DNA from: Pacificitalea manganoxidans
Lineage (GTDB): Bacteria > Pseudomonadota > Alphaproteobacteria > Rhodobacterales > Rhodobacteraceae
Direction of reading: 5' to 3'
DNA: 64,000 bases
NCBI RefSeq assembly: GCF_002504165.1
Contig: NZ_CP021404.1
Coordinates: 2,418,001 to 2,482,000 of the forward strand
Positions 1-64,000 of this stretch are shown here, one piece after another. Below the pieces are notes generated by a model. The model had not been told where the DNA came from. It ran no database searches and saw nothing but the letters and a program-made list of their open reading frames with translations. The position numbers were made by a program, and so were the translations under genes. The first letter of the stretch is position 1; each line of letters starts with the position of its first letter.

Positions 1-805
1 AGCTGTCGATCTCCTCATCCGTCAGCGGCTGATAAGCAAGGTTGAGGTAGGAGAACACCCAGATTTCGGTCTCGATCCGGATATCGGGCTCGCGTTGCCA
101 GACCTCGCGGATCATCTCATCCTCGTCCATCTCCACCTCAAAGGCACCGCCATCGGCCAGCCCTTGATAAAAGGCGAAGTTGGAGTTAAGCGCACCGACC
201 ACATTGGTCTCGACCAATTCGTTGGCCTCCGCAAACCGGCCCAGAACGTCCAGCCGACTATGGGCGTCGTCCTGCATCATCGCCAGCTTATCCCGGGCCG
301 CTTCTTCGGTGCCGGGATCAAGAAGCGCGTCGCGGGCGGCAATTTCCAGCCCCACGATCCGTTGCCCCAGATCGGAGCCAAAGAACTCTTCCAGCGGCGC
401 AAGGTCTGTCTCAGCCAGCGTCTCAGCCAGCTGCCGCCGGACGATTTGCCCCATGCGGTCGGTGTCGTAGATCTGGTCCACGACCGTCTCCCAGCGCTCT
501 CCGCCGCGCCCGGGGAACATCTCGTCCTCCAGTTCGTCGCCGTAGGACAGACCCTCCTCGCGCATGATGCCCAACAGGCGATCCATGCCCAGCCCGGCAT
601 AGAGCCCTTCGATCCGCTGCACCTGCACCGCGGCGAGCGGCGCGCTTTCCGAGCCCTCCGCGGCCACGCCCGCCTGCGCCAGCGCGGACCCGCCAGTGAG
701 GGGCATCAGAAGCGCCAAGGCGGTCACGGCGCCACGCAGCAGCGTCGCGCCGGAGCGGCGCACCGCCACGGATGACAAGGGGCCACAAGGCCGGGTCGGG
801 TTCAT
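1..805 (-). CDS. DUF2059 domain-containing secreted protein (3' end cut by window)
   Basis: The minus-strand frame is open from an ATG at 805 through the window start, giving 268 visible residues with the C-terminus missing. A GGAGG ribosome site lies just upstream of the ATG. The N-terminus has arginines followed by a hydrophobic stretch ending in ALAQA, a typical Sec signal peptide, so the product is probably periplasmic. The rest is acidic and helical, with a pattern seen in DUF2059 proteins (LYAGLGMDRLLGIM near the start; FAEANELVETN and NSNFAFYQGL further on). The family has no firmly assigned reaction. It stands alone, convergent with nothing visible. Family assignment is by eye and moderately sure. 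Confidence 0.7.
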   Translation of the reverse strand, partial: MNPTRPCGPLSSVAVRRSGATLLRGAVTALALLMPLTGGSALAQAGVAAEGSESAPLAAVQVQRIEGLYAGLGMDRLLGIMREEGLSYGDELEDEMFPGRGGERWETVVDQIYDTDRMGQIVRRQLAETLAETDLAPLEEFFGSDLGQRIVGLEIAARDALLDPGTEEAARDKLAMMQDDAHSRLDVLGRFAEANELVETNVVGALNSNFAFYQGLADGGAFEVEMDEDEMIREVWQREPDIRIETEIWVFSYLNLAYQPLTDEEIDS

Positions 806-1025
806 CTCAACCTCCGGGAGCACAAAGGGCGCACCGGCTTCCGACGCGCGCATGGCCGTAACTCTAGCCCCGCCCGATAAAATTGCCAACTGATGCGCGC
901 AGGTCTGTCCGCGAGAGACATGCGCCACTGCGCACCGACCGCACGCAGGCCCCCTCCCCCGCAGCCTCGGACCTGCCGCCCGGACCTGCGCCGGAGACGC
1001 GGCGATAACGATCCGCAAAAGGGGC

Positions 1026-1054
1026 TTGCACCGCCCCGCCGAACCCCCTAAACC
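1026..1054 (+). promoter_or_regulatory. Candidate sigma-70 promoter of the serine tRNA
   Basis: TTGCAC (1026-1031), a 17-base gap, then TAAACC (1049-1054) lie about 20 bases before the tRNA. Spacing fits a housekeeping promoter, although the -10 is weak. Inferred only from motif and position. Confidence 0.35.
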
Positions 1055-1075
1055 CCGCGCCACCAAGACCCCCGC

Positions 1076-1165
1076 GGAGAGGTGCCGGAGTGGTCGAACG
1101 GGGCGGTCTCGAAAACCGTTGAGCCTTCACGGGTTCCCAGGGTTCGAATCCCTGTCTCTCCGCCA
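1076..1165 (+). tRNA. tRNA-Ser (anticodon CGA)
   Basis: This is a 90-nt class II tRNA with a genome-encoded CCA. The acceptor stem pairs GGAGAGG with TCTCTCC. The anticodon stem-loop is GCGGT-CTCGAAA-ACCGT, so the anticodon is CGA, which reads UCG serine codons. The long variable arm follows, and the T arm carries GGTTCGAATCC. UCG is a common serine codon in GC-rich genomes. The discriminator base is G, as expected for serine tRNAs. Confidence 0.97.
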
Positions 1166-1191
1166 CTAACTCCCCAGAGTATAACTATATG

Positions 1192-1217
1192 CCCAACACC
1201 CCTACGGGTGGCTTGGG
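1192..1217 (+). terminator. Hairpin downstream of tRNA-Ser
   Basis: An imperfect hairpin pairs CCCAA with TTGGG and CACCC with GGGTG around a CTAC loop, 26 bases after the tRNA. There is no T-run. It may end the tRNA transcript and also lies just beyond the convergent lysR stop. Confidence 0.35.
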
Positions 1218-1232
1218 GCCTGTCGCGGGCAT

Positions 1233-2132
1233 TCAGGGGTTCTGGGCCAGCGCTTCGAAGCTGTGCCATAGTGTTTCCGCGACCGGGCCGATGACCGGGC
1301 GGGGTTGGCGGAACGCGTAGATGCCTGCCTCAAACGGTAGGTGGGTGTGGGGGAGCACGATGTCTTGCAGCGCGCCCGAGGCCAGTTCCGCCGCGATCAT
1401 GTGATCCGGCATACGCCCCCAGCCGAGACCGGCGAGCAGCAGGGCTTTCTTGCTGTGGAGGTCCCCGACATACCAGCGGCGCTGCCCCTTCTGCACGCCG
1501 AGTTCCCGATCGAACATGCCGCCCGCCTCCCCGCTGTCGTGAACGATGACTTGCGTGAAGCGACGCAGATCAGACAGGCGGCTCGGCGCGTTCATTGCCG
1601 CAATCAGGGCCGGGGCCGCGACGTTCCGCATGGCATGGCGACCCACTCGCAGGTGGCTTAGACCCTCCTCCTCCAGCAGAACCGAAAGCATCGGCGCGAT
1701 GGCAAGCGCCGCCTCACCTGAGCGGACCGCGCTGACGGCTCCTGACAGCATTTCGGCCCGCAGAACGACCCGCGTATCGGGGAACTCCGCTTGCAGTTTC
1801 GCCAACGCAGGCATCCACAGACCGCTGTCGACGCTGGCATCGATGGCGATTGTGAGCGTTTCCTCCTGACCCTTCTCGAAATGCCGGACAAGCTGCGTCA
1901 GATCATCGGCTTCTGCCAGAACCCGCAGCGATTGCAGATAGACCCGGCGCCCGACCGGGGTCAGATCAAGCCGATACCCGGACCGGTCGAAAAGCTCGGT
2001 CCCGGTCTGAAGCTCCAAGGCCTTTAGCGCCTGACTGACGGCAGGCTGGGTGCGGTTCAGCCGCAGTGACGCCGCCTTGACGGAGCCTGTTTCGACGACC
2101 GCGCGCAACGCTTTCAATTGCTCAAGCTTCAT
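1233..2132 (-). CDS. LysR-family transcriptional regulator
   Basis: A 299-residue protein of normal LysR length. Residues 1-60 form the winged helix-turn-helix (KAASLRLNRTQPAVSQALK), followed by the linker helix and a substrate-binding domain typical of the family. The ATG at 2132 starts directly at the conserved MKLEQLKAL. It is divergent from an FAD-dependent oxidoreductase starting at 2241, with about 108 bases between them, so the likely target is that gene and/or its own promoter. The effector cannot be told from sequence. Confidence 0.9.
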   Translation of the reverse strand: MKLEQLKALRAVVETGSVKAASLRLNRTQPAVSQALKALELQTGTELFDRSGYRLDLTPVGRRVYLQSLRVLAEADDLTQLVRHFEKGQEETLTIAIDASVDSGLWMPALAKLQAEFPDTRVVLRAEMLSGAVSAVRSGEAALAIAPMLSVLLEEEGLSHLRVGRHAMRNVAAPALIAAMNAPSRLSDLRRFTQVIVHDSGEAGGMFDRELGVQKGQRRWYVGDLHSKKALLLAGLGWGRMPDHMIAAELASGALQDIVLPHTHLPFEAGIYAFRQPRPVIGPVAETLWHSFEALAQNP

Positions 2133-2240
2133 CCACGGCCTCCTGTTAAACGTTTCTTATGTAGATCAGTGAAAACTATAAATATCAAAATGGGCGGGAT
2201 GCGCCTATCTATCGTGGATGAGCAGAGAAAGGCCCCATCC

Positions 2241-3323
2241 ATGACCCAGAAAATCGTGATTGTCGGCGGCGGCTATATCGGCGCCGAGCTGGCGCAGTCG
2301 CTCGACGATAAGGCCGATGTGACGCTGATTGAGCCGCGCAGCCACTTCGTGCACGCGCCGGCGATGATCCGGGCCGTGGTCGACCCCGCGCTTCTGGACC
2401 GGGCGCTGATCCCCTATGACGCCCTGCTGGAGCGGGGACGGGTGCTGCGCGCGCGGGCGGCGTCGGTGGACGGATCGGGCGTGACGCTGGAGGACGGGCA
2501 ACATGTTCCCGCCAGTCAGATCGTCATCGCAACCGGGTCTGGCAATGCCACGCCGTTCAAGCCTGCCGGCGACGACATCGAGGCATTCCGCGCGGAAAAT
2601 GCCCGTGTTCATGCGCAGCTTCGCGCGGCCACAAGCGTGGCGATCGTCGGGGGCGGTGCGGTCGGCACCGAACTTGCCGGTGAGATCGCCCATGCCATGC
2701 CCGACAAGCGGATCACGCTGATTTCCGGGCAACCGCGACTGATCCCGGATAAGCCTGCGCGGCTGGGCACCGCCTTGGCGCGCAAGCTGGAACAGGCGGG
2801 CGTGGAGTTGATCTTGGGGCAGCGGGCCAATGACCTTGAAAGTATGACCGCGCCGCATGCGGGCCTTTTGCGGCTCAGCGACGGATCAACGCGCAACTTC
2901 GATCTGATCTTCCCGGCGCTCGGCGCGCGTGCGCAGTCGGACCTTCTGCAAGACTTGCCCGGGGTGCGGATCGGCGCCGCGGGCCGGGTCAAGGTCGATC
3001 CGTGGCTGCGCCCTTCCACCTACCCGAATGTCTTTGCCGCGGGGGATGTGGCTGATCCCGGTGACGCGATGACCATCGTCGCCACCAGCCGCCAACTGCC
3101 GTGGCTTAAGAAAACGCTGCTTGGCCTCGGCGAAGGCACGCCCCTTGAACAACTGAAACGTTACAAGCCGTGGGGGGAGAGGGCGCCCATCCTCGTGCCG
3201 CTTGGGCCGCAGCGCGGGAATTCCTACCTTGGCCTCTTTACCGCAGGCGATCTGGTGACGCGGATGATCAAGGGGAAGGATCTGTTCATCGGGAAATACA
3301 GGCTGCTGTTCAAACAGACCTGA
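2241..3323 (+). CDS. FAD-dependent NAD(P)H oxidoreductase (NDH-2/AIFM2-like)
   Basis: The product has 360 residues. The N-terminal dinucleotide-binding motif IVGGGYIGAEL holds FAD. A second one, VAIVGGGAVGTELAGE near residue 135, should bind NAD(P)H. The VFAAGDVAD motif near the C-terminus contacts the FAD ribitol chain. The fold and length fit the pyridine nucleotide-disulfide oxidoreductase superfamily, closest in feel to AIFM2/FSP1-type or type II NADH dehydrogenases. No redox CXXXXC pair is present. I chose the ATG at 2241 because it starts right before the FAD motif; in-frame ATGs upstream run into the lysR promoter region. It is probably controlled by the divergent LysR protein. The electron acceptor (quinone or other) is unknown. 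Confidence 0.8.
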   Translation: MTQKIVIVGGGYIGAELAQSLDDKADVTLIEPRSHFVHAPAMIRAVVDPALLDRALIPYDALLERGRVLRARAASVDGSGVTLEDGQHVPASQIVIATGSGNATPFKPAGDDIEAFRAENARVHAQLRAATSVAIVGGGAVGTELAGEIAHAMPDKRITLISGQPRLIPDKPARLGTALARKLEQAGVELILGQRANDLESMTAPHAGLLRLSDGSTRNFDLIFPALGARAQSDLLQDLPGVRIGAAGRVKVDPWLRPSTYPNVFAAGDVADPGDAMTIVATSRQLPWLKKTLLGLGEGTPLEQLKRYKPWGERAPILVPLGPQRGNSYLGLFTAGDLVTRMIKGKDLFIGKYRLLFKQT

Positions 3324-3334
3324 CCGGGGCCTCG

Positions 3335-3859
3335 CTAGCGGCGCATCGCGGCGTCGAAGGCTGACAGCTGCTGTCTGTAGTCCTGAAGCCGCGTATTGGC
3401 ACTGCCGTCGATGACGATCAGCACCGTGAACATGGCGATGGCAGTGATGAGGGCCGCGCGCCACGCGGGCGCGTCGACAAACGGGATCAACAGCGCACAG
3501 AGCGCGATGATCGCCGGAAAGACGCGAAACGCCGCGATGCGGTAATCGTTCAGCACCTTGTCGGCGCGGGCGATCTCGGCGCTGAGGAACGCGCCCGGAT
3601 CAGCCCCGTAGGCCGCAGGGATAGCCCCCAGCCGCGTCTGCGCCGGAATGAACAGCCCCACCCCAAGCACCACTAGAAGCCCGCCAGCGACCAGCCCCGG
3701 CAGAACAAAGGCCCGTGCCATGTCGGTCCGGCCTAGCTGCCATAGGGACAGACTGACCAGCATAAACAGCACACCGATGACCGCGAAGAGCGTGGAGGAG
3801 ATCATTTCGGCACGCGCCCAATTGCTTGCCGTTTTAACTACGTCCATCTGTCGATCCAT
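3335..3859 (-). CDS. Small integral membrane protein of unknown function
   Basis: A 174-residue protein that I do not recognise. Hydrophobic segments near residues 20-42, 50-72, 110-126 and 132-150 suggest four membrane helices, with soluble loops between the second and third. It converges on the FAD oxidoreductase, with 11 bases between the stops. An alternative start at 3847 is possible, because the AGGA upstream is very close to the ATG at 3859 but well spaced from 3847. No catalytic motif is visible. Confidence 0.65.
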   Translation of the reverse strand: MDRQMDVVKTASNWARAEMISSTLFAVIGVLFMLVSLSLWQLGRTDMARAFVLPGLVAGGLLVVLGVGLFIPAQTRLGAIPAAYGADPGAFLSAEIARADKVLNDYRIAAFRVFPAIIALCALLIPFVDAPAWRAALITAIAMFTVLIVIDGSANTRLQDYRQQLSAFDAAMRR

Positions 3860-3941
3860 GTCCTGATGGTGACGGCGGCGGAACTGCCCGCTTGGCAGCC
3901 CCGCCCCTTCAGCCTGTCGCCCCGCCAGATTTGCGGTCAGC

Positions 3942-4889
3942 TTACCAGCCCCAGCTAAACCCGGTGTCTTTTTCCGTCCGCGCCCACAGGCGTGTCATGA
4001 CCGCCTTATCATAGGCGTGGGGTTCCAGCGTGCCGCGTCCCACGGGGCCCACCCATTCCATCCGCCCTGTCGGGCCATACAGCGCACGCGGCTCCAGCCC
4101 GTCTTGGGTAGCGCACATCACCTCCGGATAAGCGCCTTTCTCGGCGGATTGGACGAGGGGCGACATCGACATCAGCTTGAACATGATCCGGGTGCCCAAA
4201 CCGCCGCTGGTCTTGATCAGCGACGTGGCCGATGCGCCGGGATGGCAAACATAGACCTCGACCGAACGGCCTGCGGCCTTCACCCGGTCCTGCAACTCGT
4301 AGGCGAACATCATCTGCGCCAGCTTGCTTTGGCTATAGGCAGGGTTGGCGCTGTAGCCGTTGTCCCAGTTCATGTCGTCGAACCGGATGGTGCGCAGTCC
4401 CATTTTGTAGCCAAGACTGGCCACCACGACGATCCGGCCCTGCGATGCCTCGATCCGGTCAAACAGCATCCCGGCGAGAACGAAATGCCCGTAATGGTTG
4501 GTGCCAAGCTGGCTTTCGAACCCGTCCGGGGTCAGCTTCCGGGTGGGCACCTGCGCGATGGCGGCGTTGCAGATGAGCGCGTCGATCCGGGGCACCGTTT
4601 GCAGCGCTTCGGTTGCGGCGGCGCGCACAGATGCCAGATCGGCAAGGTCCATGCGGATGAAGCCCACGTCAGCGTCCGCACCGAACTCACGGCGCAAATC
4701 CTCGACGGCGGCGGTCGATTTTTCCGCACTACGGTTCAGCATTACCACCCGCGCGCCTTTCGACAGCAGGATACGCGCCGCCTGAAACCCTGCGCCCGCA
4801 TTGGCGCCGGTGATGAGATAGGTCTTGCCGGTGAGCGTGCCAAGCTGCGCCGGGGTCCAGCCTTTGGCGCCGAATGTCTTGTCTGCCAT
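3942..4889 (-). CDS. SDR-family NAD(P)-dependent oxidoreductase
   Basis: A 315-residue short-chain dehydrogenase/reductase. The cofactor motif is TGANAGAG near residue 22. An NAA-like ICNAAIA stretch follows, and the catalytic pair is in YSQSK (Tyr-x-x-x-Lys), preceded by the serine of VVASLGY. Length and the long C-terminal part resemble the retinol dehydrogenase/protochlorophyllide reductase-like branch rather than FabG types. I chose the ATG at 4889 because upstream in-frame sequence runs through the operator region. It is divergent from a TetR regulator, with two matching operators between them, so it is very probably repressed by it. The substrate is unknown. Confidence 0.85.
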   Translation of the reverse strand: MADKTFGAKGWTPAQLGTLTGKTYLITGANAGAGFQAARILLSKGARVVMLNRSAEKSTAAVEDLRREFGADADVGFIRMDLADLASVRAAATEALQTVPRIDALICNAAIAQVPTRKLTPDGFESQLGTNHYGHFVLAGMLFDRIEASQGRIVVVASLGYKMGLRTIRFDDMNWDNGYSANPAYSQSKLAQMMFAYELQDRVKAAGRSVEVYVCHPGASATSLIKTSGGLGTRIMFKLMSMSPLVQSAEKGAYPEVMCATQDGLEPRALYGPTGRMEWVGPVGRGTLEPHAYDKAVMTRLWARTEKDTGFSWGW

Positions 4890-5016
4890 GTCAATCAGTC
4901 CTCGAAATCGGGAGCCGTCGGCATCTGACCGGCGGCTGTGATGGGAAGCCCCACGGACCGGATGGGCCGGGTGGCGAATGTTTCGCGGGGCCGCGTCGCG
5001 CCGCAGCGCTTGCGTT

Positions 5017-5036
5017 TGTAAACCTTGCTGTTTACA
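5017..5036. promoter_or_regulatory. TetR-type operator 1
   Basis: A perfect inverted repeat TGTAAAC-N6-GTTTACA in the SDR/tetR intergenic region. It has the same half-sites and spacing as the second copy at 5057-5076, with centres 40 bases apart. Position and symmetry point to binding by the adjacent TetR protein. Confidence 0.8.
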
Positions 5037-5056
5037 TATGCGACAACGGTGCCGAA

Positions 5057-5076
5057 TGTAAACCCGTATGTTTACA
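5057..5076. promoter_or_regulatory. TetR-type operator 2
   Basis: The second perfect copy of TGTAAAC-N6-GTTTACA, extended by one pair (A5056/T5077). It covers an in-frame ATG at 5068. This argues that the regulator starts translation downstream at the GTG at 5104. Confidence 0.8.
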
Positions 5077-5103
5077 TTTTTTGCGGCTAGATGGGGGATT
5101 GCG

Positions 5104-5700
5104 GTGAAGCTCACTGAAAAGAAACGAAAAGATATTCTGGACGCGGCGATTCAGGAGTTTCGGGAGCAGGGGTTCCCCGCCGCGCGGGTGAACCGCATCG
5201 CCGAATTGGCCGAAGTGTCCAAACGCACGCTCTACAAGCATTTCGAAAGCAAGGAGGTGCTGTTTGCCGCCATCACCGACATTCTGCTGGATCAGATCGC
5301 GGCCACGCCCCGCCTGCATTACGCGCCCGACGTGCCGCTAAAGGATCAATTGATCGCGGCGGTCGGCGACTACGTCGCTCATCTGTCGGGTGAGCAATAT
5401 ATGGGCCTTAACCGTCTGGTCATGTCAGAACTGCTGCGCGATCAGGATCTGGCGCAGGCGTTCTTTGCTAAGGCTGCGATGCAGGACGGCCCCATTCAGG
5501 CGCTAATCGGCGATGCGATGCAGTCCGGCGCGCTGCGGCAGGCCGAGCCGGGCTTTGCTGCAGGTCAGCTTCTGTCGATTGTAAAGCATTTCCTGATGTG
5601 GCCCGAGTTCCTGACCGGGGCCAAGGCCGAATTGGACGCCGCCGCCGTCATCGCCGATTGCGTCGATATGTTCCTGACCCATTACGCCGCACCGCGCTAA
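5104..5700 (+). CDS. TetR/AcrR-family transcriptional repressor
   Basis: The product has 198 residues from a GTG start preceded by GGGGGA. The N-terminal domain has the TetR helix-turn-helix pattern (ILDAAIQEFREQGFPAARVNRIAE, then VSKRTLYKHFESKEVLF). The C-terminal ligand domain resembles the TetR_C AcrR-like group. An ATG at 5068 would add twelve residues but lies inside the second operator, so I prefer 5104. The two operators fall just upstream, which predicts autorepression together with control of the divergent SDR gene. The inducer is unknown and may be the SDR substrate. Confidence 0.88.
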   Translation: MKLTEKKRKDILDAAIQEFREQGFPAARVNRIAELAEVSKRTLYKHFESKEVLFAAITDILLDQIAATPRLHYAPDVPLKDQLIAAVGDYVAHLSGEQYMGLNRLVMSELLRDQDLAQAFFAKAAMQDGPIQALIGDAMQSGALRQAEPGFAAGQLLSIVKHFLMWPEFLTGAKAELDAAAVIADCVDMFLTHYAAPR

Positions 5701-5856
5701 GACCGGGCACCGCCCCCGATCAGGCGCGCGACACCGTCGTGGACCGGGCTGCATGCGGGCAGACCCTGCTGGCACGACGTTTGTGTGACCAACTTGGCGG
5801 AGACACCGCGCGACCTACTTCCCCCAGAACCATGGTAGCGATAGCGGAGACCCCGA

Positions 5857-7026
5857 ATGACCCTTTGCATGAACCATTCAGTCACATGGCTTCTCGCTGG
5901 CAGTCTGCTCGCACCGACCTTTGCCGTCGCACATCCCGATCCGGCCCAGTTCGATCAAAGCGCGTTCATCGAAGCGCCGGAGACGGTGGATTGCACGCTG
6001 GATAACGGCACTGAGGCGCAATGTTACCAAGTCACCGTAGGCTATCTGCCCGATGATCTGGAGATCGGCCCATTCTGCCCGGCGACGCTAGATGATGCGG
6101 GGGGCATCTGGGAATGGACCGGCGAAAACGCGGGCCTTTACCGGGTCGACGGCGACTTCCTTCGGATGCTGGACGAACTGGGCTACCGGTTCTTTGACGA
6201 CGAGGGCAATGTGTATTCTGTCGATAACGCGACCGAACGGCCCACCGTGGACCACGCCTGTATCAATGTGTCGGCGGACGAAAGTGTCGAGATCACGATG
6301 CTACTGCCCGTAGACCCGATAAAGGCCGACACCCCGTCTGATTTGGGCACGGTGTCCAAGGTGGGTGTGGCGCTCGACGGTGTGCCGATCTTCTCGGATG
6401 CGCCCGAAATCCAAGTGACCGGCCACATGCCCGCGCTCGACACTTGCGGCGGGCATATCGATCCCGGCGGCTGGTATCATTGGCATAGCACCGCGACCGA
6501 CATCGAAACGACCTTTGCCGAGGAAAACGTCGCCGCCGACTGTGCACTGGCTCAAGACCCCAGCGCCCAATTTGGCTACGCCTTCGACGGGTTCGCCATC
6601 TATGGCAGCGCCGAGGCGGACGGCGCGGCCCCCACCGATCTGGACGCCTGCAACGGCCATGTCGGACCGGTCGCGGGGGGAGAAGAGGTCTATCACTATC
6701 ACGCCTCAAAGAAGTTCCCGACACTGCCGGCCTGCCTTGTCGGGGTTCAGGCGCAGAACAACTTCTCCACCACCGCGACCGCCGGCGTTGGCGCCACCCG
6801 CGCTGGCGAAGACGGGCGCAATGAGCCGCCGCGCCCCGGCGACGGGGCTCCGGGCGCAATGCCTCCCGGCTTTGAGCAGGCAGCCGAAACGCTTGGCGTC
6901 AGCGCAGAGGCGTTGCTGGAGGCGATGGAGGCCGCAGGCGGACCGAGCGCCGATCTGGCGGAGGTCGCCGCCGCATTGGGTCTCGACGAAGAAGCCCTAC
7001 GCGCAGCGATGCCTGCCCGCCCCTAA
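5857..7026 (+). CDS. YHYH domain-containing secreted protein, copy 1
   Basis: A 389-residue protein with an N-terminal signal peptide (cleavage probably after FAVA). The central part is a YHYH-family domain: a histidine-rich WYHWHS at about residue 206, a Cys-Gly-Gly-His motif just before it, CNGHVGP near 266 and YHYH at 279-282, with conserved cysteines around them. Such His/Cys clusters suggest metal binding, but no activity is established for the family. The last 55 residues hold two copies of a helical motif of the form AAxxLGVSxExLxxAM. The start has GGAG eight bases upstream. It sits 31 bases before a paralogue and is probably cotranscribed with it. Confidence 0.85.
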   Translation: MTLCMNHSVTWLLAGSLLAPTFAVAHPDPAQFDQSAFIEAPETVDCTLDNGTEAQCYQVTVGYLPDDLEIGPFCPATLDDAGGIWEWTGENAGLYRVDGDFLRMLDELGYRFFDDEGNVYSVDNATERPTVDHACINVSADESVEITMLLPVDPIKADTPSDLGTVSKVGVALDGVPIFSDAPEIQVTGHMPALDTCGGHIDPGGWYHWHSTATDIETTFAEENVAADCALAQDPSAQFGYAFDGFAIYGSAEADGAAPTDLDACNGHVGPVAGGEEVYHYHASKKFPTLPACLVGVQAQNNFSTTATAGVGATRAGEDGRNEPPRPGDGAPGAMPPGFEQAAETLGVSAEALLEAMEAAGGPSADLAEVAAALGLDEEALRAAMPARP

Positions 7027-7057
7027 CCAGACGCAGCAGCCACAGGAGACCACGAAC

Positions 7058-8077
7058 ATGTCAAGAACAGCGCTTTATACCACTGTCGCTGCAACGGCAG
7101 TGACCGCCGTTACGGTCCTGCAGGTGTCATCGGCACATGCTCAGAACGGCCCCGACAAACCCGTGGACACGAGCGCGGCGGTCGCCTCTGCCGAATGGGC
7201 CGACAACGTGACCATTACCGTCGACGATGCGGAACAGACCTTTACCTTCCAGTCCGACGGCATCCCCGATCACGGCTTTGCCGAGAAATATCTGATCCCC
7301 ACCGACCCAACGAACCAGCCGTTTGCCAACAAGCCCGCGGACTTCTTCGATGTGGTCAACTCCGCAGACTACTTCACGGAAACGCCGATCGACACCACCA
7401 TCACCACCGTGCCGACCTATACCGACGAGGCCACACAGACCTCCCTAGGGCGCATCGGCGTGGCGCTGAGCGGGGCGCAGCTGTTCAACGATTACGAAGA
7501 CATGGAGCGCGCCGTCGTCGCGCTGGACGATCAGGTGGTCCACGACCATGTGGCGTTTCTGGATGACTGTAACGGCCATACGCTCGTCGACGGGTCGAAC
7601 TATCACTACCACGGTATTCCGGTCTGTCTGACCAGCCGGCTGGAGGTCGAGGGGGAGCATTCGCGCATGCTCGGCGTTCTCGAAGACGGTTTTCCCGTCT
7701 ATGCAAATCAGGACATGAACGGCGCACCGATCGGCAACGACAGCCTCGACGAGTGCAGCGGCCATGTCGGCCCGACCCCGGAATTTCCGGACGGCACTTA
7801 CCATTATCATCTGACCGCCGACGAAGCGCCTTACATGATCGATTGCTATCATGGCGAGATCGAGCAGGCGTCCTTTGGAGGCCCCGACAACGGCCCGGAT
7901 TTCGCAGCTGCCGCGGAGCAACTGGGCGTCAGCGAGCAGATTTTAATGGAAGCGCTTGGCACCTCCATGCCCCCTGATTTCGCGGCTGCCGCAGCCCAGC
8001 TTGGCGTCAGTGAGGATGATCTGCGCGCGGCCCTGCCCGCACCTGCTCAGGGCCAAGGTCAGGCTGGCCGTCCATAA
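7058..8077 (+). CDS. YHYH domain-containing secreted protein, copy 2
   Basis: The product has 339 residues. The start at 7058 has AGGAG upstream and opens a clear signal peptide ending in SSAHA. It carries two full YHYH motifs, at residues 182-185 and 248-251, each preceded by a Cys-x-Gly-His element (CNGHTL, CSGHVGP). Like its neighbour it ends in two copies of a short helical repeat (FAAAAEQLGVSEQ, FAAAAAQLGVSED). The pair looks like an old tandem duplication that has diverged strongly outside the motifs. Both are predicted to be exported, and a joint role in metal or surface chemistry is a guess only. Confidence 0.85.
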   Translation: MSRTALYTTVAATAVTAVTVLQVSSAHAQNGPDKPVDTSAAVASAEWADNVTITVDDAEQTFTFQSDGIPDHGFAEKYLIPTDPTNQPFANKPADFFDVVNSADYFTETPIDTTITTVPTYTDEATQTSLGRIGVALSGAQLFNDYEDMERAVVALDDQVVHDHVAFLDDCNGHTLVDGSNYHYHGIPVCLTSRLEVEGEHSRMLGVLEDGFPVYANQDMNGAPIGNDSLDECSGHVGPTPEFPDGTYHYHLTADEAPYMIDCYHGEIEQASFGGPDNGPDFAAAAEQLGVSEQILMEALGTSMPPDFAAAAAQLGVSEDDLRAALPAPAQGQGQAGRP

Positions 8078-8087
8078 GGCTGCGGCT

Positions 8088-8118
8088 GGGGCGGTGTGAT
8101 CGTGAGCCACACCGCCCC
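8088..8118 (+). terminator. Terminator-like hairpin after the YHYH pair
   Basis: A perfect 10-bp stem GGGGCGGTGT / ACACCGCCCC, extendable by one G-C pair, begins 11 bases after the second YHYH stop. No T-run follows, as for several other terminators in this window. Just beyond it, at 8281-8338, are two further short hairpins before the HAD gene; I see no gene between 8078 and 8361. Confidence 0.55.
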
Positions 8119-8361
8119 GCTCGACACGTCCCGCAACGCCGAAGACAGGAACACCCGTGCCTTCGACGCCTCGGGCTATCGCAAGGCTGACGCTGATACG
8201 AAGGGCCGCCTACCGATGGGTTACGACGAGGCAAAGTTGATCTTAGGCTCTGACCTTCGGCGCTGGTCATATGCCGCCATGCAACCCCATGCCCATTCAC
8301 GGGGTTGCGACAGGGCGGAGGTCGCGCATAGCCTCCGCTGATCTCAAAGGAACGGACCCCC

Positions 8362-9054
8362 ATGCCGGATCACGCCCCCGTCACGACCATCGTCTTCGAC
8401 GTTAACGAAACCCTGCTGGACATAACCACGCTTGAGCCGCTGTTCGCTCGACTGTTCGGGTCCGGCGAGATGCTGCGCGAATGGTTTCCGGAATTGATCC
8501 TCTACTCGCAGACCCTGACCCTCTCGGATCGCTACGTCCCGTTCGGGGATCTTGCCGCCGGCGTGTTGCGCATGGTCGGGCGGAACAAGCAGGTCACCAT
8601 CACCGATGACGACGTCGCCGAGCTGAAGGGCTTGATTGGATCGATGCCCGCTTACCCGGACGTAAAACCGGCGTTAAAGGCGCTGCGCGACGCTGGTTTC
8701 ACGCTTGTCACGCTGACCAACTCCGCGCCATCCCACTCCCCCACGCCATTGGAGAAGGCCGGGATTTCCGAATTCTTTGATCGAAGCTTCAGCGTCGCAG
8801 AGACCGGCAAGTTCAAACCCCATCCCGCGACCTATGAATTGGTGGCGCAGGAAATGGGCGTCACGGGGGCGTCGCTCTGCATGGTCGCCTGCCATCTATG
8901 GGATACAATCGGTGCGCAATCCGTGGGGTGGAAAGGTGCCTTCATCGGGCGGCCGAACAATTCAATCCTCGACGCGCCGGGTGTGCCGAAGCCGGATTTT
9001 TGCGCAACCGATCTTACCGATCTGGCGGACCAGATCCGCGCAGCCGGGTCATGA
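8362..9054 (+). CDS. HAD hydrolase, type II haloacid dehalogenase-like
   Basis: A 230-residue HAD-superfamily enzyme. The nucleophile is Asp13 in FDVNETLLD, motif II is TLTNSAPSH, and the conserved lysine is in GKFKPHPATY. The late motif CHLWDTIGAQSVGWKGAFIGR matches the type II (S)-2-haloacid dehalogenase branch. Such enzymes remove chloride from 2-haloacids, but many homologues have unknown substrates. The second motif-I residue pair differs from the DAYGT of proven dehalogenases, so activity is uncertain. AAAGGAAC precedes the ATG. It converges on a small membrane protein gene only 8 bases away. Confidence 0.8.
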   Translation: MPDHAPVTTIVFDVNETLLDITTLEPLFARLFGSGEMLREWFPELILYSQTLTLSDRYVPFGDLAAGVLRMVGRNKQVTITDDDVAELKGLIGSMPAYPDVKPALKALRDAGFTLVTLTNSAPSHSPTPLEKAGISEFFDRSFSVAETGKFKPHPATYELVAQEMGVTGASLCMVACHLWDTIGAQSVGWKGAFIGRPNNSILDAPGVPKPDFCATDLTDLADQIRAAGS

Positions 9055-9062
9055 ACGGCCAG

Positions 9063-9689
9063 CTACCGGCGCCACAGATACAATGACGCGATGACCCCGG
9101 TCACGGCAAAGGCGATGAGCCCGAGATAGCGTTCATATATGCCATCTATGGTATCAGGCAGGAAAAAGAACACCGGCGCCGACACCGCCCATAGGATCGA
9201 CAGCCCGCGCAAGGCATGACCGCGCCTGCGGTCGATCCGGTCGGCGCCCTCGGCCATCGCCCATGGCAGCACAGCCAGCATCAGACCCAGCGCATAGACA
9301 AGGTAAATGTGGATCACGACGCCGTCCTGATCCTGATCGCCGTATTCATTCCGGGCTCCTACCAGAAACACGATCAAACCCAGCACCGCGAACCCGATCA
9401 GTCCGGCGCTCCAGCGCCACCCGCCCAGATGGACATGAGCGGCCAGCAGCGCCACGGCGATCAGCGCAGCGGAGAAGGCGTAGATCCCGATATCGACGAT
9501 GAACTCATAGCGCCCGGCACCAAGATCGCTGATGGTGTCGGCGATCCAATCGTGGTCAGGCACCACCACATCCGCGATCAGGATGCTGACGGCAAAAATT
9601 GCGCAGCCGAGCAACGCATACCACGCCAGCGCCGTCACCAGCGCGGGATGGGTCTGGTGACGCGATGAAAGGTCTCGGTTGGAATGCAT
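9063..9689 (-). CDS. DUF998-like integral membrane protein
   Basis: A 208-residue protein with about six hydrophobic segments. After the first helix comes DHDWIADTISDLGAG, the ISDLG-type motif of DUF998 proteins. The start at 9689 (MHSNRDLSS) follows an AGGGGA site; longer in-frame forms would overlap the divergent rsgA start and have no membrane character. Function is unknown. It is divergent from rsgA and converges on the dehalogenase-like gene. Confidence 0.7.
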   Translation of the reverse strand: MHSNRDLSSRHQTHPALVTALAWYALLGCAIFAVSILIADVVVPDHDWIADTISDLGAGRYEFIVDIGIYAFSAALIAVALLAAHVHLGGWRWSAGLIGFAVLGLIVFLVGARNEYGDQDQDGVVIHIYLVYALGLMLAVLPWAMAEGADRIDRRRGHALRGLSILWAVSAPVFFFLPDTIDGIYERYLGLIAFAVTGVIASLYLWRR

Positions 9690-9819
9690 GCGGATGTCCC
9701 CTGTGTGGGGGTGCAACCCCCGGCTGGAACCATTCGTTCCCCTCATCGGCCCGCAGATCGGACGCGCCCGGTGCGCGATGGTGCTTGCATCCATCGCCTT
9801 GGCTGCTGAATAAGGCCGC

Positions 9820-10863
9820 GTGAGCCATTCTGATGACATATACTCCGCCGCGCTTGCCGCTCTTGGCTGGTCGCCGTTCTTCGAGGATCAACTGACCCCC
9901 GAGGAGGAGGCGCTGACGCCGATGCGCATCGCCACCGTGCATCGCGCGCGTCTGACCGCCGTCGCCCCGGATGGCGTGGGACCGGACGGGCCCGTGCGCT
10001 TGCAATTGCAGCATCTGGCCAGCACGTCGGATTACGCGGTGGGCGACTGGGTTCTGGTGGAGCCGGACACCCGCCTGCTGGTGCGCAGGCTTGATCGCAA
10101 GGCGCTGCTGGAGCGGCATTCCGAGGACAGCCGCCGCGCACAGCTGATCGCCGCGAATATCGACACGCTGTTCATCGTGACGTCCTGCAATGATGACCTG
10201 AATCCGGCGCGGCTGGAGCGCTATCTCGCCCTTGCCAACGAGGCTGGCACCACGCCGGTGATCGTGCTGACCAAGGCCGACAAGGTTGACGATCCCGCCC
10301 CGTTCTGCGCGCAGGCCGCCGAATTGCAGCGCGGGCTGGAGGTCGTGGCCCTGAACGCCAAGGCTCCCGATGCAGCGCAGATCCTCGCGCCGTGGTGCGG
10401 GGCGGGTCAGACCGTGGCGCTTGTCGGGTCTTCCGGGGTTGGGAAATCATCGCTGCTCAATACCCTGTCAGGCAAGTCCGCGGACGAAGGACAGGCCACC
10501 GGCAGCATCCGCGAGGCCGATGCGAAGGGTCGACACACCACCACGTCACGCTCGCTGCACCCGGTGCAGGGCGGCGGCTGGGCGATTGATACGCCGGGGA
10601 TGCGCTCGCTTCAGGTCAGCCACACTGCGACCGGGCTCGACATGCTGTTTGCCGAAATCACCGAACTGGCCCCGCACTGCCGGTTCCGCGATTGCACCCA
10701 TGCCCATGAGCCGGGCTGTGCGGTGCAAGCGGCGGTGGCGGATGGCACGCTCGATCCAGCGCGGCTGCAACGCTGGCGCAAGCTACAGGACGAAAACCGC
10801 GCCAATACCCCCGTTGCCACCGGCCCCCGCGGCAACAAGATCACGCGCGGCAAACGCCGCTAG
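9820..10863 (+). CDS. rsgA: Ribosome small-subunit-dependent GTPase RsgA
   Basis: A 347-residue circularly permuted GTPase that checks 30S subunit maturation and helps release RbfA. An N-terminal OB-fold is followed by the permuted order of G motifs: TKADK (G4), GSSGVGKSSLLNTL (G1, P-loop) and DTPGMR (G3). A C-terminal zinc-binding element CRFRDCTHAHEPGC completes the signature. Translation starts at a GTG, which fits the downstream reading frame with no nearby ATG. The tail is basic, consistent with rRNA contact. The gene is monocistronic in appearance. Confidence 0.95.
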   Translation: MSHSDDIYSAALAALGWSPFFEDQLTPEEEALTPMRIATVHRARLTAVAPDGVGPDGPVRLQLQHLASTSDYAVGDWVLVEPDTRLLVRRLDRKALLERHSEDSRRAQLIAANIDTLFIVTSCNDDLNPARLERYLALANEAGTTPVIVLTKADKVDDPAPFCAQAAELQRGLEVVALNAKAPDAAQILAPWCGAGQTVALVGSSGVGKSSLLNTLSGKSADEGQATGSIREADAKGRHTTTSRSLHPVQGGGWAIDTPGMRSLQVSHTATGLDMLFAEITELAPHCRFRDCTHAHEPGCAVQAAVADGTLDPARLQRWRKLQDENRANTPVATGPRGNKITRGKRR

Positions 10864-10868
10864 GCGCG

Positions 10869-12107
10869 TCACCGTGCGCCGCCTGCCAGCCGCGCGGCCT
10901 CTGGCAAGGCGCGCAGCCGCAGCATCGCCCAGACCCCCAGCACCGGTCCCGGCACCAGCATCACGAAGGCCCAGCGCCAGCCGCCCAGCGCCTCCGCCAG
11001 CAGCGGCACGCCCCAGATCGCCACGACTGTCAGCGCAAAGCCAATTCCCAGTTGCAGCGTGACCGCCGTGCCAACAAACCGGCTATCGGCCAGTTCCGTC
11101 ACCGCCGCCGAGAATTGCGCACTGTCGCCCACGACCGAGATGCCCCAGACGCCCGCCACAAGCGCCAGCGCCCACCCGGGCCCGTCGAACAGCCAGCCGA
11201 TCAGCAGGGCGCAGGCCCCAGAGACCGCCATCATCCCCGCCGTAGTTAGACAGCGCCCGATCCGGTCCGACAGCACCCCGCCAAGGATGCACCCCGCCAC
11301 GCCAGAGGCCACGACGACGAAGCTCAGCATCGAAGGCGATCCGAACGGGAAAGGCTGCAAGCCACCCTCCGCCGCCGCCGCGCCGAAGGCGAGTATCCAC
11401 GCCCACATCGCGTAAAGCTCCCACATGTGTCCGAAGTAGCCCAGATTGGCGAGCCAGAGCGGGCGCTGCGTGAAGACCTGCAAGCATTGCCGGGGATCGA
11501 AGACCGCGCGCCCGAACGCATGCGGCCCCTCGCGCACCAGCAGCGCAAAGATTGCCGCCGAAGTGAGCGTCAGCAGGCTGGTGCCGATCACCACCGCTTG
11601 CCACGCGATACCTTCGGTCAGAGCGCGCAGCAGGTGCGGCATGGAGGAACCAAGCGTCAGCGCTCCGATCAAGAATCCCAGCGCCAACCCCCTGCCCCGC
11701 AGAAACCATGTCGCCATCAGCTTCAGCGCGGGCGGATAGACCCCAGCCAAGGCGACCCCGGTCAGAAACCGCAGAAGGATTGCGGCCGTGGGCGAGGTGA
11801 CGACCAGCAAGCCCGCATTGGCCGCCGCCGCCGCGAGGGCGCAGATGGTCATCAGCCGCTGCAACCGCACGATATCGGGCAGGTTCACGACAGATGCGGC
11901 CAGCGCGCCGGCGACGAAACCCAACTGAACCGCGTTCGTCAGCCACGCCGCCTGCGAGGTCGACAGCCCCCATGCCGCGATAAGCTCCGGCATGATCGCG
12001 GTCGCCGAAAACCACGTCGTCAGCACACCGACAACGCCAGCACAAATCAGAGCCAACATGCGCCAGCGCCCATCAGAGGCGGTCGAACCGGGTGCAGCGT
12101 CGCACAT
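10869..12107 (-). CDS. MFS transporter
   Basis: A 412-residue protein with twelve predicted membrane helices and the loop pattern of the major facilitator superfamily, including GGVLSDRIGR between helices 8 and 9, the second-half copy of the MFS motif A. The ATG at 12107 follows GAGG; longer in-frame starts would run into the region upstream of the TRAP operon. It resembles the cyanate/nitrate-nitrite type of MFS proteins in length, but the substrate cannot be assigned. It is divergent from the TRAP transporter operon, separated by 230 bases, and converges on rsgA. Confidence 0.85.
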   Translation of the reverse strand: MCDAAPGSTASDGRWRMLALICAGVVGVLTTWFSATAIMPELIAAWGLSTSQAAWLTNAVQLGFVAGALAASVVNLPDIVRLQRLMTICALAAAAANAGLLVVTSPTAAILLRFLTGVALAGVYPPALKLMATWFLRGRGLALGFLIGALTLGSSMPHLLRALTEGIAWQAVVIGTSLLTLTSAAIFALLVREGPHAFGRAVFDPRQCLQVFTQRPLWLANLGYFGHMWELYAMWAWILAFGAAAAEGGLQPFPFGSPSMLSFVVVASGVAGCILGGVLSDRIGRCLTTAGMMAVSGACALLIGWLFDGPGWALALVAGVWGISVVGDSAQFSAAVTELADSRFVGTAVTLQLGIGFALTVVAIWGVPLLAEALGGWRWAFVMLVPGPVLGVWAMLRLRALPEAARLAGGAR

Positions 12108-12271
12108 GGGAAACCTCGCAAGCCGAAAGAACAGCGCGGGCGTGACGCTCGGCCATCGCCGCGCCCGTGAAACGCTTGTCCCCGTCCTGCCCCCGAACGG
12201 CAAGCGCCGATCGGTATAAATCCCGTGACCGCAAGTCATTGCTGCAAGGGAACCCCAATCCGCGCCTCAGC

Positions 12272-12300
12272 TTGACAGCCCGTTTTCGCAGCGCTACGAA
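12272..12300 (+). promoter_or_regulatory. Sigma-70 promoter of the TRAP operon
   Basis: A perfect TTGACA (12272-12277), a 17-base spacer and TACGAA (12295-12300) lie 38 bases before the DctP start codon. This is the best housekeeping promoter match I found in the window. Confidence 0.65.
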
Positions 12301-12337
12301 TCGCGGCGGGAGTTTTAGTGTTTCAGGGAGGAAAGTT

Positions 12338-13336
12338 ATGTTCAGCAGGGTTTTGATCGCAGGTCTCATCGCATCTGCACCGGCACTTGCCGCAGCGGAT
12401 TCGCTACGGTTCGGGCACATTCAGGCGCCGGGCTCGCCCGCGGCCATGGGCGCGCAGAAGCTCGCCGATCTGGCCGAGGAATATTCGGGGGGCGATCTCA
12501 CCATCCGGATTTACCCGTCGGCGCAGTTAGGCGACGTGCGCAACCTTGTCGGATCTGTCAAAACCGGGGCGCTCGACATGGCGGAGGGGACGTTTCCGCT
12601 GCTGGCCGACGTGGTGCCCGAATATAACGTCTACAACGCCGGATATTTCTATAGCGACTGGTCCCAGTTGGACCGCATCGTGCATGGGGAAGAATTCGGT
12701 CAGGTCTGGGATACCCGGCTGGCCGAAGAAACCGGCATGCAGATCATCGGCGCCTTTTACTACGGGTCGCGCAACCTGACGACCAACGGCGTGGCCGCGA
12801 AATCGCCCGCCGATCTGGAAGGCCGCAAGATCCGCTCCGTTCCCAATGAGATGTCGCTGGCCGTGGTCACTGGCCTTGGCGCGCAGCCAACCCCGGTGCC
12901 CTTCGCCGATCTGTTTCAGGCCCTGAGCCAAGGTGTGGTCGACGGGCAGGAAAACCCCCTGCCCACCATCATGGCCGAGAAGTTCTACGAGGTGCAGGAC
13001 ACGTTGGTTTTGACCAACCACCAGCTTATCGCGCTGCCGTGGATCATCAATGATCGCGCCTTCGAAGGGCTGACCCCGGAAAATCAGGACGCCCTTCTGA
13101 AAGCCGCCACCGAAGCAGCGGAATATGCCACCAACCTCACCATCGAAGAGGAAAAAACGCTGGCCGAACGTCTGGGAGCCGAGGGCATGACCGTCGTCAC
13201 TGTCGAGGACGGCATCGACGACGCGGCCTTCCGCAGCGCGGTTCAGGCCGAGGTCGAAACCCGCTTCGAGGGCAAGATCTGGCCCGAAGGTCTAAGCGAT
13301 CAAGTGCGGCAGGCTCTCGGCACTGACGGAAGCTAA
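12338..13336 (+). CDS. TRAP transporter substrate-binding protein, DctP family
   Basis: A 332-residue periplasmic solute receptor. A signal peptide ends near AAADS. The mature part begins LRFGHIQAPGSPAAMGAQKLAD, the usual DctP opening, and contains GRKIRSVPNEM, whose arginine normally binds the carboxylate of the ligand. AGGGAGGAAAG stands before the ATG. It heads a three-gene operon with the small and large permeases. Substrates of this family are organic acids such as C4-dicarboxylates or keto acids; the specific ligand is not evident. Confidence 0.93.
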   Translation: MFSRVLIAGLIASAPALAAADSLRFGHIQAPGSPAAMGAQKLADLAEEYSGGDLTIRIYPSAQLGDVRNLVGSVKTGALDMAEGTFPLLADVVPEYNVYNAGYFYSDWSQLDRIVHGEEFGQVWDTRLAEETGMQIIGAFYYGSRNLTTNGVAAKSPADLEGRKIRSVPNEMSLAVVTGLGAQPTPVPFADLFQALSQGVVDGQENPLPTIMAEKFYEVQDTLVLTNHQLIALPWIINDRAFEGLTPENQDALLKAATEAAEYATNLTIEEEKTLAERLGAEGMTVVTVEDGIDDAAFRSAVQAEVETRFEGKIWPEGLSDQVRQALGTDGS

Positions 13337-13341
13337 ATTCG

Positions 13342-13845
13342 ATGCAGTCTGATGCGCCTGACGGCACGGGATGGCGGCGCGTTGCCGCCAACCCGGAAAT
13401 CGCCGTGTCGATGTTGCTGCTCATCGCGGTGGCGGGCATCTCCAGCTTGCAAGTGGTGATGCGCTACGTCTTCAACGCCGCTCTGCCCTGGACCGAGGAA
13501 ATCTCGGGCATGGCGCTGGTCTGGATGACCTTCCTCGGGGCTGTGGGGCTTGCGCGGCTCAATCTGCATGCCCGGGTCGAGATCCTGTCGGAGATGGCGG
13601 CGGGCCGGACGTGGTACGAAGTGCTGGAGATTGCACTGGATCTGCTCGGCATCGCGTTTCTGGTCTGCGTCGTCATCGGCGGCACGGATCTTGTAGGCCA
13701 GTTGAGCCATGAGCGCACGCCCGCCCTGCGTTTGCCAATAACGTATCAGGTAGTGGCCATCCCCCTGTCCGCCGGACTTATCGCCCTGTTCATGGCGCTG
13801 CGCGTCATTCGCCGGATTGCCGGGATCGCTGGGAGACCGATGTGA
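13342..13845 (+). CDS. TRAP transporter small permease (DctQ family)
   Basis: A 167-residue membrane protein with four hydrophobic segments. It has the family motif of a membrane-edge tryptophan and glutamates (LPWTEEISGMALVWMTFLG) after the first helix pair. It couples to the large permease to form the Na+-driven channel unit. It starts 5 bases after the receptor gene and overlaps the next gene by 4 bases, so the three are translationally linked. Confidence 0.93.
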   Translation: MQSDAPDGTGWRRVAANPEIAVSMLLLIAVAGISSLQVVMRYVFNAALPWTEEISGMALVWMTFLGAVGLARLNLHARVEILSEMAAGRTWYEVLEIALDLLGIAFLVCVVIGGTDLVGQLSHERTPALRLPITYQVVAIPLSAGLIALFMALRVIRRIAGIAGRPM

Positions 13846-15134
13846 ACCTAGAACTTCTGCTTATTCTTCTCATCGGGGTCAGCCTGATCGTCATTATGCT
13901 GGGCATGCCCGTGGCGCTGGCGCTTGGCGGGTGCGCCGTGATCTACCTGCTTGCCGAAGGCTTCCCCCTGACCCAGACGGCGATGGAATTGGCGTTCTCC
14001 ATCGATAAGTTCACCATGCTGGCCATTCCGCTGTTCATGCTGGCGGGCAGCCTGATGAACGCGGCACGGATCACCGACCGCATCTTTGATTTCGCGGCTT
14101 CCATCGTCGGGCGGGTGCCGGGCGGGCTGGGACATGTGAATGTCATCAACAGCCTCGTGTTTGCCGGGATGTCAGGCTCCGCTCTGGCCGATGTGGCAAG
14201 CCTTGGGCCGATGCAGGTCCGCGCGATGAAGAAGCATGGCTATGATGAAAAGCTGGCCATCGGCATCACGCTGGCCTCCGCCTCGATCGGGCCGATCCTG
14301 CCGCCAAGCATCCCGCTCGTCATGTTCGGCATCATCGCGCAGGTGTCGATCACCCAGCTGTTTCTGGGCGGTGTGCTGCCCGCATTCGTGATCGCGGGCT
14401 GTTTGATGATCTACATCTACATCGTGGCGCGCGGTCGTGGGTATGTCTCGGCGGATCCGTTCAGCCTGCGCACCGTGGCGCGGACATTTCTGCGGGCCGC
14501 CCCGCCGATGCTAACGCCCGTAATCATCGTGGGCGGCATGACGATGGGGATTTTCAGCCCGACCGAAGCCGCGACCGTCGCCGTCCTGTATGCGTTGTTC
14601 TTGGGCGGGGTGATCTACCGTGAACTGACCTTCAAGGCGGCGCTCGATGCGTTGTTCGAGGTGGCCTCCGCCTCCGCGAAGCTGTTGTTCATCATCGCCA
14701 ACGCGGTGTTGTTCGGTTGGGTTCTCACCATCGGCAATATCCCCCAGACCGCCGCCACTGCGATCTCCACGACCTTCGAGTCGCCGAGCATGTTCATCCT
14801 GCTGACGCTGGTGTCGTTACTGATCCTTGGCGCGATCATCGAAAATGCGATCCTGCTGCTGATCCTCGCGCCGATGCTGGTGGGGGTGGGCACGGAAACA
14901 TTCGGGCTGGACCCAGTGCATCTGGGCGTGACGATGGTGTTCTGCATCATGATCGGGCAATACACGCCGCCGCTGGGGCTGTCGCTTTTCCTGATGAAGG
15001 ATCTGACCGGGGTGCCTTTTGGTCGGGTCTGCGCCGCTGTCGCGCCGTTCCTGATCCCGCTGATCGCGGCACTCCTGATCATGGCCTATGTGCCGCAGGT
15101 GGTGACATGGCTGCCGCGGACGCTGGGCTACTGA
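13842..15134 (+). CDS. TRAP transporter large permease (DctM family)
   Basis: A 430-residue membrane protein of normal DctM length with about twelve helices. The conserved loop FAGMSGSALADVASLG and the pattern SASIGPILPPSIPLVMFG mark the ion and substrate pathway. Translation begins at a GTG that overlaps the stop of dctQ in GTGA. A strong intrinsic terminator follows, so the operon ends here. Confidence 0.95.
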   Translation: MNLELLLILLIGVSLIVIMLGMPVALALGGCAVIYLLAEGFPLTQTAMELAFSIDKFTMLAIPLFMLAGSLMNAARITDRIFDFAASIVGRVPGGLGHVNVINSLVFAGMSGSALADVASLGPMQVRAMKKHGYDEKLAIGITLASASIGPILPPSIPLVMFGIIAQVSITQLFLGGVLPAFVIAGCLMIYIYIVARGRGYVSADPFSLRTVARTFLRAAPPMLTPVIIVGGMTMGIFSPTEAATVAVLYALFLGGVIYRELTFKAALDALFEVASASAKLLFIIANAVLFGWVLTIGNIPQTAATAISTTFESPSMFILLTLVSLLILGAIIENAILLLILAPMLVGVGTETFGLDPVHLGVTMVFCIMIGQYTPPLGLSLFLMKDLTGVPFGRVCAAVAPFLIPLIAALLIMAYVPQVVTWLPRTLGY

Positions 15135-15144
15135 CACGTTGTCT

Positions 15145-15188
15145 CCGGACCCTGCTGCGTGTTGGCGCAGGGTCCGGGGCATTTTTTT
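15145..15188 (+). terminator. Intrinsic terminator of the TRAP operon
   Basis: An 11-bp perfect stem CCGGACCCTGC / GCAGGGTCCGG with an 11-base loop is followed, after GGGCA, by seven T residues (15182-15188). It starts ten bases after the dctM stop. Confidence 0.92.
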
Positions 15189-15193
15189 GGCGG

Positions 15194-15931
15194 TCAGCTG
15201 CGATATTCGGGGTTTTCGTAGCCGAACCGATCGCCCGCCTGCCATGCACGACGGTCATTCCCCTGCGTGGGATAGCCGCCTGCGGCCTTCAGCATCGCGG
15301 CAAGATGCAGCAGGTTCCATGTCATGATCGTGGTGTTGCGCTGGGTGAAATCGTTGCCGATCCCCGCGCGACTGCCATCGTCCAGCGCATCGCCGTAGGA
15401 CGGACCGGGTCCCGCTTCCCCGATCCAACCGCAATCGGCCTGCGGCGGGATCGTGTAGCCCAGATGGGACATGGCAAAGCCAAGCGTCATCGCCGTATGT
15501 TTGATGCCATCCTCGTTGCCGGTGATCACGCTGCCCGCGACCTTGCCGTAGAAGATCGACTGTCCCTTATCGTTCAGCTCGCCCGACATACCGTAGAGCC
15601 GCTCGATCAGCACACGGCAGACAGAGCTTTCTTCCCCCAGCCAAAGCGGCGTCCCGACGACGAGAATATCCGCCGCAAGGATACGCTGCCACAGCTGCGG
15701 CCAGTCATCGCGGTCCCAGCCGTGTTCGGTCATGTCGGGATAGACGCCGGGCGGCACCTGATGATCGAGCAGATGGATGTGATCGACCGTCACGCCCGCC
15801 TTCTCCATGATCGTGGCTGAGGCCGTCATCAACAGCGCGGTGTGACTTTCGCCGGGCTGCCGCTTCAGTGATGTGTTCACATAGACGGCGCGCAGGCCCG
15901 AATGGCTGTGTCGGTCGGTCTCATTGGTCAT
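15194..15931 (-). CDS. Flavodoxin-like NAD(P)H-dependent oxidoreductase
   Basis: A 245-residue protein of the flavodoxin-like/NADPH-dependent FMN reductase superfamily. Near the start is the FMN-phosphate loop NTSLKRQPGESHTALL. The second FMN element is DILVVGTPLWLGEESSVCRVLIERL, and GSVITGNEDGIKHTAMT follows. It probably reduces quinones or similar acceptors with bound FMN in the cytoplasm. It converges on the TRAP operon and shares the terminator region. It is separated from the upstream amide-catabolism genes by 76 bases, so it may be the last gene of that block or independent; I see no functional link. Confidence 0.8.
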   Translation of the reverse strand: MTNETDRHSHSGLRAVYVNTSLKRQPGESHTALLMTASATIMEKAGVTVDHIHLLDHQVPPGVYPDMTEHGWDRDDWPQLWQRILAADILVVGTPLWLGEESSVCRVLIERLYGMSGELNDKGQSIFYGKVAGSVITGNEDGIKHTAMTLGFAMSHLGYTIPPQADCGWIGEAGPGPSYGDALDDGSRAGIGNDFTQRNTTIMTWNLLHLAAMLKAAGGYPTQGNDRRAWQAGDRFGYENPEYRS

Positions 15932-16007
15932 TGCAGGCTCCCGCGCTGGCTTCGGTGTGAGGCCGATCAGCTAGGGCGGCCAGCGCGGGAAGCGAATGAA
16001 ACGCCGA

Positions 16008-16367
16008 TCAACTTCCGTCGAGGATCTGCACCGGGCGCTGCCACTGGATCAGAACCACGCAGCCCTGCGCCGCGTAGACGGCATGGCGGGAGCCCTCGGC
16101 ATTCAGCACCATAGTTCCCGCCTCATAGGTGCCAAACGCGTCGCCCTGCGCCCCCTCGAGCACGAGGATCGTCTCAAGCCCGGTATGCAGATGCTCCGGC
16201 ACGCGGGCGCCGGGGGCATAACGCAGCAGCGCCCAATGCGGGCTGTCCGTGGCGCCGGTGGTGTCGCGGTGCAGGTGACAGATCTCCACACCGTCGCGGA
16301 ACGGCTCGAAAGGCAACTGCCGCCAGCCGCCATTCAACAGATTTGGGATCACGACCGGGGCGCTCAT
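16008..16367 (-). CDS. Small cupin-domain protein
   Basis: A 119-residue single cupin. Motif 1 is represented by [21 protein letters not shown], with the histidines and glutamate expected to hold a metal ion. Motif 2 is weaker around [14 protein letters not shown]. The start ATG overlaps the stop of the upstream cysteine hydrolase by four bases (ATGA), so it is the last gene of the BMP transporter operon. A role as a metal-dependent enzyme or sensor in amide breakdown is a guess from context. Confidence 0.8.
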
Positions 16368-17032
16368 GCGATGGCCTCCAGAATGGCCGCGCTCGACGCA
16401 GCCCAGCCCACGATCCCGCCCTGCGCCACGATCATCTCGACCGTCGCCGTCTTGAACGCCGGGAAATAGCTTTCCGTCGCGTCCTGCGCCAACACGCAAT
16501 CATAGCCGCGATCATTGGCCTCGCGCATCGTCGTCTGCACGCAGACCTCCGTGGTGACACCCGCGACGATCAGCTGAGTAATCCCGCGCGCCTGCAAGAT
16601 CTGTTGCAGATCCGTCGCGTAGAACGCGCCCTTACCCGGCTTGTCGATCACCGTTTCACCGGGCAGCGGGGCCAGTTCAGGCAGGATTTCGGCCCCCGGC
16701 TCACCGGCGATGAGGATACGCCCCATCGGCCCGGGGTCACCGATCCGCAGGCTTGGTGCGCCGCGCAGGCGCTTGGCGGGCGGGCAATCGGACAGATCGG
16801 GCGCATGGCATTCGCGGGTGTGCAGCACCGGCAGGCCCGCGGCGCGAAACCCGTCGAGCAAGCGCGCCACGGTCGGGATGATGGCGCGCAAACGGCTGAC
16901 ATCGTTCCCCAGCGCCGCACCAAAGCCGCCCTCTTCGATGAAGTCGCGCTGCATGTCGATCACCAGCAACGCGACCTTGCCCCGGTCGAGAGGAAAATCC
17001 GCGGGCCGCGCGGTCAGGGGGGTCACGCTCAT
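16364..17032 (-). CDS. Cysteine hydrolase (isochorismatase-like), possible triuret hydrolase TrtA
   Basis: A 222-residue isochorismatase-like hydrolase with an intact triad: Asp26 in VIDMQRD, Lys131 in IDKPGKG and Cys164 in TTEVCVQT. It is clearly related to the biuret hydrolase two genes upstream, sharing [14 protein letters not shown] and [10 protein letters not shown], but differs at the substrate end. A second enzyme of this family beside biuret hydrolase and allophanate hydrolase suggests triuret hydrolase (TrtA, triuret to carboxybiuret), known as a separate member in biuret-degrading bacteria. That assignment is by context and memory of the family. Other small amides or ureides remain possible. 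It overlaps its neighbours by four bases on both sides. Confidence 0.75.
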
Positions 17033-18591
17033 GCCGCCTGCCCCGCCATATAGCGACCCAAGGCTTTGGGATCGGCCCCGGCAGCCGGAGTTTCGTGGAT
17101 CACGCGCCCCTCGCTCAGCACCACCAGACGGTCGGCCAGATCGAGGATTTCGTCCAGATCCTCGCTGATCAACAGCACCGCCGTGCCGGAATTGCGCGCC
17201 TCCATGATCCGTTCGCGGATCGCCCGGACCGCAGCGAAATCGAGCCCGAAACACGGATTGGACACCACCAGCAGATCGACCTTGCCGGTCAGTTCGCGGG
17301 CCAGTGCCGCGCGCTGGACATTGCCGCCCGACAGATCGCGGATCGGCGCGCGGGCGGATCGGGTGCGGATATCGAAACCCTCGATCAAGGTTTCGGCACG
17401 GGCCATCATGCCGCGCCGGTCGAGCCAGAAGCGGCGTTTGCGCGCCCCCTCACCCGTGCCGTCCGCATCCCCGTCACCGCCTGCATCGAACACCCGAAAC
17501 GCAAGGTTTTCGGCCACGCTCATCCGCGGGGCGCAGGCATTGCGCAACGGCTCTTCGGGCAGGTAGCGAACATGGCGGGCGCGGGCCTCGGCACGGGTGG
17601 CGCGATAGGGCGCGCCTGCAACGTCCATCCGCCCGGCGCGCAATTGCCGCTGCCCGGTCAGGATCTCCATCAACTCGACCTGCCCGTTGCCGGAAATGCC
17701 CGCCACACCCACGATCTCGCCCGCGCGCACGTTCAGCGCGTCAATCGCGACCTCACCATGACCGGACCGATCGCCGGCGCGCACGTCCGTCAGTGACAGC
17801 ACCACGCCTTTCGGCGTGCCGCGTCGCGCGGGGGGTGTGGTGTCGGGACGCGCGCCCATCATCATCTGCGCCATGTCATCGCTCGACAGGTCCGCAACCC
17901 GCCCGGTGCCGGTGACCTGCCCGCGCCGCAGCACCGTCACATCATCGGCAAAGGCGCGCACCTCGCGGAATTTATGTGTGATCATCAGCACCGTCAGCCG
18001 CCCGGCCTGTGTCAACGCACGCACATGCCCCAGCACTTCGTCCGCTTCGGCAGGGGTCAGCACGGAGGTTGGCTCATCCAGCACCATGAAACGACTGCCA
18101 AGGTAGAGCTGCTTGAGGATCTCGACCTTCTGCTTTTCGCCCGCCGCCAGCCGATCCACCCGCCGGGTCAACGGCACGCGAAACGGTGTTGTGGCCATGA
18201 AGGCTTCCAACGCTGCAATTTCGGCGTTCCAATCGATGCGCGCGGGCGCATCCCGGCGCGAGATCACAAGGTTTTCGGCCACGGTCAGCGACGGCACCAG
18301 CGTGAAATGCTGATAGACCATGCCAAGTCCCAGACGCTGCGCATTGGCGGGGGAGGCCATCCGCGCCTCTCGCCCGTCCACCAGCACGCCGCCCGACGTC
18401 GCGCGGTAAAACCCCATCAGGCACTTGACCAAGGTCGATTTGCCCGCGCCGTTTTCCCCCAGAAGCGCATGGAAACTGCCCGGGCGTATACGGGCCGAAA
18501 CCGCATCCAGCGCGGTGAACTCGCCAAAGCGCATGGTGATGCCGACGGCCTCGACCTCAATCGCGCCTTCCGGGTCCATCGGCGCGCTCAT
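17029..18591 (-). CDS. BMP-type ABC transporter ATP-binding protein (two nucleotide-binding domains)
   Basis: The protein has 520 residues with two ABC domains in tandem, as in sugar and nucleoside importers. The first has a proper Walker A ([12 protein letters not shown]) and a variant signature [11 protein letters not shown]. The second has a degenerate Walker A ([10 protein letters not shown], no lysine) but a good [14 protein letters not shown] signature. This asymmetry is normal for the RbsA/YufO group. It energises the two permeases encoded upstream, with the BMP binding protein. It is unusual that two hydrolase genes flank it. Start at 18591 overlaps the biuret hydrolase stop by four bases. 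Confidence 0.92.
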
Positions 18592-19265
18592 GCCAGCACG
18601 TCCAGCACCGCCGCCGCATCCGACACGCAGCCAAACACGCCGCCCTGCATCTGGATCATGCGCACGGCGGCATCGTGATTGTCGCGGTCGGTCGCGCCGC
18701 AGCAATCCTCCAGCATCACGCATTCAAAACCGCGATCATTGGCCTCGCGCATTGTCGTGTGCACGCAGACATCGGTGGTGATGCCGGTCAGGATCAAGTT
18801 GCGGATACCGCGCGTGCGCAGAATAAGTTCCAGATCAGTGGCGCAGAAACTGCCCTTGCCCGGCTTGTCGATGATGACCTCGCCCGGCAGCGGGGCCAGT
18901 TCGTCGATGATCTCCCAGCCCGGCTCGCCCCGCACAAGGATGCGCCCGCAGGGGCCGCTATCGCCGATGCCCGCGCCGATCTGGCGGCTGCGCCATTGCT
19001 TGTTCTCGGGCAGGTCCGACAGGTCCGGTCGGTGGCCTTCGCGGGTATGGATGATGGTGTAGCCGCCCGCGCGCATGGCGTTCAGCACCCGGCCAATCGG
19101 TTCGATCGGTGCGCGGGTCAGCGACAGATCATAGCCCATCTTGTCGACATAGCCCCCGGGGCCGCAAAAATCGGTCTGCATGTCGATGATGACCAGCGCG
19201 GTGTTTTCAGGCCGCATATCCCCGTCATAGGGCCACGCATAGGGGCGGGAGGCGAGCACCGTCAT
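18588..19265 (-). CDS. biuH: Biuret hydrolase (biuret amidohydrolase), cysteine hydrolase family
   Basis: The product has 225 residues. Biuret hydrolase turns biuret into allophanate plus ammonia in the cytoplasm. The catalytic triad is Asp28 in IIDMQTDF, Lys134 in IIDKPGKG and Cys167 in TTDVCVHT. The N-terminal WPYDG, the long stretch from [11 protein letters not shown] and the motif [16 protein letters not shown] look very close to the biuret hydrolase studied in Rhizobium leguminosarum, as I remember it. Length also fits. The start at 19265 is two bases from the formamidase stop. The allophanate hydrolase needed for the next step is encoded about 5 kb upstream on the same strand, supporting the assignment. 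Confidence 0.85.
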
Positions 19266-19266
19266 C

Positions 19267-20271
19267 TCAGCACTCCTTCTCGCCATAGGCGCGGGTCGGG
19301 GTGGGGAAGCCGAAATCGCGCCCGTCGGTGGTAACGATCTCATCCTCCCACGGCAGGCGATACTGCCCGGCGGCGAGGTCGGTCATGTAGGTATAGGGGC
19401 AATCGCCCGCTCCGCCCTTGACCGCGACATAGCCGCGATGGCCGAACTGGTAGATGTTGTTTTCGACCCCCCAATGCCGCCGCGCTTCGCGCACCAAATC
19501 GGGACGCAGCTCGGCGGTGATGATCTCATCCGGGCGGCCCGTGGTGCCATGCGCGATGACCGAGCCATCGAAATTGCAGATCATCCCCTCGCCCATCGAA
19601 TCGAACGTGCCGTCGGAGCCGGACATGCAGACATTCGCGGTAATCATCAGGTTGCAGAACGCATTGCTCTGGTTGGTAAAGCGCCAGCTGTCGCGAATGG
19701 GCGCGGTGTAACCTGCGGTGCGGATCATGATCTCCGCACCCTTATAGGCGCATTCGCGGGCCATTTCCGGGAACATGCCGTCGTGACAGATGATCAGCGC
19801 CAGCGTCGACCCGTTCGGCCCCTCGCAGACCGGAATGCCGGTATCGCCCGGCTCCCACGGCTCCACCGGCACCCACGGATGCATCTTGCGGTAATAAAGC
19901 TTCAACTCGCCCGTGTCGGAGAAGATCAGCCCGGTATTGTAGGGCATGCCGCCGGGGTTCAGCTCCATGATCGAAAAGCAGCCCCAGATCTTATTGTCGA
20001 TACAGGCCTCCCGCAGCGCCGCGACTTCCGGCCCGTCCATCTCGCACATGATCTCGGGATTGATGTCCATCGACAGGCCGTGCAGCGCGTATTCCGGGAA
20101 CACGACCAGATCCATGCCGGGCTGGTTGCGCCGGGCCTTGGCCACCAGCTCGACCACCCGCGCGGTCTGCGCGGTCAGGTCGGCCTTGGTCTTGGTCACC
20201 GGCAATTGCAGCTGCACCACGCCGATACCGACGCCGTTGGGGGATTTGTTCAGACCGCCAAGTCCGTTCAT
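19267..20271 (-). CDS. amiF: Formamidase AmiF (nitrilase superfamily)
   Basis: The 334-residue product equals the length of characterised AmiF formamidases. It hydrolyses formamide to formate and ammonia. The nitrilase-superfamily triad is Glu60 (FPEYALHG), Lys129 (YYRKMHPW) and Cys162 ([11 protein letters not shown]). Diagnostic AmiF stretches include [31 protein letters not shown] and the C-terminal [14 protein letters not shown]. The ATG at 20271 opens [13 protein letters not shown], matching the family start. It is the fourth gene of the BMP transporter operon. A related short amide cannot be excluded as the true substrate. Confidence 0.9.
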
Positions 20272-20282
20272 GGGGATTACTC

Positions 20283-21203
20283 CTATTTGGTGATGCTCAA
20301 CTCGCCCGGCGCGCCGTCTAAGCCACGTTCCGGCGAGGAGGTGAGAATGAGAATGCCGAGCGTCAGCACATATGGCGCGGCGTAGAACAGGTAATAGCCT
20401 TCGCTGACGCCGACCGATTGCAGCGCCGGGCCAAGCGCGCCCGCACCGCCAAACAGCAGCGACGCCCAGAAACAGTTGATCGGGTTCCAGCGCGCGAAAA
20501 TCACCAGCGCCACGGCCATCAGACCCTGCCCTGACGAGATCCCCTCGTTCCAGCTGCCGGGATAGTAGAGCGACAGATACGCCCCGCCGATCCCCGCCAG
20601 CGCGCCGCCCGCCGCCGTCGACCATAGCCGCACCCGGTTGGGCGCAATGCCAAGCGCGCGCGCCGCGTCGGTGCTGTCGCCTACCACCCGGACGGTCAGA
20701 CCCGCACGGGTGCTTCGGAACATCCACGCCATGACCAGCGCAAGGATGCCGCCCGCGATAAACAGCACATTGACCTGCAACGCCGCGCGCACCTGCGGCA
20801 CATCCGACCAGAAGCCGAACGGAATGGCAGGCAGCCGCGGTGCGGAGGGCTGGATGTAAGGCTTGCCGAAAAAGAACGCGAGCCCGGTCCCAAGCAGCAT
20901 CAGCGCGATGCCGACGGCGATGTCATTGACCCCGCGCAGCCCGCACAGCGCCCCGTGCAACAGCCCGAACAGGCACCCCGCCAGCGCCGCCGCCGCGACC
21001 CCGGCAAACGGATCACCCGCATGGTAGGACACCGCGTAGCCCGCCATTGCGGAAAAAACGAGCGTCCCTTCCAGCCCCAGATTGATCCGGCCTGAGCGTT
21101 CGGTCAGGCATTCGCCCAGACTGACAAACAGGAACGGTGTGGAGACGCGGATCGCCCCGCCGAGGATCGCCAAGGGCACCGCCCATAATCCCAGATCGGT
21201 CAT
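20283..21203 (-). CDS. BMP-type ABC transporter permease (second permease)
   Basis: A 306-residue inner-membrane permease with about eight to nine helices. The early loop LGECLTERSGRINLGLEGTL is characteristic of the nucleoside/BMP permease group (YufQ/NupC-like). The late ALGIAPNRVRLWS and GGALAGIGGAYLSL form the usual coupling region. The start at 21203 overlaps the stop of the first permease by four bases. It forms the channel with that protein. Confidence 0.92.
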   Translation of the reverse strand: MTDLGLWAVPLAILGGAIRVSTPFLFVSLGECLTERSGRINLGLEGTLVFSAMAGYAVSYHAGDPFAGVAAAALAGCLFGLLHGALCGLRGVNDIAVGIALMLLGTGLAFFFGKPYIQPSAPRLPAIPFGFWSDVPQVRAALQVNVLFIAGGILALVMAWMFRSTRAGLTVRVVGDSTDAARALGIAPNRVRLWSTAAGGALAGIGGAYLSLYYPGSWNEGISSGQGLMAVALVIFARWNPINCFWASLLFGGAGALGPALQSVGVSEGYYLFYAAPYVLTLGILILTSSPERGLDGAPGELSITK

Positions 21204-22294
21204 TGCGCGCGCCCTCCGCCAAGCAGATGGGACAGACGGCCGCTCCACGCCTCAGCCATCAACACAAGCACAAAGATCGTGCCCTGAAACACGAGGATCG
21301 TCGCATCCGGCAGGTCCATACGGCGCTGGATCAGACCGCTCGATGCCTCGAACCCGCCCAGCAGGATCGCCACCGGGATGATCGCCAGAGGGTTATGGCG
21401 CGCCAGAAACGACACAAGGATGCCGGTGTAGCCAACGCCCGAGATCAGCGACGCATTGGCCGAGCCATGCACCGCCGCCACCTCGAAGAACCCGGCAAGC
21501 CCGGCAAGCGCGCCCCCCAGCGCGGTAAAGGCGATGACCAGCCAGTCGACCGGCAGCCCCTGCACCTGCGCGGCGCGGATATTGCCGCCGGCGATCCGCG
21601 CCGCGAACCCAATGGTCGTCCGCTCGATCAGCACCCACGCGACGATGCAGGCAATGACGCCCGCCACGATACCCCAATGGGTCGCAAGGAATGGTAGATC
21701 GCCCACGCGCAACGCGTCGGGCAGCGGATGGGTGGAGGGTTTGTTGAGGCTCGCTGGATCGCGGAACACCGACTCGACGAAATGGTTGAACAGCGCAATG
21801 GCAATGTACGCCAGCAGCAGTGAGGAGATCGTTTCGTTGACCCCGCGCTTCATCCGCAGCGCGCCCGCAAGGCCGATCCACAGCCCGCCCGCGATCATCG
21901 CCGCGCCGACCATCAGTGCAAATCCGATCGGTGCGGGCAGCGCAGCGGAGGCGACACCGGCAACAGCGCCTGCCAGACCGCCCAGCACAATCGCGCCCTC
22001 ACCGCCGATCACCACCAGCCCCAGCCGGGCGGGCAGTGCGACGCACAGCGCCGCCAGCAGTAGCGGCGCGACCCGCGACAGGGTGTTCTGCCACGAAAAC
22101 GCCGTGCTGAACCCGGCGCGCCAGACCAGCGCAAAGAAGTCGACCGGCGACTTGCCGATCAGAAGCAGGAAGACCGAAAACAATGCGCTGCCCGCCAGCA
22201 AGGCCAGCAACGGCAGCGCAAAGGTTTCGATCCGCGGGGCAAGGCCAGGCCACAGCCCGCCCCGCGCCCGCGTTTCAGTGGTAAGAGAGGTCAT
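21200..22294 (-). CDS. BMP-type ABC transporter permease (first permease)
   Basis: A 364-residue inner-membrane permease with about ten helices. It shows the paired features of this group: PARLGLVVIGGEGAIVLGGL in the middle of the first half and AAQVQGLPVDWLVIAFTALGGALAGLAGF in the coupling loop. The start at 22294 lies 10 bases after the binding-protein stop. A longer in-frame reading would overlap the bmp gene and is rejected. Confidence 0.92.
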   Translation of the reverse strand: MTSLTTETRARGGLWPGLAPRIETFALPLLALLAGSALFSVFLLLIGKSPVDFFALVWRAGFSTAFSWQNTLSRVAPLLLAALCVALPARLGLVVIGGEGAIVLGGLAGAVAGVASAALPAPIGFALMVGAAMIAGGLWIGLAGALRMKRGVNETISSLLLAYIAIALFNHFVESVFRDPASLNKPSTHPLPDALRVGDLPFLATHWGIVAGVIACIVAWVLIERTTIGFAARIAGGNIRAAQVQGLPVDWLVIAFTALGGALAGLAGFFEVAAVHGSANASLISGVGYTGILVSFLARHNPLAIIPVAILLGGFEASSGLIQRRMDLPDATILVFQGTIFVLVLMAEAWSGRLSHLLGGGRAQ

Positions 22295-22304
22295 TGCGGT
22301 CCGT

Positions 22305-23429
22305 TCAGCTGGTCGAGCCGATGACGCCTTCGACGAGGTAATCCATCGATTCCAGCGCAATGTCGTTTTCAAGGAACGCCTCGCCCTCGGCGGCGATGAC
22401 ATTGCCCTGATTGTCCTTCAGCGGGCCTTTGATGACGCTGAAGCCGCCCTTCATCATTTCGGCATGGGTCGCCTCGAACTGCGCCCGTGCGGCATCCGAC
22501 ACGGCGGGGCCCAGCGGCGACATCTTGATGAAGCCTTCGGCCAGACCGCCACGCACGAAGTTGTCTATGCTTTCGCCCGCCATCTGCTTGGCGACCATGT
22601 CGGTATAGACCTGCGGCCAGTTCCATTCCGCGCCGGTGAGGTATTTCTCAGGGGCGAGTGGGCTTTGATTGGCGTGGTAGCCGCAGACGAAGCAGTCGCG
22701 CGCGGCGGCGGTTTCCACCACCACTTTCGGCCCGTCGACATGGCAGGTGATGACATCGCAGCCCTGATCGGCCAGCGCATTGGTGGCTTCGGCCTCTTTC
22801 ACCGCCAGCGACCATTCGCCGGTGAAAATCACCTGACAGGTGATTTCGGGATCGACGGCCCGCGCGCCCAGCAGGAAGGAGTTGATGTTGTTGAGCACCT
22901 GCGGGATCGGCTTGGCGGCGACGAAGCCAATTTTCTTGGTCTTGGTCGCGTGACCGGCGGTGATGCCGTTCAGATACTGGCCCAGACCGATATAGCCGAA
23001 ATAGGACCCCGCGTTTTCCGGGTCACCCTCGCTCCACAGCCCACCGCAATGCTCGAACCGCACCTCCGGGTAGTCGGGCGCGACCTCTTGGATATGGGGG
23101 CTGAAATAGCCGAACGAGGTCGGGAACAGCATCTGCGCGCCGTCGAAATTGATCATCGACTGCATAGTGTTCTGAACATCGACCGACTCGGGCACGTTCT
23201 CTTCTTCGATCACCGTGACCCCAGCCATCGCCTTTACGGCAGCGGCGCCTTCGGCATGGGATTGGTTGTAGCCATAGTCATCGCGCGGCCCGACATAGAT
23301 GAAGCCGACGGTGATCTCTTCGGCGGCGTGCGCGCGACCCGACAGCACCGGCAGAGCGGCTGCGGCACCGATGGTGGCGGCGGTGGTATTCAGGAAGCGG
23401 CGGCGGGTCAGAAGCGGGCGCGACGTCAT
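22305..23429 (-). CDS. BMP-family ABC transporter substrate-binding protein
   Basis: A 374-residue periplasmic receptor of the basic membrane protein (PnrA/Med) family. It begins with a twin-arginine signal (TRRRFLNTTAATIGAAAALP) ending near RAHA. The mature part starts ITVGFIYVGPRDDYGYNQSHAEG, as in this family, and has KKIGFVAAKPIPQVLNNINSFLLG further on. Known members bind purine nucleosides, but the operon context (formamidase, biuret hydrolase) suggests a small amide or ureide ligand. AGAGGA precedes the ATG at 23429. It is the first gene of a seven- or eight-gene operon. Confidence 0.9.
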   Translation of the reverse strand: MTSRPLLTRRRFLNTTAATIGAAAALPVLSGRAHAAEEITVGFIYVGPRDDYGYNQSHAEGAAAVKAMAGVTVIEEENVPESVDVQNTMQSMINFDGAQMLFPTSFGYFSPHIQEVAPDYPEVRFEHCGGLWSEGDPENAGSYFGYIGLGQYLNGITAGHATKTKKIGFVAAKPIPQVLNNINSFLLGARAVDPEITCQVIFTGEWSLAVKEAEATNALADQGCDVITCHVDGPKVVVETAAARDCFVCGYHANQSPLAPEKYLTGAEWNWPQVYTDMVAKQMAGESIDNFVRGGLAEGFIKMSPLGPAVSDAARAQFEATHAEMMKGGFSVIKGPLKDNQGNVIAAEGEAFLENDIALESMDYLVEGVIGSTS

Positions 23430-23511
23430 GACAGATCCTCTCAGGTGGTGCGGTCCGGCAGCGGCCCGCGAAAACTGAGGCGACCCTAGGCAGAGCGACC
23501 GGGACTGTCTT

Positions 23512-23549
23512 GTGCTATAAAATCCCAAGAGTGGTGCAAAAAATGCACC
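23512..23549 (-). promoter_or_regulatory. LysR-type operator and promoter of the BMP/biuret operon
   Basis: A perfect 17-bp inverted repeat GGTGCA-N5-TGCACC (23533-23549) has the T-N11-A core of LysR-type boxes. On the minus strand it ends in TTGCAC and is followed, after a 16-base gap, by TAGCAC (23512-23517). The palindrome lies about 104 bases upstream of the bmp start and three bases beyond the lysR stop. The same block, with the same spacing, occurs at 31798-31835 before the peptide-type transporter. Confidence 0.8.
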
Positions 23550-23551
23550 GC

Positions 23552-24460
23552 TTAAATTTTAGGCGGATAACGGTCCAACATGGCCTGTGCGAGGCTCTGC
23601 GCAAACTTCGATGGTGCCACCGGCAGCGCCCTGCCCCGCATCTGACCCAGCAATAGCGCACCGGGCGGCATGTCACGCGCGGCTATCGGACGGCTGGTCA
23701 GCGCCCCATCTTCGGGCAGCCGCAAGCCCAGCGGGATCTGAAACGAAATCGCGTCCTCGAACTCGATATAGTGGCGCATGAAGTCAAAACTGTCGGAGGT
23801 CACGACCGGGTCCAGATCCCGCGAGCCCCGCGCCAGCGCGGTCTCGATCATACTGCGCACCGCATAGGCCCCCGAAGGCATCAGGCACGGATAGTCCAGA
23901 CACCGCCGCAGCCGCAATTCCGGCTCGGCGGCCAGCGGATGATCGCGCCGCAGGATGGCATGCACCGGCTGTTCGACGGCCATCAGGATCTCGAAATCGA
24001 CCATGTGCACCGGCTCCAGCACCAGCGCCAGATCGCAGTCGAAATTATACAGATCCCGTTCCGCCGCCGCCCGGTCCCGAACATTGACGGTAAAGGTCAC
24101 GCCGGGATGATCGGCCCGGTAGAGCGCGATCTGTTCAGGCAGAAAATACGGCACCATCGCCTGCGAACACGCGATCGAGATATGGCCGCGCCGCTCCCCC
24201 GACAGGTCCGCGACTTGGCTCATCACCCGGCTCAGGTCCGAGCGCTGCTCGCGGTAATGCTGCATCAGCAACTCGCCCGCCGGGTTCAGCCGCACACCGC
24301 GCGGCAGGCGCTCAAATATCTCGTATCCGAACTCATCCTCAAACCGCTGGATGCGGCGGTTGAGCGCCGATGCGGTGATGTTGAGCATATCCGCCGCGCT
24401 GCGGATGGAACCCGCCCGCATCACCGCCTCGATATAGCGAAAGGTCAGCAAATGGCGCAT
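23552..24460 (-). CDS. LysR-family regulator of the amide/biuret region
   Basis: A 302-residue LysR protein. The helix-turn-helix spans residues 15-50 (SIRSAADMLNITASALNRRIQRFEDEFG), followed by LPRGVRLNPAGE and a ligand-binding domain. It lies between atzF and the BMP operon on the same strand. The ATG at 24460 fits the conserved opening MRHLLTFRYIEAV. Two operons on either side share an identical T-N11-A palindrome, so I infer it controls both, probably responding to an amide or ureide. It has its own 213-base upstream gap containing two strong hairpins, so it is probably transcribed separately. Confidence 0.9.
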   Translation of the reverse strand: MRHLLTFRYIEAVMRAGSIRSAADMLNITASALNRRIQRFEDEFGYEIFERLPRGVRLNPAGELLMQHYREQRSDLSRVMSQVADLSGERRGHISIACSQAMVPYFLPEQIALYRADHPGVTFTVNVRDRAAAERDLYNFDCDLALVLEPVHMVDFEILMAVEQPVHAILRRDHPLAAEPELRLRRCLDYPCLMPSGAYAVRSMIETALARGSRDLDPVVTSDSFDFMRHYIEFEDAISFQIPLGLRLPEDGALTSRPIAARDMPPGALLLGQMRGRALPVAPSKFAQSLAQAMLDRYPPKI

Positions 24461-24563
24461 GTCGGTCCCTTTGTCTCCGGGTCGGGGATGGGGGGTGCGG
24501 GGGTGATGCGCGCAGATAAGCCGGTCCATGAGCCGGGTGCAATCCTTTCAGGCAGGCGAGCAG

Positions 24564-24597
24564 GCCGGGCACGGCCACAGCGGTGGCGATGCCCGGC
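24564..24597 (-). other. Strong hairpin in the lysR leader
   Basis: GCCGGGCA pairs with TGCCCGGC and, after a symmetrical two-base internal loop, GCCAC pairs with GTGGC. This is a 13-bp stem about 104 bases upstream of the lysR start. There is no T-run. It could be a leader structure or a second terminator for atzF. Confidence 0.45.
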
Positions 24598-24628
24598 AAG
24601 TGCCTAGGTTCAAGGCAGAAACGAATGA

Positions 24629-24666
24629 GCCGCCGCCCTATACCGGGGATCGGCATCGGCGGCGGC
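24629..24666 (-). terminator. Hairpin directly after atzF
   Basis: A nine-base GCC/GGC-repeat stem (24629-24637 with 24658-24666) and 20-base loop begin seven bases past the atzF stop. No T-run follows. It may terminate the peptide-transporter/atzF operon before lysR. Confidence 0.4.
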
Positions 24667-24673
24667 GGCGCGA

Positions 24674-26494
24674 TCAGGCCATGTCAGGTTCACGCGTGCG
24701 GGCGCTTTCGGCGAGGAACGCACGCCAGCCTCCCAGCGCGGTGATGTCGCGCGCGCCCTCCAGCCCGGCGGGCTCCACCAAGAACCCCGCGCTGCGGCTG
24801 CCATCCTCAAGCTCGACAGTGCCGATGCATAGCGGGGCGGGAATGCCGGCCATGAAATCACCCATCGCGGCACGGGGCAGCGCCCATTCTTCCACCTCGA
24901 TTGCGGCACCGTTCGCGGCACCGACCCGCAGCAGGCCGGGCCGCGCGGGCGGACCACCCGCCAGAGCGTGAAACTTGTAAGCGGGCGCGGTTCGGGTGCG
25001 GCGCAGCAGGTGCCCGCCCCGGTTCGCAAGCTCCCCGTTCAACGGCAAGCCCGACATATGCGCGCCGCAGACCACGACGGCGATCTCGTCCGCGGCCAGT
25101 TGCGGCGCGGGCTCCTGCGGGGCGGGCAGCGGGGTAGAGGTGCCGCCGAGCATCCGTTGCACACCGTGCTCCATCCCGCGTGCCAGGGCGGCGGTCAGGG
25201 CATCCTCCCCCGCGCGAGCAAGGAACGTGACCGAGCCGGGCCGCCCATCGGCGCGCGGCGCGGTCGGCACGGCGATCCCGCACATGTCGAGCAGATTGAC
25301 GAAATTGGTATAGGTTCCGAGGTTCGAGTTCGGCCCGATCGGGTCGGCCTCCAGATCCGCGACGCTGTAGAACGTGGGAATGGTCGGCACGCAGAGCGCG
25401 TCGATCCCCTCCATCGCGATTTCGGCCACGCGCGACAGCTCGCGCAGGCGGTAGATGCCGTTGAACGCGTCATCGGCGCTGAGGGTTTCGGCCAGACCGA
25501 TCACCTTGCGCGTCACCGGATGCACGGCGTCGGGCTGGGTTTTCAGCAAATCAGCGATGACGGTGTGCCGCTCCGCCACCCACGCGCCATTGTAAAGCAT
25601 GTCGGCCACATCATAGAGCGGCTGAAAATCCATCGGCACGATCTGCGCGCCATTGGCTTCGAGCCGGGCGCAGGCATCAGCAAACATCGCCTCCTGCGCC
25701 GCATCTCCGAAGAACCGCAGCGAGGCCGCATCGGGCACCCCGATCCGCAGCGCCGAGGGGGTCGGCTGTGCGGGCCGCACCGGAAAGCGGCGGCTGTATG
25801 CATCGGCGGCGTCATAGCCTGCCGCGACCGAAAACGCGTCATAGGCGTCATCCACCGTCAGCGCAAAGATCGAGATGGTATCAAGCGTCCGGCAGGCCGG
25901 GACCACGCCGCGCGCCGACAAACTGCCCAGCGTCGGCTTCAACCCCACGATATTGTTGAGCGCCGCGGGCACCCGGCCCGAGCCAGCGGTATCGGTGCCC
26001 AGCGAAAAACTCACCAGCCCATGCCCGACGGCCACACCAGACCCACCCGACGAGCCGCCGGGCACGATATCCGGATCGACCGCGTTGCGGGGCGCGCCAT
26101 AGGGGCTGCGCACCCCGACTAGCCCGGTGGCGAACTGATCCAAATTGGTCTTGCCGATCAGCAACCCACCCGCAGCCCGCAGCCGCGCCACCACATGCGC
26201 ATCCTCCGTCGGCGTATAGGCATAGGCGGGGCAGGCCGCGGTCGTGGGCATACCGGCTGCGTCGATGTTGTCCTTGATCGCAAAGGGGGTACCCCACAGC
26301 GGATCGGTTGCATCAGGGGTCAGGGCCTGCGCTTCGGCCAGCACGTCCTCCTTGGCGCGCAGATGCAGAAACAGCGCCGGGTCATTGACGGCAGCAATGC
26401 GGGCATAGACTTCCTCGACGATCTCGGCGGGAGTCGTGCCCGCGGCGTAGGCAGCCCGGAGGGAAGACAGGGTAAAGGGGATATTGGACAGCAC
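24674..26494 (-). CDS. atzF: Allophanate hydrolase
   Basis: A 606-residue amidase-signature enzyme, the normal AtzF length. It hydrolyses allophanate to CO2 and ammonia. The Ser-cisSer-Lys triad is Lys74 (FAIKDNID), Ser148 (PGGSSGGSGVAV) and Ser172 (GTDTAGSGRVPAALN). Residues from about 460 to the end form the separate C-terminal domain of allophanate hydrolases (AQLAADEIAVVVCGAHMSGLPLN). Translation starts at a GTG. It is the last gene of the peptide-type transporter operon. No urea carboxylase gene is next to it, so its allophanate probably comes from biuret through the nearby biuret hydrolase. Confidence 0.92.
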   Translation of the reverse strand: MLSNIPFTLSSLRAAYAAGTTPAEIVEEVYARIAAVNDPALFLHLRAKEDVLAEAQALTPDATDPLWGTPFAIKDNIDAAGMPTTAACPAYAYTPTEDAHVVARLRAAGGLLIGKTNLDQFATGLVGVRSPYGAPRNAVDPDIVPGGSSGGSGVAVGHGLVSFSLGTDTAGSGRVPAALNNIVGLKPTLGSLSARGVVPACRTLDTISIFALTVDDAYDAFSVAAGYDAADAYSRRFPVRPAQPTPSALRIGVPDAASLRFFGDAAQEAMFADACARLEANGAQIVPMDFQPLYDVADMLYNGAWVAERHTVIADLLKTQPDAVHPVTRKVIGLAETLSADDAFNGIYRLRELSRVAEIAMEGIDALCVPTIPTFYSVADLEADPIGPNSNLGTYTNFVNLLDMCGIAVPTAPRADGRPGSVTFLARAGEDALTAALARGMEHGVQRMLGGTSTPLPAPQEPAPQLAADEIAVVVCGAHMSGLPLNGELANRGGHLLRRTRTAPAYKFHALAGGPPARPGLLRVGAANGAAIEVEEWALPRAAMGDFMAGIPAPLCIGTVELEDGSRSAGFLVEPAGLEGARDITALGGWRAFLAESARTREPDMA

Positions 26495-26565
26495 GTCGGG
26501 GTCTCCGTTTATTCAGGCTGCGGCGTCTTGGATCACAAGAGGCGGGTGGCGGTGGCGGTCCGCGG

Positions 26566-28197
26566 TCAGGCCGCCACCGGGGTCTCGGGCGGCTGCGGGG
26601 CAGCGGCGACGAGCGAGCGTGTATAGGGATGCTGGGGGTTGGCCATCACCTGCGCGGCGGGGCCGCGCTCGATGATCTCGCCGCTTTTCATCACCAGCAC
26701 TTCGTCACAGAGCAGCCGCACGACATTCAGGTCATGGCTGACAAACAGGTAGCTCATCCCCAGCCGCGCGCGCAGATCGACCAGCAGGTTCAGCACAAGC
26801 GCCTGAATCGACACGTCGAGTGCGGCAGTCGGCTCATCGAGGATCAGAAGCTTCGGCTCCAGCGCGATGGCGCGGGCAATTCCCACCCGCGCTTTCTGCC
26901 CACCTGAAAGCTGATGCGGCAGGCGGTTCAGCAAGGGCAGCGGCAGGCCGGTCAGTTCGGCCAGTTCCTCCACCCGGATGCGCAGCGCGCGTCCGCTCAG
27001 CCCGTCGATGCGGCGCAGGGGCTCCGCAATTGCCGTGGCAGCGGTGTGGCGCGGGTTAAGCGCATCGGTTGCGTCCTGAAACACCATCTGGATATCCCGC
27101 CGCCGCGCCGTGCGCGAAAACCGGGCCGCCGGGGTCGCCGCAATGTCCTGTCCTTCGAACAGGATGTGGCCGCTGGTCGGATCGGACAGGCGCACCAGCA
27201 TTTCCGCAGTCGTGGATTTGCCAGAGCCGCTTTCGCCGACCAGTCCGACGCTCTGCCCCTCGCGGATCTGGAACGAAATGCCTTTGACCGCCCGGACCGG
27301 ACCGCTTTTGCTGGCGAAGGTGCGGGTCAGATCGACCGCCTCCAACAACGCACGGGGATGGACCTTATGCTCGGGCTCGGGGCGCCGTGCTTCGACCGGC
27401 AGCAACGAGCGGATCGTGGCGCCCAGACGCGGCGTCGCATCGACCAGCCGCTGGGTATAAGGGTGCTTGGGGTGAACGAACAGATCCTGCGGCGCGCCCT
27501 GCTCCACCAACTGCCCGTCCTTCATCACGACGATCCGGTCGCAATATTCGGAGGCAAGCCCAAGGTCATGGGTGATGAGGATCGAACTCATGCCACGAGC
27601 GCGGATCAGATCGCGCATCAGGTCCATCACCGCCTTTTGGGTGGTGATGTCGAGCCCGGTCGTCGGCTCATCCGCGATCAGCAGGTTCGGCTCACAGGCC
27701 AGCGCGATGGCGATCACGACACGCTGGCACATGCCGCCCGACAATTCGAACGGATAGGCGTCATAACGCGCGGCGGCGTTCTGGATCAGCACCGCCTCCA
27801 GCGCCGCGATCGCCTTGGCCCGCGCGGTGGAGCGGGTGGCCTGACCGTGGCGCAGCAGGACATCCTCGATCTGATGCCCGACCTTGCGGATCGGGTTCAG
27901 CGCCGCGCGCGGGTTCTGAAAGATCATCGACACTTCGCGGCCACGGATGCTGCGCATGTCGCGCTCGCTCGCCTGTGCCAGATCCTGCCCGCAATAGGTC
28001 ACCGACCCCGCGGCGATGCGTCCGCCCGCATCCAGAATGCGCATCAGCGCGTAGGAGGTGACGGACTTGCCCGACCCGCTTTCGCCCACGATGCCGAGCG
28101 TTTCGCCCGCACCGACGTCGAAGCTGACCCCACGCACCGCAGGCACTTCACCGTGGCGGTTGCGGAACGCCACCGAAAGATCCTTGATCGACAGCAT
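26566..28197 (-). CDS. Fused dual ABC ATPase of a peptide-type importer (DppD-DppF)
   Basis: The protein has 543 residues with two complete nucleotide-binding domains of the oligopeptide/nickel importer family in one chain. Domain 1 has Walker A GIVGESGSGKSV and signature LSGGMCQRVVIAIA. Domain 2 has GLVGESGSGKSTT and LSGGQKARVGIARA. Each is followed by a DEPTT or DEPTA Walker B and the family C-terminal segment (HPYTQRLV, HPYTRSLV). It powers the permeases encoded immediately upstream and replaces the usual separate DppD and DppF proteins. It is 71 bases before atzF. Confidence 0.93.
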   Translation of the reverse strand: MLSIKDLSVAFRNRHGEVPAVRGVSFDVGAGETLGIVGESGSGKSVTSYALMRILDAGGRIAAGSVTYCGQDLAQASERDMRSIRGREVSMIFQNPRAALNPIRKVGHQIEDVLLRHGQATRSTARAKAIAALEAVLIQNAAARYDAYPFELSGGMCQRVVIAIALACEPNLLIADEPTTGLDITTQKAVMDLMRDLIRARGMSSILITHDLGLASEYCDRIVVMKDGQLVEQGAPQDLFVHPKHPYTQRLVDATPRLGATIRSLLPVEARRPEPEHKVHPRALLEAVDLTRTFASKSGPVRAVKGISFQIREGQSVGLVGESGSGKSTTAEMLVRLSDPTSGHILFEGQDIAATPAARFSRTARRRDIQMVFQDATDALNPRHTAATAIAEPLRRIDGLSGRALRIRVEELAELTGLPLPLLNRLPHQLSGGQKARVGIARAIALEPKLLILDEPTAALDVSIQALVLNLLVDLRARLGMSYLFVSHDLNVVRLLCDEVLVMKSGEIIERGPAAQVMANPQHPYTRSLVAAAPQPPETPVAA

Positions 28198-28200
28198 GGC

Positions 28201-29076
28201 TCAGCTCCTTTTGCGCGGATCGACCAGGTCGCGCATACCGTCGCCCAGCAGATTGAAGGTAAAGACCGCCAGCATCAGCCACAGCCCCGGAAACAGCGCC
28301 AGCCACCACTCGCCAGAGACGATGTAATTGGCACCCTCGGCCACCATGATGCCCCATTCGGGCGTGGGCGGGCGCACGCCCAGCCCGATAAACGACAGCC
28401 CCGCCGCGTTCAGGATCGCCCAGCCAAGGTTCAGCGACACCTGCACCATCATCGCAGGCAGCGCGTTGGGAAACAGGTGGAAGGCCAGAACCCGCAGGTC
28501 CGAATTGCCCGCCAGCCGTGCCGCCTGTGCAAAGCCGGAATTGCGGCGGATATTGACCTCGGCCCGGACCAGCCGCGCATAGAACGGCACGTTGATGACT
28601 GCGGTCGCGTAGATGATATTCTCGATCGTATTGCCCAGCGCGGCGACGATCCCCATCGCCAGCACGAACAGCGGAAACGCCATGATCGTGTCCAGAAGCC
28701 GGTTCAGCACCGCATCGATAAGACCGCCCCAGTAACCGGCGACCCCGCCCAGAACCGATCCGATGACAAAGCTGATGGCCACGGCCGCGACCGAAATCGT
28801 CAGATCGAGCCGTGTTGCCACGATCACCCGGCTGAACACGTCCCGGCCCAGCGCGTCGGTGCCGAACCAATGTGCCCATGAGGGCGGTTTCAGAACCTGC
28901 TCGGCATTCGAGGCAAGCGGGTCATAGGGCACCAGCGCGGGCCCGAAAATGGCGCAGCCGACGATCAGCAGGAACAAGCCAAAAGCTACGACTGTCACCG
29001 GATTCTCGCGCAGCACATGCCCCAGATGCCCAAAGGCTCCGGCACGCGGGCTGGCGGTATTGGCGGCATCTGACAT
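28201..29076 (-). CDS. Peptide-type ABC transporter permease (DppC family)
   Basis: A 291-residue permease with six helices. The family opening (FGPALVPYDPLASN, then HWFGTDALGRDVFSRVIVATRLDL) and the EAA-like loop VRAEVNIRRNSGFAQAARLAGNSD are clear. It pairs with DppB. The start overlaps the dppB stop by one base and the stop is 3 bases before the ATPase start. Confidence 0.93.
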   Translation of the reverse strand: MSDAANTASPRAGAFGHLGHVLRENPVTVVAFGLFLLIVGCAIFGPALVPYDPLASNAEQVLKPPSWAHWFGTDALGRDVFSRVIVATRLDLTISVAAVAISFVIGSVLGGVAGYWGGLIDAVLNRLLDTIMAFPLFVLAMGIVAALGNTIENIIYATAVINVPFYARLVRAEVNIRRNSGFAQAARLAGNSDLRVLAFHLFPNALPAMMVQVSLNLGWAILNAAGLSFIGLGVRPPTPEWGIMVAEGANYIVSGEWWLALFPGLWLMLAVFTFNLLGDGMRDLVDPRKRS

Positions 29077-30098
29077 CAGTTCACTCCGATCCGCGGATCA
29101 ATCACGGCATAGATCAGGTCGATGATCAGGTTCAGCGCCACGAACAGCAGCGCCATCACCAGCACGAACCCCTGCACGGCGGCGTAATCCGACACCACCA
29201 GCGCCTCCACGGCGTAGGAGCCGATCCCGGGCCAGGCAAAGACCTTCTCGACCAGCACATTCGCGCCAAGCACAAAGGAAAACACCATGCCCAGCGTCGT
29301 TACCACCGGCAGCAGGGCATTGCGCAGCGCATAGCCGAACAGAACCCGGCGCTTGCTCAGCCCGGCGGCGCGGGCCGTGCGGATGAAATCAGCCGACAGG
29401 GCCGACAGCATGGCCGCACGGGTCATCCGCGCAATCGGCGCCAGCGTGAACAGCGCCAGCGTCACACCCGGCAGGATCAGCTGTTTTAGCGCGCCCATGA
29501 AGGTGCCCCACTCGCCCGCCAGCGGCGCGTCGATCAGGTAGAACCCCGTGACATGCGGCGGCGGGATATAGAGGAAATCCAACCGGCCGAGCGGCGAAGG
29601 CGCCACCCCCAACAGGTAGTAGAAGACATAGACCAGCAAGATACCCGTGAAGAAGGTCGGCATCGACACGCCCGCCGTGACCAGCACCCGGCACAGATGG
29701 TCGATCCAGCTGCCCTGCCGCACCGCCGCGACCACGCCCAGCGGCAGCGCCACCAGCGTCGACAGAAGCAGCGCGAACAAGGTCAATTCGAGCGAGGCCG
29801 GCAAGCGGCTGGCAAGATCCGACACGACGGGCTGCCCCGTGGTCAGAGACATGCCCAGATCACCCTGCAACAGATCGCGCACATAGTAGAGCAGCTGCAT
29901 CATCAGCGGCTCATCCAGCCCCAGTTCGGCCCGGACCTGCGCGATCGAGTCCTCGTCGGCCATCAGCCCCGCGAAATAGGCTGCCGGGTCGCCCGGCAGC
30001 GCGCGGGTCAGCGCGAAGGAGATAAGGACAACCCCGGTCACGACCGGGATTGCCTGTGCGATGCGGCGCAGAATTGGGCCGCCACGTCCGTAAGCCAT
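29076..30098 (-). CDS. Peptide-type ABC transporter permease (DppB family)
   Basis: A 340-residue permease with six helices. The N-terminus RRIAQAIPVVTGVVLISFALTRALPGDPA and the coupling loop MLSALSADFIRTARAAGLSKRRVLF are diagnostic for the DppB/OppB family. It overlaps the adjacent genes by a single base on each side (30098 and 29076), a tightly packed operon. Confidence 0.93.
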   Translation of the reverse strand: MAYGRGGPILRRIAQAIPVVTGVVLISFALTRALPGDPAAYFAGLMADEDSIAQVRAELGLDEPLMMQLLYYVRDLLQGDLGMSLTTGQPVVSDLASRLPASLELTLFALLLSTLVALPLGVVAAVRQGSWIDHLCRVLVTAGVSMPTFFTGILLVYVFYYLLGVAPSPLGRLDFLYIPPPHVTGFYLIDAPLAGEWGTFMGALKQLILPGVTLALFTLAPIARMTRAAMLSALSADFIRTARAAGLSKRRVLFGYALRNALLPVVTTLGMVFSFVLGANVLVEKVFAWPGIGSYAVEALVVSDYAAVQGFVLVMALLFVALNLIIDLIYAVIDPRIGVN

Positions 30099-31723
30099 CA
30101 GGCGGTGACCGGTGCCAGCGGCCGCACGTCAAGCTGACGGTGGAACCAGAATTCATAGCCCTCGGCCCCGTTCATCGCGACGCTAAGCGCGGGCTGCCAC
30201 AGCGGGATGCGGGGCAGATCTTCGAACGCCAGTTCAAACATGCGCTTGACCGCAGGAGCGTAGGCCGGATCGTCCATCGGGATATGCAGGGTGTCATCCA
30301 CCAGCTTCTCCATCTCCGGGTTGGCGTAGTTGGAGGAGTTGAACAGGTGACCTTCCTTATAGGCCCAGTAGAAGTAGTAATCCGGCGTGTTCAGCCAGCC
30401 GCCGAAGTTCTCCAGATGCAGCGGCAGGCGTTTCTCGACCAGCGCGGCGGTGCGCCAATTGGCGCCGGGGATCTTTTCGATCTGGGTGCGGATGCCGATG
30501 GTATTGAAGGCTTCCTGCAGCAGTAGCGCGGTAGGCTCCATCCAGTCCGACAGATCAAGGCTGATCGACAGCGGCACCTCGAAACCTTCGGCATAGCCGG
30601 ACTTCTCCATGTGCTCGCGCGCTTTGGTGAGGTCCGTCATGTAGGGCGATTTGCGCGGCCATGCGGTGTCATCGATGGCGCTGTCGCCACCCCACATCGG
30701 CGCGCCACGGCCATAGGCGGCAGCCTGAAAGATCTGCTCATAGGGGATCGCATAGGCCAGCGCCTTGCGCACATCCGCGTCCTGAAACGGCTCGAAATTG
30801 GTGTTCGGGCACAGGCAGTGGATGCAGTTCTCGATCGGGGTCGAATAGACGGTGACACCTTCCTTGGCGTCCAGTTCGGCGGCGTCCTTGTCGGGGATAT
30901 CGAATGACATCTGGATATCGCCACGCTCGATCAGCGCGCGCCGGGTCGCGGGGCTCGGCACTTCGCGGACGACGACGCGCTGATAGGCGGGCAACGGGCC
31001 ACCGACCCAAGCGTCATTGCGTTCATAGACCAGTTGCTGACCGGGCTGCCATGTCGCCACCTTATAGGCGCCGGAGCCTGCGGGCGTGGTGTGCAGGTAT
31101 TCCATCGCCCACGGATCGGCGTCGGTGGCGTTTTCCAGTGCCAGTTCGGAATTGATGATGAACGGCACCGGCACGGCCAGATCCGGCAGCGACAGCTTCG
31201 ACGGGCGGTCGAGTTTCACCACGAAAGTCTCTTCGTCCACGGCTTCGAACTGATCGGGGCGCTCCAGCCCGCCTGCCTTCATCTGGACGGTGGGGAAGCC
31301 GCCAACCATGACGGAACGGTCAAAGGACCATTTCACGTCCTGCGCGGTCACTTTGCGCCCATCCCAGAAGGTCGCATCGGATTTCAACTTGAAGGTCAGG
31401 ACCATGCCGTCCTCCGACACTTCCCAGCTTTCGGCCAGTTCGGGCACGATCTCGGAATAGTCGTAGGACAGGCCGCCATCCTCGGTGGTTTTGGTGCCAA
31501 AGCCCACAAGCCGGTCGTAACAGTTCACCGACACCTGATAGGATGCCCGGTTGGTGCCGGTGCGGTGTAGATCGAGGCTGTTGATCGTCTGCCCGGTGGC
31601 GACGACCATGACGTCACTCCCGGCAGCAGCGGCAGGTAGCACACGCAGGAACGGCAGCGCAGCGGCGCCCAGCACGCCCCCGGTGCCTTTTAGAAAATGT
31701 CGACGGGAAATCTCGGTTGTCAT
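30098..31723 (-). CDS. Peptide-type ABC transporter substrate-binding protein (family 5)
   Basis: A 541-residue periplasmic receptor with a twin-arginine signal (SRRHFLKGTGGVLGAAALPFLRVLPAAAA). The mature part has the family 5 layout, with the NSLDLHRTGTNRASYQV opening, PELAESWEVSEDGMVLTFKLK, WSFDRS and the late HLENFGGWLNTPDYYFYW region. Family members bind peptides, nickel, sugars or small cationic compounds. Because atzF ends this operon, a ureide or amide ligand is possible. The start at 31723 opens the Tat signal. It is the first gene of a five-gene operon with the palindrome about 96 bases upstream. Confidence 0.92.
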   Translation of the reverse strand: MTTEISRRHFLKGTGGVLGAAALPFLRVLPAAAAGSDVMVVATGQTINSLDLHRTGTNRASYQVSVNCYDRLVGFGTKTTEDGGLSYDYSEIVPELAESWEVSEDGMVLTFKLKSDATFWDGRKVTAQDVKWSFDRSVMVGGFPTVQMKAGGLERPDQFEAVDEETFVVKLDRPSKLSLPDLAVPVPFIINSELALENATDADPWAMEYLHTTPAGSGAYKVATWQPGQQLVYERNDAWVGGPLPAYQRVVVREVPSPATRRALIERGDIQMSFDIPDKDAAELDAKEGVTVYSTPIENCIHCLCPNTNFEPFQDADVRKALAYAIPYEQIFQAAAYGRGAPMWGGDSAIDDTAWPRKSPYMTDLTKAREHMEKSGYAEGFEVPLSISLDLSDWMEPTALLLQEAFNTIGIRTQIEKIPGANWRTAALVEKRLPLHLENFGGWLNTPDYYFYWAYKEGHLFNSSNYANPEMEKLVDDTLHIPMDDPAYAPAVKRMFELAFEDLPRIPLWQPALSVAMNGAEGYEFWFHRQLDVRPLAPVTA

Positions 31724-31797
31724 GATGGCGGTCCCTGTTGTTGTCGGCTTGTGATGGCATTGCCTGCAACTTCCTCCCAATCCGAGCTGTGCAACAA

Positions 31798-31835
31798 GTG
31801 CTAGCTTTTCACCGATGCGGTGCAAAAAATGCACC
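31798..31835 (-). promoter_or_regulatory. LysR-type operator and promoter of the peptide-type transporter/atzF operon
   Basis: The same perfect palindrome GGTGCA-N5-TGCACC (31819-31835), then the same 15 bases of spacing to TAGCAC (31798-31803) as upstream of the bmp gene. The 18-mer GGTGCAAAAAATGCACCG is identical in both places, whereas the sequence around it differs. The rest of the 391-base gap to the helicase gene at 32115 holds no gene that I can support. Confidence 0.8.
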
Positions 31836-32114
31836 GGCAGTGATTAGCTCGGTTTAGAGACGCCCGGTCACCTGCGCCCACCGGGAATTCATGGCGCGAC
31901 GTCAACCGGCTAGCGGCGCCGCATGGGGCGCGCAGGTGCGTTCCCCCCTGAAAACGCGTAACGGAACCCGCGCGTGGGCAGCAGCCATGACGAAATTGCC
32001 GTATACAAATGGCGCGGGACGGCTTATGGGATCACGCTTTCTGCGGTCAGCGTCCAGGGGGATCAGTGCCGTAGCCCAAGGCGCGCTGCGCCGACCCTGA
32101 CGGATGACCTTACC

Positions 32115-34394
32115 ATGATTTCTACCCTATCCGACGCTCTCGCGGAGCGAGGCTACACCGATTTGACTGCCGTGCAGGAGGCCGTGACCGCGCCAGAACT
32201 GCAAGACGCCGACCTGCTCGTGTCAGCGCAGACCGGCTCGGGCAAGACCGTGGGCTTCGGCCTTGCTATTGCCAAGACCTTGCTGGGCGACAGTGACCAG
32301 ATGGGCCGCGCCGCCGCGCCGCTGGCGCTGGTGATTGCGCCGACCCGCGAACTGGCCTTTCAGGTTATGCGCGAACTCAGCTGGCTTTATGCCAAAACCG
32401 GCGCGCGGGTGACCTCCTGCGTTGGCGGGATGGATGCGCGCGAGGAACGCCGCGCACTGGAACGCGGCGCGCATATCGTCGTAGGCACGCCGGGCCGCCT
32501 GCGCGACCACATAACCCGTGGCTCGCTGGACATGAGCGACCTGCGCGCCATCGTGCTCGATGAAGCCGATGAAATGCTGGATCTCGGCTTCCGCGAAGAT
32601 CTGGAATTCATGCTGGGCGAAGCCCCCGAAGACCGGCGTACGCTGATGTTCTCGGCCACCGTGCCGCCAATGATCGCGACGCTGGCCAAGCAGTATCAGC
32701 GCGACGCCGTGCGCGTCACCACGCTGTCGGGCACGTCCCAACATGCCGACATCACCTATCAGGCGCTGCGCGTGGCGCAGTCCGATGCGGAAAACGCCAT
32801 CATCAACGTGCTGCGCTACCACGAGGCTCAGAACGCCATCGTATTCGCCAACACCCGCGCCGCCGTGAACCGGCTGATGGCGCGGTTCTCCAATCGCGGC
32901 TTTTCGGTCGTGTGTCTGTCGGGTGAATTGAGCCAGACCGAGCGCAGCCATGCCCTGCAGGCAATGCGCGACGGCCGGGCGCGGGTCTGTGTGGCGACCG
33001 ATGTCGCTGCCCGCGGCATCGACCTGCCCAACCTCGAGCTGGTGATCCACGCCGACCTGCCGTCAAACTCGGAAACGCTGCTGCACCGGTCGGGCCGGAC
33101 AGGCCGTGCGGGGCGCAAGGGCATCTCCGCGCTGATCGTGCCGCCGCGGTCCGCCAAGAAGGCCGAGCGCCTGCTGAAATTCGCCAAGATCACCGCCGAA
33201 TGGACCACCGCCCCCGACGCGGACGAGATCCTGCGCCGCGATGAGGAGCGTCTGCTGGCCGATCCCGTCTGGCAGGAAGAAACGACGCAGGAGCAGCGCG
33301 ATTTCGCGACCAAGTTGCTGGACCTGCACAGCGCCGAAACCATCGCCGCCGCCTATCTGCGGCTTTACCGGGCGCGGCAGTCCGCGCCGGAAGAACTGAG
33401 CGATCCCGAAACCCGCCCCGCCCCGCGCGAGCGTGCGCCGTTTGGGCCGAGCGCTTGGGTCTCCCTCTCGGTCGGGCGCAATGACCGTGCCGAGGCCCGC
33501 TGGCTGCTGCCGCTGATCTGCCGCGCGGGCAATGTCAGCAAGGATGCCATCGGCGCGATCCGGGTGCAGGACAGCGAAACCTTTGTCGAACTGGCGGAGC
33601 CGAGCCTTGCCGGTGTGATCGCGGCCATTGGCGACGGCGGCGAACTGGAAAACGGCATCACCCTGCGCCGGGTCGAAGGCACGCCGGATCTGGGTCCGCA
33701 GCGGCGCGAGCCGCCGCGCGGGCGGGATGATCGGGGCCGTGACGACCGTGGCGGACACCGTGGGCAGGACCGCGGCCCGCGCCGCGACGACACCCGCAAG
33801 CCGCGCACTTGGCCGCGCGAGGATCGCGGAAGCGATGACCGTGCCCCTGCGCCCACCCCCGCATCGGATGCCCCCACCGCGACAAGCGACTGGAGCCCCG
33901 ACAGCCCCTCCCCGCGCAAACCGCGCCATAAGGCCGGCGATGCGCCGCGCCCCGCCGTGTCCGACAGCCGCCCTGCTCCGAAATACGGCGCAGGCAAGCC
34001 CCGCGACCGCGACGACCGTAAACGCGACGGCTTTGAGGGCCGCAGCGAAGGCCGCGGCGAGCGCAAGGTCGGCGGCAAGCCCGAAGGCAAGTTCGGCGGC
34101 AAGCCGGGCGGGAAATTCGGCGGCAAACCGGGTGGCAAATTCGGCAAACCCGATGGCCGTCCCGACAGCCGCGGCGAGGGCAAGCCCGGCGGCAAACCGG
34201 CGGGCAAGTTCGGCGACAAGCCGGCGCGCGCCAACGCAGCCGATCCCTCGCAGCGGATGAGCCGCCCCGGCAAGCCGGGCGCTCCGGCCAAATTCGGCAA
34301 GCCCGGCGGGCCGAAAGGAAAACCCGGCGGCAAACCCGCAGGCCCCAAGCACAGCTACCGCAAGGATGGCGGCGGCGAGCCCCCGCGCCGCTGA
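32115..34394 (+). CDS. DEAD-box RNA helicase with long basic Gly/Lys/Arg-rich tail
   Basis: A 759-residue RNA helicase. Motif I is AQTGSGKT (residues 39-46), motif II is DEAD (149-152), motif III is SAT, and motif VI lies in HRSGRTGRAGRKG. A DbpA-like RNA-binding fold follows around residues 455-520. The last 210 or so residues are low complexity: an Arg/Asp-rich part, then several copies of GGKPGGKFG-type repeats. The organisation resembles DeaD/CsdA, used in ribosome assembly and cold growth. The start at 32115 precedes the Q-motif region; a longer in-frame reading would begin near the dppA promoter and adds no recognisable sequence. A terminator-like hairpin follows. Confidence 0.92.
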   Translation: MISTLSDALAERGYTDLTAVQEAVTAPELQDADLLVSAQTGSGKTVGFGLAIAKTLLGDSDQMGRAAAPLALVIAPTRELAFQVMRELSWLYAKTGARVTSCVGGMDAREERRALERGAHIVVGTPGRLRDHITRGSLDMSDLRAIVLDEADEMLDLGFREDLEFMLGEAPEDRRTLMFSATVPPMIATLAKQYQRDAVRVTTLSGTSQHADITYQALRVAQSDAENAIINVLRYHEAQNAIVFANTRAAVNRLMARFSNRGFSVVCLSGELSQTERSHALQAMRDGRARVCVATDVAARGIDLPNLELVIHADLPSNSETLLHRSGRTGRAGRKGISALIVPPRSAKKAERLLKFAKITAEWTTAPDADEILRRDEERLLADPVWQEETTQEQRDFATKLLDLHSAETIAAAYLRLYRARQSAPEELSDPETRPAPRERAPFGPSAWVSLSVGRNDRAEARWLLPLICRAGNVSKDAIGAIRVQDSETFVELAEPSLAGVIAAIGDGGELENGITLRRVEGTPDLGPQRREPPRGRDDRGRDDRGGHRGQDRGPRRDDTRKPRTWPREDRGSDDRAPAPTPASDAPTATSDWSPDSPSPRKPRHKAGDAPRPAVSDSRPAPKYGAGKPRDRDDRKRDGFEGRSEGRGERKVGGKPEGKFGGKPGGKFGGKPGGKFGKPDGRPDSRGEGKPGGKPAGKFGDKPARANAADPSQRMSRPGKPGAPAKFGKPGGPKGKPGGKPAGPKHSYRKDGGGEPPRR

Positions 34395-34411
34395 TCCCGT
34401 GCACCCCATCC

Positions 34412-34442
34412 CCTGCCCCCGGCCAAATAATCCGGGGGCAGG
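34412..34442 (+). terminator. Terminator-like hairpin after the helicase gene
   Basis: A perfect 11-bp stem CCTGCCCCCGG / CCGGGGGCAGG with a nine-base AT-rich loop begins 18 bases after the stop. There is no T-run. Confidence 0.65.
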
Positions 34443-34505
34443 CGGGCACGCACGCTGGGGCGGAACGCGCCCCGCGCGCCGCGCCATAAGGGCGAAAGCC
34501 CTACA

Positions 34506-34520
34506 TTAACAGAGCGTTAA
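34506..34520. promoter_or_regulatory. CtrA-type binding site (TTAA-N7-TTAA)
   Basis: TTAA (34506-34509), exactly seven bases, then TTAA (34517-34520) followed by CC is the full alphaproteobacterial CtrA box. It lies 173-187 bases before the first Tad gene, a gene class under cell-cycle control in related bacteria. No other gene is found in 34395-34692. Confidence 0.6.
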
Positions 34521-34695
34521 CCTTTACGCCGCACTGGCTTTCGCGCCGCCCTTTCGGAGCTGGCGGTTCAAGCGGTGGTAAACAAGGCGATAACGCCACA
34601 ATCCTGACCCAAAGAAATGCCGAAGCGGTCACGCTCCCGGCCAATGGACCCGGCACCACTGGGGGATAGAAACCCTTGGTGCGAGTCCCCCCGTG

Positions 34696-36351
34696 ATGAA
34701 AACGGCACGATCATTTCTCCGCGAAGAGACCGGCGCCGCGATGGTGTTTTCGCTCTTCCTGTTGATCGGGATGATCTTGATTGGCGGCATCGCCATTGAC
34801 GTTGCCCGCTATGAACGGGTCCGCACCGAACTTCAGCACACCATCGACAATGCCGTTCTGGCCGCCGCCAGCCTGAGCCAGACCATGACCCCGAAAGAGG
34901 TCGTGGACAGCTGGTTTGACGCGGCTGGCTTTGGCCATCTGGAACCGGTGGTCGCCGCCGAGGATGAAAAGACCGGCCCCATGCTAGTGGGCCGCACCGT
35001 CGATGGCAGTGTGAAGGCGGATCTGTCGACCTACTTCCTGCGGATCTGGGGCTACGAAGAACTGCCCGTCACCGTGGCATCCGTCGCGACCGAGCGTGTG
35101 GATGACATTGAAATCTCGCTCGTGCTCGACGTCTCGGGCTCGATGGCGCAGGACAGCGCCAATACCGAGGAAGGCACGACCAAACTGCAGGAGCTTCAGC
35201 GTGCGGCGACATCCTTTGTCACCAAGATCCTTGAACAAAGCGAACCGGGGCGTGTTTCGATCAACCTTGTTCCTTATGCCTCGCAGGTAAACGCGGGCGC
35301 AGCACTGCTGTCGAGCTACACGACAAGTGACGAACACAGCTATTCGAACTGCATCGAGTTCGAGACGGACGATTTCAAATCTGCCGGGATCTCCACCGGC
35401 ACCAAATTGAACCGCAACGGGCATTTTCTCTTCCAGCTTGTCAACGCCAGCGACCCGCTGGCAGGGCAGTGGCACTGCCGCATCGACGATGGCTTCGAGA
35501 TCACCGCCGTGTCGCAATCCGTCGACGACCTGACTGCGCAGATTAGCAAGCTCACGGCGGAGGGCAGCACCTCGATCGATATCGGGATCAAATGGGGCAC
35601 GGCCCTGTTGGACGAATCCGCGCAGACGCCGGTGTCGAACCTGATCGACGCGGGCAAGGTCGACGAGGCCTTCCGCGGCCGTCCCCTGCCCTATGACGCC
35701 TCCAACAGCATGAAGGTGCTGGTGGTGATGACCGACGGTGAGAATTTCCCGGAATATCGGCTAAAATCCGACTTTGCCTCCGGCGCATCGGATGTCTGGC
35801 GTGCGATGTATAGCGGCAACGGCCTTTATACCGTCCATGACCCCGAAGGCTCGGGCGAGGATCTCGATGACGACAAGAAAAAGAACGAACCCTACTTCTT
35901 TGCGACCGTCACGGAAAAAAAGGGCAGCTATTACCTGAATGGCACCGGCGACCATTTCTGGGACGCCACCACCGCAGGTGACAAATTCGGGCTGAGCGAG
36001 ATCCATATGACATGGCCGCAGGTCTGGGCGGAAATGTCCTACTACTGGCACCACTACAACCTGCGCACGCCACAGGGCCGCCGCTACGGCCTGTCTGACT
36101 GGCCCTACACGCCGTTCTACACCATCGACGCATCGACCAAGAACAGCCGCATGTCCGCTGCGTGTTCTGCGGCAAAGGCCAAGGGCATCGTCGTCTACAC
36201 CATCGGGTTCGAGGCGCCGGAGACCTATGCCGACCTGCTGCGTGACTGCGCATGGAACGAAACCCATTACTTCCCTGTCGAAGGGCTGAAGATCGATGAC
36301 GCCTTTGACATGATCGCCAGCTCCATCAGCATGTTGAGGCTCACCCAATGA
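34696..36351 (+). CDS. TadG-like protein with von Willebrand A domain
   Basis: The product has 551 residues. The N-terminal part is TadE/TadG-type: EETGAAMVFSLFLLIGMILIGG, a prepilin-like hydrophobic helix after a glutamate-containing motif, typical of pseudopilins processed by TadV. A von Willebrand A domain follows from about residue 135, with the MIDAS pattern DVSGSMA (DxSxS), and extends almost to the C-terminus. It is probably a minor pilin or anchor of a Flp/Tad pilus. It starts a three-gene set with two TadE-like genes; the main tad operon is not in the window. Start is ATG at 34696, with a GTG three bases before it possible. Confidence 0.85.
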   Translation: MKTARSFLREETGAAMVFSLFLLIGMILIGGIAIDVARYERVRTELQHTIDNAVLAAASLSQTMTPKEVVDSWFDAAGFGHLEPVVAAEDEKTGPMLVGRTVDGSVKADLSTYFLRIWGYEELPVTVASVATERVDDIEISLVLDVSGSMAQDSANTEEGTTKLQELQRAATSFVTKILEQSEPGRVSINLVPYASQVNAGAALLSSYTTSDEHSYSNCIEFETDDFKSAGISTGTKLNRNGHFLFQLVNASDPLAGQWHCRIDDGFEITAVSQSVDDLTAQISKLTAEGSTSIDIGIKWGTALLDESAQTPVSNLIDAGKVDEAFRGRPLPYDASNSMKVLVVMTDGENFPEYRLKSDFASGASDVWRAMYSGNGLYTVHDPEGSGEDLDDDKKKNEPYFFATVTEKKGSYYLNGTGDHFWDATTAGDKFGLSEIHMTWPQVWAEMSYYWHHYNLRTPQGRRYGLSDWPYTPFYTIDASTKNSRMSAACSAAKAKGIVVYTIGFEAPETYADLLRDCAWNETHYFPVEGLKIDDAFDMIASSISMLRLTQ

Positions 36352-36935
36352 CGCGCGCGCTTCGTGCTCCCTTGCGGCTTGGCGCCCGGATGGTCGCGCG
36401 TCTGCTGCCGCATCACATGCGCCGCTTCGGGCAGGCGCAGGACGGTGCAGTTACAGTCGAATTCGTCATCCTTCTGCCGCTGCTGCTGTATGTTTTCATG
36501 ATGGGGTTCGAACTGGGGCTGCTGAACGTGCGGCACCTGTTTTTGCACCGCGCGACCGATCTGGTCGCCCGCGACATCCAGATCAGCACCAAAACGCCCC
36601 CCACATATGACGAACTGAAGCAGCAGATTTGCGACCGCGCGCTGTTCCAGCAGGATTGCGTGGACTCCATCCGTATCGAGATGCGCGCCCTGCCTCTGGC
36701 CGACTGGGCCGACGCGACCCGCACGGTTGCCTGTGTCGACCGCGAGGAAAGCGACAGCGAGCCGACCCAGAATTACCAGCCCGGCCAGCAGAACGACCTG
36801 ATGCTGATCCGCGTCTGCCGCCTGTTCAAACCGATTTTCCCCGGCAGCGGTCTGGGCCATCGCCTGCCTAAGAACTCCGAAGAGGAATACGGGCTCGTGG
36901 TGTTTTCAGGCTTTGTCTCGGAGCCGGTGTCGTGA
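36348..36935 (+). CDS. TadE-family pilus assembly protein
   Basis: A 195-residue protein with one hydrophobic helix at about residues 30-55, preceded by the TadE motif QDGAVTVEFVILLPLLLYVF (glycine, then glutamate at the fifth position). Cysteines in the extracellular part may pair. The start overlaps the TadG-like stop by four bases. It likely acts as a minor pseudopilin with its neighbours. Confidence 0.82.
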   Translation: MTRALRAPLRLGARMVARLLPHHMRRFGQAQDGAVTVEFVILLPLLLYVFMMGFELGLLNVRHLFLHRATDLVARDIQISTKTPPTYDELKQQICDRALFQQDCVDSIRIEMRALPLADWADATRTVACVDREESDSEPTQNYQPGQQNDLMLIRVCRLFKPIFPGSGLGHRLPKNSEEEYGLVVFSGFVSEPVS

Positions 36936-37531
36936 TGCGCCTACCCCGTCTGATCCCCCTGACCCGGCTGCGGCGCTTCGCCCGCGAGGAAACCGGCAGC
37001 AGCCAGTCGCTGGAACTGCTGTTGGTGTTCCCGCTGCTGATCTGGGCGCTGTGCGGCTTCTACGTCTACACCGATGCGTTCAAAATCCGCACCGTGCTGA
37101 CCGACGCCACCGCGCTTATCGCCGATACGCTGTCGCGCCAAAGCGTGCCGATCACGCAAGACGATCTCGACGGGCTGCAATCCGTCATCGAATACATGTC
37201 GAACCTGTCCGGCGGTGCCGATCTGCGGGTGACACAGGTTGCCTGCACCAAGGACTGCGAAGACCTGACCAAGCGCAAGCTCGAGGTCGTATTTTCCCAC
37301 GGAAATGGCTATAAGGCCCTGACGACCAATGACTTTGCGCTCAACACCACGCATGAAGAGCGCGTGCCCCGCATTGACGAGGGCGACCGCATCATCATCG
37401 TCGACACGCAGATGTATTATACGCCTGCGTTCAATTTCGGCCTGACGGCCGGGGATATCGAGACGCGGCAGATCGTGCGTATGCGGTTCGCGCCGCAACT
37501 TTGCTGGGAAAGCTGCGGCTCCACCAGTTGA
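36932..37531 (+). CDS. TadE-like pilus assembly protein
   Basis: The product has 199 residues starting at a GTG that overlaps the previous stop by four bases. A basic start is followed by EETGSSQSLELLLVFPLLIWAL, a TadE-like prepilin helix with its glutamate, and FYVYTDAFKIR after it. A pair of cysteines, CTKDC, lies in the exported part, and two more lie near the C-terminus. I assign it by the N-terminal motif and operon context; the rest is not conserved enough to name. Confidence 0.75.
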   Translation: MMRLPRLIPLTRLRRFAREETGSSQSLELLLVFPLLIWALCGFYVYTDAFKIRTVLTDATALIADTLSRQSVPITQDDLDGLQSVIEYMSNLSGGADLRVTQVACTKDCEDLTKRKLEVVFSHGNGYKALTTNDFALNTTHEERVPRIDEGDRIIIVDTQMYYTPAFNFGLTAGDIETRQIVRMRFAPQLCWESCGSTS

Positions 37532-37629
37532 TCCTTGGGGCGTGATGCGTGGTACGCGGCGGGTCGCATTGCCCCGCATCGCTCGCCCGCGTAGGAGCAG
37601 GGTATCCCGCCCCCGCGTCCGGAGCCGCC

Positions 37630-38340
37630 ATGACCCGCCCCCCGTCCGACCAGACCGCCGCCCCCCGTCGGCCCGCGCCGCTGCGCGTGGTCTTTGACCT
37701 CGACGGGACATTGATCGACAGCGCCCCTGACGTGCGCAGCGTCGCGAATGCAGTGCTGGACCTCTGGAATGCAGCGCCGCTGACGCTGGAGCGGACCCGC
37801 GATTTCATGGGCGAAGGCGTGCCCACCTTCGTGGCGCGCATGTGCCGGCAGCGCGAACTGCCCATCGCGGACCATGACGCGGTGATGGCCGAATTTCTGG
37901 CCCGCTACGACGACGCCGTAACACTGACCGAGCCCTATCCCGGCGCGATCCGCATGCTGGAAGATCTGCGCGCGGCGGGGGCGGCAATGGCCGTTTGCAC
38001 CAATAAGCCACTGGCGCCGACACGCGCCGTGCTGCGGCATTTGGATATGGAGCGCCTGTTTGTCACCGTGATCGCGGGGGACAGCCTGCCCACCCGCAAA
38101 CCAGACCCGGCAATGCTGCACGCGGCTTTCGCGGCGCTCGGGGGTGATGGCCTGCGGATATATGTGGGGGATAGCGAAACCGATGCGGAAACCGCCCGGC
38201 GCGCAGAGGTTCCATTTGTGCTGTTTACAGAAGGCTATCGCAAAGGGCCGTTGGATCAGGTGCCCCGCGATCACGCCCTGTCCGATCTCGCGGCCTTGCC
38301 CGACCTGCTAGCTCAGCTGCGCCAAGCGGCGGCGGGCTGA
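37630..38340 (+). CDS. gph: Phosphoglycolate phosphatase (HAD superfamily)
   Basis: A 236-residue HAD enzyme. Motif I is VFDLDGTLIDSAPD with nucleophile Asp23 and general acid Asp25. Motif II is CTNKP, Lys is in TRKPDPAML, and motif IV is YVGDSETDAETARRA. The cap domain pattern with FMGEGVPTFVARM fits Gph of alphaproteobacteria, which removes phosphate from 2-phosphoglycolate. The ATG at 37630 follows GGAGCC. It lies 98 bases after the Tad genes and is probably separate from them. Confidence 0.88.
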   Translation: MTRPPSDQTAAPRRPAPLRVVFDLDGTLIDSAPDVRSVANAVLDLWNAAPLTLERTRDFMGEGVPTFVARMCRQRELPIADHDAVMAEFLARYDDAVTLTEPYPGAIRMLEDLRAAGAAMAVCTNKPLAPTRAVLRHLDMERLFVTVIAGDSLPTRKPDPAMLHAAFAALGGDGLRIYVGDSETDAETARRAEVPFVLFTEGYRKGPLDQVPRDHALSDLAALPDLLAQLRQAAAG

Positions 38341-38347
38341 TCGGCAA

Positions 38348-38378
38348 ACGGGCCGGGCGCTGCATCGCCCCGGCCCGT
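38348..38378. terminator. Bidirectional terminator-like hairpin
   Basis: A perfect 10-bp stem ACGGGCCGGG / CCCGGCCCGT with an 11-base loop sits between the convergent gph and DUF305 genes. No long T-run is present on either side. Confidence 0.6.
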
Positions 38379-38389
38379 GATTATCACGC

Positions 38390-39244
38390 TTACGCGTCGC
38401 AGTTGTAGAAGCCGCGATAGCCCACGGTCAGCCCCGCATCGAGGGTGAAGACCAGTTCGGCATTCGCGCGCCAATCGGCGTCGTCACCCAAGGGACGCAC
38501 CCGCGCCACTGCGCCTTCGGTGCTGAATTCGGCCTCGCCGCCGCTCGCGCTTTGCCCGTCCATCGACACCAGAACACCGTTCATCTTGATCATCGCGTCG
38601 CTGCCATCGGCGCTGGCCCACAGGACCGGGTCGTCTTCGGGGCTGCGGTTGAAACGGCAGCTTTCGCCCTGTGCCACCGGGCCGGCTTCCTCCGCTGGCA
38701 TCGGCGCAAGGTCCATCGTGGAAATCAGCGTGTTGGACAGCGCGTCCTCGATGCTGCCTTCGCTGGCGGGCGGATCTTCGTAGGTCTCCGCCGCGACATT
38801 GCCGCGCTCGATATCGGCGATCATATAGCGCATCTCCGCGATTTCCTTCCGCTGGGCGGCGATGATTTCATCGGCCAGCTTGCGCGCACGGGCATCTTCG
38901 ATCCCGGCCCGCTCGGACGTCATGATCGCGATCGAATGGTGCGGGATCATCGCGCGCATGTAGCTGACACCGCCCACGGTCACCTGACTGCGCACCAGCC
39001 ACAGCGACAGACCGAACACGATGATCGCCCCCGCGAAAATGGCGATGTTCAGTTTCTTGTTGGTATACATCCCCAGCATGAACGCCAGCATGATGACGGC
39101 CATCACCGCGCCCATCAGCAGCGCCATGTAGCTGCGCGTTTCGGAGAAGAAGAGATGTTCCCACGCGTAGGTGTTGATATACATCAACCCGAACATCACC
39201 ACCGTGGATGTCAGGATCATCAAGCCAAAACGTATATAAGACAT
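38390..39244 (-). CDS. Membrane-anchored DUF305 protein
   Basis: The protein has 284 residues. The N-terminal 85 residues hold three membrane helices. Next comes a DUF305 segment: YMRAMIPHHSIAIMTSERAG, then AAQRKEIAEMRYM, whose His pair and Met residues suggest metal binding. The last 110 residues form an extra domain with cysteines near both ends (ESCRFNRS, FYNCDA), rich in beta-strand-like sequence. DUF305 proteins are ferritin-like in fold and are often linked to copper or other metals, without a proven role here. The gene faces gph across a terminator hairpin. Confidence 0.85.
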   Translation of the reverse strand: MSYIRFGLMILTSTVVMFGLMYINTYAWEHLFFSETRSYMALLMGAVMAVIMLAFMLGMYTNKKLNIAIFAGAIIVFGLSLWLVRSQVTVGGVSYMRAMIPHHSIAIMTSERAGIEDARARKLADEIIAAQRKEIAEMRYMIADIERGNVAAETYEDPPASEGSIEDALSNTLISTMDLAPMPAEEAGPVAQGESCRFNRSPEDDPVLWASADGSDAMIKMNGVLVSMDGQSASGGEAEFSTEGAVARVRPLGDDADWRANAELVFTLDAGLTVGYRGFYNCDA

Positions 39245-39407
39245 TGAGCAGAACCTCGCGTGTGCCGTTAATTTGATGGAACAACAGGATTCCGCCGCTG
39301 GAGGGTTCCAACGGGTTTGCGCAAAATTTGGCCTGACGGGTTAAAAAGCATGGCGCGCGAACGGGTTGCCCGCCGGGACGCGCTGCGGATGGATTACGAA
39401 AAACACC

Positions 39408-40052
39408 TTAGAACGTGTTCAGTGACACCCCGACAAAGGCCTCCTGCGCCTGAAGCCGGACCCCGGTGCGCAGCCGCACCGGCCCGTCATTGATCTGAAA
39501 CCCGGTCGCCACAGAGGTTTCGTGGTAGCCGTCATTGTGACCCGACGCGGTCAGTTCCAGATTGATCGGCATCCCCTGCGGAAACGCCTGCATCAGCGCA
39601 AAGTAGCCAGCGCGGTAGCTGTCGATCTCGGCCAGCCAGAACAGCCCGCCCCAGTCCTGCGCCAGATACTGCTCGGCGGCGATCTTGAGGCCTGGATCGG
39701 CCTCGCCATCGTCGAAATGCAACGTCGCGCCGACACGGCCTGTGATGCCGTAATCCAGCGGCACGGCGTGGGTCAGGCTCAGCGTCGTTTCAGCCCCGCC
39801 GTCATAATCCGAAAATGTCAGACCGCCGCTGATCGGGCCGCGCCCGATGCTGGCGACAAGCGTATGGTCGCTGGGGCCGCGATCATATTGCAGAAACTCG
39901 CCATCTGCGTGGGCAGCAGGCGCGGCAAGCGTCGTCAACGTCGTCAAGGCCGCGATCTGTGCGACACGCCTGCCCCGCATCGTTACCCGTGCGAAAAAGA
40001 CCTCGGAAGGGAAAACAGCCGCTATGGCGGCGATACGGCATTTGCTGCTCAT
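39408..40052 (-). CDS. Secreted protein of unknown function
   Basis: The product has 214 residues from an ATG at 40052 with AGGA nine bases upstream. A second possible start at 39980 gives a shorter, more typical signal peptide (RRVAQIAALTTLTTLAAPAAHADG). The mature part is dominated by alternating polar and hydrophobic residues with many glycines (GGLTFSDYDGGAETTLSL, GRVGATLHFDD), suggesting beta-strands, possibly a small outer-membrane barrel. It ends in VSLNTF; a C-terminal phenylalanine is common in outer-membrane proteins. I do not recognise the family. Confidence 0.7.
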   Translation of the reverse strand: MSSKCRIAAIAAVFPSEVFFARVTMRGRRVAQIAALTTLTTLAAPAAHADGEFLQYDRGPSDHTLVASIGRGPISGGLTFSDYDGGAETTLSLTHAVPLDYGITGRVGATLHFDDGEADPGLKIAAEQYLAQDWGGLFWLAEIDSYRAGYFALMQAFPQGMPINLELTASGHNDGYHETSVATGFQINDGPVRLRTGVRLQAQEAFVGVSLNTF

Positions 40053-40199
40053 TATGATATCCTGCTCTGGCGCGCGGACCCGCAGTTCAGAACATCTGCC
40101 GCGCGGTTCCACTGCATTTACCGTGCATGGCAAAACCGCGGCGGGCCATATTGGACCCGCCGCGGCATTCAATTTGATCGGCGCTGTTGCGCGGGTGGC

Positions 40200-41294
40200 T
40201 CATTCCCCGGCTTCGAACATCCGGAACCCCTGCATCCGGGACTGGATCACCGACAGCGCCGAGGACAGATGCGCGCTTTCGCGGGAGGACGAGCTGTCGG
40301 TCGGGTAGACCAGCCGCCCGGCGGCGATGTCTTCGGCGTCGCGGGTCAGCCGCTCGATCGGCAGGATGTAGTGCCGGGCATAGAGGATCGCGCAGATCGC
40401 CATCATGAAAAACAGCCCCGCAATCGCCCAGCGAATATTGCCCATCAGTTCCGACAACCCGGCATTCTGGGTCATGGCCGGAACCTTCACCACCAGATCC
40501 CAAGCGAAATGGGGGATATTGCTGCCGGTCAGAAGCGAGGGGAACACCGCCATCACATAGTCATCGCTGCCGTTCTCGGCGGGCACGTAGCGGGTGATGT
40601 CGGAGCCGAATTTCGCCAGACCGCCCACTGCATCGGGCAGCCGCGCCGCGACCCGTTCGGACACTTCGATGACGCGGTCGCCCGTCTCATCGATCACCGC
40701 GAAATCAACGTCGAGTTGCTCGGCGGCTTCGCGCAGGTAATTCTCCATCCAGCTCAGGCGCAGCGAATAGGCGACCACACCGCGGGTCACACCGAACCGG
40801 TCGATCACCGGAGCGGACAGGTTCAGCAGGCCCGTGGCTTCGCTCGACGCCGTGGCGCGGCGGTCATGGTAGCTGGCCAGCGTGCCGCGTTTGATGCCGT
40901 CATAGAACCACGCCTGCATGCCCACATCCTCGCTTTCGCGGGCGCGGCGCGAGCCTGCCACGACGCGCCCATCCGGCGTGGCGACACCCACCCATTCGAC
41001 GGCGCTACTGGCCCGGACCACAGCATCGGCAAAGGATCGTGCCCCGGCGGGGTTATCCATCTCGATCTGTTGGGTCAGGGCGTTGAGACTGTCCCATTCC
41101 CTTTCGATCGCCCGTGACATCGTCAGCCGCAGCGCGTTGCCCGCCCGCAATGCCACTTCGGACTGCACTTCGCGCTCGTAGCTTCCGACGTAGTTGCGCA
41201 AGGGAAGCGAAACGATGAGGACGGCCGCGACGAATGCTGCAAGCGCGAATCCGACAAGTGTGACGGAGAGGCGGGGGAAATGGCGGGTTTTCAC
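40200..41294 (-). CDS. Cache-HAMP sensor protein without an output domain
   Basis: The product has 364 residues from a GTG at 41294 with GGGAG seven bases upstream. After one membrane helix (residues 8-30) comes a periplasmic double-Cache-like sensing region (to about 285; WVGVATPDGRVVAGSRR and DFAVIDETGDRVIEVSERV are typical strands). A second helix (about 288-310) and a HAMP domain (RHYILPIERLTRDAEDIAAGRL) follow. The protein stops soon after HAMP, so there is no kinase, cyclase or chemotaxis domain. It may work by association with another protein. The start and end are both clean, so it does not look truncated by mutation. Confidence 0.82.
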   Translation of the reverse strand: MKTRHFPRLSVTLVGFALAAFVAAVLIVSLPLRNYVGSYEREVQSEVALRAGNALRLTMSRAIEREWDSLNALTQQIEMDNPAGARSFADAVVRASSAVEWVGVATPDGRVVAGSRRARESEDVGMQAWFYDGIKRGTLASYHDRRATASSEATGLLNLSAPVIDRFGVTRGVVAYSLRLSWMENYLREAAEQLDVDFAVIDETGDRVIEVSERVAARLPDAVGGLAKFGSDITRYVPAENGSDDYVMAVFPSLLTGSNIPHFAWDLVVKVPAMTQNAGLSELMGNIRWAIAGLFFMMAICAILYARHYILPIERLTRDAEDIAAGRLVYPTDSSSSRESAHLSSALSVIQSRMQGFRMFEAGE

Positions 41295-41393
41295 GGGTAA
41301 GCTCCCTTTCACATGGCCGGCGAAATGCTGGTAAATAGGGATTAACCATCCACTCAGGCCGAAGCCGGGCATGATTGTGGCAGCGGCGTGGTA

Positions 41394-41461
41394 TTTGCAT
41401 TTTTGCGAAAGTGACCCCAACGGCAGTGCAAAGCCGGGTTACGGCGTTTGCATATCGCAAA
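41394..41461. promoter_or_regulatory. Two related TTTGCAT repeats upstream of deoC
   Basis: TTTGC-N6-GCGAAA (41394-41409) and the symmetrical TTTGC-N5-GCAAA (41447-41461) begin 53 bases apart, near five helical turns, in the 331-base gap before deoC. They could be operators for deoC or for the divergent sensor gene. No gene is visible in this gap. Confidence 0.35.
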
Positions 41462-41625
41462 ACGAGGCCCGCGATCGGCGCAGACACGCGCCATCGCGAC
41501 CTGTGCCGTGACATCTTCAGTGACGGACCCCGGGGAATACGCTAGGCCAAAAGGAGCAGCCGCGTGACGCGCCAAGGCTTCTGCCACCGCCCGTCACCGT
41601 GGCGCCGTCACGAAGGATGCAAGCC

Positions 41626-42642
41626 ATGAGCGACCAGAGCCAGACCGCCGCAGACGCCGCGCCCCATGCCACCCAGATCGCCACAATGGACAGCCATGCC
41701 CGCAATCCCGGCATCGCGCTTGACCCGGCGATGTTCGAAGGCCACGCCGTCAATCGCTCCGCCACCGAACGGCGCGCGGCGACGCTGGGCACACGCCGGT
41801 CGCTGAAGAAACAGCATCAGGCGGCATGGCTGGTAAACGCGGTGCGGCTGATCGATCTGACGACACTTGCAGGCGATGACACGGCGGGCCGGGTCGCGCG
41901 GCTTTGCGCCAAGGCGCGCCACCCGCTGGCCCCGCATATCGTCGCGGGGCTGGGGCTTGGCGATAGGCGCCTGACCACCGGCGCGGTCTGTGTCTATCCC
42001 ACAATGGTGCCGCATGCGGTGCGCGCGCTTGACGGCTCGGGCATTCCGGTGGCCTCCGTCGCCACAGGTTTCCCTGCCGGGCTGATGCCGCTTCACCTGC
42101 GGCTGGAGGAAATTCGCTGGGCGGTCGATCAGGGCGCCGATGAGATCGATATCGTCATCACCCGCGAACACGTTCTGAAGCACGACTGGCATGCGCTCTA
42201 CGATGAGGTCGCGGCCATGCGCGAGGCCTGCGGCGCAGCGCATCTGAAGGCGATCCTCGCCACCGGCGATCTACAGACCCTGCGCAACGTCCACGCGGCG
42301 TCGATGGTGGCGATGCAGGCGGGCGCGGATTTCATCAAGACCTCCACCGGCAAGGAAGGCGTCAACGCTACCCTGCCCGTCAGCCTCGTCATGGTGCGGG
42401 CGTTGCGCGATTATGGCGCGGCCACGGGCCATCGCGTGGGGTTCAAGCCCGCAGGCGGCATCAAATCCGCCAAGGATGCGCTGACCTGGCAGATCCTGAT
42501 GCGCGAAGAACTGGGCCGCGATTGGGTCAACCCCGATCTGTTCCGCTTTGGCGCGTCGTCGATGCTGGGCGATATCGAGCGACAGCTCGACCACCATGTG
42601 ACCGGACGCTATGCCGCGTCTTCGCGCCACGCGCTTGCCTAA
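41626..42642 (+). CDS. deoC: Deoxyribose-phosphate aldolase
   Basis: A 338-residue DeoC, longer than the E. coli form because of an N-terminal extension of about 60 residues that is normal in this subgroup. It splits 2-deoxyribose 5-phosphate into acetaldehyde and glyceraldehyde 3-phosphate. The Schiff-base lysine is Lys238 in ADFIKTSTGKEG, and the acid/base residues lie in VGFKPAGGIKS. Its ATG has AAGGA 11 bases upstream. The next gene, 10 bases away, encodes an aldehyde dehydrogenase that could oxidise the acetaldehyde, so the two act in deoxynucleoside breakdown. Confidence 0.95.
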   Translation: MSDQSQTAADAAPHATQIATMDSHARNPGIALDPAMFEGHAVNRSATERRAATLGTRRSLKKQHQAAWLVNAVRLIDLTTLAGDDTAGRVARLCAKARHPLAPHIVAGLGLGDRRLTTGAVCVYPTMVPHAVRALDGSGIPVASVATGFPAGLMPLHLRLEEIRWAVDQGADEIDIVITREHVLKHDWHALYDEVAAMREACGAAHLKAILATGDLQTLRNVHAASMVAMQAGADFIKTSTGKEGVNATLPVSLVMVRALRDYGAATGHRVGFKPAGGIKSAKDALTWQILMREELGRDWVNPDLFRFGASSMLGDIERQLDHHVTGRYAASSRHALA

Positions 42643-42652
42643 GGAGCCTGTC

Positions 42653-45016
42653 ATGACCACGATCACGGATATTCTGGAAACCATGGATTATGGCCCCGCC
42701 CCCGAAGCCCGCGACATCGCCGATGCGTGGCTGGCCCGCCATGCCGATGGGTTCGGTCATTTCATCAATGGCCGTTTCACCGACCCCGCCGACCTGTTCG
42801 CGGTGACCGAGCCTGCGACCGGCGCCAATCTCGCCCGGGTGAGCCAGGGCAGCGCGGCGGATGTCGATGCGGCGGTGAAGGCCGCGCGCAAGGCGCAACC
42901 GAAATGGGAGGCGCTTGGCGGGCATGGCCGAGCGAAATACCTCTATGCGCTGGCACGCCATGTGCAGCAGCATGCCCGGCTTCTGGCGGTGATCGAAAGC
43001 CTCGACAATGGCAAGCCCATCCGCGAAAGCCGCGATATCGACGTGCCGCTGGTGGTGCGGCATCTCTATCATCACGCCGGCTGGGCGGAACTGATGGAGG
43101 ACGAATTCCCGAAGACCCGCGCGGTCGGCGTCTGCGGTCAGGTGATCCCGTGGAACTTCCCGCTGCTGATGCTGGCATGGAAAATCGCGCCTGCGCTTGC
43201 TGCGGGCAATACCGTGGTGCTGAAGCCTGCCGAATATACGCCGCTTACCGCGCTGGCTCTGGCACAGATCGCGGCGGAGGTGGGCCTGCCCGACGGTGTG
43301 CTCAACATCGTCACCGGCGACGGGCGCACCGGTGCGGCGATCGTCGGCCATGACGGGATCGACAAGGTGGCCTTCACCGGCTCGACCGAGGTGGGCCGCG
43401 AGATCCGCCGTCTCACCGCCGGGTCGGGCAAGCGGCTGACGCTGGAATTGGGCGGCAAGTCCCCCTTCATCGTCTGCGCCGATGCCGATCTGGACGCGGC
43501 GGTCGAGGGCGTCGTGGACGCAATCTGGTTCAATCAGGGTCAGGTCTGCTGTGCTGGCGCGCGGATTCTGGTGGCCGAGGCGGTGGCCGAGCGGTTCGAG
43601 GCGCTGCTCAAGGCGCGGATGAAAACGCTGCGCGTGGGCGACCCGCTCGACAAATGCACCGATATCGGCGCGATCGTGCATCCCGTCCAACTGGAGCGCA
43701 TTCGCGGGCTGATGGCACAGGGCAAGGCCGAGGGCGCGGTGCTGCATCAGGGCACCGCGCCGGAGGGCTGTTTCTACCCGCCGACGCTGGCCACCGGGGT
43801 CGCGCCTGCCTCCACCCTTTCGACCGAAGAAATCTTTGGCCCCGTCGCCACGCTGACGCCATTCCGCACCCCTGCCGATGCGGTGGCGTTGGCCAACAAC
43901 ACCCGCTACGGGCTGGCCGCGTCGATCTGGTCGGAGAATGTGAACCTGTGCCTCGATCTTGCCGCGCAGGTAAAGGCCGGGGTGGTCTGGATCAACTGCA
44001 CCAATGTGTTTGACGCGGGCGCAGGGTTTGGCGGCTACCGCGAGAGCGGCTTTGGCCGCGAGGGCGGGCGCGAGGGGATGATGGCCTATCTCGCCCACGG
44101 CACGCCCCGCGCAAAGAAACCCGCCCCCGACCTGCCCGCGCCCGATCCGCTGCCACAGGCCAGCACCGCCGCCGGGCCGGAAATCGACCGCACCGCGAAG
44201 CTTTATATGGGCGGCAAGCAGGCTCGCGCCGACAGCGGCTATTCCTATGCCGTCGCCGGGGCCAAGGGCCCGGTCGGGCTGGCCGGTCTTGGCAATCGCA
44301 AGGACATCCGCAACGCGGTCGAAGCCGCCGCCAGCGCCGGGGCGTGGGGACGCGCGACCGGTCACAACCGCGCGCAGGTGCTCTATTATCTGGCCGAGAA
44401 CCTCGCCGCGCGCGAGGCGGAATTCACCGAGCGTCTGCGCAGCTTCGGTGCCGGGCGCGACGCTGCCCGCGAGGAGGTCGCCACCGCGATCCGCCGCTGT
44501 TTCTGGTATGCCGCCCATGCCGATAAGATGGATGGCGCGGTGCATCAGACCAAGGGCAACCACGTCACGCTGGCGATGCACGAGCCGCTGGGTGTGATCG
44601 GCATCGCCTGCCCCTCGGCGCATCCGCTGCTGGGCCTGCTGTCGCTGGCGCTGCCCGCCCTATCGATGGGCAACCGGGTGGTGGCGGTGCCGTCGCAGAC
44701 CCATCCGCTTGCGGCGACCGATCTGTATCAGGTGCTGGACACATCCGACATGCCCGCAGGCGTGTTTAACATCGTCACCGGCCCACGCGATGAACTGGCC
44801 CGCGTGCTGGCGCAACATGACGATGTGCAGGGCATCTGGTATTTCGGCAGCGAGGCGGGCTGCGTGGAGGTGGAGCGCGACAGCGCCGGCAACCTCAAAC
44901 ACACATGGGTCGAGATCGACGGCGCGCGCGACTGGGCCGGGGCGCCGGGACAGAAGAAAGCGTTCCTGCACCGCGCCACGCAGATCAAGAATATCTGGGT
45001 GCCCTACGGCGAGTGA
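42653..45016 (+). CDS. Two-domain aldehyde dehydrogenase of the ALDH16 type
   Basis: A 787-residue aldehyde dehydrogenase with a complete N-terminal ALDH unit and a second, incomplete one. The first has Cys299 in NQGQVCCAGAR and Glu265 in LELGGKSPF, and it ends with YRESGFGREGG. The second (about 510-787) begins KLYMGGKQARADSGY and keeps the cofactor-binding half (GVIGIACPSAHPLLGLL), but lacks the catalytic cysteine region. This matches ALDH16, which in bacteria (for example Loktanella) keeps an active first half, whereas human ALDH16A1 has lost the cysteine. AAGGAG precedes the start. It probably oxidises the acetaldehyde made by deoC, which is inference from context. Confidence 0.88.
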   Translation: MTTITDILETMDYGPAPEARDIADAWLARHADGFGHFINGRFTDPADLFAVTEPATGANLARVSQGSAADVDAAVKAARKAQPKWEALGGHGRAKYLYALARHVQQHARLLAVIESLDNGKPIRESRDIDVPLVVRHLYHHAGWAELMEDEFPKTRAVGVCGQVIPWNFPLLMLAWKIAPALAAGNTVVLKPAEYTPLTALALAQIAAEVGLPDGVLNIVTGDGRTGAAIVGHDGIDKVAFTGSTEVGREIRRLTAGSGKRLTLELGGKSPFIVCADADLDAAVEGVVDAIWFNQGQVCCAGARILVAEAVAERFEALLKARMKTLRVGDPLDKCTDIGAIVHPVQLERIRGLMAQGKAEGAVLHQGTAPEGCFYPPTLATGVAPASTLSTEEIFGPVATLTPFRTPADAVALANNTRYGLAASIWSENVNLCLDLAAQVKAGVVWINCTNVFDAGAGFGGYRESGFGREGGREGMMAYLAHGTPRAKKPAPDLPAPDPLPQASTAAGPEIDRTAKLYMGGKQARADSGYSYAVAGAKGPVGLAGLGNRKDIRNAVEAAASAGAWGRATGHNRAQVLYYLAENLAAREAEFTERLRSFGAGRDAAREEVATAIRRCFWYAAHADKMDGAVHQTKGNHVTLAMHEPLGVIGIACPSAHPLLGLLSLALPALSMGNRVVAVPSQTHPLAATDLYQVLDTSDMPAGVFNIVTGPRDELARVLAQHDDVQGIWYFGSEAGCVEVERDSAGNLKHTWVEIDGARDWAGAPGQKKAFLHRATQIKNIWVPYGE

Positions 45017-45022
45017 TCGCCC

Positions 45023-45048
45023 TGCCCGCGCAGCGACCTGCGCGGGCA
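45023..45048 (+). terminator. Terminator-like hairpin of the deoC-ALDH operon
   Basis: A perfect 11-bp stem TGCCCGCGCAG / CTGCGCGGGCA with a CGAC tetraloop begins seven bases after the ALDH stop. There is no T-run. Confidence 0.7.
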
Positions 45049-45185
45049 AGCTAGCCCGGCGGCGCGGGCCTCGGGTGGGGTGAAATTTGTGCGGGCGGTC
45101 GATCTGCGCCTCGTCGAAGGCAAAGCCTGCGCTAGGTTCGCAGGCAACGCGCTAATACACCCCATACAAGCAGATCACACACCCC

Positions 45186-46430
45186 ATGTCAGACCATCCT
45201 GCGCCTGAACCCGGTGCCGCCGCCCCCGTCCGCCGTCCGCGTGATAAAGCCAGTTGGCCGGTGCTGATCCTGTCGCTGCTGGCCGTCGGCTCCGCCATCG
45301 TGTTCGCGCGGGCGTTCCTGATGCCGGTGTTGCTGGCCTTTCTGCTGTCGCTCACCTTCTCGCCCGTGCGCCGCTGGGCACAGCGGCGCGGCGTGCCGCC
45401 GGTGCTGACAGCCGCTGCGGTGGTCACGATGCTGATCGTGATCTGGGCCGGGATGATCTACGCCCTGTCCGGCCCAGTGCAAAGCTACGCCCAGAACGGA
45501 CAAGCGATCATCACGGATGTCGAGCGCAAGTTGCGCGGCATCTCCAACGCATTGGAGAAGGTCGCGGAGGCTAGCGAGGAAGTCGAGAAGATGGCCTCGG
45601 GTGGGGGGGACACCGCGCCCACCGCCCCCGATGGCACTGCCGCAGGCGGAGGCGAAGCGGTGGACAGCGATGGCGATGGCTCGATCGATCCGGGCCAGGC
45701 CGAAGCGGAGCCATCGGAACGCGTCGTCGTCGATCAGCCCAACATGCTGACCCGCATCGTCATGATGGCCCCGGCAATTGCCGCGCAGGCCATGTTCACA
45801 CTGGTGCTTTTGTTCTTTCTCACCGCGTCGGGCGACATGTTCTACGAAAAGATCGTGCAGGCCAGCCCGACCTTCCGCGACAAGCGGCGCGCGATCAAGA
45901 TCGCCTTCGATATCGAGCGCAAACTGAGCCGGTATTTCCTTACCATCTCGATCATCAACGCTGGGCTGGGCGTCGCCGTGGGCCTGTCGCTGTGGTGGCT
46001 GGGTATGCCCAATCCGCTGCTGTTCGGGGTGATGGCCTATGTGCTGAACTACATCCCGTTTTTGGGCGCGATCATGGGGGTTATCGTCTGCGCCGCAATC
46101 GGTATCGTCAGTTTCGATTATGTCGGACAGGCGTTGTTCGCCGCCGGGGTCTATCTGTCCCTGACCACCATCGAGGGCCAGTTCGTCACACCCTTCGCCG
46201 TGGGCCGCAGCCTGAAACTCAACACCGTTCTGGTGTTCCTTGCCGTGGCATTCTGGGGATGGGCATGGTCGGTGATCGGCATGTTCATCGCGGTGCCGGT
46301 GCTCATCACCGTCCGGGTGTTCGCCGATCACATCCCGACGCTGGAGAACCTTGCCATCTTCCTGTCGGGCCATGAAATCCCGACCGAGGAAGAAGCCCCG
46401 GCCAAGATCACCGAGCCGCTGGAAACCTGA
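45186..46430 (+). CDS. AI-2E-family transporter with an EF-hand-like insertion
   Basis: The product has 414 residues. Eight or so membrane helices and the late pattern MAYVLNYIPFLGAIMGVIVC and TIEGQFVTPFAVGRSLKLN place it in the AI-2E/TqsA/PerM family of exporters, whose substrates range from AI-2 to sodium. Between helices 3 and 4 it has a long soluble segment. Within it, residues 160-171 read DSDGDGSIDPGQ, which matches a Ca2+-binding EF-hand loop (Asp at 1, 3, 5 and 9, Gly at 6, Ile at 8), with Gln in the position normally held by Glu. The segment is rich in acidic, glycine and alanine residues. It converges on the histidine kinase gene. Confidence 0.85.
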   Translation: MSDHPAPEPGAAAPVRRPRDKASWPVLILSLLAVGSAIVFARAFLMPVLLAFLLSLTFSPVRRWAQRRGVPPVLTAAAVVTMLIVIWAGMIYALSGPVQSYAQNGQAIITDVERKLRGISNALEKVAEASEEVEKMASGGGDTAPTAPDGTAAGGGEAVDSDGDGSIDPGQAEAEPSERVVVDQPNMLTRIVMMAPAIAAQAMFTLVLLFFLTASGDMFYEKIVQASPTFRDKRRAIKIAFDIERKLSRYFLTISIINAGLGVAVGLSLWWLGMPNPLLFGVMAYVLNYIPFLGAIMGVIVCAAIGIVSFDYVGQALFAAGVYLSLTTIEGQFVTPFAVGRSLKLNTVLVFLAVAFWGWAWSVIGMFIAVPVLITVRVFADHIPTLENLAIFLSGHEIPTEEEAPAKITEPLET

Positions 46431-46447
46431 GCCCCATCTAAGGCCCG

Positions 46448-47548
46448 TCACACGGCATCGAAGTCAAAGACAAATCGTGTGCCTTGCGCGGGGGTCTCTT
46501 CGCGCAGGGTGCCTTGGGCCTGCACCGCAAAAGCCGCGATCAACTGATGGCCAAGCGATCCATCGCGCCGCTCGGTCGTGCCGGTGCCGATGCCGTTATC
46601 CTCGATCACCAAGCGCAACGGCGGGGTCGTATCGGGCGCGCCGTCCGCCCCTGCAACGGGCTCTCCGGGGGCGAGCGTGACGGTGATGGCATCCCCGTCC
46701 GCGCGGGTGGGACGCCCTTCGGGGAAGGCATGCTTGACCGCGTTGGTCACCAGCTCATTGACCAATAGCCCAATCGAAATCGCCCGGTCGCGCGGCACCG
46801 CCACCGGCGCGATATGGGTCTGCAACCGGATGCGGCGACCTTCCAGCAGGGCTTGCTCCAGTGAGGTGCACAACTCCCCCAGATAGGTCTGCATCGCGAC
46901 CTCCTGCACGCCACCTTCCCGGCGGTAGAGCGCCTGATGCGCGCGGGAAATGCTGGCCACCCGCCCGTGAATGGCGTTGAGCGACTGGCGCGCATCCTCG
47001 GTAATGCCGGGGCGTCGGCTTTCCATCCGGATGAGCGAGGCGACCATGGCAAAGTTGTTCTTCACCCGATGGTCGAATTCCTCCAGATAAAGCTGCCGCT
47101 CGCGCACCTGCGCATCGCGTTCCTCGACCGCGCGGCGCACCGTGCGGCGAAACATCTCTGCCAGCGCCACGACGGCAAAGCCCGACGTGATATTGACCAC
47201 CACGCGCGGCGCGTCCGAGCCCACGGCAAATGCAAAACTGCTTTGCACCGGCAGCACGAAATACCACGCGTAGAGCATTGACAGGCACAGCGTCAGAACA
47301 CCCGCCTGCCAGCGCGCGAAAAGGGTCGCGAACAGCACGAAAGGGATCGTCAGCGCAAACGGCCCTGCCCCGGAAAACAGCGCATCCACCGCGCCGCGCG
47401 TGGCGAAGGCAAGCACTGCACAACTGACCGCCACCGCAATCTGCGTGACCCAAAGCGGGACATAGCGATGCACCCGGTCAGGGATGTCGATTTCCCCCAT
47501 CGTGCCCAGCCGACTGGACTGCCACTTCGTCGCGCGCACGTCCTGCAT
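46448..47548 (-). CDS. Sensor histidine kinase (DUF4118 membrane domain, HisKA_2 type)
   Basis: The protein has 366 residues. Four membrane helices (about 30-135) belong to a DUF4118-type N-terminal part. The phosphoacceptor helix is EEFDHRVKNNFAMVASLIRMESRR, with His160, the pattern of HWE/HisKA_2 kinases. The ATPase domain has NELVTNAVKHAFPEG (N box), VIEDNGIGTG (G1) and GSLGHQLI (G2). Such kinases act in light, stress or general-stress signalling in alphaproteobacteria. No response regulator gene adjoins it. The start at 47548 has a GGGAG upstream. I see no further gene in the 204 bases above it. Confidence 0.9.
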   Translation of the reverse strand: MQDVRATKWQSSRLGTMGEIDIPDRVHRYVPLWVTQIAVAVSCAVLAFATRGAVDALFSGAGPFALTIPFVLFATLFARWQAGVLTLCLSMLYAWYFVLPVQSSFAFAVGSDAPRVVVNITSGFAVVALAEMFRRTVRRAVEERDAQVRERQLYLEEFDHRVKNNFAMVASLIRMESRRPGITEDARQSLNAIHGRVASISRAHQALYRREGGVQEVAMQTYLGELCTSLEQALLEGRRIRLQTHIAPVAVPRDRAISIGLLVNELVTNAVKHAFPEGRPTRADGDAITVTLAPGEPVAGADGAPDTTPPLRLVIEDNGIGTGTTERRDGSLGHQLIAAFAVQAQGTLREETPAQGTRFVFDFDAV

Positions 47549-47752
47549 GCCGCCTGCTCCCTGCGCATGAATGACATTTCTGCAAAAACATCCTGTAGAG
47601 GCCACGCAGCATGGGCCAAGTCAATTAAATAGTGGCGGAAGAACGGGATAGGCGAAATACCGGCGCGCCGGGTCGGGAACGGGGCCGGATCGGGGGCGAG
47701 CTGCAGGGCAAACATGTCTCCCGCGCAGCCCGCCACCCCGGCCCGTATCAGA

Positions 47753-48325
47753 TCATTCGGCGGCGATCCGTGTGTCTTGCCGCGCAACCCGGTCAAGAAA
47801 CGCGTCGAACTTTGCCGCCCAATCCTCGAAAAACACGCGGGTGTCCTCGCGGGTGGTGCCCAACGTGTCGTCAAACATGTCGGCAGAGCCCTGAACGTAA
47901 AGCTCCGGCTGCCCGAACACGAGCATATCCAACACCGGCAACATGGATTTCAGGTGGATCTGCGCGCCTGCCGCACCGACAGGACCGGGCGACGTGCCAG
48001 CGACCGCGGCGGGCAGCCCGGCCCAGCTATTTTCGCCATAGGGCTTCGACGCCCACGCGATCGCATTCGACAGCACCGGCGGGATCGAGCGGTTGTATTC
48101 CGGCGTCACGAACAGCACGCCATCGGTTTCGGCCAGTTGCTGTTTCAGGGCGGTGACGGCATCGGGCACATCCGCCCAAAGGTCGTCGTTATACATGGGC
48201 AGCGGCGCCAGATCGGCATAGACGAAGCGAAAGCGGTCTTTGCCCGCGACTTCCAGTGCGCGGGCCAACGCGCGGTTCATGCTGTTTTGGCGCAGGCTGC
48301 CAACGAGAACGGTAATGGTCTTCAT
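47753..48325 (-). CDS. NAD(P)H-dependent FMN reductase (ChrR/azoreductase-like)
   Basis: A 190-residue flavoprotein of the NADPH-dependent FMN reductase family. The FMN-phosphate loop is VGSLRQNSMNRALARA, and the signature FVTPEYNRSIPPVLSNAIAW is the standard PEYN motif. GSADMFDD and the helical C-terminus complete it. It probably reduces quinones, chromate or similar compounds with NAD(P)H. It stands alone, separated from the flanking genes by 180-200 bases. Confidence 0.9.
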   Translation of the reverse strand: MKTITVLVGSLRQNSMNRALARALEVAGKDRFRFVYADLAPLPMYNDDLWADVPDAVTALKQQLAETDGVLFVTPEYNRSIPPVLSNAIAWASKPYGENSWAGLPAAVAGTSPGPVGAAGAQIHLKSMLPVLDMLVFGQPELYVQGSADMFDDTLGTTREDTRVFFEDWAAKFDAFLDRVARQDTRIAAE

Positions 48326-48509
48326 GGGGGAGGCTCCATGGCTGTGATTAGGGGCGCACCGTCGCAAAGGCCCGCGCCACGGCGGGCGCGCATGGGCAGT
48401 CACTGACAGTTACCACGGCTCACTTAGCAACCATGAAGCGGGGCGCAAGGCGGCACCTGTAGGTGCCCCGGTAACCGAATGGAAACCACCCAGCCCCGCG
48501 CCCATGCGG

Positions 48510-49466
48510 TCAGCCGTTGATCGGTGTGACCAGCGGCCTGCCTGCGGCAAAGGCCGCGATATTGTCCAGCACCAGCTGCGCCATGGCATTGCGCGTGTGC
48601 AGGGTGCCTGAGGCATGATGCGGGAACAGCACCACATTCGACAGGCTGGCAAAGGCGGGATCGGGGTTTGGCTCGTTTTCGAACACATCGAGACCGGCAA
48701 ACCCCAGATGCCCACTGCGCAGGAGGTCCAGCATCGCGGGTTCGTCCACGACCGAGCCGCGCGCGATATTGACGAAGCATCCCGCCGGGCCAAGCGCCTC
48801 CAGAATGGGCCGGTCGATCAGATTGCGCGTGCCCTCGCCGCCTGCGGTCGCCGCCACCAGCACGTCGGATTGCCGTGCCAGTTCGACCGCATCCGGCACA
48901 TAGCGCCAGTTCAGGTCAGGCTTTTCCGACCGGCCGGTGTAAAGCACCTCCATCTCCATCGCCTCTGCGCGGCGCCCGATGGCCTGCCCGATCCGCCCGG
49001 CGCCGACGATGCCCAGAACCGAACCTTTCGCGCCTCGCGTCAGCGGCATCGCGCCATCGCGGCCCCACGCGCCGCTGCGCACATGCGCATCGCCTGCCAG
49101 CAGTCCGCGCAACGCGGCAAGCATCAGCATGATGGCCGTATCGGCCACATCGTCGGTCAGCACATCCGGGGTATTCGTGGCAACGACACCGGCGCGAGTG
49201 CAGGCGTCCACGTCAATCTGGTCATAGCCCACGCCATGCGACGCGCAGAGCTTCAGCGCCGGTAATTGCGCGATGAGATCGGCGCTCAGCCCCGGCCCGC
49301 CTGAGGTCAGCACCACATTCACCGCGCGCGCCACGTCTTCGGGGACCGGCGCGGCAGGGTCATAGTCGTGCAGGCGGTGGGTTTGGCCCAGTTCATCCAT
49401 CGCCCAAGGCAGCAACCGGCTGACGACGAGAATATCGAGGGGGTCGGGGGCGGTCGCTTGCGTCAT
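48510..49466 (-). CDS. 2-hydroxyacid dehydrogenase (glyoxylate/hydroxypyruvate reductase-like)
   Basis: A 318-residue NAD(P)-dependent D-2-hydroxyacid dehydrogenase. The cofactor motif is GIVGAGRIGQAIGRRA. The catalytic set is Arg in NIARGSVVDE, Glu in FENEPNP and His in FPHHASGT. The sequence ASHGVGYDQIDVDACTRAGV, before the NAD domain, is typical of glyoxylate/hydroxypyruvate reductases. Substrate is likely glyoxylate, hydroxypyruvate or phenylpyruvate-like. It is divergent from the phosphatase/synthase pair, 174 bases away. Confidence 0.9.
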   Translation of the reverse strand: MTQATAPDPLDILVVSRLLPWAMDELGQTHRLHDYDPAAPVPEDVARAVNVVLTSGGPGLSADLIAQLPALKLCASHGVGYDQIDVDACTRAGVVATNTPDVLTDDVADTAIMLMLAALRGLLAGDAHVRSGAWGRDGAMPLTRGAKGSVLGIVGAGRIGQAIGRRAEAMEMEVLYTGRSEKPDLNWRYVPDAVELARQSDVLVAATAGGEGTRNLIDRPILEALGPAGCFVNIARGSVVDEPAMLDLLRSGHLGFAGLDVFENEPNPDPAFASLSNVVLFPHHASGTLHTRNAMAQLVLDNIAAFAAGRPLVTPING

Positions 49467-49640
49467 CGGGCACCTGTAATCTGGAAATGGAAAGGAAGCC
49501 GCGGCTTCCGCTGCATCATCCCCGCCGCGCGCCCAAGCGCAACCCCACCTGTTCCCGACGCCGAGCCGCGCAATGCCCGTCCGTGCCGCACTGCGGCGAA
49601 AACCGCTGGTCGTGGCCGGGAAAGCACGTAAGGTGGAACC

Positions 49641-50462
49641 ATGACAGGTAACACCCCAGCGGACGCGCCTGCCCCGAGGGCAATCGTGTTCTCCGATCTC
49701 GACGGCACGCTTCTCGATCATGAGACCTATGGCTGGCAGGCTGCCACCCCTGCGCTGGACCGGCTGCGGGGCGCGGGCATCCCCCTGATCCTCGCCTCGT
49801 CCAAGACCGCTGCCGAAATTGCCCCTCTCCGGGCGGAGATGGGATTTGCCCATTGCCCGGCGATCGTCGAAAACGGCGCGGGGCTGCTGCCGCCCGGCCC
49901 AGCGGAGGCCGCCCCTGATCGCAGCGCCTATCAGCGGCTGCGCGCGGCCCTTGATGCCATCGCCCCGGATCTGCGCCACCAATACCGAGGGTTCGGGGAT
50001 TGGGGCGCGGCGGAGATCGCGCGCCGCACCGGCCTGCCCATCGAAGGCGCGCGGCTGGCAGCCCAGCGCCAGTTTTCCGAACCGGGTCTTTGGGAGGGCT
50101 CGGACACCGGGCGGGCAGCCTTTGTCGCGGCGCTTGCGCAGCACGGTGTCACGGCGCGCGAGGGGGGCCGGTTTCTGACCCTGTCCTTTGGCGGCACCAA
50201 GGCCGGGCGCATGGCGGAAATCATCGCCCACTACGCGCCTGACGCCACGGCCGACCCCGCCACAGCGCCCCGCAGTCTCGCGCTTGGAGACGCGCCTAAT
50301 GATCGCGAAATGATCGAAGCCGCGGACCACGGCGTCATTATCGCCAACCCCCACGGCACCCCGCTGCCGCCGCTGCCGGGCGAGGCCCGGGTCCGCACCA
50401 CCGTCCCCGGCCCGCAAGGCTGGATGCACGCGGTGCTCGACCTACTTTCCGACCTGCTCTAG
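49641..50462 (+). CDS. Mannosyl/glucosyl-3-phosphoglycerate phosphatase-like HAD enzyme
   Basis: A 273-residue HAD-IIB phosphatase. Motif I is SDLDGTLLD with Asp19 and Asp21. ASSKTAAEI and VENGAGLL mark the phosphatase group that acts on mannosyl-3-phosphoglycerate. Motif IV is ALGDAPNDREMI. It lies 20 bases before a synthase gene and very likely performs the second step, removing phosphate to give glucosyl- or mannosylglycerate, a compatible solute. Confidence 0.85.
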   Translation: MTGNTPADAPAPRAIVFSDLDGTLLDHETYGWQAATPALDRLRGAGIPLILASSKTAAEIAPLRAEMGFAHCPAIVENGAGLLPPGPAEAAPDRSAYQRLRAALDAIAPDLRHQYRGFGDWGAAEIARRTGLPIEGARLAAQRQFSEPGLWEGSDTGRAAFVAALAQHGVTAREGGRFLTLSFGGTKAGRMAEIIAHYAPDATADPATAPRSLALGDAPNDREMIEAADHGVIIANPHGTPLPPLPGEARVRTTVPGPQGWMHAVLDLLSDLL

Positions 50463-50482
50463 CCTGCCTGCGAGGATCATGA

Positions 50483-51721
50483 ATGGCTGACTTTCATCAG
50501 AACGGCTTTGTGGCCACGCTGCACAACCTGCGCACCACCGACACGGCGACGCTGACGCGCGAGCTTGAGGTGTTCGCCCAGCGGCGCAAGATCTCATTGA
50601 TCCTGCCCTCGCTCTATTCCGAGCTGGAGGGCGACGCGCTGCCCAACATCCTGAACCACCTGTCAGAGGCGCGGTTCATCGACCATGTCGTCATCGGCCT
50701 CGACCGCGCCGATCCCGCGCAATACCGCCATGCCAAACAGTTCTTTGCCCGCCTGCCGCAGAAACATACCGTCGTGTGGAACGACGGCCCGCGGATGCGC
50801 GAAATCGATGCCCGGCTGGCCCGCATCGGGCTGTCGCCGATTGAGCCGGGCAAAGGGCGCAATGTGTGGTTCTGTCTAGGCTATACGCTGGCGGCGGTGA
50901 ACAGCGCGGTGGTGGCGCTGCATGATTGCGACATCGTCACCTACGATCGCGACATGCTGGCCCGGCTGGTCTATCCGGTCGCCAATCCGAATTTCCCCTA
51001 CCAGATGTCGAAAGGCTACTACCCCCGGATCGCGGACGGCAAACTGAACGGGCGGGTCAACCGGCTGTTGGTGTCGCCGCTGCTGCTGGCGCTGAAACGG
51101 GTGGTGGGCGACCGGGAATATTTCGACTACCTGCGCGCGTTCCGCTACCCGCTGGCGGGCGAATTCGCGATGCGCGCCTCGATCCTGTCGGACATGCGCA
51201 TCCCCTCGGACTGGGGGCTGGAGATCGGGGTGCTGTCGGAAGCGTTCCGCAACCTGCCGCCAAAAGCCGTCTGTCAGGTCGATATCTCGGACGGCTATGA
51301 TCATAAGCATCAGCCCCTGTCGGTGGAGGACAAAACCACCGGCCTGTCGCGCATGTCGATCGACATCTGCAAGGCGCTCTACCGCAAGCTCGCCACCGAT
51401 GGCACGGTCTTCACGATGGAGGCGTTCCGGTCGCTGAAGGCCACCTATTACCGCATCGCGCTGGATATGATCGAAAGCTACTATAACGACGCGCGTCTGA
51501 ACGGGCTTAGCGTTGATCGCCATGCGGAGGAATCGACGGTGGAGCTGTTTGCCTCCAACATCGTCGAGGCCGGGCAGATCTTTCTTGAAAACCCGATGGA
51601 GACGCCCTTCATCCCGAACTGGAACCGGGTGCATTCCGCCGATCCCGATCTGATGCGGCTGATGGTGCAGGCGGTGGCCGACGACAATGCCGAATACGGC
51701 GATTCACCGGAACTGATCTGA
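50483..51721 (+). CDS. Glucosyl-3-phosphoglycerate synthase-like glycosyltransferase
   Basis: A 412-residue family 81-type glycosyltransferase. It probably transfers glucose from an NDP-sugar to 3-phosphoglycerate. The metal-binding DxD is in ALHDCDIVTYDRDML, and PSDWGLEIGVLSEAF and ISDGYDHKHQPLS resemble the GpgS acceptor region. GAGG stands seven bases before the ATG. Together with the preceding phosphatase it forms a two-step route to a charged compatible solute used in osmotic or nitrogen stress. Mannose rather than glucose as donor remains possible. Confidence 0.82.
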   Translation: MADFHQNGFVATLHNLRTTDTATLTRELEVFAQRRKISLILPSLYSELEGDALPNILNHLSEARFIDHVVIGLDRADPAQYRHAKQFFARLPQKHTVVWNDGPRMREIDARLARIGLSPIEPGKGRNVWFCLGYTLAAVNSAVVALHDCDIVTYDRDMLARLVYPVANPNFPYQMSKGYYPRIADGKLNGRVNRLLVSPLLLALKRVVGDREYFDYLRAFRYPLAGEFAMRASILSDMRIPSDWGLEIGVLSEAFRNLPPKAVCQVDISDGYDHKHQPLSVEDKTTGLSRMSIDICKALYRKLATDGTVFTMEAFRSLKATYYRIALDMIESYYNDARLNGLSVDRHAEESTVELFASNIVEAGQIFLENPMETPFIPNWNRVHSADPDLMRLMVQAVADDNAEYGDSPELI

Positions 51722-51728
51722 GAGCGCG

Positions 51729-52778
51729 ATGCCCCTGACCGATCCCGACCGCCGCGCCGACGACAGCGCCGCATCCGACTTGCCGGTGCCCGCGTCGGAA
51801 ACCCTGCCCCACGGCATCCCGCAGCCGATCTGCGCCTTTGACGTGACGCCGTCGGGCAAGGCGCTGCCGGTGCCGCCGGGCGACATCCTTCCCGCGCCGG
51901 GACAGGGCGCGGTCTATCGCTGGCTGCATTTCGACCTGCGGCAACCGGGGCTGGAGCCGTGGTTGCGCAGCTTCCTGCCGCCCATCCCCGTGCGCGCCAT
52001 GCTTGATCCCGAAACCCGCCCCCGCTGTGAGCCGCTCGACGAAGGCTTGATGCTGAACCTGCGCGGCGTGAACCTTAACGAGGGCGAGGATTTCGACGAC
52101 ATGATCTCGCTCCGGCTGTGGGTCGGACCGGGGCTGATCGTGTCGGGCCGCTTCCGCAAGATCTTTGCCGTCGATGCAATGCGGCAGCGCATGGAGGAGG
52201 GCGAAGCCCCGGCCAGTCCCGGCAGCTACCTTGCCCGGCTGCTGGCGGAACTGACGATGCGCACCGAAACCTTCACCGTGAAGCTGGAGGATGACACCGA
52301 CGATCTGGAGGAAGACATCCTCGACGACGGCATGGGCGAGGAAGGCCGGGAAAAACTCGGCCCTATGCGGCGCTCCGCGATCAAACTGCGCCGTTTTCTT
52401 GGCCCGCAGCGTGACGCTTTGACCCGGCTGCTGGCTCAAGAAGGACTGTTCACCAAGGCGGACCGCAACGATCTGCGCGAAACGCTCAACCGCCTGACCC
52501 GGATGGTGGAAGAACTTGAAACCTCACGCGACCGGCTCGCCGCGATGCAGGACCATCTGGACGTGCAGCAACAGGCGCAGATGGGGCGCAACGGCTATGT
52601 GCTGTCCGTTGTCGCCGCGATCTTTCTGCCGCTGGGCTTTTTCACCGGACTGTTCGGCGTGAATGTCGCGGGTATGCCCGGCACTGCGTGGCCCTGGGCC
52701 TTTGCCACGCTGTCGCTGTCGATGGTGGTGCTGGCGCTTTTGCTGTTCATCGTGTTTCGCTGGCGCAACTGGCTCTGA
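51729..52778 (+). CDS. zntB: Zinc transporter ZntB (CorA family)
   Basis: A 349-residue CorA-family protein. After a large cytoplasmic domain come two C-terminal helices. The pore signature reads FGVNVAGMPG: the usual GMN/GIN triad is GVN here, and the AGMPG tail is typical of ZntB rather than CorA. Zn2+ transport coupled to protons is described for such proteins. Long coiled-coil helices (about 210-285) hold the acidic EDDTDDLEEDILDDG. It follows the glycosyltransferase by only 7 bases and may be cotranscribed. Confidence 0.87.
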   Translation: MPLTDPDRRADDSAASDLPVPASETLPHGIPQPICAFDVTPSGKALPVPPGDILPAPGQGAVYRWLHFDLRQPGLEPWLRSFLPPIPVRAMLDPETRPRCEPLDEGLMLNLRGVNLNEGEDFDDMISLRLWVGPGLIVSGRFRKIFAVDAMRQRMEEGEAPASPGSYLARLLAELTMRTETFTVKLEDDTDDLEEDILDDGMGEEGREKLGPMRRSAIKLRRFLGPQRDALTRLLAQEGLFTKADRNDLRETLNRLTRMVEELETSRDRLAAMQDHLDVQQQAQMGRNGYVLSVVAAIFLPLGFFTGLFGVNVAGMPGTAWPWAFATLSLSMVVLALLLFIVFRWRNWL

Positions 52779-52850
52779 CGCACCCGCATGTCGGGAACAC
52801 GCGGCGGGTCTGCGCCGTTGTGACCTGACATTTTGCAAAGAGAGACCGCG

Positions 52851-53639
52851 ATGATCGACCTGCTTGCCTCCCCCGAAGCTTGGGCTGCCTTTCTGGCGCT
52901 GGTCACGATGGAAATCGTGCTGGGCATCGACAACCTGATCTTCATCTCGATCGTGGTCGACAAGCTCCCTGAAAAGAATAAGAAATTCGCCCGCCAGCTG
53001 GGCATCGGTCTGGCGCTGGTGCTGCGTCTGGCACTGCTGGCGGTGATCGCCCAATTGGCTGCCCTGACCGCGCCGGTCTTTGATCTGGGGTTCGAAGGGC
53101 CGATGACCGACTACGGCAAGCCCAGCTTCGAGACGGCGTTTTCATGGCGCGACCTGATCCTGATCGCCGGGGGCGCGTTCCTCGTGTGGAAATCCACCAC
53201 CGAGATCCAGCATAAAATGCAGCCCCACCCCGCCAACAGCGTGTTCAAGGAGAAGGCCACCGCCAGCCTTGCCCGCGTCATCGTGCAGATCGTTGCGCTG
53301 GATGCGGTGTTCTCGGTCGACAGCATCCTGACCGCCATCGGCATGACCGAGCATCTGCCGATCATGATCGCCGCCGTGGTGATCGCGGTCGCGGTGATGT
53401 TCGCGGCGTCGGGCCCGGTCACCCGCTTCGTCAACTCGAACCCCACCGTCGTGATGCTGGCGCTGGCGTTCCTGCTGGTGATCGGCATGGTGCTGATCGC
53501 GGATGGCTTCGGTCACCATGTGCCAAAGGGCTACATCTACGCGGCGATGGCGTTCTCGGCCTTTGTCGAAGCGCTCAACATGCTGGCCCGGCGCAGGCAG
53601 GCCCGTGCAGCAGGCGCGCCGAAGCCAACGGTGCATTAA
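52851..53639 (+). CDS. TerC-family integral membrane protein
   Basis: A 262-residue protein with about seven helices. The TerC signatures are [16 protein letters not shown] (helix 1, Asp in the membrane) and [22 protein letters not shown] (helix 5, Asp pair). Family members are linked to tellurite resistance and to Mn2+ export/metalation of exported proteins, the latter more likely here. The start at 52851 is preceded by AAAGAGAG. It is 72 bases after zntB. Confidence 0.9.
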
Positions 53640-53653
53640 GCCATCTGAAGTGC

Positions 53654-53689
53654 GGCGGCGCAGGCAGTTCAGTGATCTGCGGCGCCGCC
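53654..53689 (+). terminator. Terminator-like hairpin after the TerC gene
   Basis: An 8-bp outer stem GGCGGCGC / GCGCCGCC with a weaker inner CAG/CTG pairing, 14 bases past the stop, without T-run. Confidence 0.5.
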
Positions 53690-53763
53690 CTGTCTCGATT
53701 GGGTTTGCGCCAACACCCAACCTGCCCTAGCGTAATCGAGAAGCGCAGCAAAGGGCCGATGGC

Positions 53764-54960
53764 ATGGATAATCCGACAGTCGATAACGACACCCGCGGCG
53801 GCAAACGCGCCAGCAAAATCGTCTACGACAAGAACGTCACCGAAGCCTCTCATCATCGGCCATGGTTCAGGGGCGAACACACCAATTTCAATCCCTCCCG
53901 CAGCCAGATGGTGCCGGACACCGCCGTGCGCGACTGGGTGGTGCAAGGTTGGGCCCCTCCCGCGCCCGCGATCAATCCCGGCACGCAGATCTGCGCGTTC
54001 GGCTCGTGTTTTGCGTTCAATATCTCGAACTGGCTTGCCAAGCGGAACTACCACGTCCTGACCCGCGACGAGAGCGCCAAGGGCGCCTATGTCGTCTCGA
54101 TGGGTGAAGGCATGGTGAACACCTATGTCATCCGTCAGCAATTCGAATGGGCGTGGGAAGACAAGTCATTCGATGGCGAACTGTGGCATGGCTACAAGGC
54201 CGAAAGCTACGGCTACGATCCAGAGGTTCAGGCCGAGACCAAGCGCCTGTTCGACACCACCGATGTCTTCATCCTGACCTTTGGCCTGTCCGAGGTCTGG
54301 TATGACGAACCGACCGGCAACGTGTTCTGGCGCACCATTCCCAAGGATGTGTATGATCCAGAGCGGCACAAGTTCCGCGTCGTCACGCCGGATGAGAACC
54401 GCGAGAATATCGAGGCGATCTACCAGCTGATCCGCAAGCATCGCCCGGATGCTAAGATCATCGTCACCCTGTCGCCGGTGCCGCTCAGCGCGACGTTCCG
54501 CGACAATTCCTGCCTGACGTCGAATTCGGTGTCCAAAGCCTCGCTTCGCGTTGCCGTCGATCAGGTGCTGCGCGCGCATAAGGCCGAAGGTCACCTGTTC
54601 TATTGGCCCAGCTACGAGATCGTGACGGACGTGTTCCACCTGCCCTACAAGGAGGACCGCCGCCACGTCATGCGCGAGGTGCTGGACTACATCATGACCG
54701 AGTTTGAGCATCGCTGGTGCGAGAATGCCGATAGCCCACCGCCATCGCTGCGCACCGCATGGGTGCGGGCGCTGTCGTCAGCCGGGATGCTGCCGGGCAA
54801 TCTGGTCCGGGCCTGTGAGAACCGCAATGTCGCGGCGGTCGACAAACTGCTGACGCGGGAAAAATTGTCCGATGAGCCGGACCGCGATGCGGCGATCCGC
54901 GTCCTGCTGGCGGATCTGGCCAAGGAATGGCGCGAGGATAAGGCCGCCGCGACGGCCTGA
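53764..54960 (+). CDS. GSCFA domain-containing protein
   Basis: A 398-residue protein with the name-giving motif FGSCFAFNISNWL at about residue 79, followed by FILTFGLSEVWYD and VTLSPVPLSATF. The GSCFA domain is related to the SGNH/GDSL hydrolase fold, in which the serine after the glycine is catalytic, so an esterase acting on a polysaccharide modification is possible. The substrate is not known. It starts 124 bases after the TerC gene, so it has its own promoter or is a late member. The remaining 50 or so residues at the C-terminus are helical and not conserved. Confidence 0.85.
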   Translation: MDNPTVDNDTRGGKRASKIVYDKNVTEASHHRPWFRGEHTNFNPSRSQMVPDTAVRDWVVQGWAPPAPAINPGTQICAFGSCFAFNISNWLAKRNYHVLTRDESAKGAYVVSMGEGMVNTYVIRQQFEWAWEDKSFDGELWHGYKAESYGYDPEVQAETKRLFDTTDVFILTFGLSEVWYDEPTGNVFWRTIPKDVYDPERHKFRVVTPDENRENIEAIYQLIRKHRPDAKIIVTLSPVPLSATFRDNSCLTSNSVSKASLRVAVDQVLRAHKAEGHLFYWPSYEIVTDVFHLPYKEDRRHVMREVLDYIMTEFEHRWCENADSPPPSLRTAWVRALSSAGMLPGNLVRACENRNVAAVDKLLTREKLSDEPDRDAAIRVLLADLAKEWREDKAAATA

Positions 54961-55009
54961 CCCCCATCGCGAATCCAGGCATGGCGGGCGCGGGGTGGAA
55001 CGGGGCCGG

Positions 55010-55465
55010 TCAGCGCCGCCAGCGCCGCGCCGTCAGGTGCAATAACGCCACCCCGACCAGCCAAGCCGCGAGCCGGGTCGGGTGCTCCAGCACGGCGAAA
55101 AACACGGTCATCGCCCCCAGCATGGAGCCGTAACCCGGCATCACCAGCGTGCCCGCGAACAGCCCGCCCAGCGCGCTTGCCGCCAACCCCGCGACCCCTG
55201 CCCAAAGCCAGCCGCGCCGCCCCGCGCGCCCGAACCCGTCGCGCAGCAGCAAAACCGACGCCACCGCGCCCAGCATGCCCGCCCCCATGAGCCAGCCCAG
55301 CGATATCGCATCATCCGGTCCGATCCCGCCCCGAAGCGCGCGGCCCGGCTCCGCCGGCAGCACAAAAACACCGATGCAAAAGACAGCGCTCAGCACAGCG
55401 GCCAGTAGTGCTAAAGGCAGCTTCGCAGGGCGGGATTTGGGCGCAGGCGGTTTCGGCGTGGTCAC
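55010..55465 (-). CDS. Small membrane protein of unknown function
   Basis: A 151-residue protein with four hydrophobic segments (about 14-36, 52-74, 83-105, 112-145). I do not recognise it. The start overlaps the stop of the next gene upstream by four bases, so the two are one transcription unit. It converges on the GSCFA gene with a short gap. Confidence 0.6.
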   Translation of the reverse strand: MTTPKPPAPKSRPAKLPLALLAAVLSAVFCIGVFVLPAEPGRALRGGIGPDDAISLGWLMGAGMLGAVASVLLLRDGFGRAGRRGWLWAGVAGLAASALGGLFAGTLVMPGYGSMLGAMTVFFAVLEHPTRLAAWLVGVALLHLTARRWRR

Positions 55466-56010
55466 TCAGCGCTCACCGGGCTGCACCGGCTCTGCATCCG
55501 GTCGAGGCTGACCGACACGCCGCGCACGGTGAACTCATGACGCCGGCCTTGGGGGTCGGTGACGTGGAACTTGGCGTTGCTGTCGGCCTGCTCCAGCCCG
55601 CGCAGACGTGCCACGATCTCAGTGGCCTGCGCACGATCGCGGCTCATCATGTAGTATTGCGGCGACTTGAACAGATTGCTCAGCACAAAGCGCGCGCCAC
55701 CGATGTCCAGCGTCGCGGTCGCGCCCGGACGCGCCCGTTGCGGCGAAATGAACTCCGGCATCGCGCCGCGTCCGTCCCGGGCATCATAGAGCGAAAATTG
55801 CGTGCGGCTGGCTGTCCCGCTGGAACACACGCCGCGCAGACAGCTGACCACCTGACAGGCGGCAAACCCCTGCCCCAGCCCACGCTGGGTGTAGAAAAAC
55901 CACGCGCCGCTGCGATCCGTCATGGTGAATTCGGCCCGCGCCGGTCCGGCCCCCGTCACACCGCAGAGCACCGCCGCGAGCAGCAAACCTGAAAAGAAGC
56001 GGCGACCCAT
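55462..56010 (-). CDS. Secreted protein, possibly invasion-associated-locus-B-like
   Basis: A 182-residue protein with a clear signal peptide ending in ARAEF. Six cysteines (ACQVVSCLRGVCSS and one near the end) could make disulfides. The order of short strands and the SPQYYMMSRDRA stretch recall IalB-like periplasmic proteins, but the resemblance is weak and I give no function. The gene upstream of the membrane protein and coupled to it suggests a shared envelope role. Confidence 0.62.
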   Translation of the reverse strand: MGRRFFSGLLLAAVLCGVTGAGPARAEFTMTDRSGAWFFYTQRGLGQGFAACQVVSCLRGVCSSGTASRTQFSLYDARDGRGAMPEFISPQRARPGATATLDIGGARFVLSNLFKSPQYYMMSRDRAQATEIVARLRGLEQADSNAKFHVTDPQGRRHEFTVRGVSVSLDRMQSRCSPVSAE

Positions 56011-56263
56011 ATAACAACCCGTGACGAAATCCTGCTCCCGATCCTAGCCGCTGGCGCGGGGCCTGTCACGCAGACGAAATCCTGTAAGCGGAAAAGCGGC
56101 GAATGCCCCGTCTGGACGCGAACGGGACCGGTGCACTGTTGACTTGCACGGGTTTTGGTGCCTGATCTTGCATGGCCTAACGTAACTGGAAGCTGTTGGA
56201 TCGGGGTCTTTGGCCCCCACACCGCCCCCGCCGCACCTGCGGCCGTCACCGATGGAGCACACG

Positions 56264-56758
56264 ATGTCATCCATGGCCGACCTGCCGCCAATCCACCCCG
56301 CGCCCCCCGATTTTGATCGCTGGGCCGCGCTACACCGCCTGCTGGTGCTGTCGTTTTCCGGAATGGAGGGACGGATCGATCCACCCTCGTCCCTGACGTC
56401 GCTCAGCGCATCCGATCTTGAACAGATGAGCGGGACACAGGTTCTGCTGCTGGGGATCGGAGCCAGCGGCGATCCGGTTGCCTGCGCCTATCTGCGGCCA
56501 GAGCCCGACGCGCTATATCTGGGCAAGGTCGCGATCCACCCGGACCTGCGCGGGCGTGGCCTGTTGCACCACATCATCGCCGCCGCCGAAGCCGAAGCAC
56601 GGCGGCTTGGACGCAATACGCTGGAATTGGAAACCCGGATCGAGCTTATCGAAAACCATGCGGCTTTCTCTGCCGCGGGGTTCCGCCAAGTGGCCGAACG
56701 CGCCCATCCCGGTTTCGACCATCCCACCAGCCTGATCTTTCGCCGCCCGGTGGCGTAA
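56264..56758 (+). CDS. GNAT-family N-acetyltransferase
   Basis: A 164-residue acyltransferase of the GNAT fold. The acetyl-CoA motif is VAIHPDLRGRGLLHHIIAAAEAEAR, and the ending NHAAFSAAGFRQV is the usual fourth strand pair. I chose the ATG at 56264, because GGAG lies six bases before it; one at 56252 is possible. Substrate unknown. In the 253-base gap upstream I see no gene. Confidence 0.88.
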   Translation: MSSMADLPPIHPAPPDFDRWAALHRLLVLSFSGMEGRIDPPSSLTSLSASDLEQMSGTQVLLLGIGASGDPVACAYLRPEPDALYLGKVAIHPDLRGRGLLHHIIAAAEAEARRLGRNTLELETRIELIENHAAFSAAGFRQVAERAHPGFDHPTSLIFRRPVA

Positions 56759-56827
56759 GGCCGGTCGCCCGGCCCGAAACCGCCACCCGGCTCGCAGCCG
56801 CCGAAACGCCCAAAACGAAACCGGCGC

Positions 56828-56847
56828 CGCACCCCGGGGGAGGTGCG
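56828..56847 (-). terminator. Hairpin after the fasciclin gene
   Basis: CGCACC pairs with GGTGCG, with CCCC/GGGG in the loop, between the GNAT and fasciclin stops. It is short and has no T-run, so the assignment is weak. Confidence 0.35.
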
Positions 56848-56881
56848 ACGCCGACTGCAATCACCACACGAGGGTGGGCAA

Positions 56882-57448
56882 TTACATCTTGGGCAGCAGA
56901 ACCGCGTCGATCACATGGATCACGCCGTTGGACTGCTTGACGTCCGCGATGGTGACATTCGCGACGTTGCCGTTTTCGTCCTCGATCATGATCGCGTCGC
57001 CCTCATAGGTCGCGGTCAGTTCACAGCCCCCGACGGTGGAAACAGGGTGCGCACCGCCATCATCGTCGATCATGCCGCGGATGGCCTCGGACATCGCATC
57101 AGCGGCCACGACGTGGCAGGTCAGAACCTTGGTCAACTGATCCTTGTTTTCCGGCTTCAGCAGGTCTTCGACGGTGCCTTCGGGCAGGGCCTCGAACGCC
57201 TCATCGGTGGGCGCGAACACGGTAAAGGGGCCTTCGCCCGACAGGGTTTCGACCAGACCGGCGGCCTGCACGGCGGCGACCAGCGTTTCGTGATCGGCGG
57301 AATTCACAGCGTTTTCGATGATGTTGCGCTCAACAAGCATCGGCGCGCCGCCCACTTCGGGGTTCATCGAATGGGCTTCGGCAAATGCCGCGCCGCCGGT
57401 CAGGGCGGTGGCGGTCAGGGCGGTCGCGATGAAAGTCTTAACGGTCAT
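56882..57448 (-). CDS. Secreted fasciclin (FAS1) domain protein
   Basis: A 188-residue exported protein. The signal peptide ends near AAFAEA. One FAS1 domain fills residues 40-187, with FTVFAPTDEAFEALPEGT (H1-like motif) and the final GVIHVIDAVLLP, both standard for the family. FAS1 proteins mediate adhesion or are surface lipoproteins. It starts after GGAGGATC. The next genes upstream on the same strand encode an anti-sigma factor and an ECF sigma factor, separated by a terminator; it is likely a target of that sigma factor. Confidence 0.92.
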   Translation of the reverse strand: MTVKTFIATALTATALTGGAAFAEAHSMNPEVGGAPMLVERNIIENAVNSADHETLVAAVQAAGLVETLSGEGPFTVFAPTDEAFEALPEGTVEDLLKPENKDQLTKVLTCHVVAADAMSEAIRGMIDDDGGAHPVSTVGGCELTATYEGDAIMIEDENGNVANVTIADVKQSNGVIHVIDAVLLPKM

Positions 57449-57579
57449 GGATTTGATCCTCCGGGTTGGGCACCGCATGTCGCGGTTGCTGTCCAGAACC
57501 ACGGCAGCCGATCCGGCATAGTTTCAGATGGAGGCAAAGTTTTTTCGCCGGTGGGCCCCGACGGGGCGCTGCCATGCAA

Positions 57580-57605
57580 AAGGCCCGCGCGGATGCGCGG
57601 GCCTT
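57580..57605 (-). terminator. Terminator of the sigma/anti-sigma operon
   Basis: A perfect 11-bp stem AAGGCCCGCGC / GCGCGGGCCTT with a four-base loop, 44 bases after the anti-sigma stop. On the minus strand it is followed by TTTTGC. It separates that operon from the fasciclin gene. Confidence 0.8.
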
Positions 57606-57649
57606 GCCTGTCTTTAAAAACCTTGCTGGCTGAGCTGGGCGCCGCGCGG

Positions 57650-58399
57650 TCAGATCTCCTGCACCGGTCCTGCGGCCAGCACCTCTCCCGTCGGCGCCGC
57701 ACCCGGCGCCCCGCCCGGCGGCTCGTCCGACACCGCTAGAACGGCACCTGCCATCTGTTCGGCCAGCGGTGCGGGCACCGTGATGACCGATTGCCCCGAC
57801 GGGTCCAGCAGCCCCAGCGACACCGGCGCGGCGTCCTGCGCGATGAGCCAAAGCTCCTCCGCCCGGTCAGGGCGCGGGGCACCTTCCAGCCGGGTCACAG
57901 CAACAGCCTGCTGATCGGGCGACCACGCGGCGCTGAACAGATAGCCGCTGTTTTCGGACACCAGTTCCGCCGCGTAGCCCGGATCAAGCGGCGCTTGCGG
58001 TCCGCGGGTCTGCGGCGTCATCACGACGAGGGCCGCGATCCCGGCGGCGGCGGCAAGCGACATTGCCCCCAAGGCGCGTCGGCCCGTCAGCCGCGCGAAC
58101 CAACCCCCGCGCGCGCCCGCCGCCGTCGCGCCCGCCTGTGGCGCCCCGAACAACGCGGTTTCCACCCGGCGCTTCACTCGCGCCGGTGGCACGGTTTCCG
58201 GCACCTGCGCGGTCATCGCGGTCAGATAGCCCTGCCACAGCGCCAGTTCGTCGCGCAGCGCAGGCTCATGAGTCAGCCGGGTCTCGAACGCATCCGCCTC
58301 GGACGGTGCGAGCAGGCCCAGCACATATTCCGCCGCCAGCGCCCGATCATCGGGGCCGGGGCCGTCGCTGCCTGTCATGGGTCCGGTTGCGTCGCTCAT
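57650..58399 (-). CDS. Anti-sigma factor, RskA/RsiV-like
   Basis: A 249-residue protein. Residues 1-85 contain the anti-sigma domain (LAAEYVLGLLAPSEADAFETRL, the ZAS-like helix pattern without zinc cysteines), then a membrane helix at about 108-127, then a periplasmic domain typical of RskA (APRPDRAEELWLIAQDAAPVSLGLLD). It should hold the ECF sigma factor inactive at the membrane until proteolysis. The start overlaps the sigma gene stop by four bases. Confidence 0.88.
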   Translation of the reverse strand: MSDATGPMTGSDGPGPDDRALAAEYVLGLLAPSEADAFETRLTHEPALRDELALWQGYLTAMTAQVPETVPPARVKRRVETALFGAPQAGATAAGARGGWFARLTGRRALGAMSLAAAAGIAALVVMTPQTRGPQAPLDPGYAAELVSENSGYLFSAAWSPDQQAVAVTRLEGAPRPDRAEELWLIAQDAAPVSLGLLDPSGQSVITVPAPLAEQMAGAVLAVSDEPPGGAPGAAPTGEVLAAGPVQEI

Positions 58400-58989
58400 G
58401 CGCTCAGACATTCCCTTAGTTTGATCAGGCTCCGGCGGAGCCATGTTCGCATCGTATTAAGCGGGACATCGGCCCGCTCGGCCAGTTCCTGATAGGACCA
58501 GCCCTCCAGATAGGCGCCACGCACCGCCTGCGCTCGCTCGGGCTCCAACTCGCCCAGACACAGACCGATCCGCGCGGCCTCGGACCGCGCGATTGCCGCC
58601 GCTTCGGGGCCGGGCGTATCATCGGCCACCGACGCCGCCGCATCGAGAGGGGCATCGCCTGCCTCATCCCGGCTGCTTCTCCCGCCGCTGCCCAGTGCCG
58701 CGCCGCCAGCCGCGCGCTGCGCTCTCAGCCGGTCGATGGCATGGTTGCGGGCAATCGTGATCAGCCACGACATCGGACTTGCTCCGCCCGCCGCATACCG
58801 CCCCGACGCGCCCCAGACCTTTACATAGATCTCCTGCAACGCGTCCTCGGCCAGTGACCGGTCTTTCAAGACACGCAGGCAGATGCCAAAAAGTTTCGCG
58901 GATGTCGCATCGTAAAGCGCGGAGAACGCGGACCGGTCCCCCAACGCGGTGCGCCCGATCCATGTTTCGATGTCTGACCGATCTGTCAT
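58396..58989 (-). CDS. ECF-type RNA polymerase sigma factor (SigK-like)
   Basis: A 197-residue ECF sigma factor. Region 2 spans about residues 20-90 ([54 protein letters not shown]) and region 4 about 135-190 ([43 protein letters not shown]). Region 4 ends the protein, as in SigK-type factors. It heads the operon with the anti-sigma gene. A GTTGCA palindrome lies 14-26 bases upstream of the start. Confidence 0.93.
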
Positions 58990-59002
58990 CTTCCCCCCCG
59001 GA

Positions 59003-59015
59003 GTTGCAGTGCAAC
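59003..59015. promoter_or_regulatory. Small palindrome upstream of the sigma gene
   Basis: GTTGCA-G-TGCAAC is a perfect 13-bp inverted repeat just upstream of the sigma ribosome site; a further GGTTGCA half-site is at 59053-59059. It may be an operator. The rest of the 304-base gap between the divergent sigma and cobS genes shows no gene. Confidence 0.35.
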
Positions 59016-59293
59016 CTAAGCCGAAGCGCGCGCGGTTAAACCCCCGCGCCCCGGTTGCATGCCATTTGAACAGGTCTATATCGCGTGAGTACGCGCAAGC
59101 CCCCGCGATGGATCACCCGCACGAGGGCGCAACGCATAGGTCCAAGGGCCGCGCATGGGGGAGGCAAAGGCAGGGTCCGGCCCCTTGCACCCCTTCACGG
59201 AATGGGGCACGAAGTGCCTGTTCGACCCCGCAAGACGGGCGCCGGATCGCGGATTGCAGGCAACCGCCCGCGCGACGAGATAAAGGAACTGAC

Positions 59294-60280
59294 ATGGCGG
59301 ATGGCATGGTGAACGCGGCGAACAAACCGACCGAGGAAATTTCGGTCCGCGAAGTGTTCGGAATCGACAGCGACATGATCGTGAAGGGCTTTGCCGAGCC
59401 GACCGACCGCGTGCCGGAGGTCGATTCGACCTATAAGTTCGACCCCGACACGACGCTGGCGATCCTTGCCGGTTTCGCGTTCAACCGGCGGGTCATGGTG
59501 CAGGGCTATCACGGCACCGGCAAATCGACCCATATCGAACAGGTCGCCAGCCGCCTGAACTGGCCCTGTGTGCGCGTGAACCTCGACAGCCATATCAGCC
59601 GCATCGACCTGATCGGCAAAGACGCGATCAAGCTGCGCGACGGCGTTCAGGTCACCGAGTTTCAGGAAGGCATCCTGCCCTGGGCGCTGCGCAACCCGAC
59701 CGCAATCGTCTTTGACGAATATGACGCGGGCCGCGCCGATGTGATGTTCGTGATCCAGCGGGTGCTGGAGGTGGACGGCAAGCTGACCCTGCTCGACCAG
59801 AACGAGGTCATTACCCCGCATCCGAGCTTCCGCCTGTTTGCGACCTCCAACACCGTGGGTCTGGGCGATACGACTGGTCTTTACCACGGCACCCAGCAGA
59901 TCAACCAAGGTCAGATGGACCGCTGGAGCCTCGTCGCGACGCTGAACTACCTCAGCCACGACGCCGAGGTTGCAATCGTGCTGAGCAAGGCGCCGCATTA
60001 CAACACCGCCGATGGCCGCAAAACCGTAAGCCAGATGGTGACGGTCGCAGATCTGACCCGCACCGCGTTCATGCATGGCGATCTGTCCACGGTGATGAGC
60101 CCGCGCACGGTGATCGCGTGGGCGCAGAACGCGCGCATCTTCCGCGATGTTGGCTACGCCTTCCGCCTGACGTTCCTCAACAAATGCGATGAGCTGGAAC
60201 GTCAGACCGTGGCGGAATTCTACCAGCGCTGCTTTGACGAGGAACTGCCCGAAAGCGCGGCGTCGATGGCGCTCGGCTAA
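59294..60280 (+). CDS. cobS: Cobaltochelatase subunit CobS
   Basis: A 328-residue AAA+ ATPase, the length of aerobic CobS. Walker A is [14 protein letters not shown], Walker B lies in [10 protein letters not shown], and the family motifs [15 protein letters not shown] and [29 protein letters not shown] are clear. With CobN and CobT it inserts cobalt into hydrogenobyrinic acid diamide in vitamin B12 synthesis. AAAGGAACTG precedes the start. In many relatives cobT follows; here the next gene is a cytochrome on the other strand, so cobT must be elsewhere. Confidence 0.95.
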
Positions 60281-60293
60281 CGCGAACGGCACG

Positions 60294-60314
60294 GTGCCCC
60301 CCGAACGGGGGCAC
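60294..60314 (+). terminator. Hairpin directly after cobS
   Basis: GTGCCCCC pairs perfectly with GGGGGCAC around CGAAC, 13 bases after the stop. No T-run. It may act together with the next hairpin. Confidence 0.5.
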
Positions 60315-60342
60315 GCGGCGGACGTATCCTAAAAGCATTCGA

Positions 60343-60377
60343 AACCGCGCCGCCGGGGATGCCCGCGCGGCGCGGTT
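60343..60377. terminator. Bidirectional terminator between cobS and the cytochrome gene
   Basis: A perfect 11-bp stem AACCGCGCCGC / GCGGCGCGGTT with a 13-base loop between two convergent genes; short T-runs lie on both sides (TCTTT on plus, TTTCG on minus). Confidence 0.7.
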
Positions 60378-60394
60378 GTCTTTGGGGCGCGGCC

Positions 60395-61279
60395 TTACTC
60401 GACTGCGGGCACCTGTTTGAGATAGGCCGCGATGGCCTGCCGGTCTGCATCGGGCAGATGCGCAATCGACTCGATGACCGCGACCATTTCGCCGCCGGCA
60501 CTGTCGAATTCGGGCGTGAAGCCGGAATTGAGATATTCTGCGATCTCGGCCTCGGACCAGTCCAGCGCGGCGGGGGTGATGTTGGGGATGCGCCCCTGCC
60601 CCGAGGGATTTTCCGCCCCGGACAGCCAGCGGTCCCGTTCCAGCCCACCCAACGCATTGCGCGGCGTATGGCATTCGCCGCAATGGCCCAGCGCCTCGAC
60701 AAGATAGCGCCCACGGGTCAGCTGCTCGCTCAACTCGCCATCCAGCACCCACGCGTCATCTGCGAACAGAAACTTCCAGCCACCCAGCATGCGACGGATC
60801 GAAAACGGGAACCCGACCTCGTGATCCCGGCTGGGCGCGTCAGATGCAGGCAGGGTGTCGAGAAACGCTTTCAGATCGGCAATGTCTTGCGGCGCGGCAT
60901 GGGCATAGGCCACGTAGGGAAAGGCGGGATAGTAATGCTGACCGCCCGGCGACACCCCGGCCATGACCGCATCGGCCAGATCCTCCAACGACCAGCCGCC
61001 GATCCCGGCCTCTGACGGGGAAATATTCGGCGCGTAGAACGTGCCGAATTGCGTGGCAAAGCCCTGCCCCCCGGCCAGCACCAGCCGCGCGTCATCCTTG
61101 GCCTCGGGCGCGGCGTGACAATTGGCGCAGCCCCCGGCCCAGAACACAGCTTCGCCCGCGCTCGCGTCGCCGCTGAGGCCCGCGACCGCATCGCCGACCC
61201 GCTCGGGCCGCGTCACCCACCAGAACACCGCCGCGCCAAGGACAATCAGCAGGCATAGGCCAAGGAGAAATTTGCGCAT
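60395..61279 (-). CDS. Membrane-anchored dihaem cytochrome c
   Basis: A 294-residue protein with an N-terminal membrane anchor or signal (LGLCLLIVLGAAVFWWV). Two haem sites are CANCH (residues 51-55) and CGECH (200-204), each opening a cytochrome c domain. The domains have the NISPSEAGIGGWSLEDLADAV and NITPAALDWSEAEIAEYL pattern of cytochrome subunits of PQQ- or flavin-dependent dehydrogenases. It could accept electrons from a periplasmic dehydrogenase, none of which is beside it. AAGG precedes the ATG at 61279. Confidence 0.9.
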   Translation of the reverse strand: MRKFLLGLCLLIVLGAAVFWWVTRPERVGDAVAGLSGDASAGEAVFWAGGCANCHAAPEAKDDARLVLAGGQGFATQFGTFYAPNISPSEAGIGGWSLEDLADAVMAGVSPGGQHYYPAFPYVAYAHAAPQDIADLKAFLDTLPASDAPSRDHEVGFPFSIRRMLGGWKFLFADDAWVLDGELSEQLTRGRYLVEALGHCGECHTPRNALGGLERDRWLSGAENPSGQGRIPNITPAALDWSEAEIAEYLNSGFTPEFDSAGGEMVAVIESIAHLPDADRQAIAAYLKQVPAVE

Positions 61280-61427
61280 GGGGGCACCTTCGGTTGAGGA
61301 CACCCGGACGATACCGCATCCCGCCCTGCGGGCAAGCAGCCAGACCGCCCGGCACCACACACGCCCGGCACCGCAGGCTTTGCCTCACCGCACCCCGTCA
61401 GCCATGGGCGACAGGACCGCGCTGGCG

Positions 61428-61967
61428 TCACTCGGTAAAGCGCACCTTGCCAATGAACGGCAGGTTGCGATTGCGCTGCGCGTAATCGATGCCGTAGCCC
61501 ACGACGAATTCATCGGGGATCTCGAACCCGGTCCAGCGCGCTTTCACGTCCACTTCGCGGCGCGCGGGCTTGTCCAGCAGGGCAATGGTCGCCAGACGGT
61601 TCGGCTCGCGCGATTGCAGCAGGCGGATCACATGGCTTAGCGTCCAGCCAGTATCCACGATATCCTCGACGACCAGCACATCGCGGCCCCCGATCTCGCC
61701 ACGCAGATCCTTCAGGATACGCACCTCGCGCGAGGTGGTCATCGCATCGCCATAAGATGACGCTTCGAGAAAATCGACCTCCACCGGCAGGTCGAGTTCG
61801 CGGACCAGATCCGCGATGAACACGAACGAGCCGCGCAGCAGCCCCACCACCACAAGCTTGCTGGTATCGGCGAACTCGGCCTCGATCTCGCGGGCGAGAT
61901 GCTCGATCCGGGCGGCGATAGCCTTGGCGGAAATCATCTGATCGATGGCATAAGGCGGTTGTGGCAT
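61428..61967 (-). CDS. hpt: Hypoxanthine phosphoribosyltransferase
   Basis: A 179-residue type I phosphoribosyltransferase. The PRPP motif is [21 protein letters not shown], and [20 protein letters not shown] precedes it. It makes IMP or GMP from hypoxanthine or guanine with PRPP for purine salvage. The C-terminal [18 protein letters not shown] is diagnostic for Hpt. The ATG at 61967 fits the family start; a longer in-frame reading would overlap the divergent gene. Confidence 0.94.
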
Positions 61968-62055
61968 GGTAGACCCTTGAACTTCGGCGCGTGAGGCCGG
62001 AGATAACGGGACAGTCCCGCTTGCACAACAGATGCGATCAGCCACAGACAGGTTC

Positions 62056-62499
62056 ATGCCCAAACATTCCGAAACCCGCACCCTGCCCTATACCGCCCGC
62101 CAGATGTTCGATCTGGTGGCCGATGTGAACAGCTATCCCGAATTTCTGCCGTGGTGCGCCGCGGCGCGGGTGCGCGAGACGACGGATCACGGCGAAACGC
62201 AGGTGATGGACGCCGATCTGGTCATCTCGTTCAAGGTGTTCCGCGAACGCTTCACCAGCCGCGTCACGCTGTGGCAGGACGGATCGCGGATCGACACCGC
62301 CTATCTCGACGGCCCGTTCCGCTACATGGAAAGCACATGGGGCTTTGCCGATGTCGAAGGCGGCTGCGAGGTGTCGTTCGATGTCGATTTCGAGTTTCGC
62401 AACGCGCTGCTGCAAGGCGCGGCGGGGCTGTTCTTCAACGAGGCGATGCAGCGGATCGTGCGCGCGTTCGAGCGGCGGGCAAAGGAGCTATATGGCTGA
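62056..62499 (+). CDS. COQ10/RatA-family START-like protein
   Basis: A 147-residue single-domain protein of the polyketide cyclase/START fold. It opens with [23 protein letters not shown], the typical COQ10/RatA start, and has [28 protein letters not shown] and [26 protein letters not shown]. Alphaproteobacterial members are usually called ubiquinone-binding COQ10-like proteins; some are named RatA. A role in quinone delivery is more likely than toxin activity. It is divergent from hpt and 67 bases before prfC. Confidence 0.9.
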
Positions 62500-62566
62500 T
62501 GCCCACGCAGCCTGCCTGAACTCCGCCCCCTGCCCCCTGCCTGCCCCAGCCTGATCGAGATCCGCC

Positions 62567-64000
<1,434 letters not shown>

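Follow-up and report, generated by a model that had tools for sequence, protein, structure and literature searches.

The adjacent genes A and B of Pacificitalea manganoxidans encode two YHYH-family (PF14240) proteins, in which the core is an internal duplication with strictly conserved histidine and aspartate residues and the C-terminus is a two-copy helical tail. Within the samples searched, this tail was restricted to YHYH proteins, and we count this family-restricted tail as new, together with the clean internal duplication and the second motif set that is retained in A and B. The two genes lie on the same (plus) strand of the analysed stretch of 64,000 nucleotides (the window), separated by a gap of 31 nt (Table 1). 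The original prediction had placed two exported-looking proteins here; both reading frames were confirmed, and their hydrophobic starts look signal-peptide-like by eye, which suggests that the products are exported. From the layout, we infer a short operon comprising A and B. The plus strand across 5600-8450 contained no terminator-like site, and the TetR-family regulator encoded upstream is a possible regulator of the pair. Elsewhere in the window, the genes at 12167-15134 have the look of a TRAP transporter (named by eye).

Table 1. Features of the A-B region, in window coordinates
Feature	Position	Strand	Evidence or remark
TetR-family regulator, AefR-like C-terminal domain, upstream of the pair	5068..5700	+	Pfam
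Gene A, encoding a probably exported YHYH protein of subfamily A (389 aa plus stop)	5857..7026	+	PF14240 E 3.1e-16
Gene A putative signal peptide, residues 1-25, ...APTFAVA/HPDP	5857..5931	+	by eye
Gene A N-terminal region, four invariant Cys (46, 56, 74, 135)	5932..6306	+	38/38 rows per Cys; no Pfam match of its own
Gene A core, first half, GVALDGVPIF...LDTCGGH...GGWYHWH	6349..6531	+	
Gene A core, second half, GYAFDGFAIYG...LDACNGH...VYHYH...C	6568..6744	+	
Gene A tail, unit 1	6868..6927	+	
Gene A tail, unit 2	6952..7011	+	
AGGAG, ribosome-binding-site-like, in the 31-nt gap ahead of gene B	7044..7048	+	read from sequence
Gene B, encoding a probably exported YHYH protein of subfamily B (339 aa plus stop)	7058..8077	+	PF14240 E 3.8e-23; ATG start at 7058
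Gene B putative signal peptide, residues 1-28, ...VSSAHA/QNGP	7058..7141	+	by eye
Gene B core, first half, GVALSGAQLF...LDDCNGH...NYHYH...C	7448..7627	+	
Gene B core, second half, GVLEDGFPVY...LDECSGH...TYHYH...C	7664..7855	+	
Gene B tail, unit 1	7898..7957	+	
Gene B tail, unit 2	7976..8035	+	
Haloacid dehalogenase type II, downstream of the pair	8362-9054		TIGR01428, 163.3 bits, cut-off 125.4

Genes A and B matched PF14240 with 60.4 and 82.9 bits, respectively, both above the curated cut-off of 25. The YHYH-type motif and the His3-Asp set conserved in this family were found in both proteins, the first motif of A being YHWH. An NCBIfam scan of the two proteins gave nothing above the cut-off. 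The relatives of B, with 45-72% identity, were found mostly in Alphaproteobacteria, but also in several actinobacterial MAGs and in one labelled Trueperaceae, and those of A in alpha- and gammaproteobacteria. Among 198 genomes of the bacterial family to which the organism belongs, 17 (its own included) matched B or another YHYH protein, and PF14240 was detected in 28 of 398 genomes sampled across the phylum. The genome itself has a third YHYH gene, which is tail-less and lies on another contig.

The YHYH-type motifs are WYHWH and YHYH in A, and YHYH twice in B, and each of the four is preceded by LDxCxGH. Thus, the pairing of YHYH or WYHWH with Cys-x-Gly-His elements in the original prediction was correct, except that WYHWH occurs in A only. 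The core is an internal duplication, in which LDxCxGH...YHxH is found twice. When the two halves were aligned with each other by hhalign, a probability of 98, an E-value of 1.9e-13 and a score of 65.5 were obtained, and none of 60 column-shuffled controls was as good (best score 22.3). The core motifs and the His/Asp set are common to A, B and PF14240. On the other hand, A and B keep a second full CxGH/YHYH set that is missing from some PF14240 members, such as L001 (...LDQCNGMIQDGVYGYV), and their C-terminal two-hairpin tail lies outside the PF14240 match.

A wide alignment of the core, consisting of 48 rows (25 B, 11 A and 12 other), showed that D169, H174, Y182, H183, H185, D210, D231, Y248, Y250 and H251 of B are invariant in 48/48 rows. 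H236 and H249 were invariant in all 36 A and B rows and were present in 7 of the 12 others, H236 being absent from 5 of these 12. The residues of A equivalent to the invariant His/Asp set of B were conserved in 38/38 type-A rows; together with 25/25 for B, this conservation among orthologues agrees with what the original prediction required of the histidines. The Asp of the DG(F/V) loop was present in the first half of 32 and in the second half of all 38 type-A rows. In type B it was found in the second half only, the first half having Ser in 21 of 25 rows. From this distribution, A may have two equivalent metal sites, while in B one site may be complete and the other altered. Metal binding by A and B is likely, the strict conservation of the histidines and aspartates being what a metal site would need. 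The cysteines, of which eight are invariant in type A (38/38 rows), are more likely to form disulfides than to serve as ligands, which fits an oxidising compartment.

The surroundings of YHYH genes in other genomes provide some metal context. A protein of about 170 aa with conserved histidines, exported or membrane-anchored by eye, is encoded directly downstream of B in 13 of the 27 B-anchored loci (L035-L039, L041, L042, L044-L047, L050 and L051), and it also occurs near YHYH genes in two Psychromonas loci. Its invariant positions comprise HxH, GH-x-H (in GHxHxYxN) and one further H-x-x-W position. When one or two members were scanned, no Pfam or NCBIfam family exceeded the cut-off. Judging from these histidines, the protein is a possible metal-binding partner of B. 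A search of the window's own genome, run without a positive control, gave no match to it at E 1. SCO1/SenC is encoded about 0.5 kb downstream of YHYH in 4/4 Bacteroidota loci (L086, L087, L099 and L105; Pfam on one), and HupE/UreJ directly downstream of a YHYH gene on a Deinococcus plasmid (L185, 5467-6561). SCO1 is associated with copper, HupE/UreJ with nickel or cobalt, and His/Met-rich stretches with copper.

The other neighbours were more diverse. A small Cys protein (EAxxAC...C.F...G.C...AC.P) lies beside YHYH in eight loci (L043, L063, L065, L074, L082, L088, L096 and L111), where a two-component system is often encoded close by; in two other loci the small protein is joined to the C-terminal end of YHYH (reading frames L154:1009-2148 and L155:1078-2241). 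YHYH cores therefore take different C-terminal modules. PEBP-family genes were observed beside tail-less YHYH genes of roseobacters, by annotation in L187 (4298-4939), by Pfam in L039 and by clustering in L051, L080 and L096. Neighbouring reading frames were chosen greedily, the longest ORF first, and some of them are false. With this rule, the next-upstream frames of type A (Pfam, n=50) contained MarR six times, LysR three times and TetR twice, and the immediate type-A neighbours revealed no shared pathway. No family occurred in more than two of 37 frames upstream of B (26 nearest and 11 second), or in more than three of the 48 scanned among 65 nearest downstream frames, the 12 His-bearing partner frames and five others (four long, one short) being left out.

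With the His-bearing neighbour of B, SCO1/SenC and HupE/UreJ as metal context, we favour a role in metal handling, i.e., capture or delivery, of copper in the first place and zinc in the second, which we would put somewhat ahead of catalysis. YHYH is a family already known, and the published hydrolase and zinc-site readings are predictions. The original prediction, that no function is established for this pairing, agrees with the open PMC literature on YHYH/PF14240, in which no experimentally established function was found, but it overlooked both the named Pfam family and the published prediction. PMC7824862 predicts, for jumbo phages, a Zn site formed by one Asp and three His residues, as well as a tail-associated metal-dependent hydrolase. 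The YHYH cores could accordingly be zinc-dependent hydrolases, acting for example on peptidoglycan or polysaccharide, with the tail positioning them at the substrate or within a complex; we consider this possible, if rather unlikely. The invariance of the His3-Asp set in the 48-row alignment is in its favour, and so are the viral relatives of B. Foldseek matched the B model to YHYH domains of cyanophage S-RIM14 and Mimiviridae (best E 6.1e-11, probability 1.00), although the TM-score was only 0.40 over the whole model and the viral YHYH proteins listed have at least 526 residues. By sequence, B, and not A, matched six phage families, of which two are named baseplate wedge and three virion structural, while tblastn with B found no phage record. 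The published reading is, however, a prediction, the neighbouring genes give no pointer to wall or polysaccharide turnover, and solved structures offered no relative: PDB sequences contained none of A or B at E 1, the 48-row profile gave a single chance-level match to them (best E 0.74), and Foldseek with the whole A and B models found no PDB chain at E 0.001, a result that is uninformative on the novelty of the fold.

Phage proteins also bear on a second alternative, in which the cores are binding or adhesion modules for carbohydrate or surface recognition and the metal ions are structural. PMC7029224 places YHYH among those domains of phage structural proteins that serve host recognition and carbohydrate binding, and fusions of YHYH to lectin domains are noted in PMC7824862. 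Pfam showed no lectin or fibre parts in A and B, which are short proteins, and we regard such a role for them as improbable.

Returning to the proteins that we favour as metal handlers, we found that their tails consist of two copies of a 20-residue unit, GFEQAAETLGVSAEALLEAM and DLAEVAAALGLDEEALRAAM in A (28 residues from start to start) and DFAAAAEQLGVSEQILMEAL and DFAAAAAQLGVSEDDLRAAL in B (26 residues). The two-copy C-terminal motif was thus predicted correctly for both proteins, with a unit of about 20 rather than about 22 residues. In six pairings of the copies (BLOSUM62, 20,000 shuffles each), 0 to 20 shuffles reached the observed score. A tail profile made without the window rows retrieved the A and B reading frames from the 895 of the window with E-values of 3.1e-21 and 1.2e-18, the next being 0.041. 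As anticipated, the tail is a small helical module in the AlphaFold2 models, which show four C-terminal helices (two helix hairpins) in both proteins. The ten-residue pLDDT means, between 80 and 97, were 95, 91, 84, 96 and 80 for A and 93, 96, 88, 97 and 81 for B. The unit, AAxxLGVSxxxLxxAL, resembles the core of helix-turn-helix families (HTH_8, NirDL-like HTH and others) with weak matches; the best for the B tail alone was 24.3 bits against a cut-off of 27, and those for whole A and B were also below the curated cut-offs. In contrast to these families, the tail of A and B is formed by two short hairpins ending an exported-type protein. Among solved structures (VIA-align), the best match of A was a MYB domain (Z 4.0 over 46 residues) and that of B an enzyme (Z 3.0).

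Two tail units were carried by 53 of 55 sequences of type A and by 24 of 32 of type B, counted from 117 rows that include repeats of one genome (e.g. L008 and L050). Thus, the repeats, like the histidines, are conserved among orthologues. Of the eight tail-less B rows, L008 and L050 represent one gene whose tail lies in a different frame, and L048 and L059 stop at a contig end; one of the two tail-less A rows, L088, is a split gene. Most PF14240 proteins seen were tail-less. In 28 of 30 rows of other type the tail was absent, the two exceptions being downstream pieces of split A or B genes (L050 and L088), and it was found in 0/31 rows of a second PF14240 set, where one row (L157) has it in another frame. 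The tail is therefore dispensable for the general role of the core. The split genes run over two frames with the tail in the second piece (L050:7956-9000, the L008 gene, and L088:7461-8744), by a genuine break or a sequencing error.

The original prediction proposed a search for the C-terminal repeat in other exported proteins, and this search led back to YHYH proteins. In the genome of the window, A and B were detected with E-values of 6e-21 and 4e-19; eight further matches were weak (E 0.02 to 0.9) and resemble unrelated enzymes and regulators. Across the class, 9 of 289 genomes had a match at E 0.001. Those in the own genome, G407 and G461 were YHYH proteins, the latter two being tailed members of a third lineage, and those in the other six resemble sigma factors and helix-turn-helix regulators by eye. 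Across the phylum, 4 of 398 genomes had one at E 1e-4: the own genome, G120 (YHYH), G209 (sigma-like) and G690 (AraC-like by eye). In the first 114 loci, 17 non-YHYH reading frames gave weak tail matches (best E 0.047, judged by score), and a non-YHYH frame of L132 that also passes the YHYH profile at E < 1 was taken as chance. No unrelated exported protein with the tail was found in the own genome, the 289 class genomes or the 398 phylum genomes, with part of the first-look candidates scored. These searches weigh against the possibility that the tail serves a secretion route, as a C-terminal signal for sorting or anchoring, and not docking. In favour of such a signal, 3 to 15 residues separate the end of unit 2 from the C-terminus in 58/58 sequences with two parsed units (79 tailed), and the tail is present on several YHYH lineages; a sorting signal should, however, also be carried by unrelated cargo, and the non-YHYH matches resemble cytoplasmic regulators and enzymes by eye. 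We consider a sorting signal very unlikely.

A tree of the core was built from 98 cores, which remained of 144 usable ones (156 distinct sequences) once near-copies had been removed; some rows are pieces of one gene. The presence of the tail required eight changes on this tree, at least four of them forced by starred branches. Counting the frame-shifted L008 as tailed reduced the changes to seven, with at least four still forced, and setting aside three tail-less A/B rows and the unrelated row L024_401 reduced them to four. The tail was thus gained, or lost, more than once.

The original prediction described the two proteins as a tandem pair; that this pairing is a unit in itself was not supported. 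A was beside B in only one (L048) of 80 other loci, some of which are cut by contig ends, so that a conserved A-B pairing as a rule was rejected, and in G006 and G127 both genes are present on different contigs. At least two YHYH reading frames were found in 19 of the 80 loci, L088 having a gene split in two and another YHYH gene. The tandem arrangement of A and B looks incidental. A recent tandem duplication was likewise ruled out by the identity of 30% over 238 columns and by the separate starred clades of 34 rows and 13 rows, which make A and B two separately supported subfamilies; this tree was made by a quick method and its branches are long, so that the stars are less trustworthy. In the window pair, like copies of the tail (e.g. 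copy 1 of A and copy 1 of B) share 11/20 identities each. This like-with-like match is not general across the family (A against B, 13/37 and 19/37; B against A, 10/17 and 7/17), and we do not claim transfer of the tail as a block.

We propose that A and B are made from a short operon as two exported, periplasmic YHYH proteins, in which each core would comprise two related halves, each supplying LDxCxGH and YHxH. The invariant His residues of one half and the Asp of the DG(F/V) loop would make up a His3-Asp metal site, a geometry deduced from conservation, and the conserved cysteines would probably form disulfides. A flexible Gly/Pro-rich linker would carry the compact, helix-turn-helix-like module of four helices in two hairpins. 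A periplasmic tail would not be a DNA binder, and most likely it would dock the core, either to a partner or to a second YHYH protein with a tail. More specifically, the tail may be a dedicated docking tag in the periplasm, common to several YHYH lineages that separated long ago, whose different metal-site cores would share one partner or assemble with each other, with A and B in a mixed complex; we offer this as a doubtful suggestion. The account as a whole, comprising the operon, the duplicated metal-site cores, the docking tail and the role in metal handling, is a tentative one, for which our confidence falls just short of even.

YHYH proteins are widespread, in genomes across the phylum, diatoms, phages and giant viruses, with no established function found; PMC11992049 lists PF14240 among diatom-prevalent families that are more abundant in temperate waters. 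With their duplicated core, strictly conserved sites and family-specific tail, A and B are compact, testable proteins of this family.
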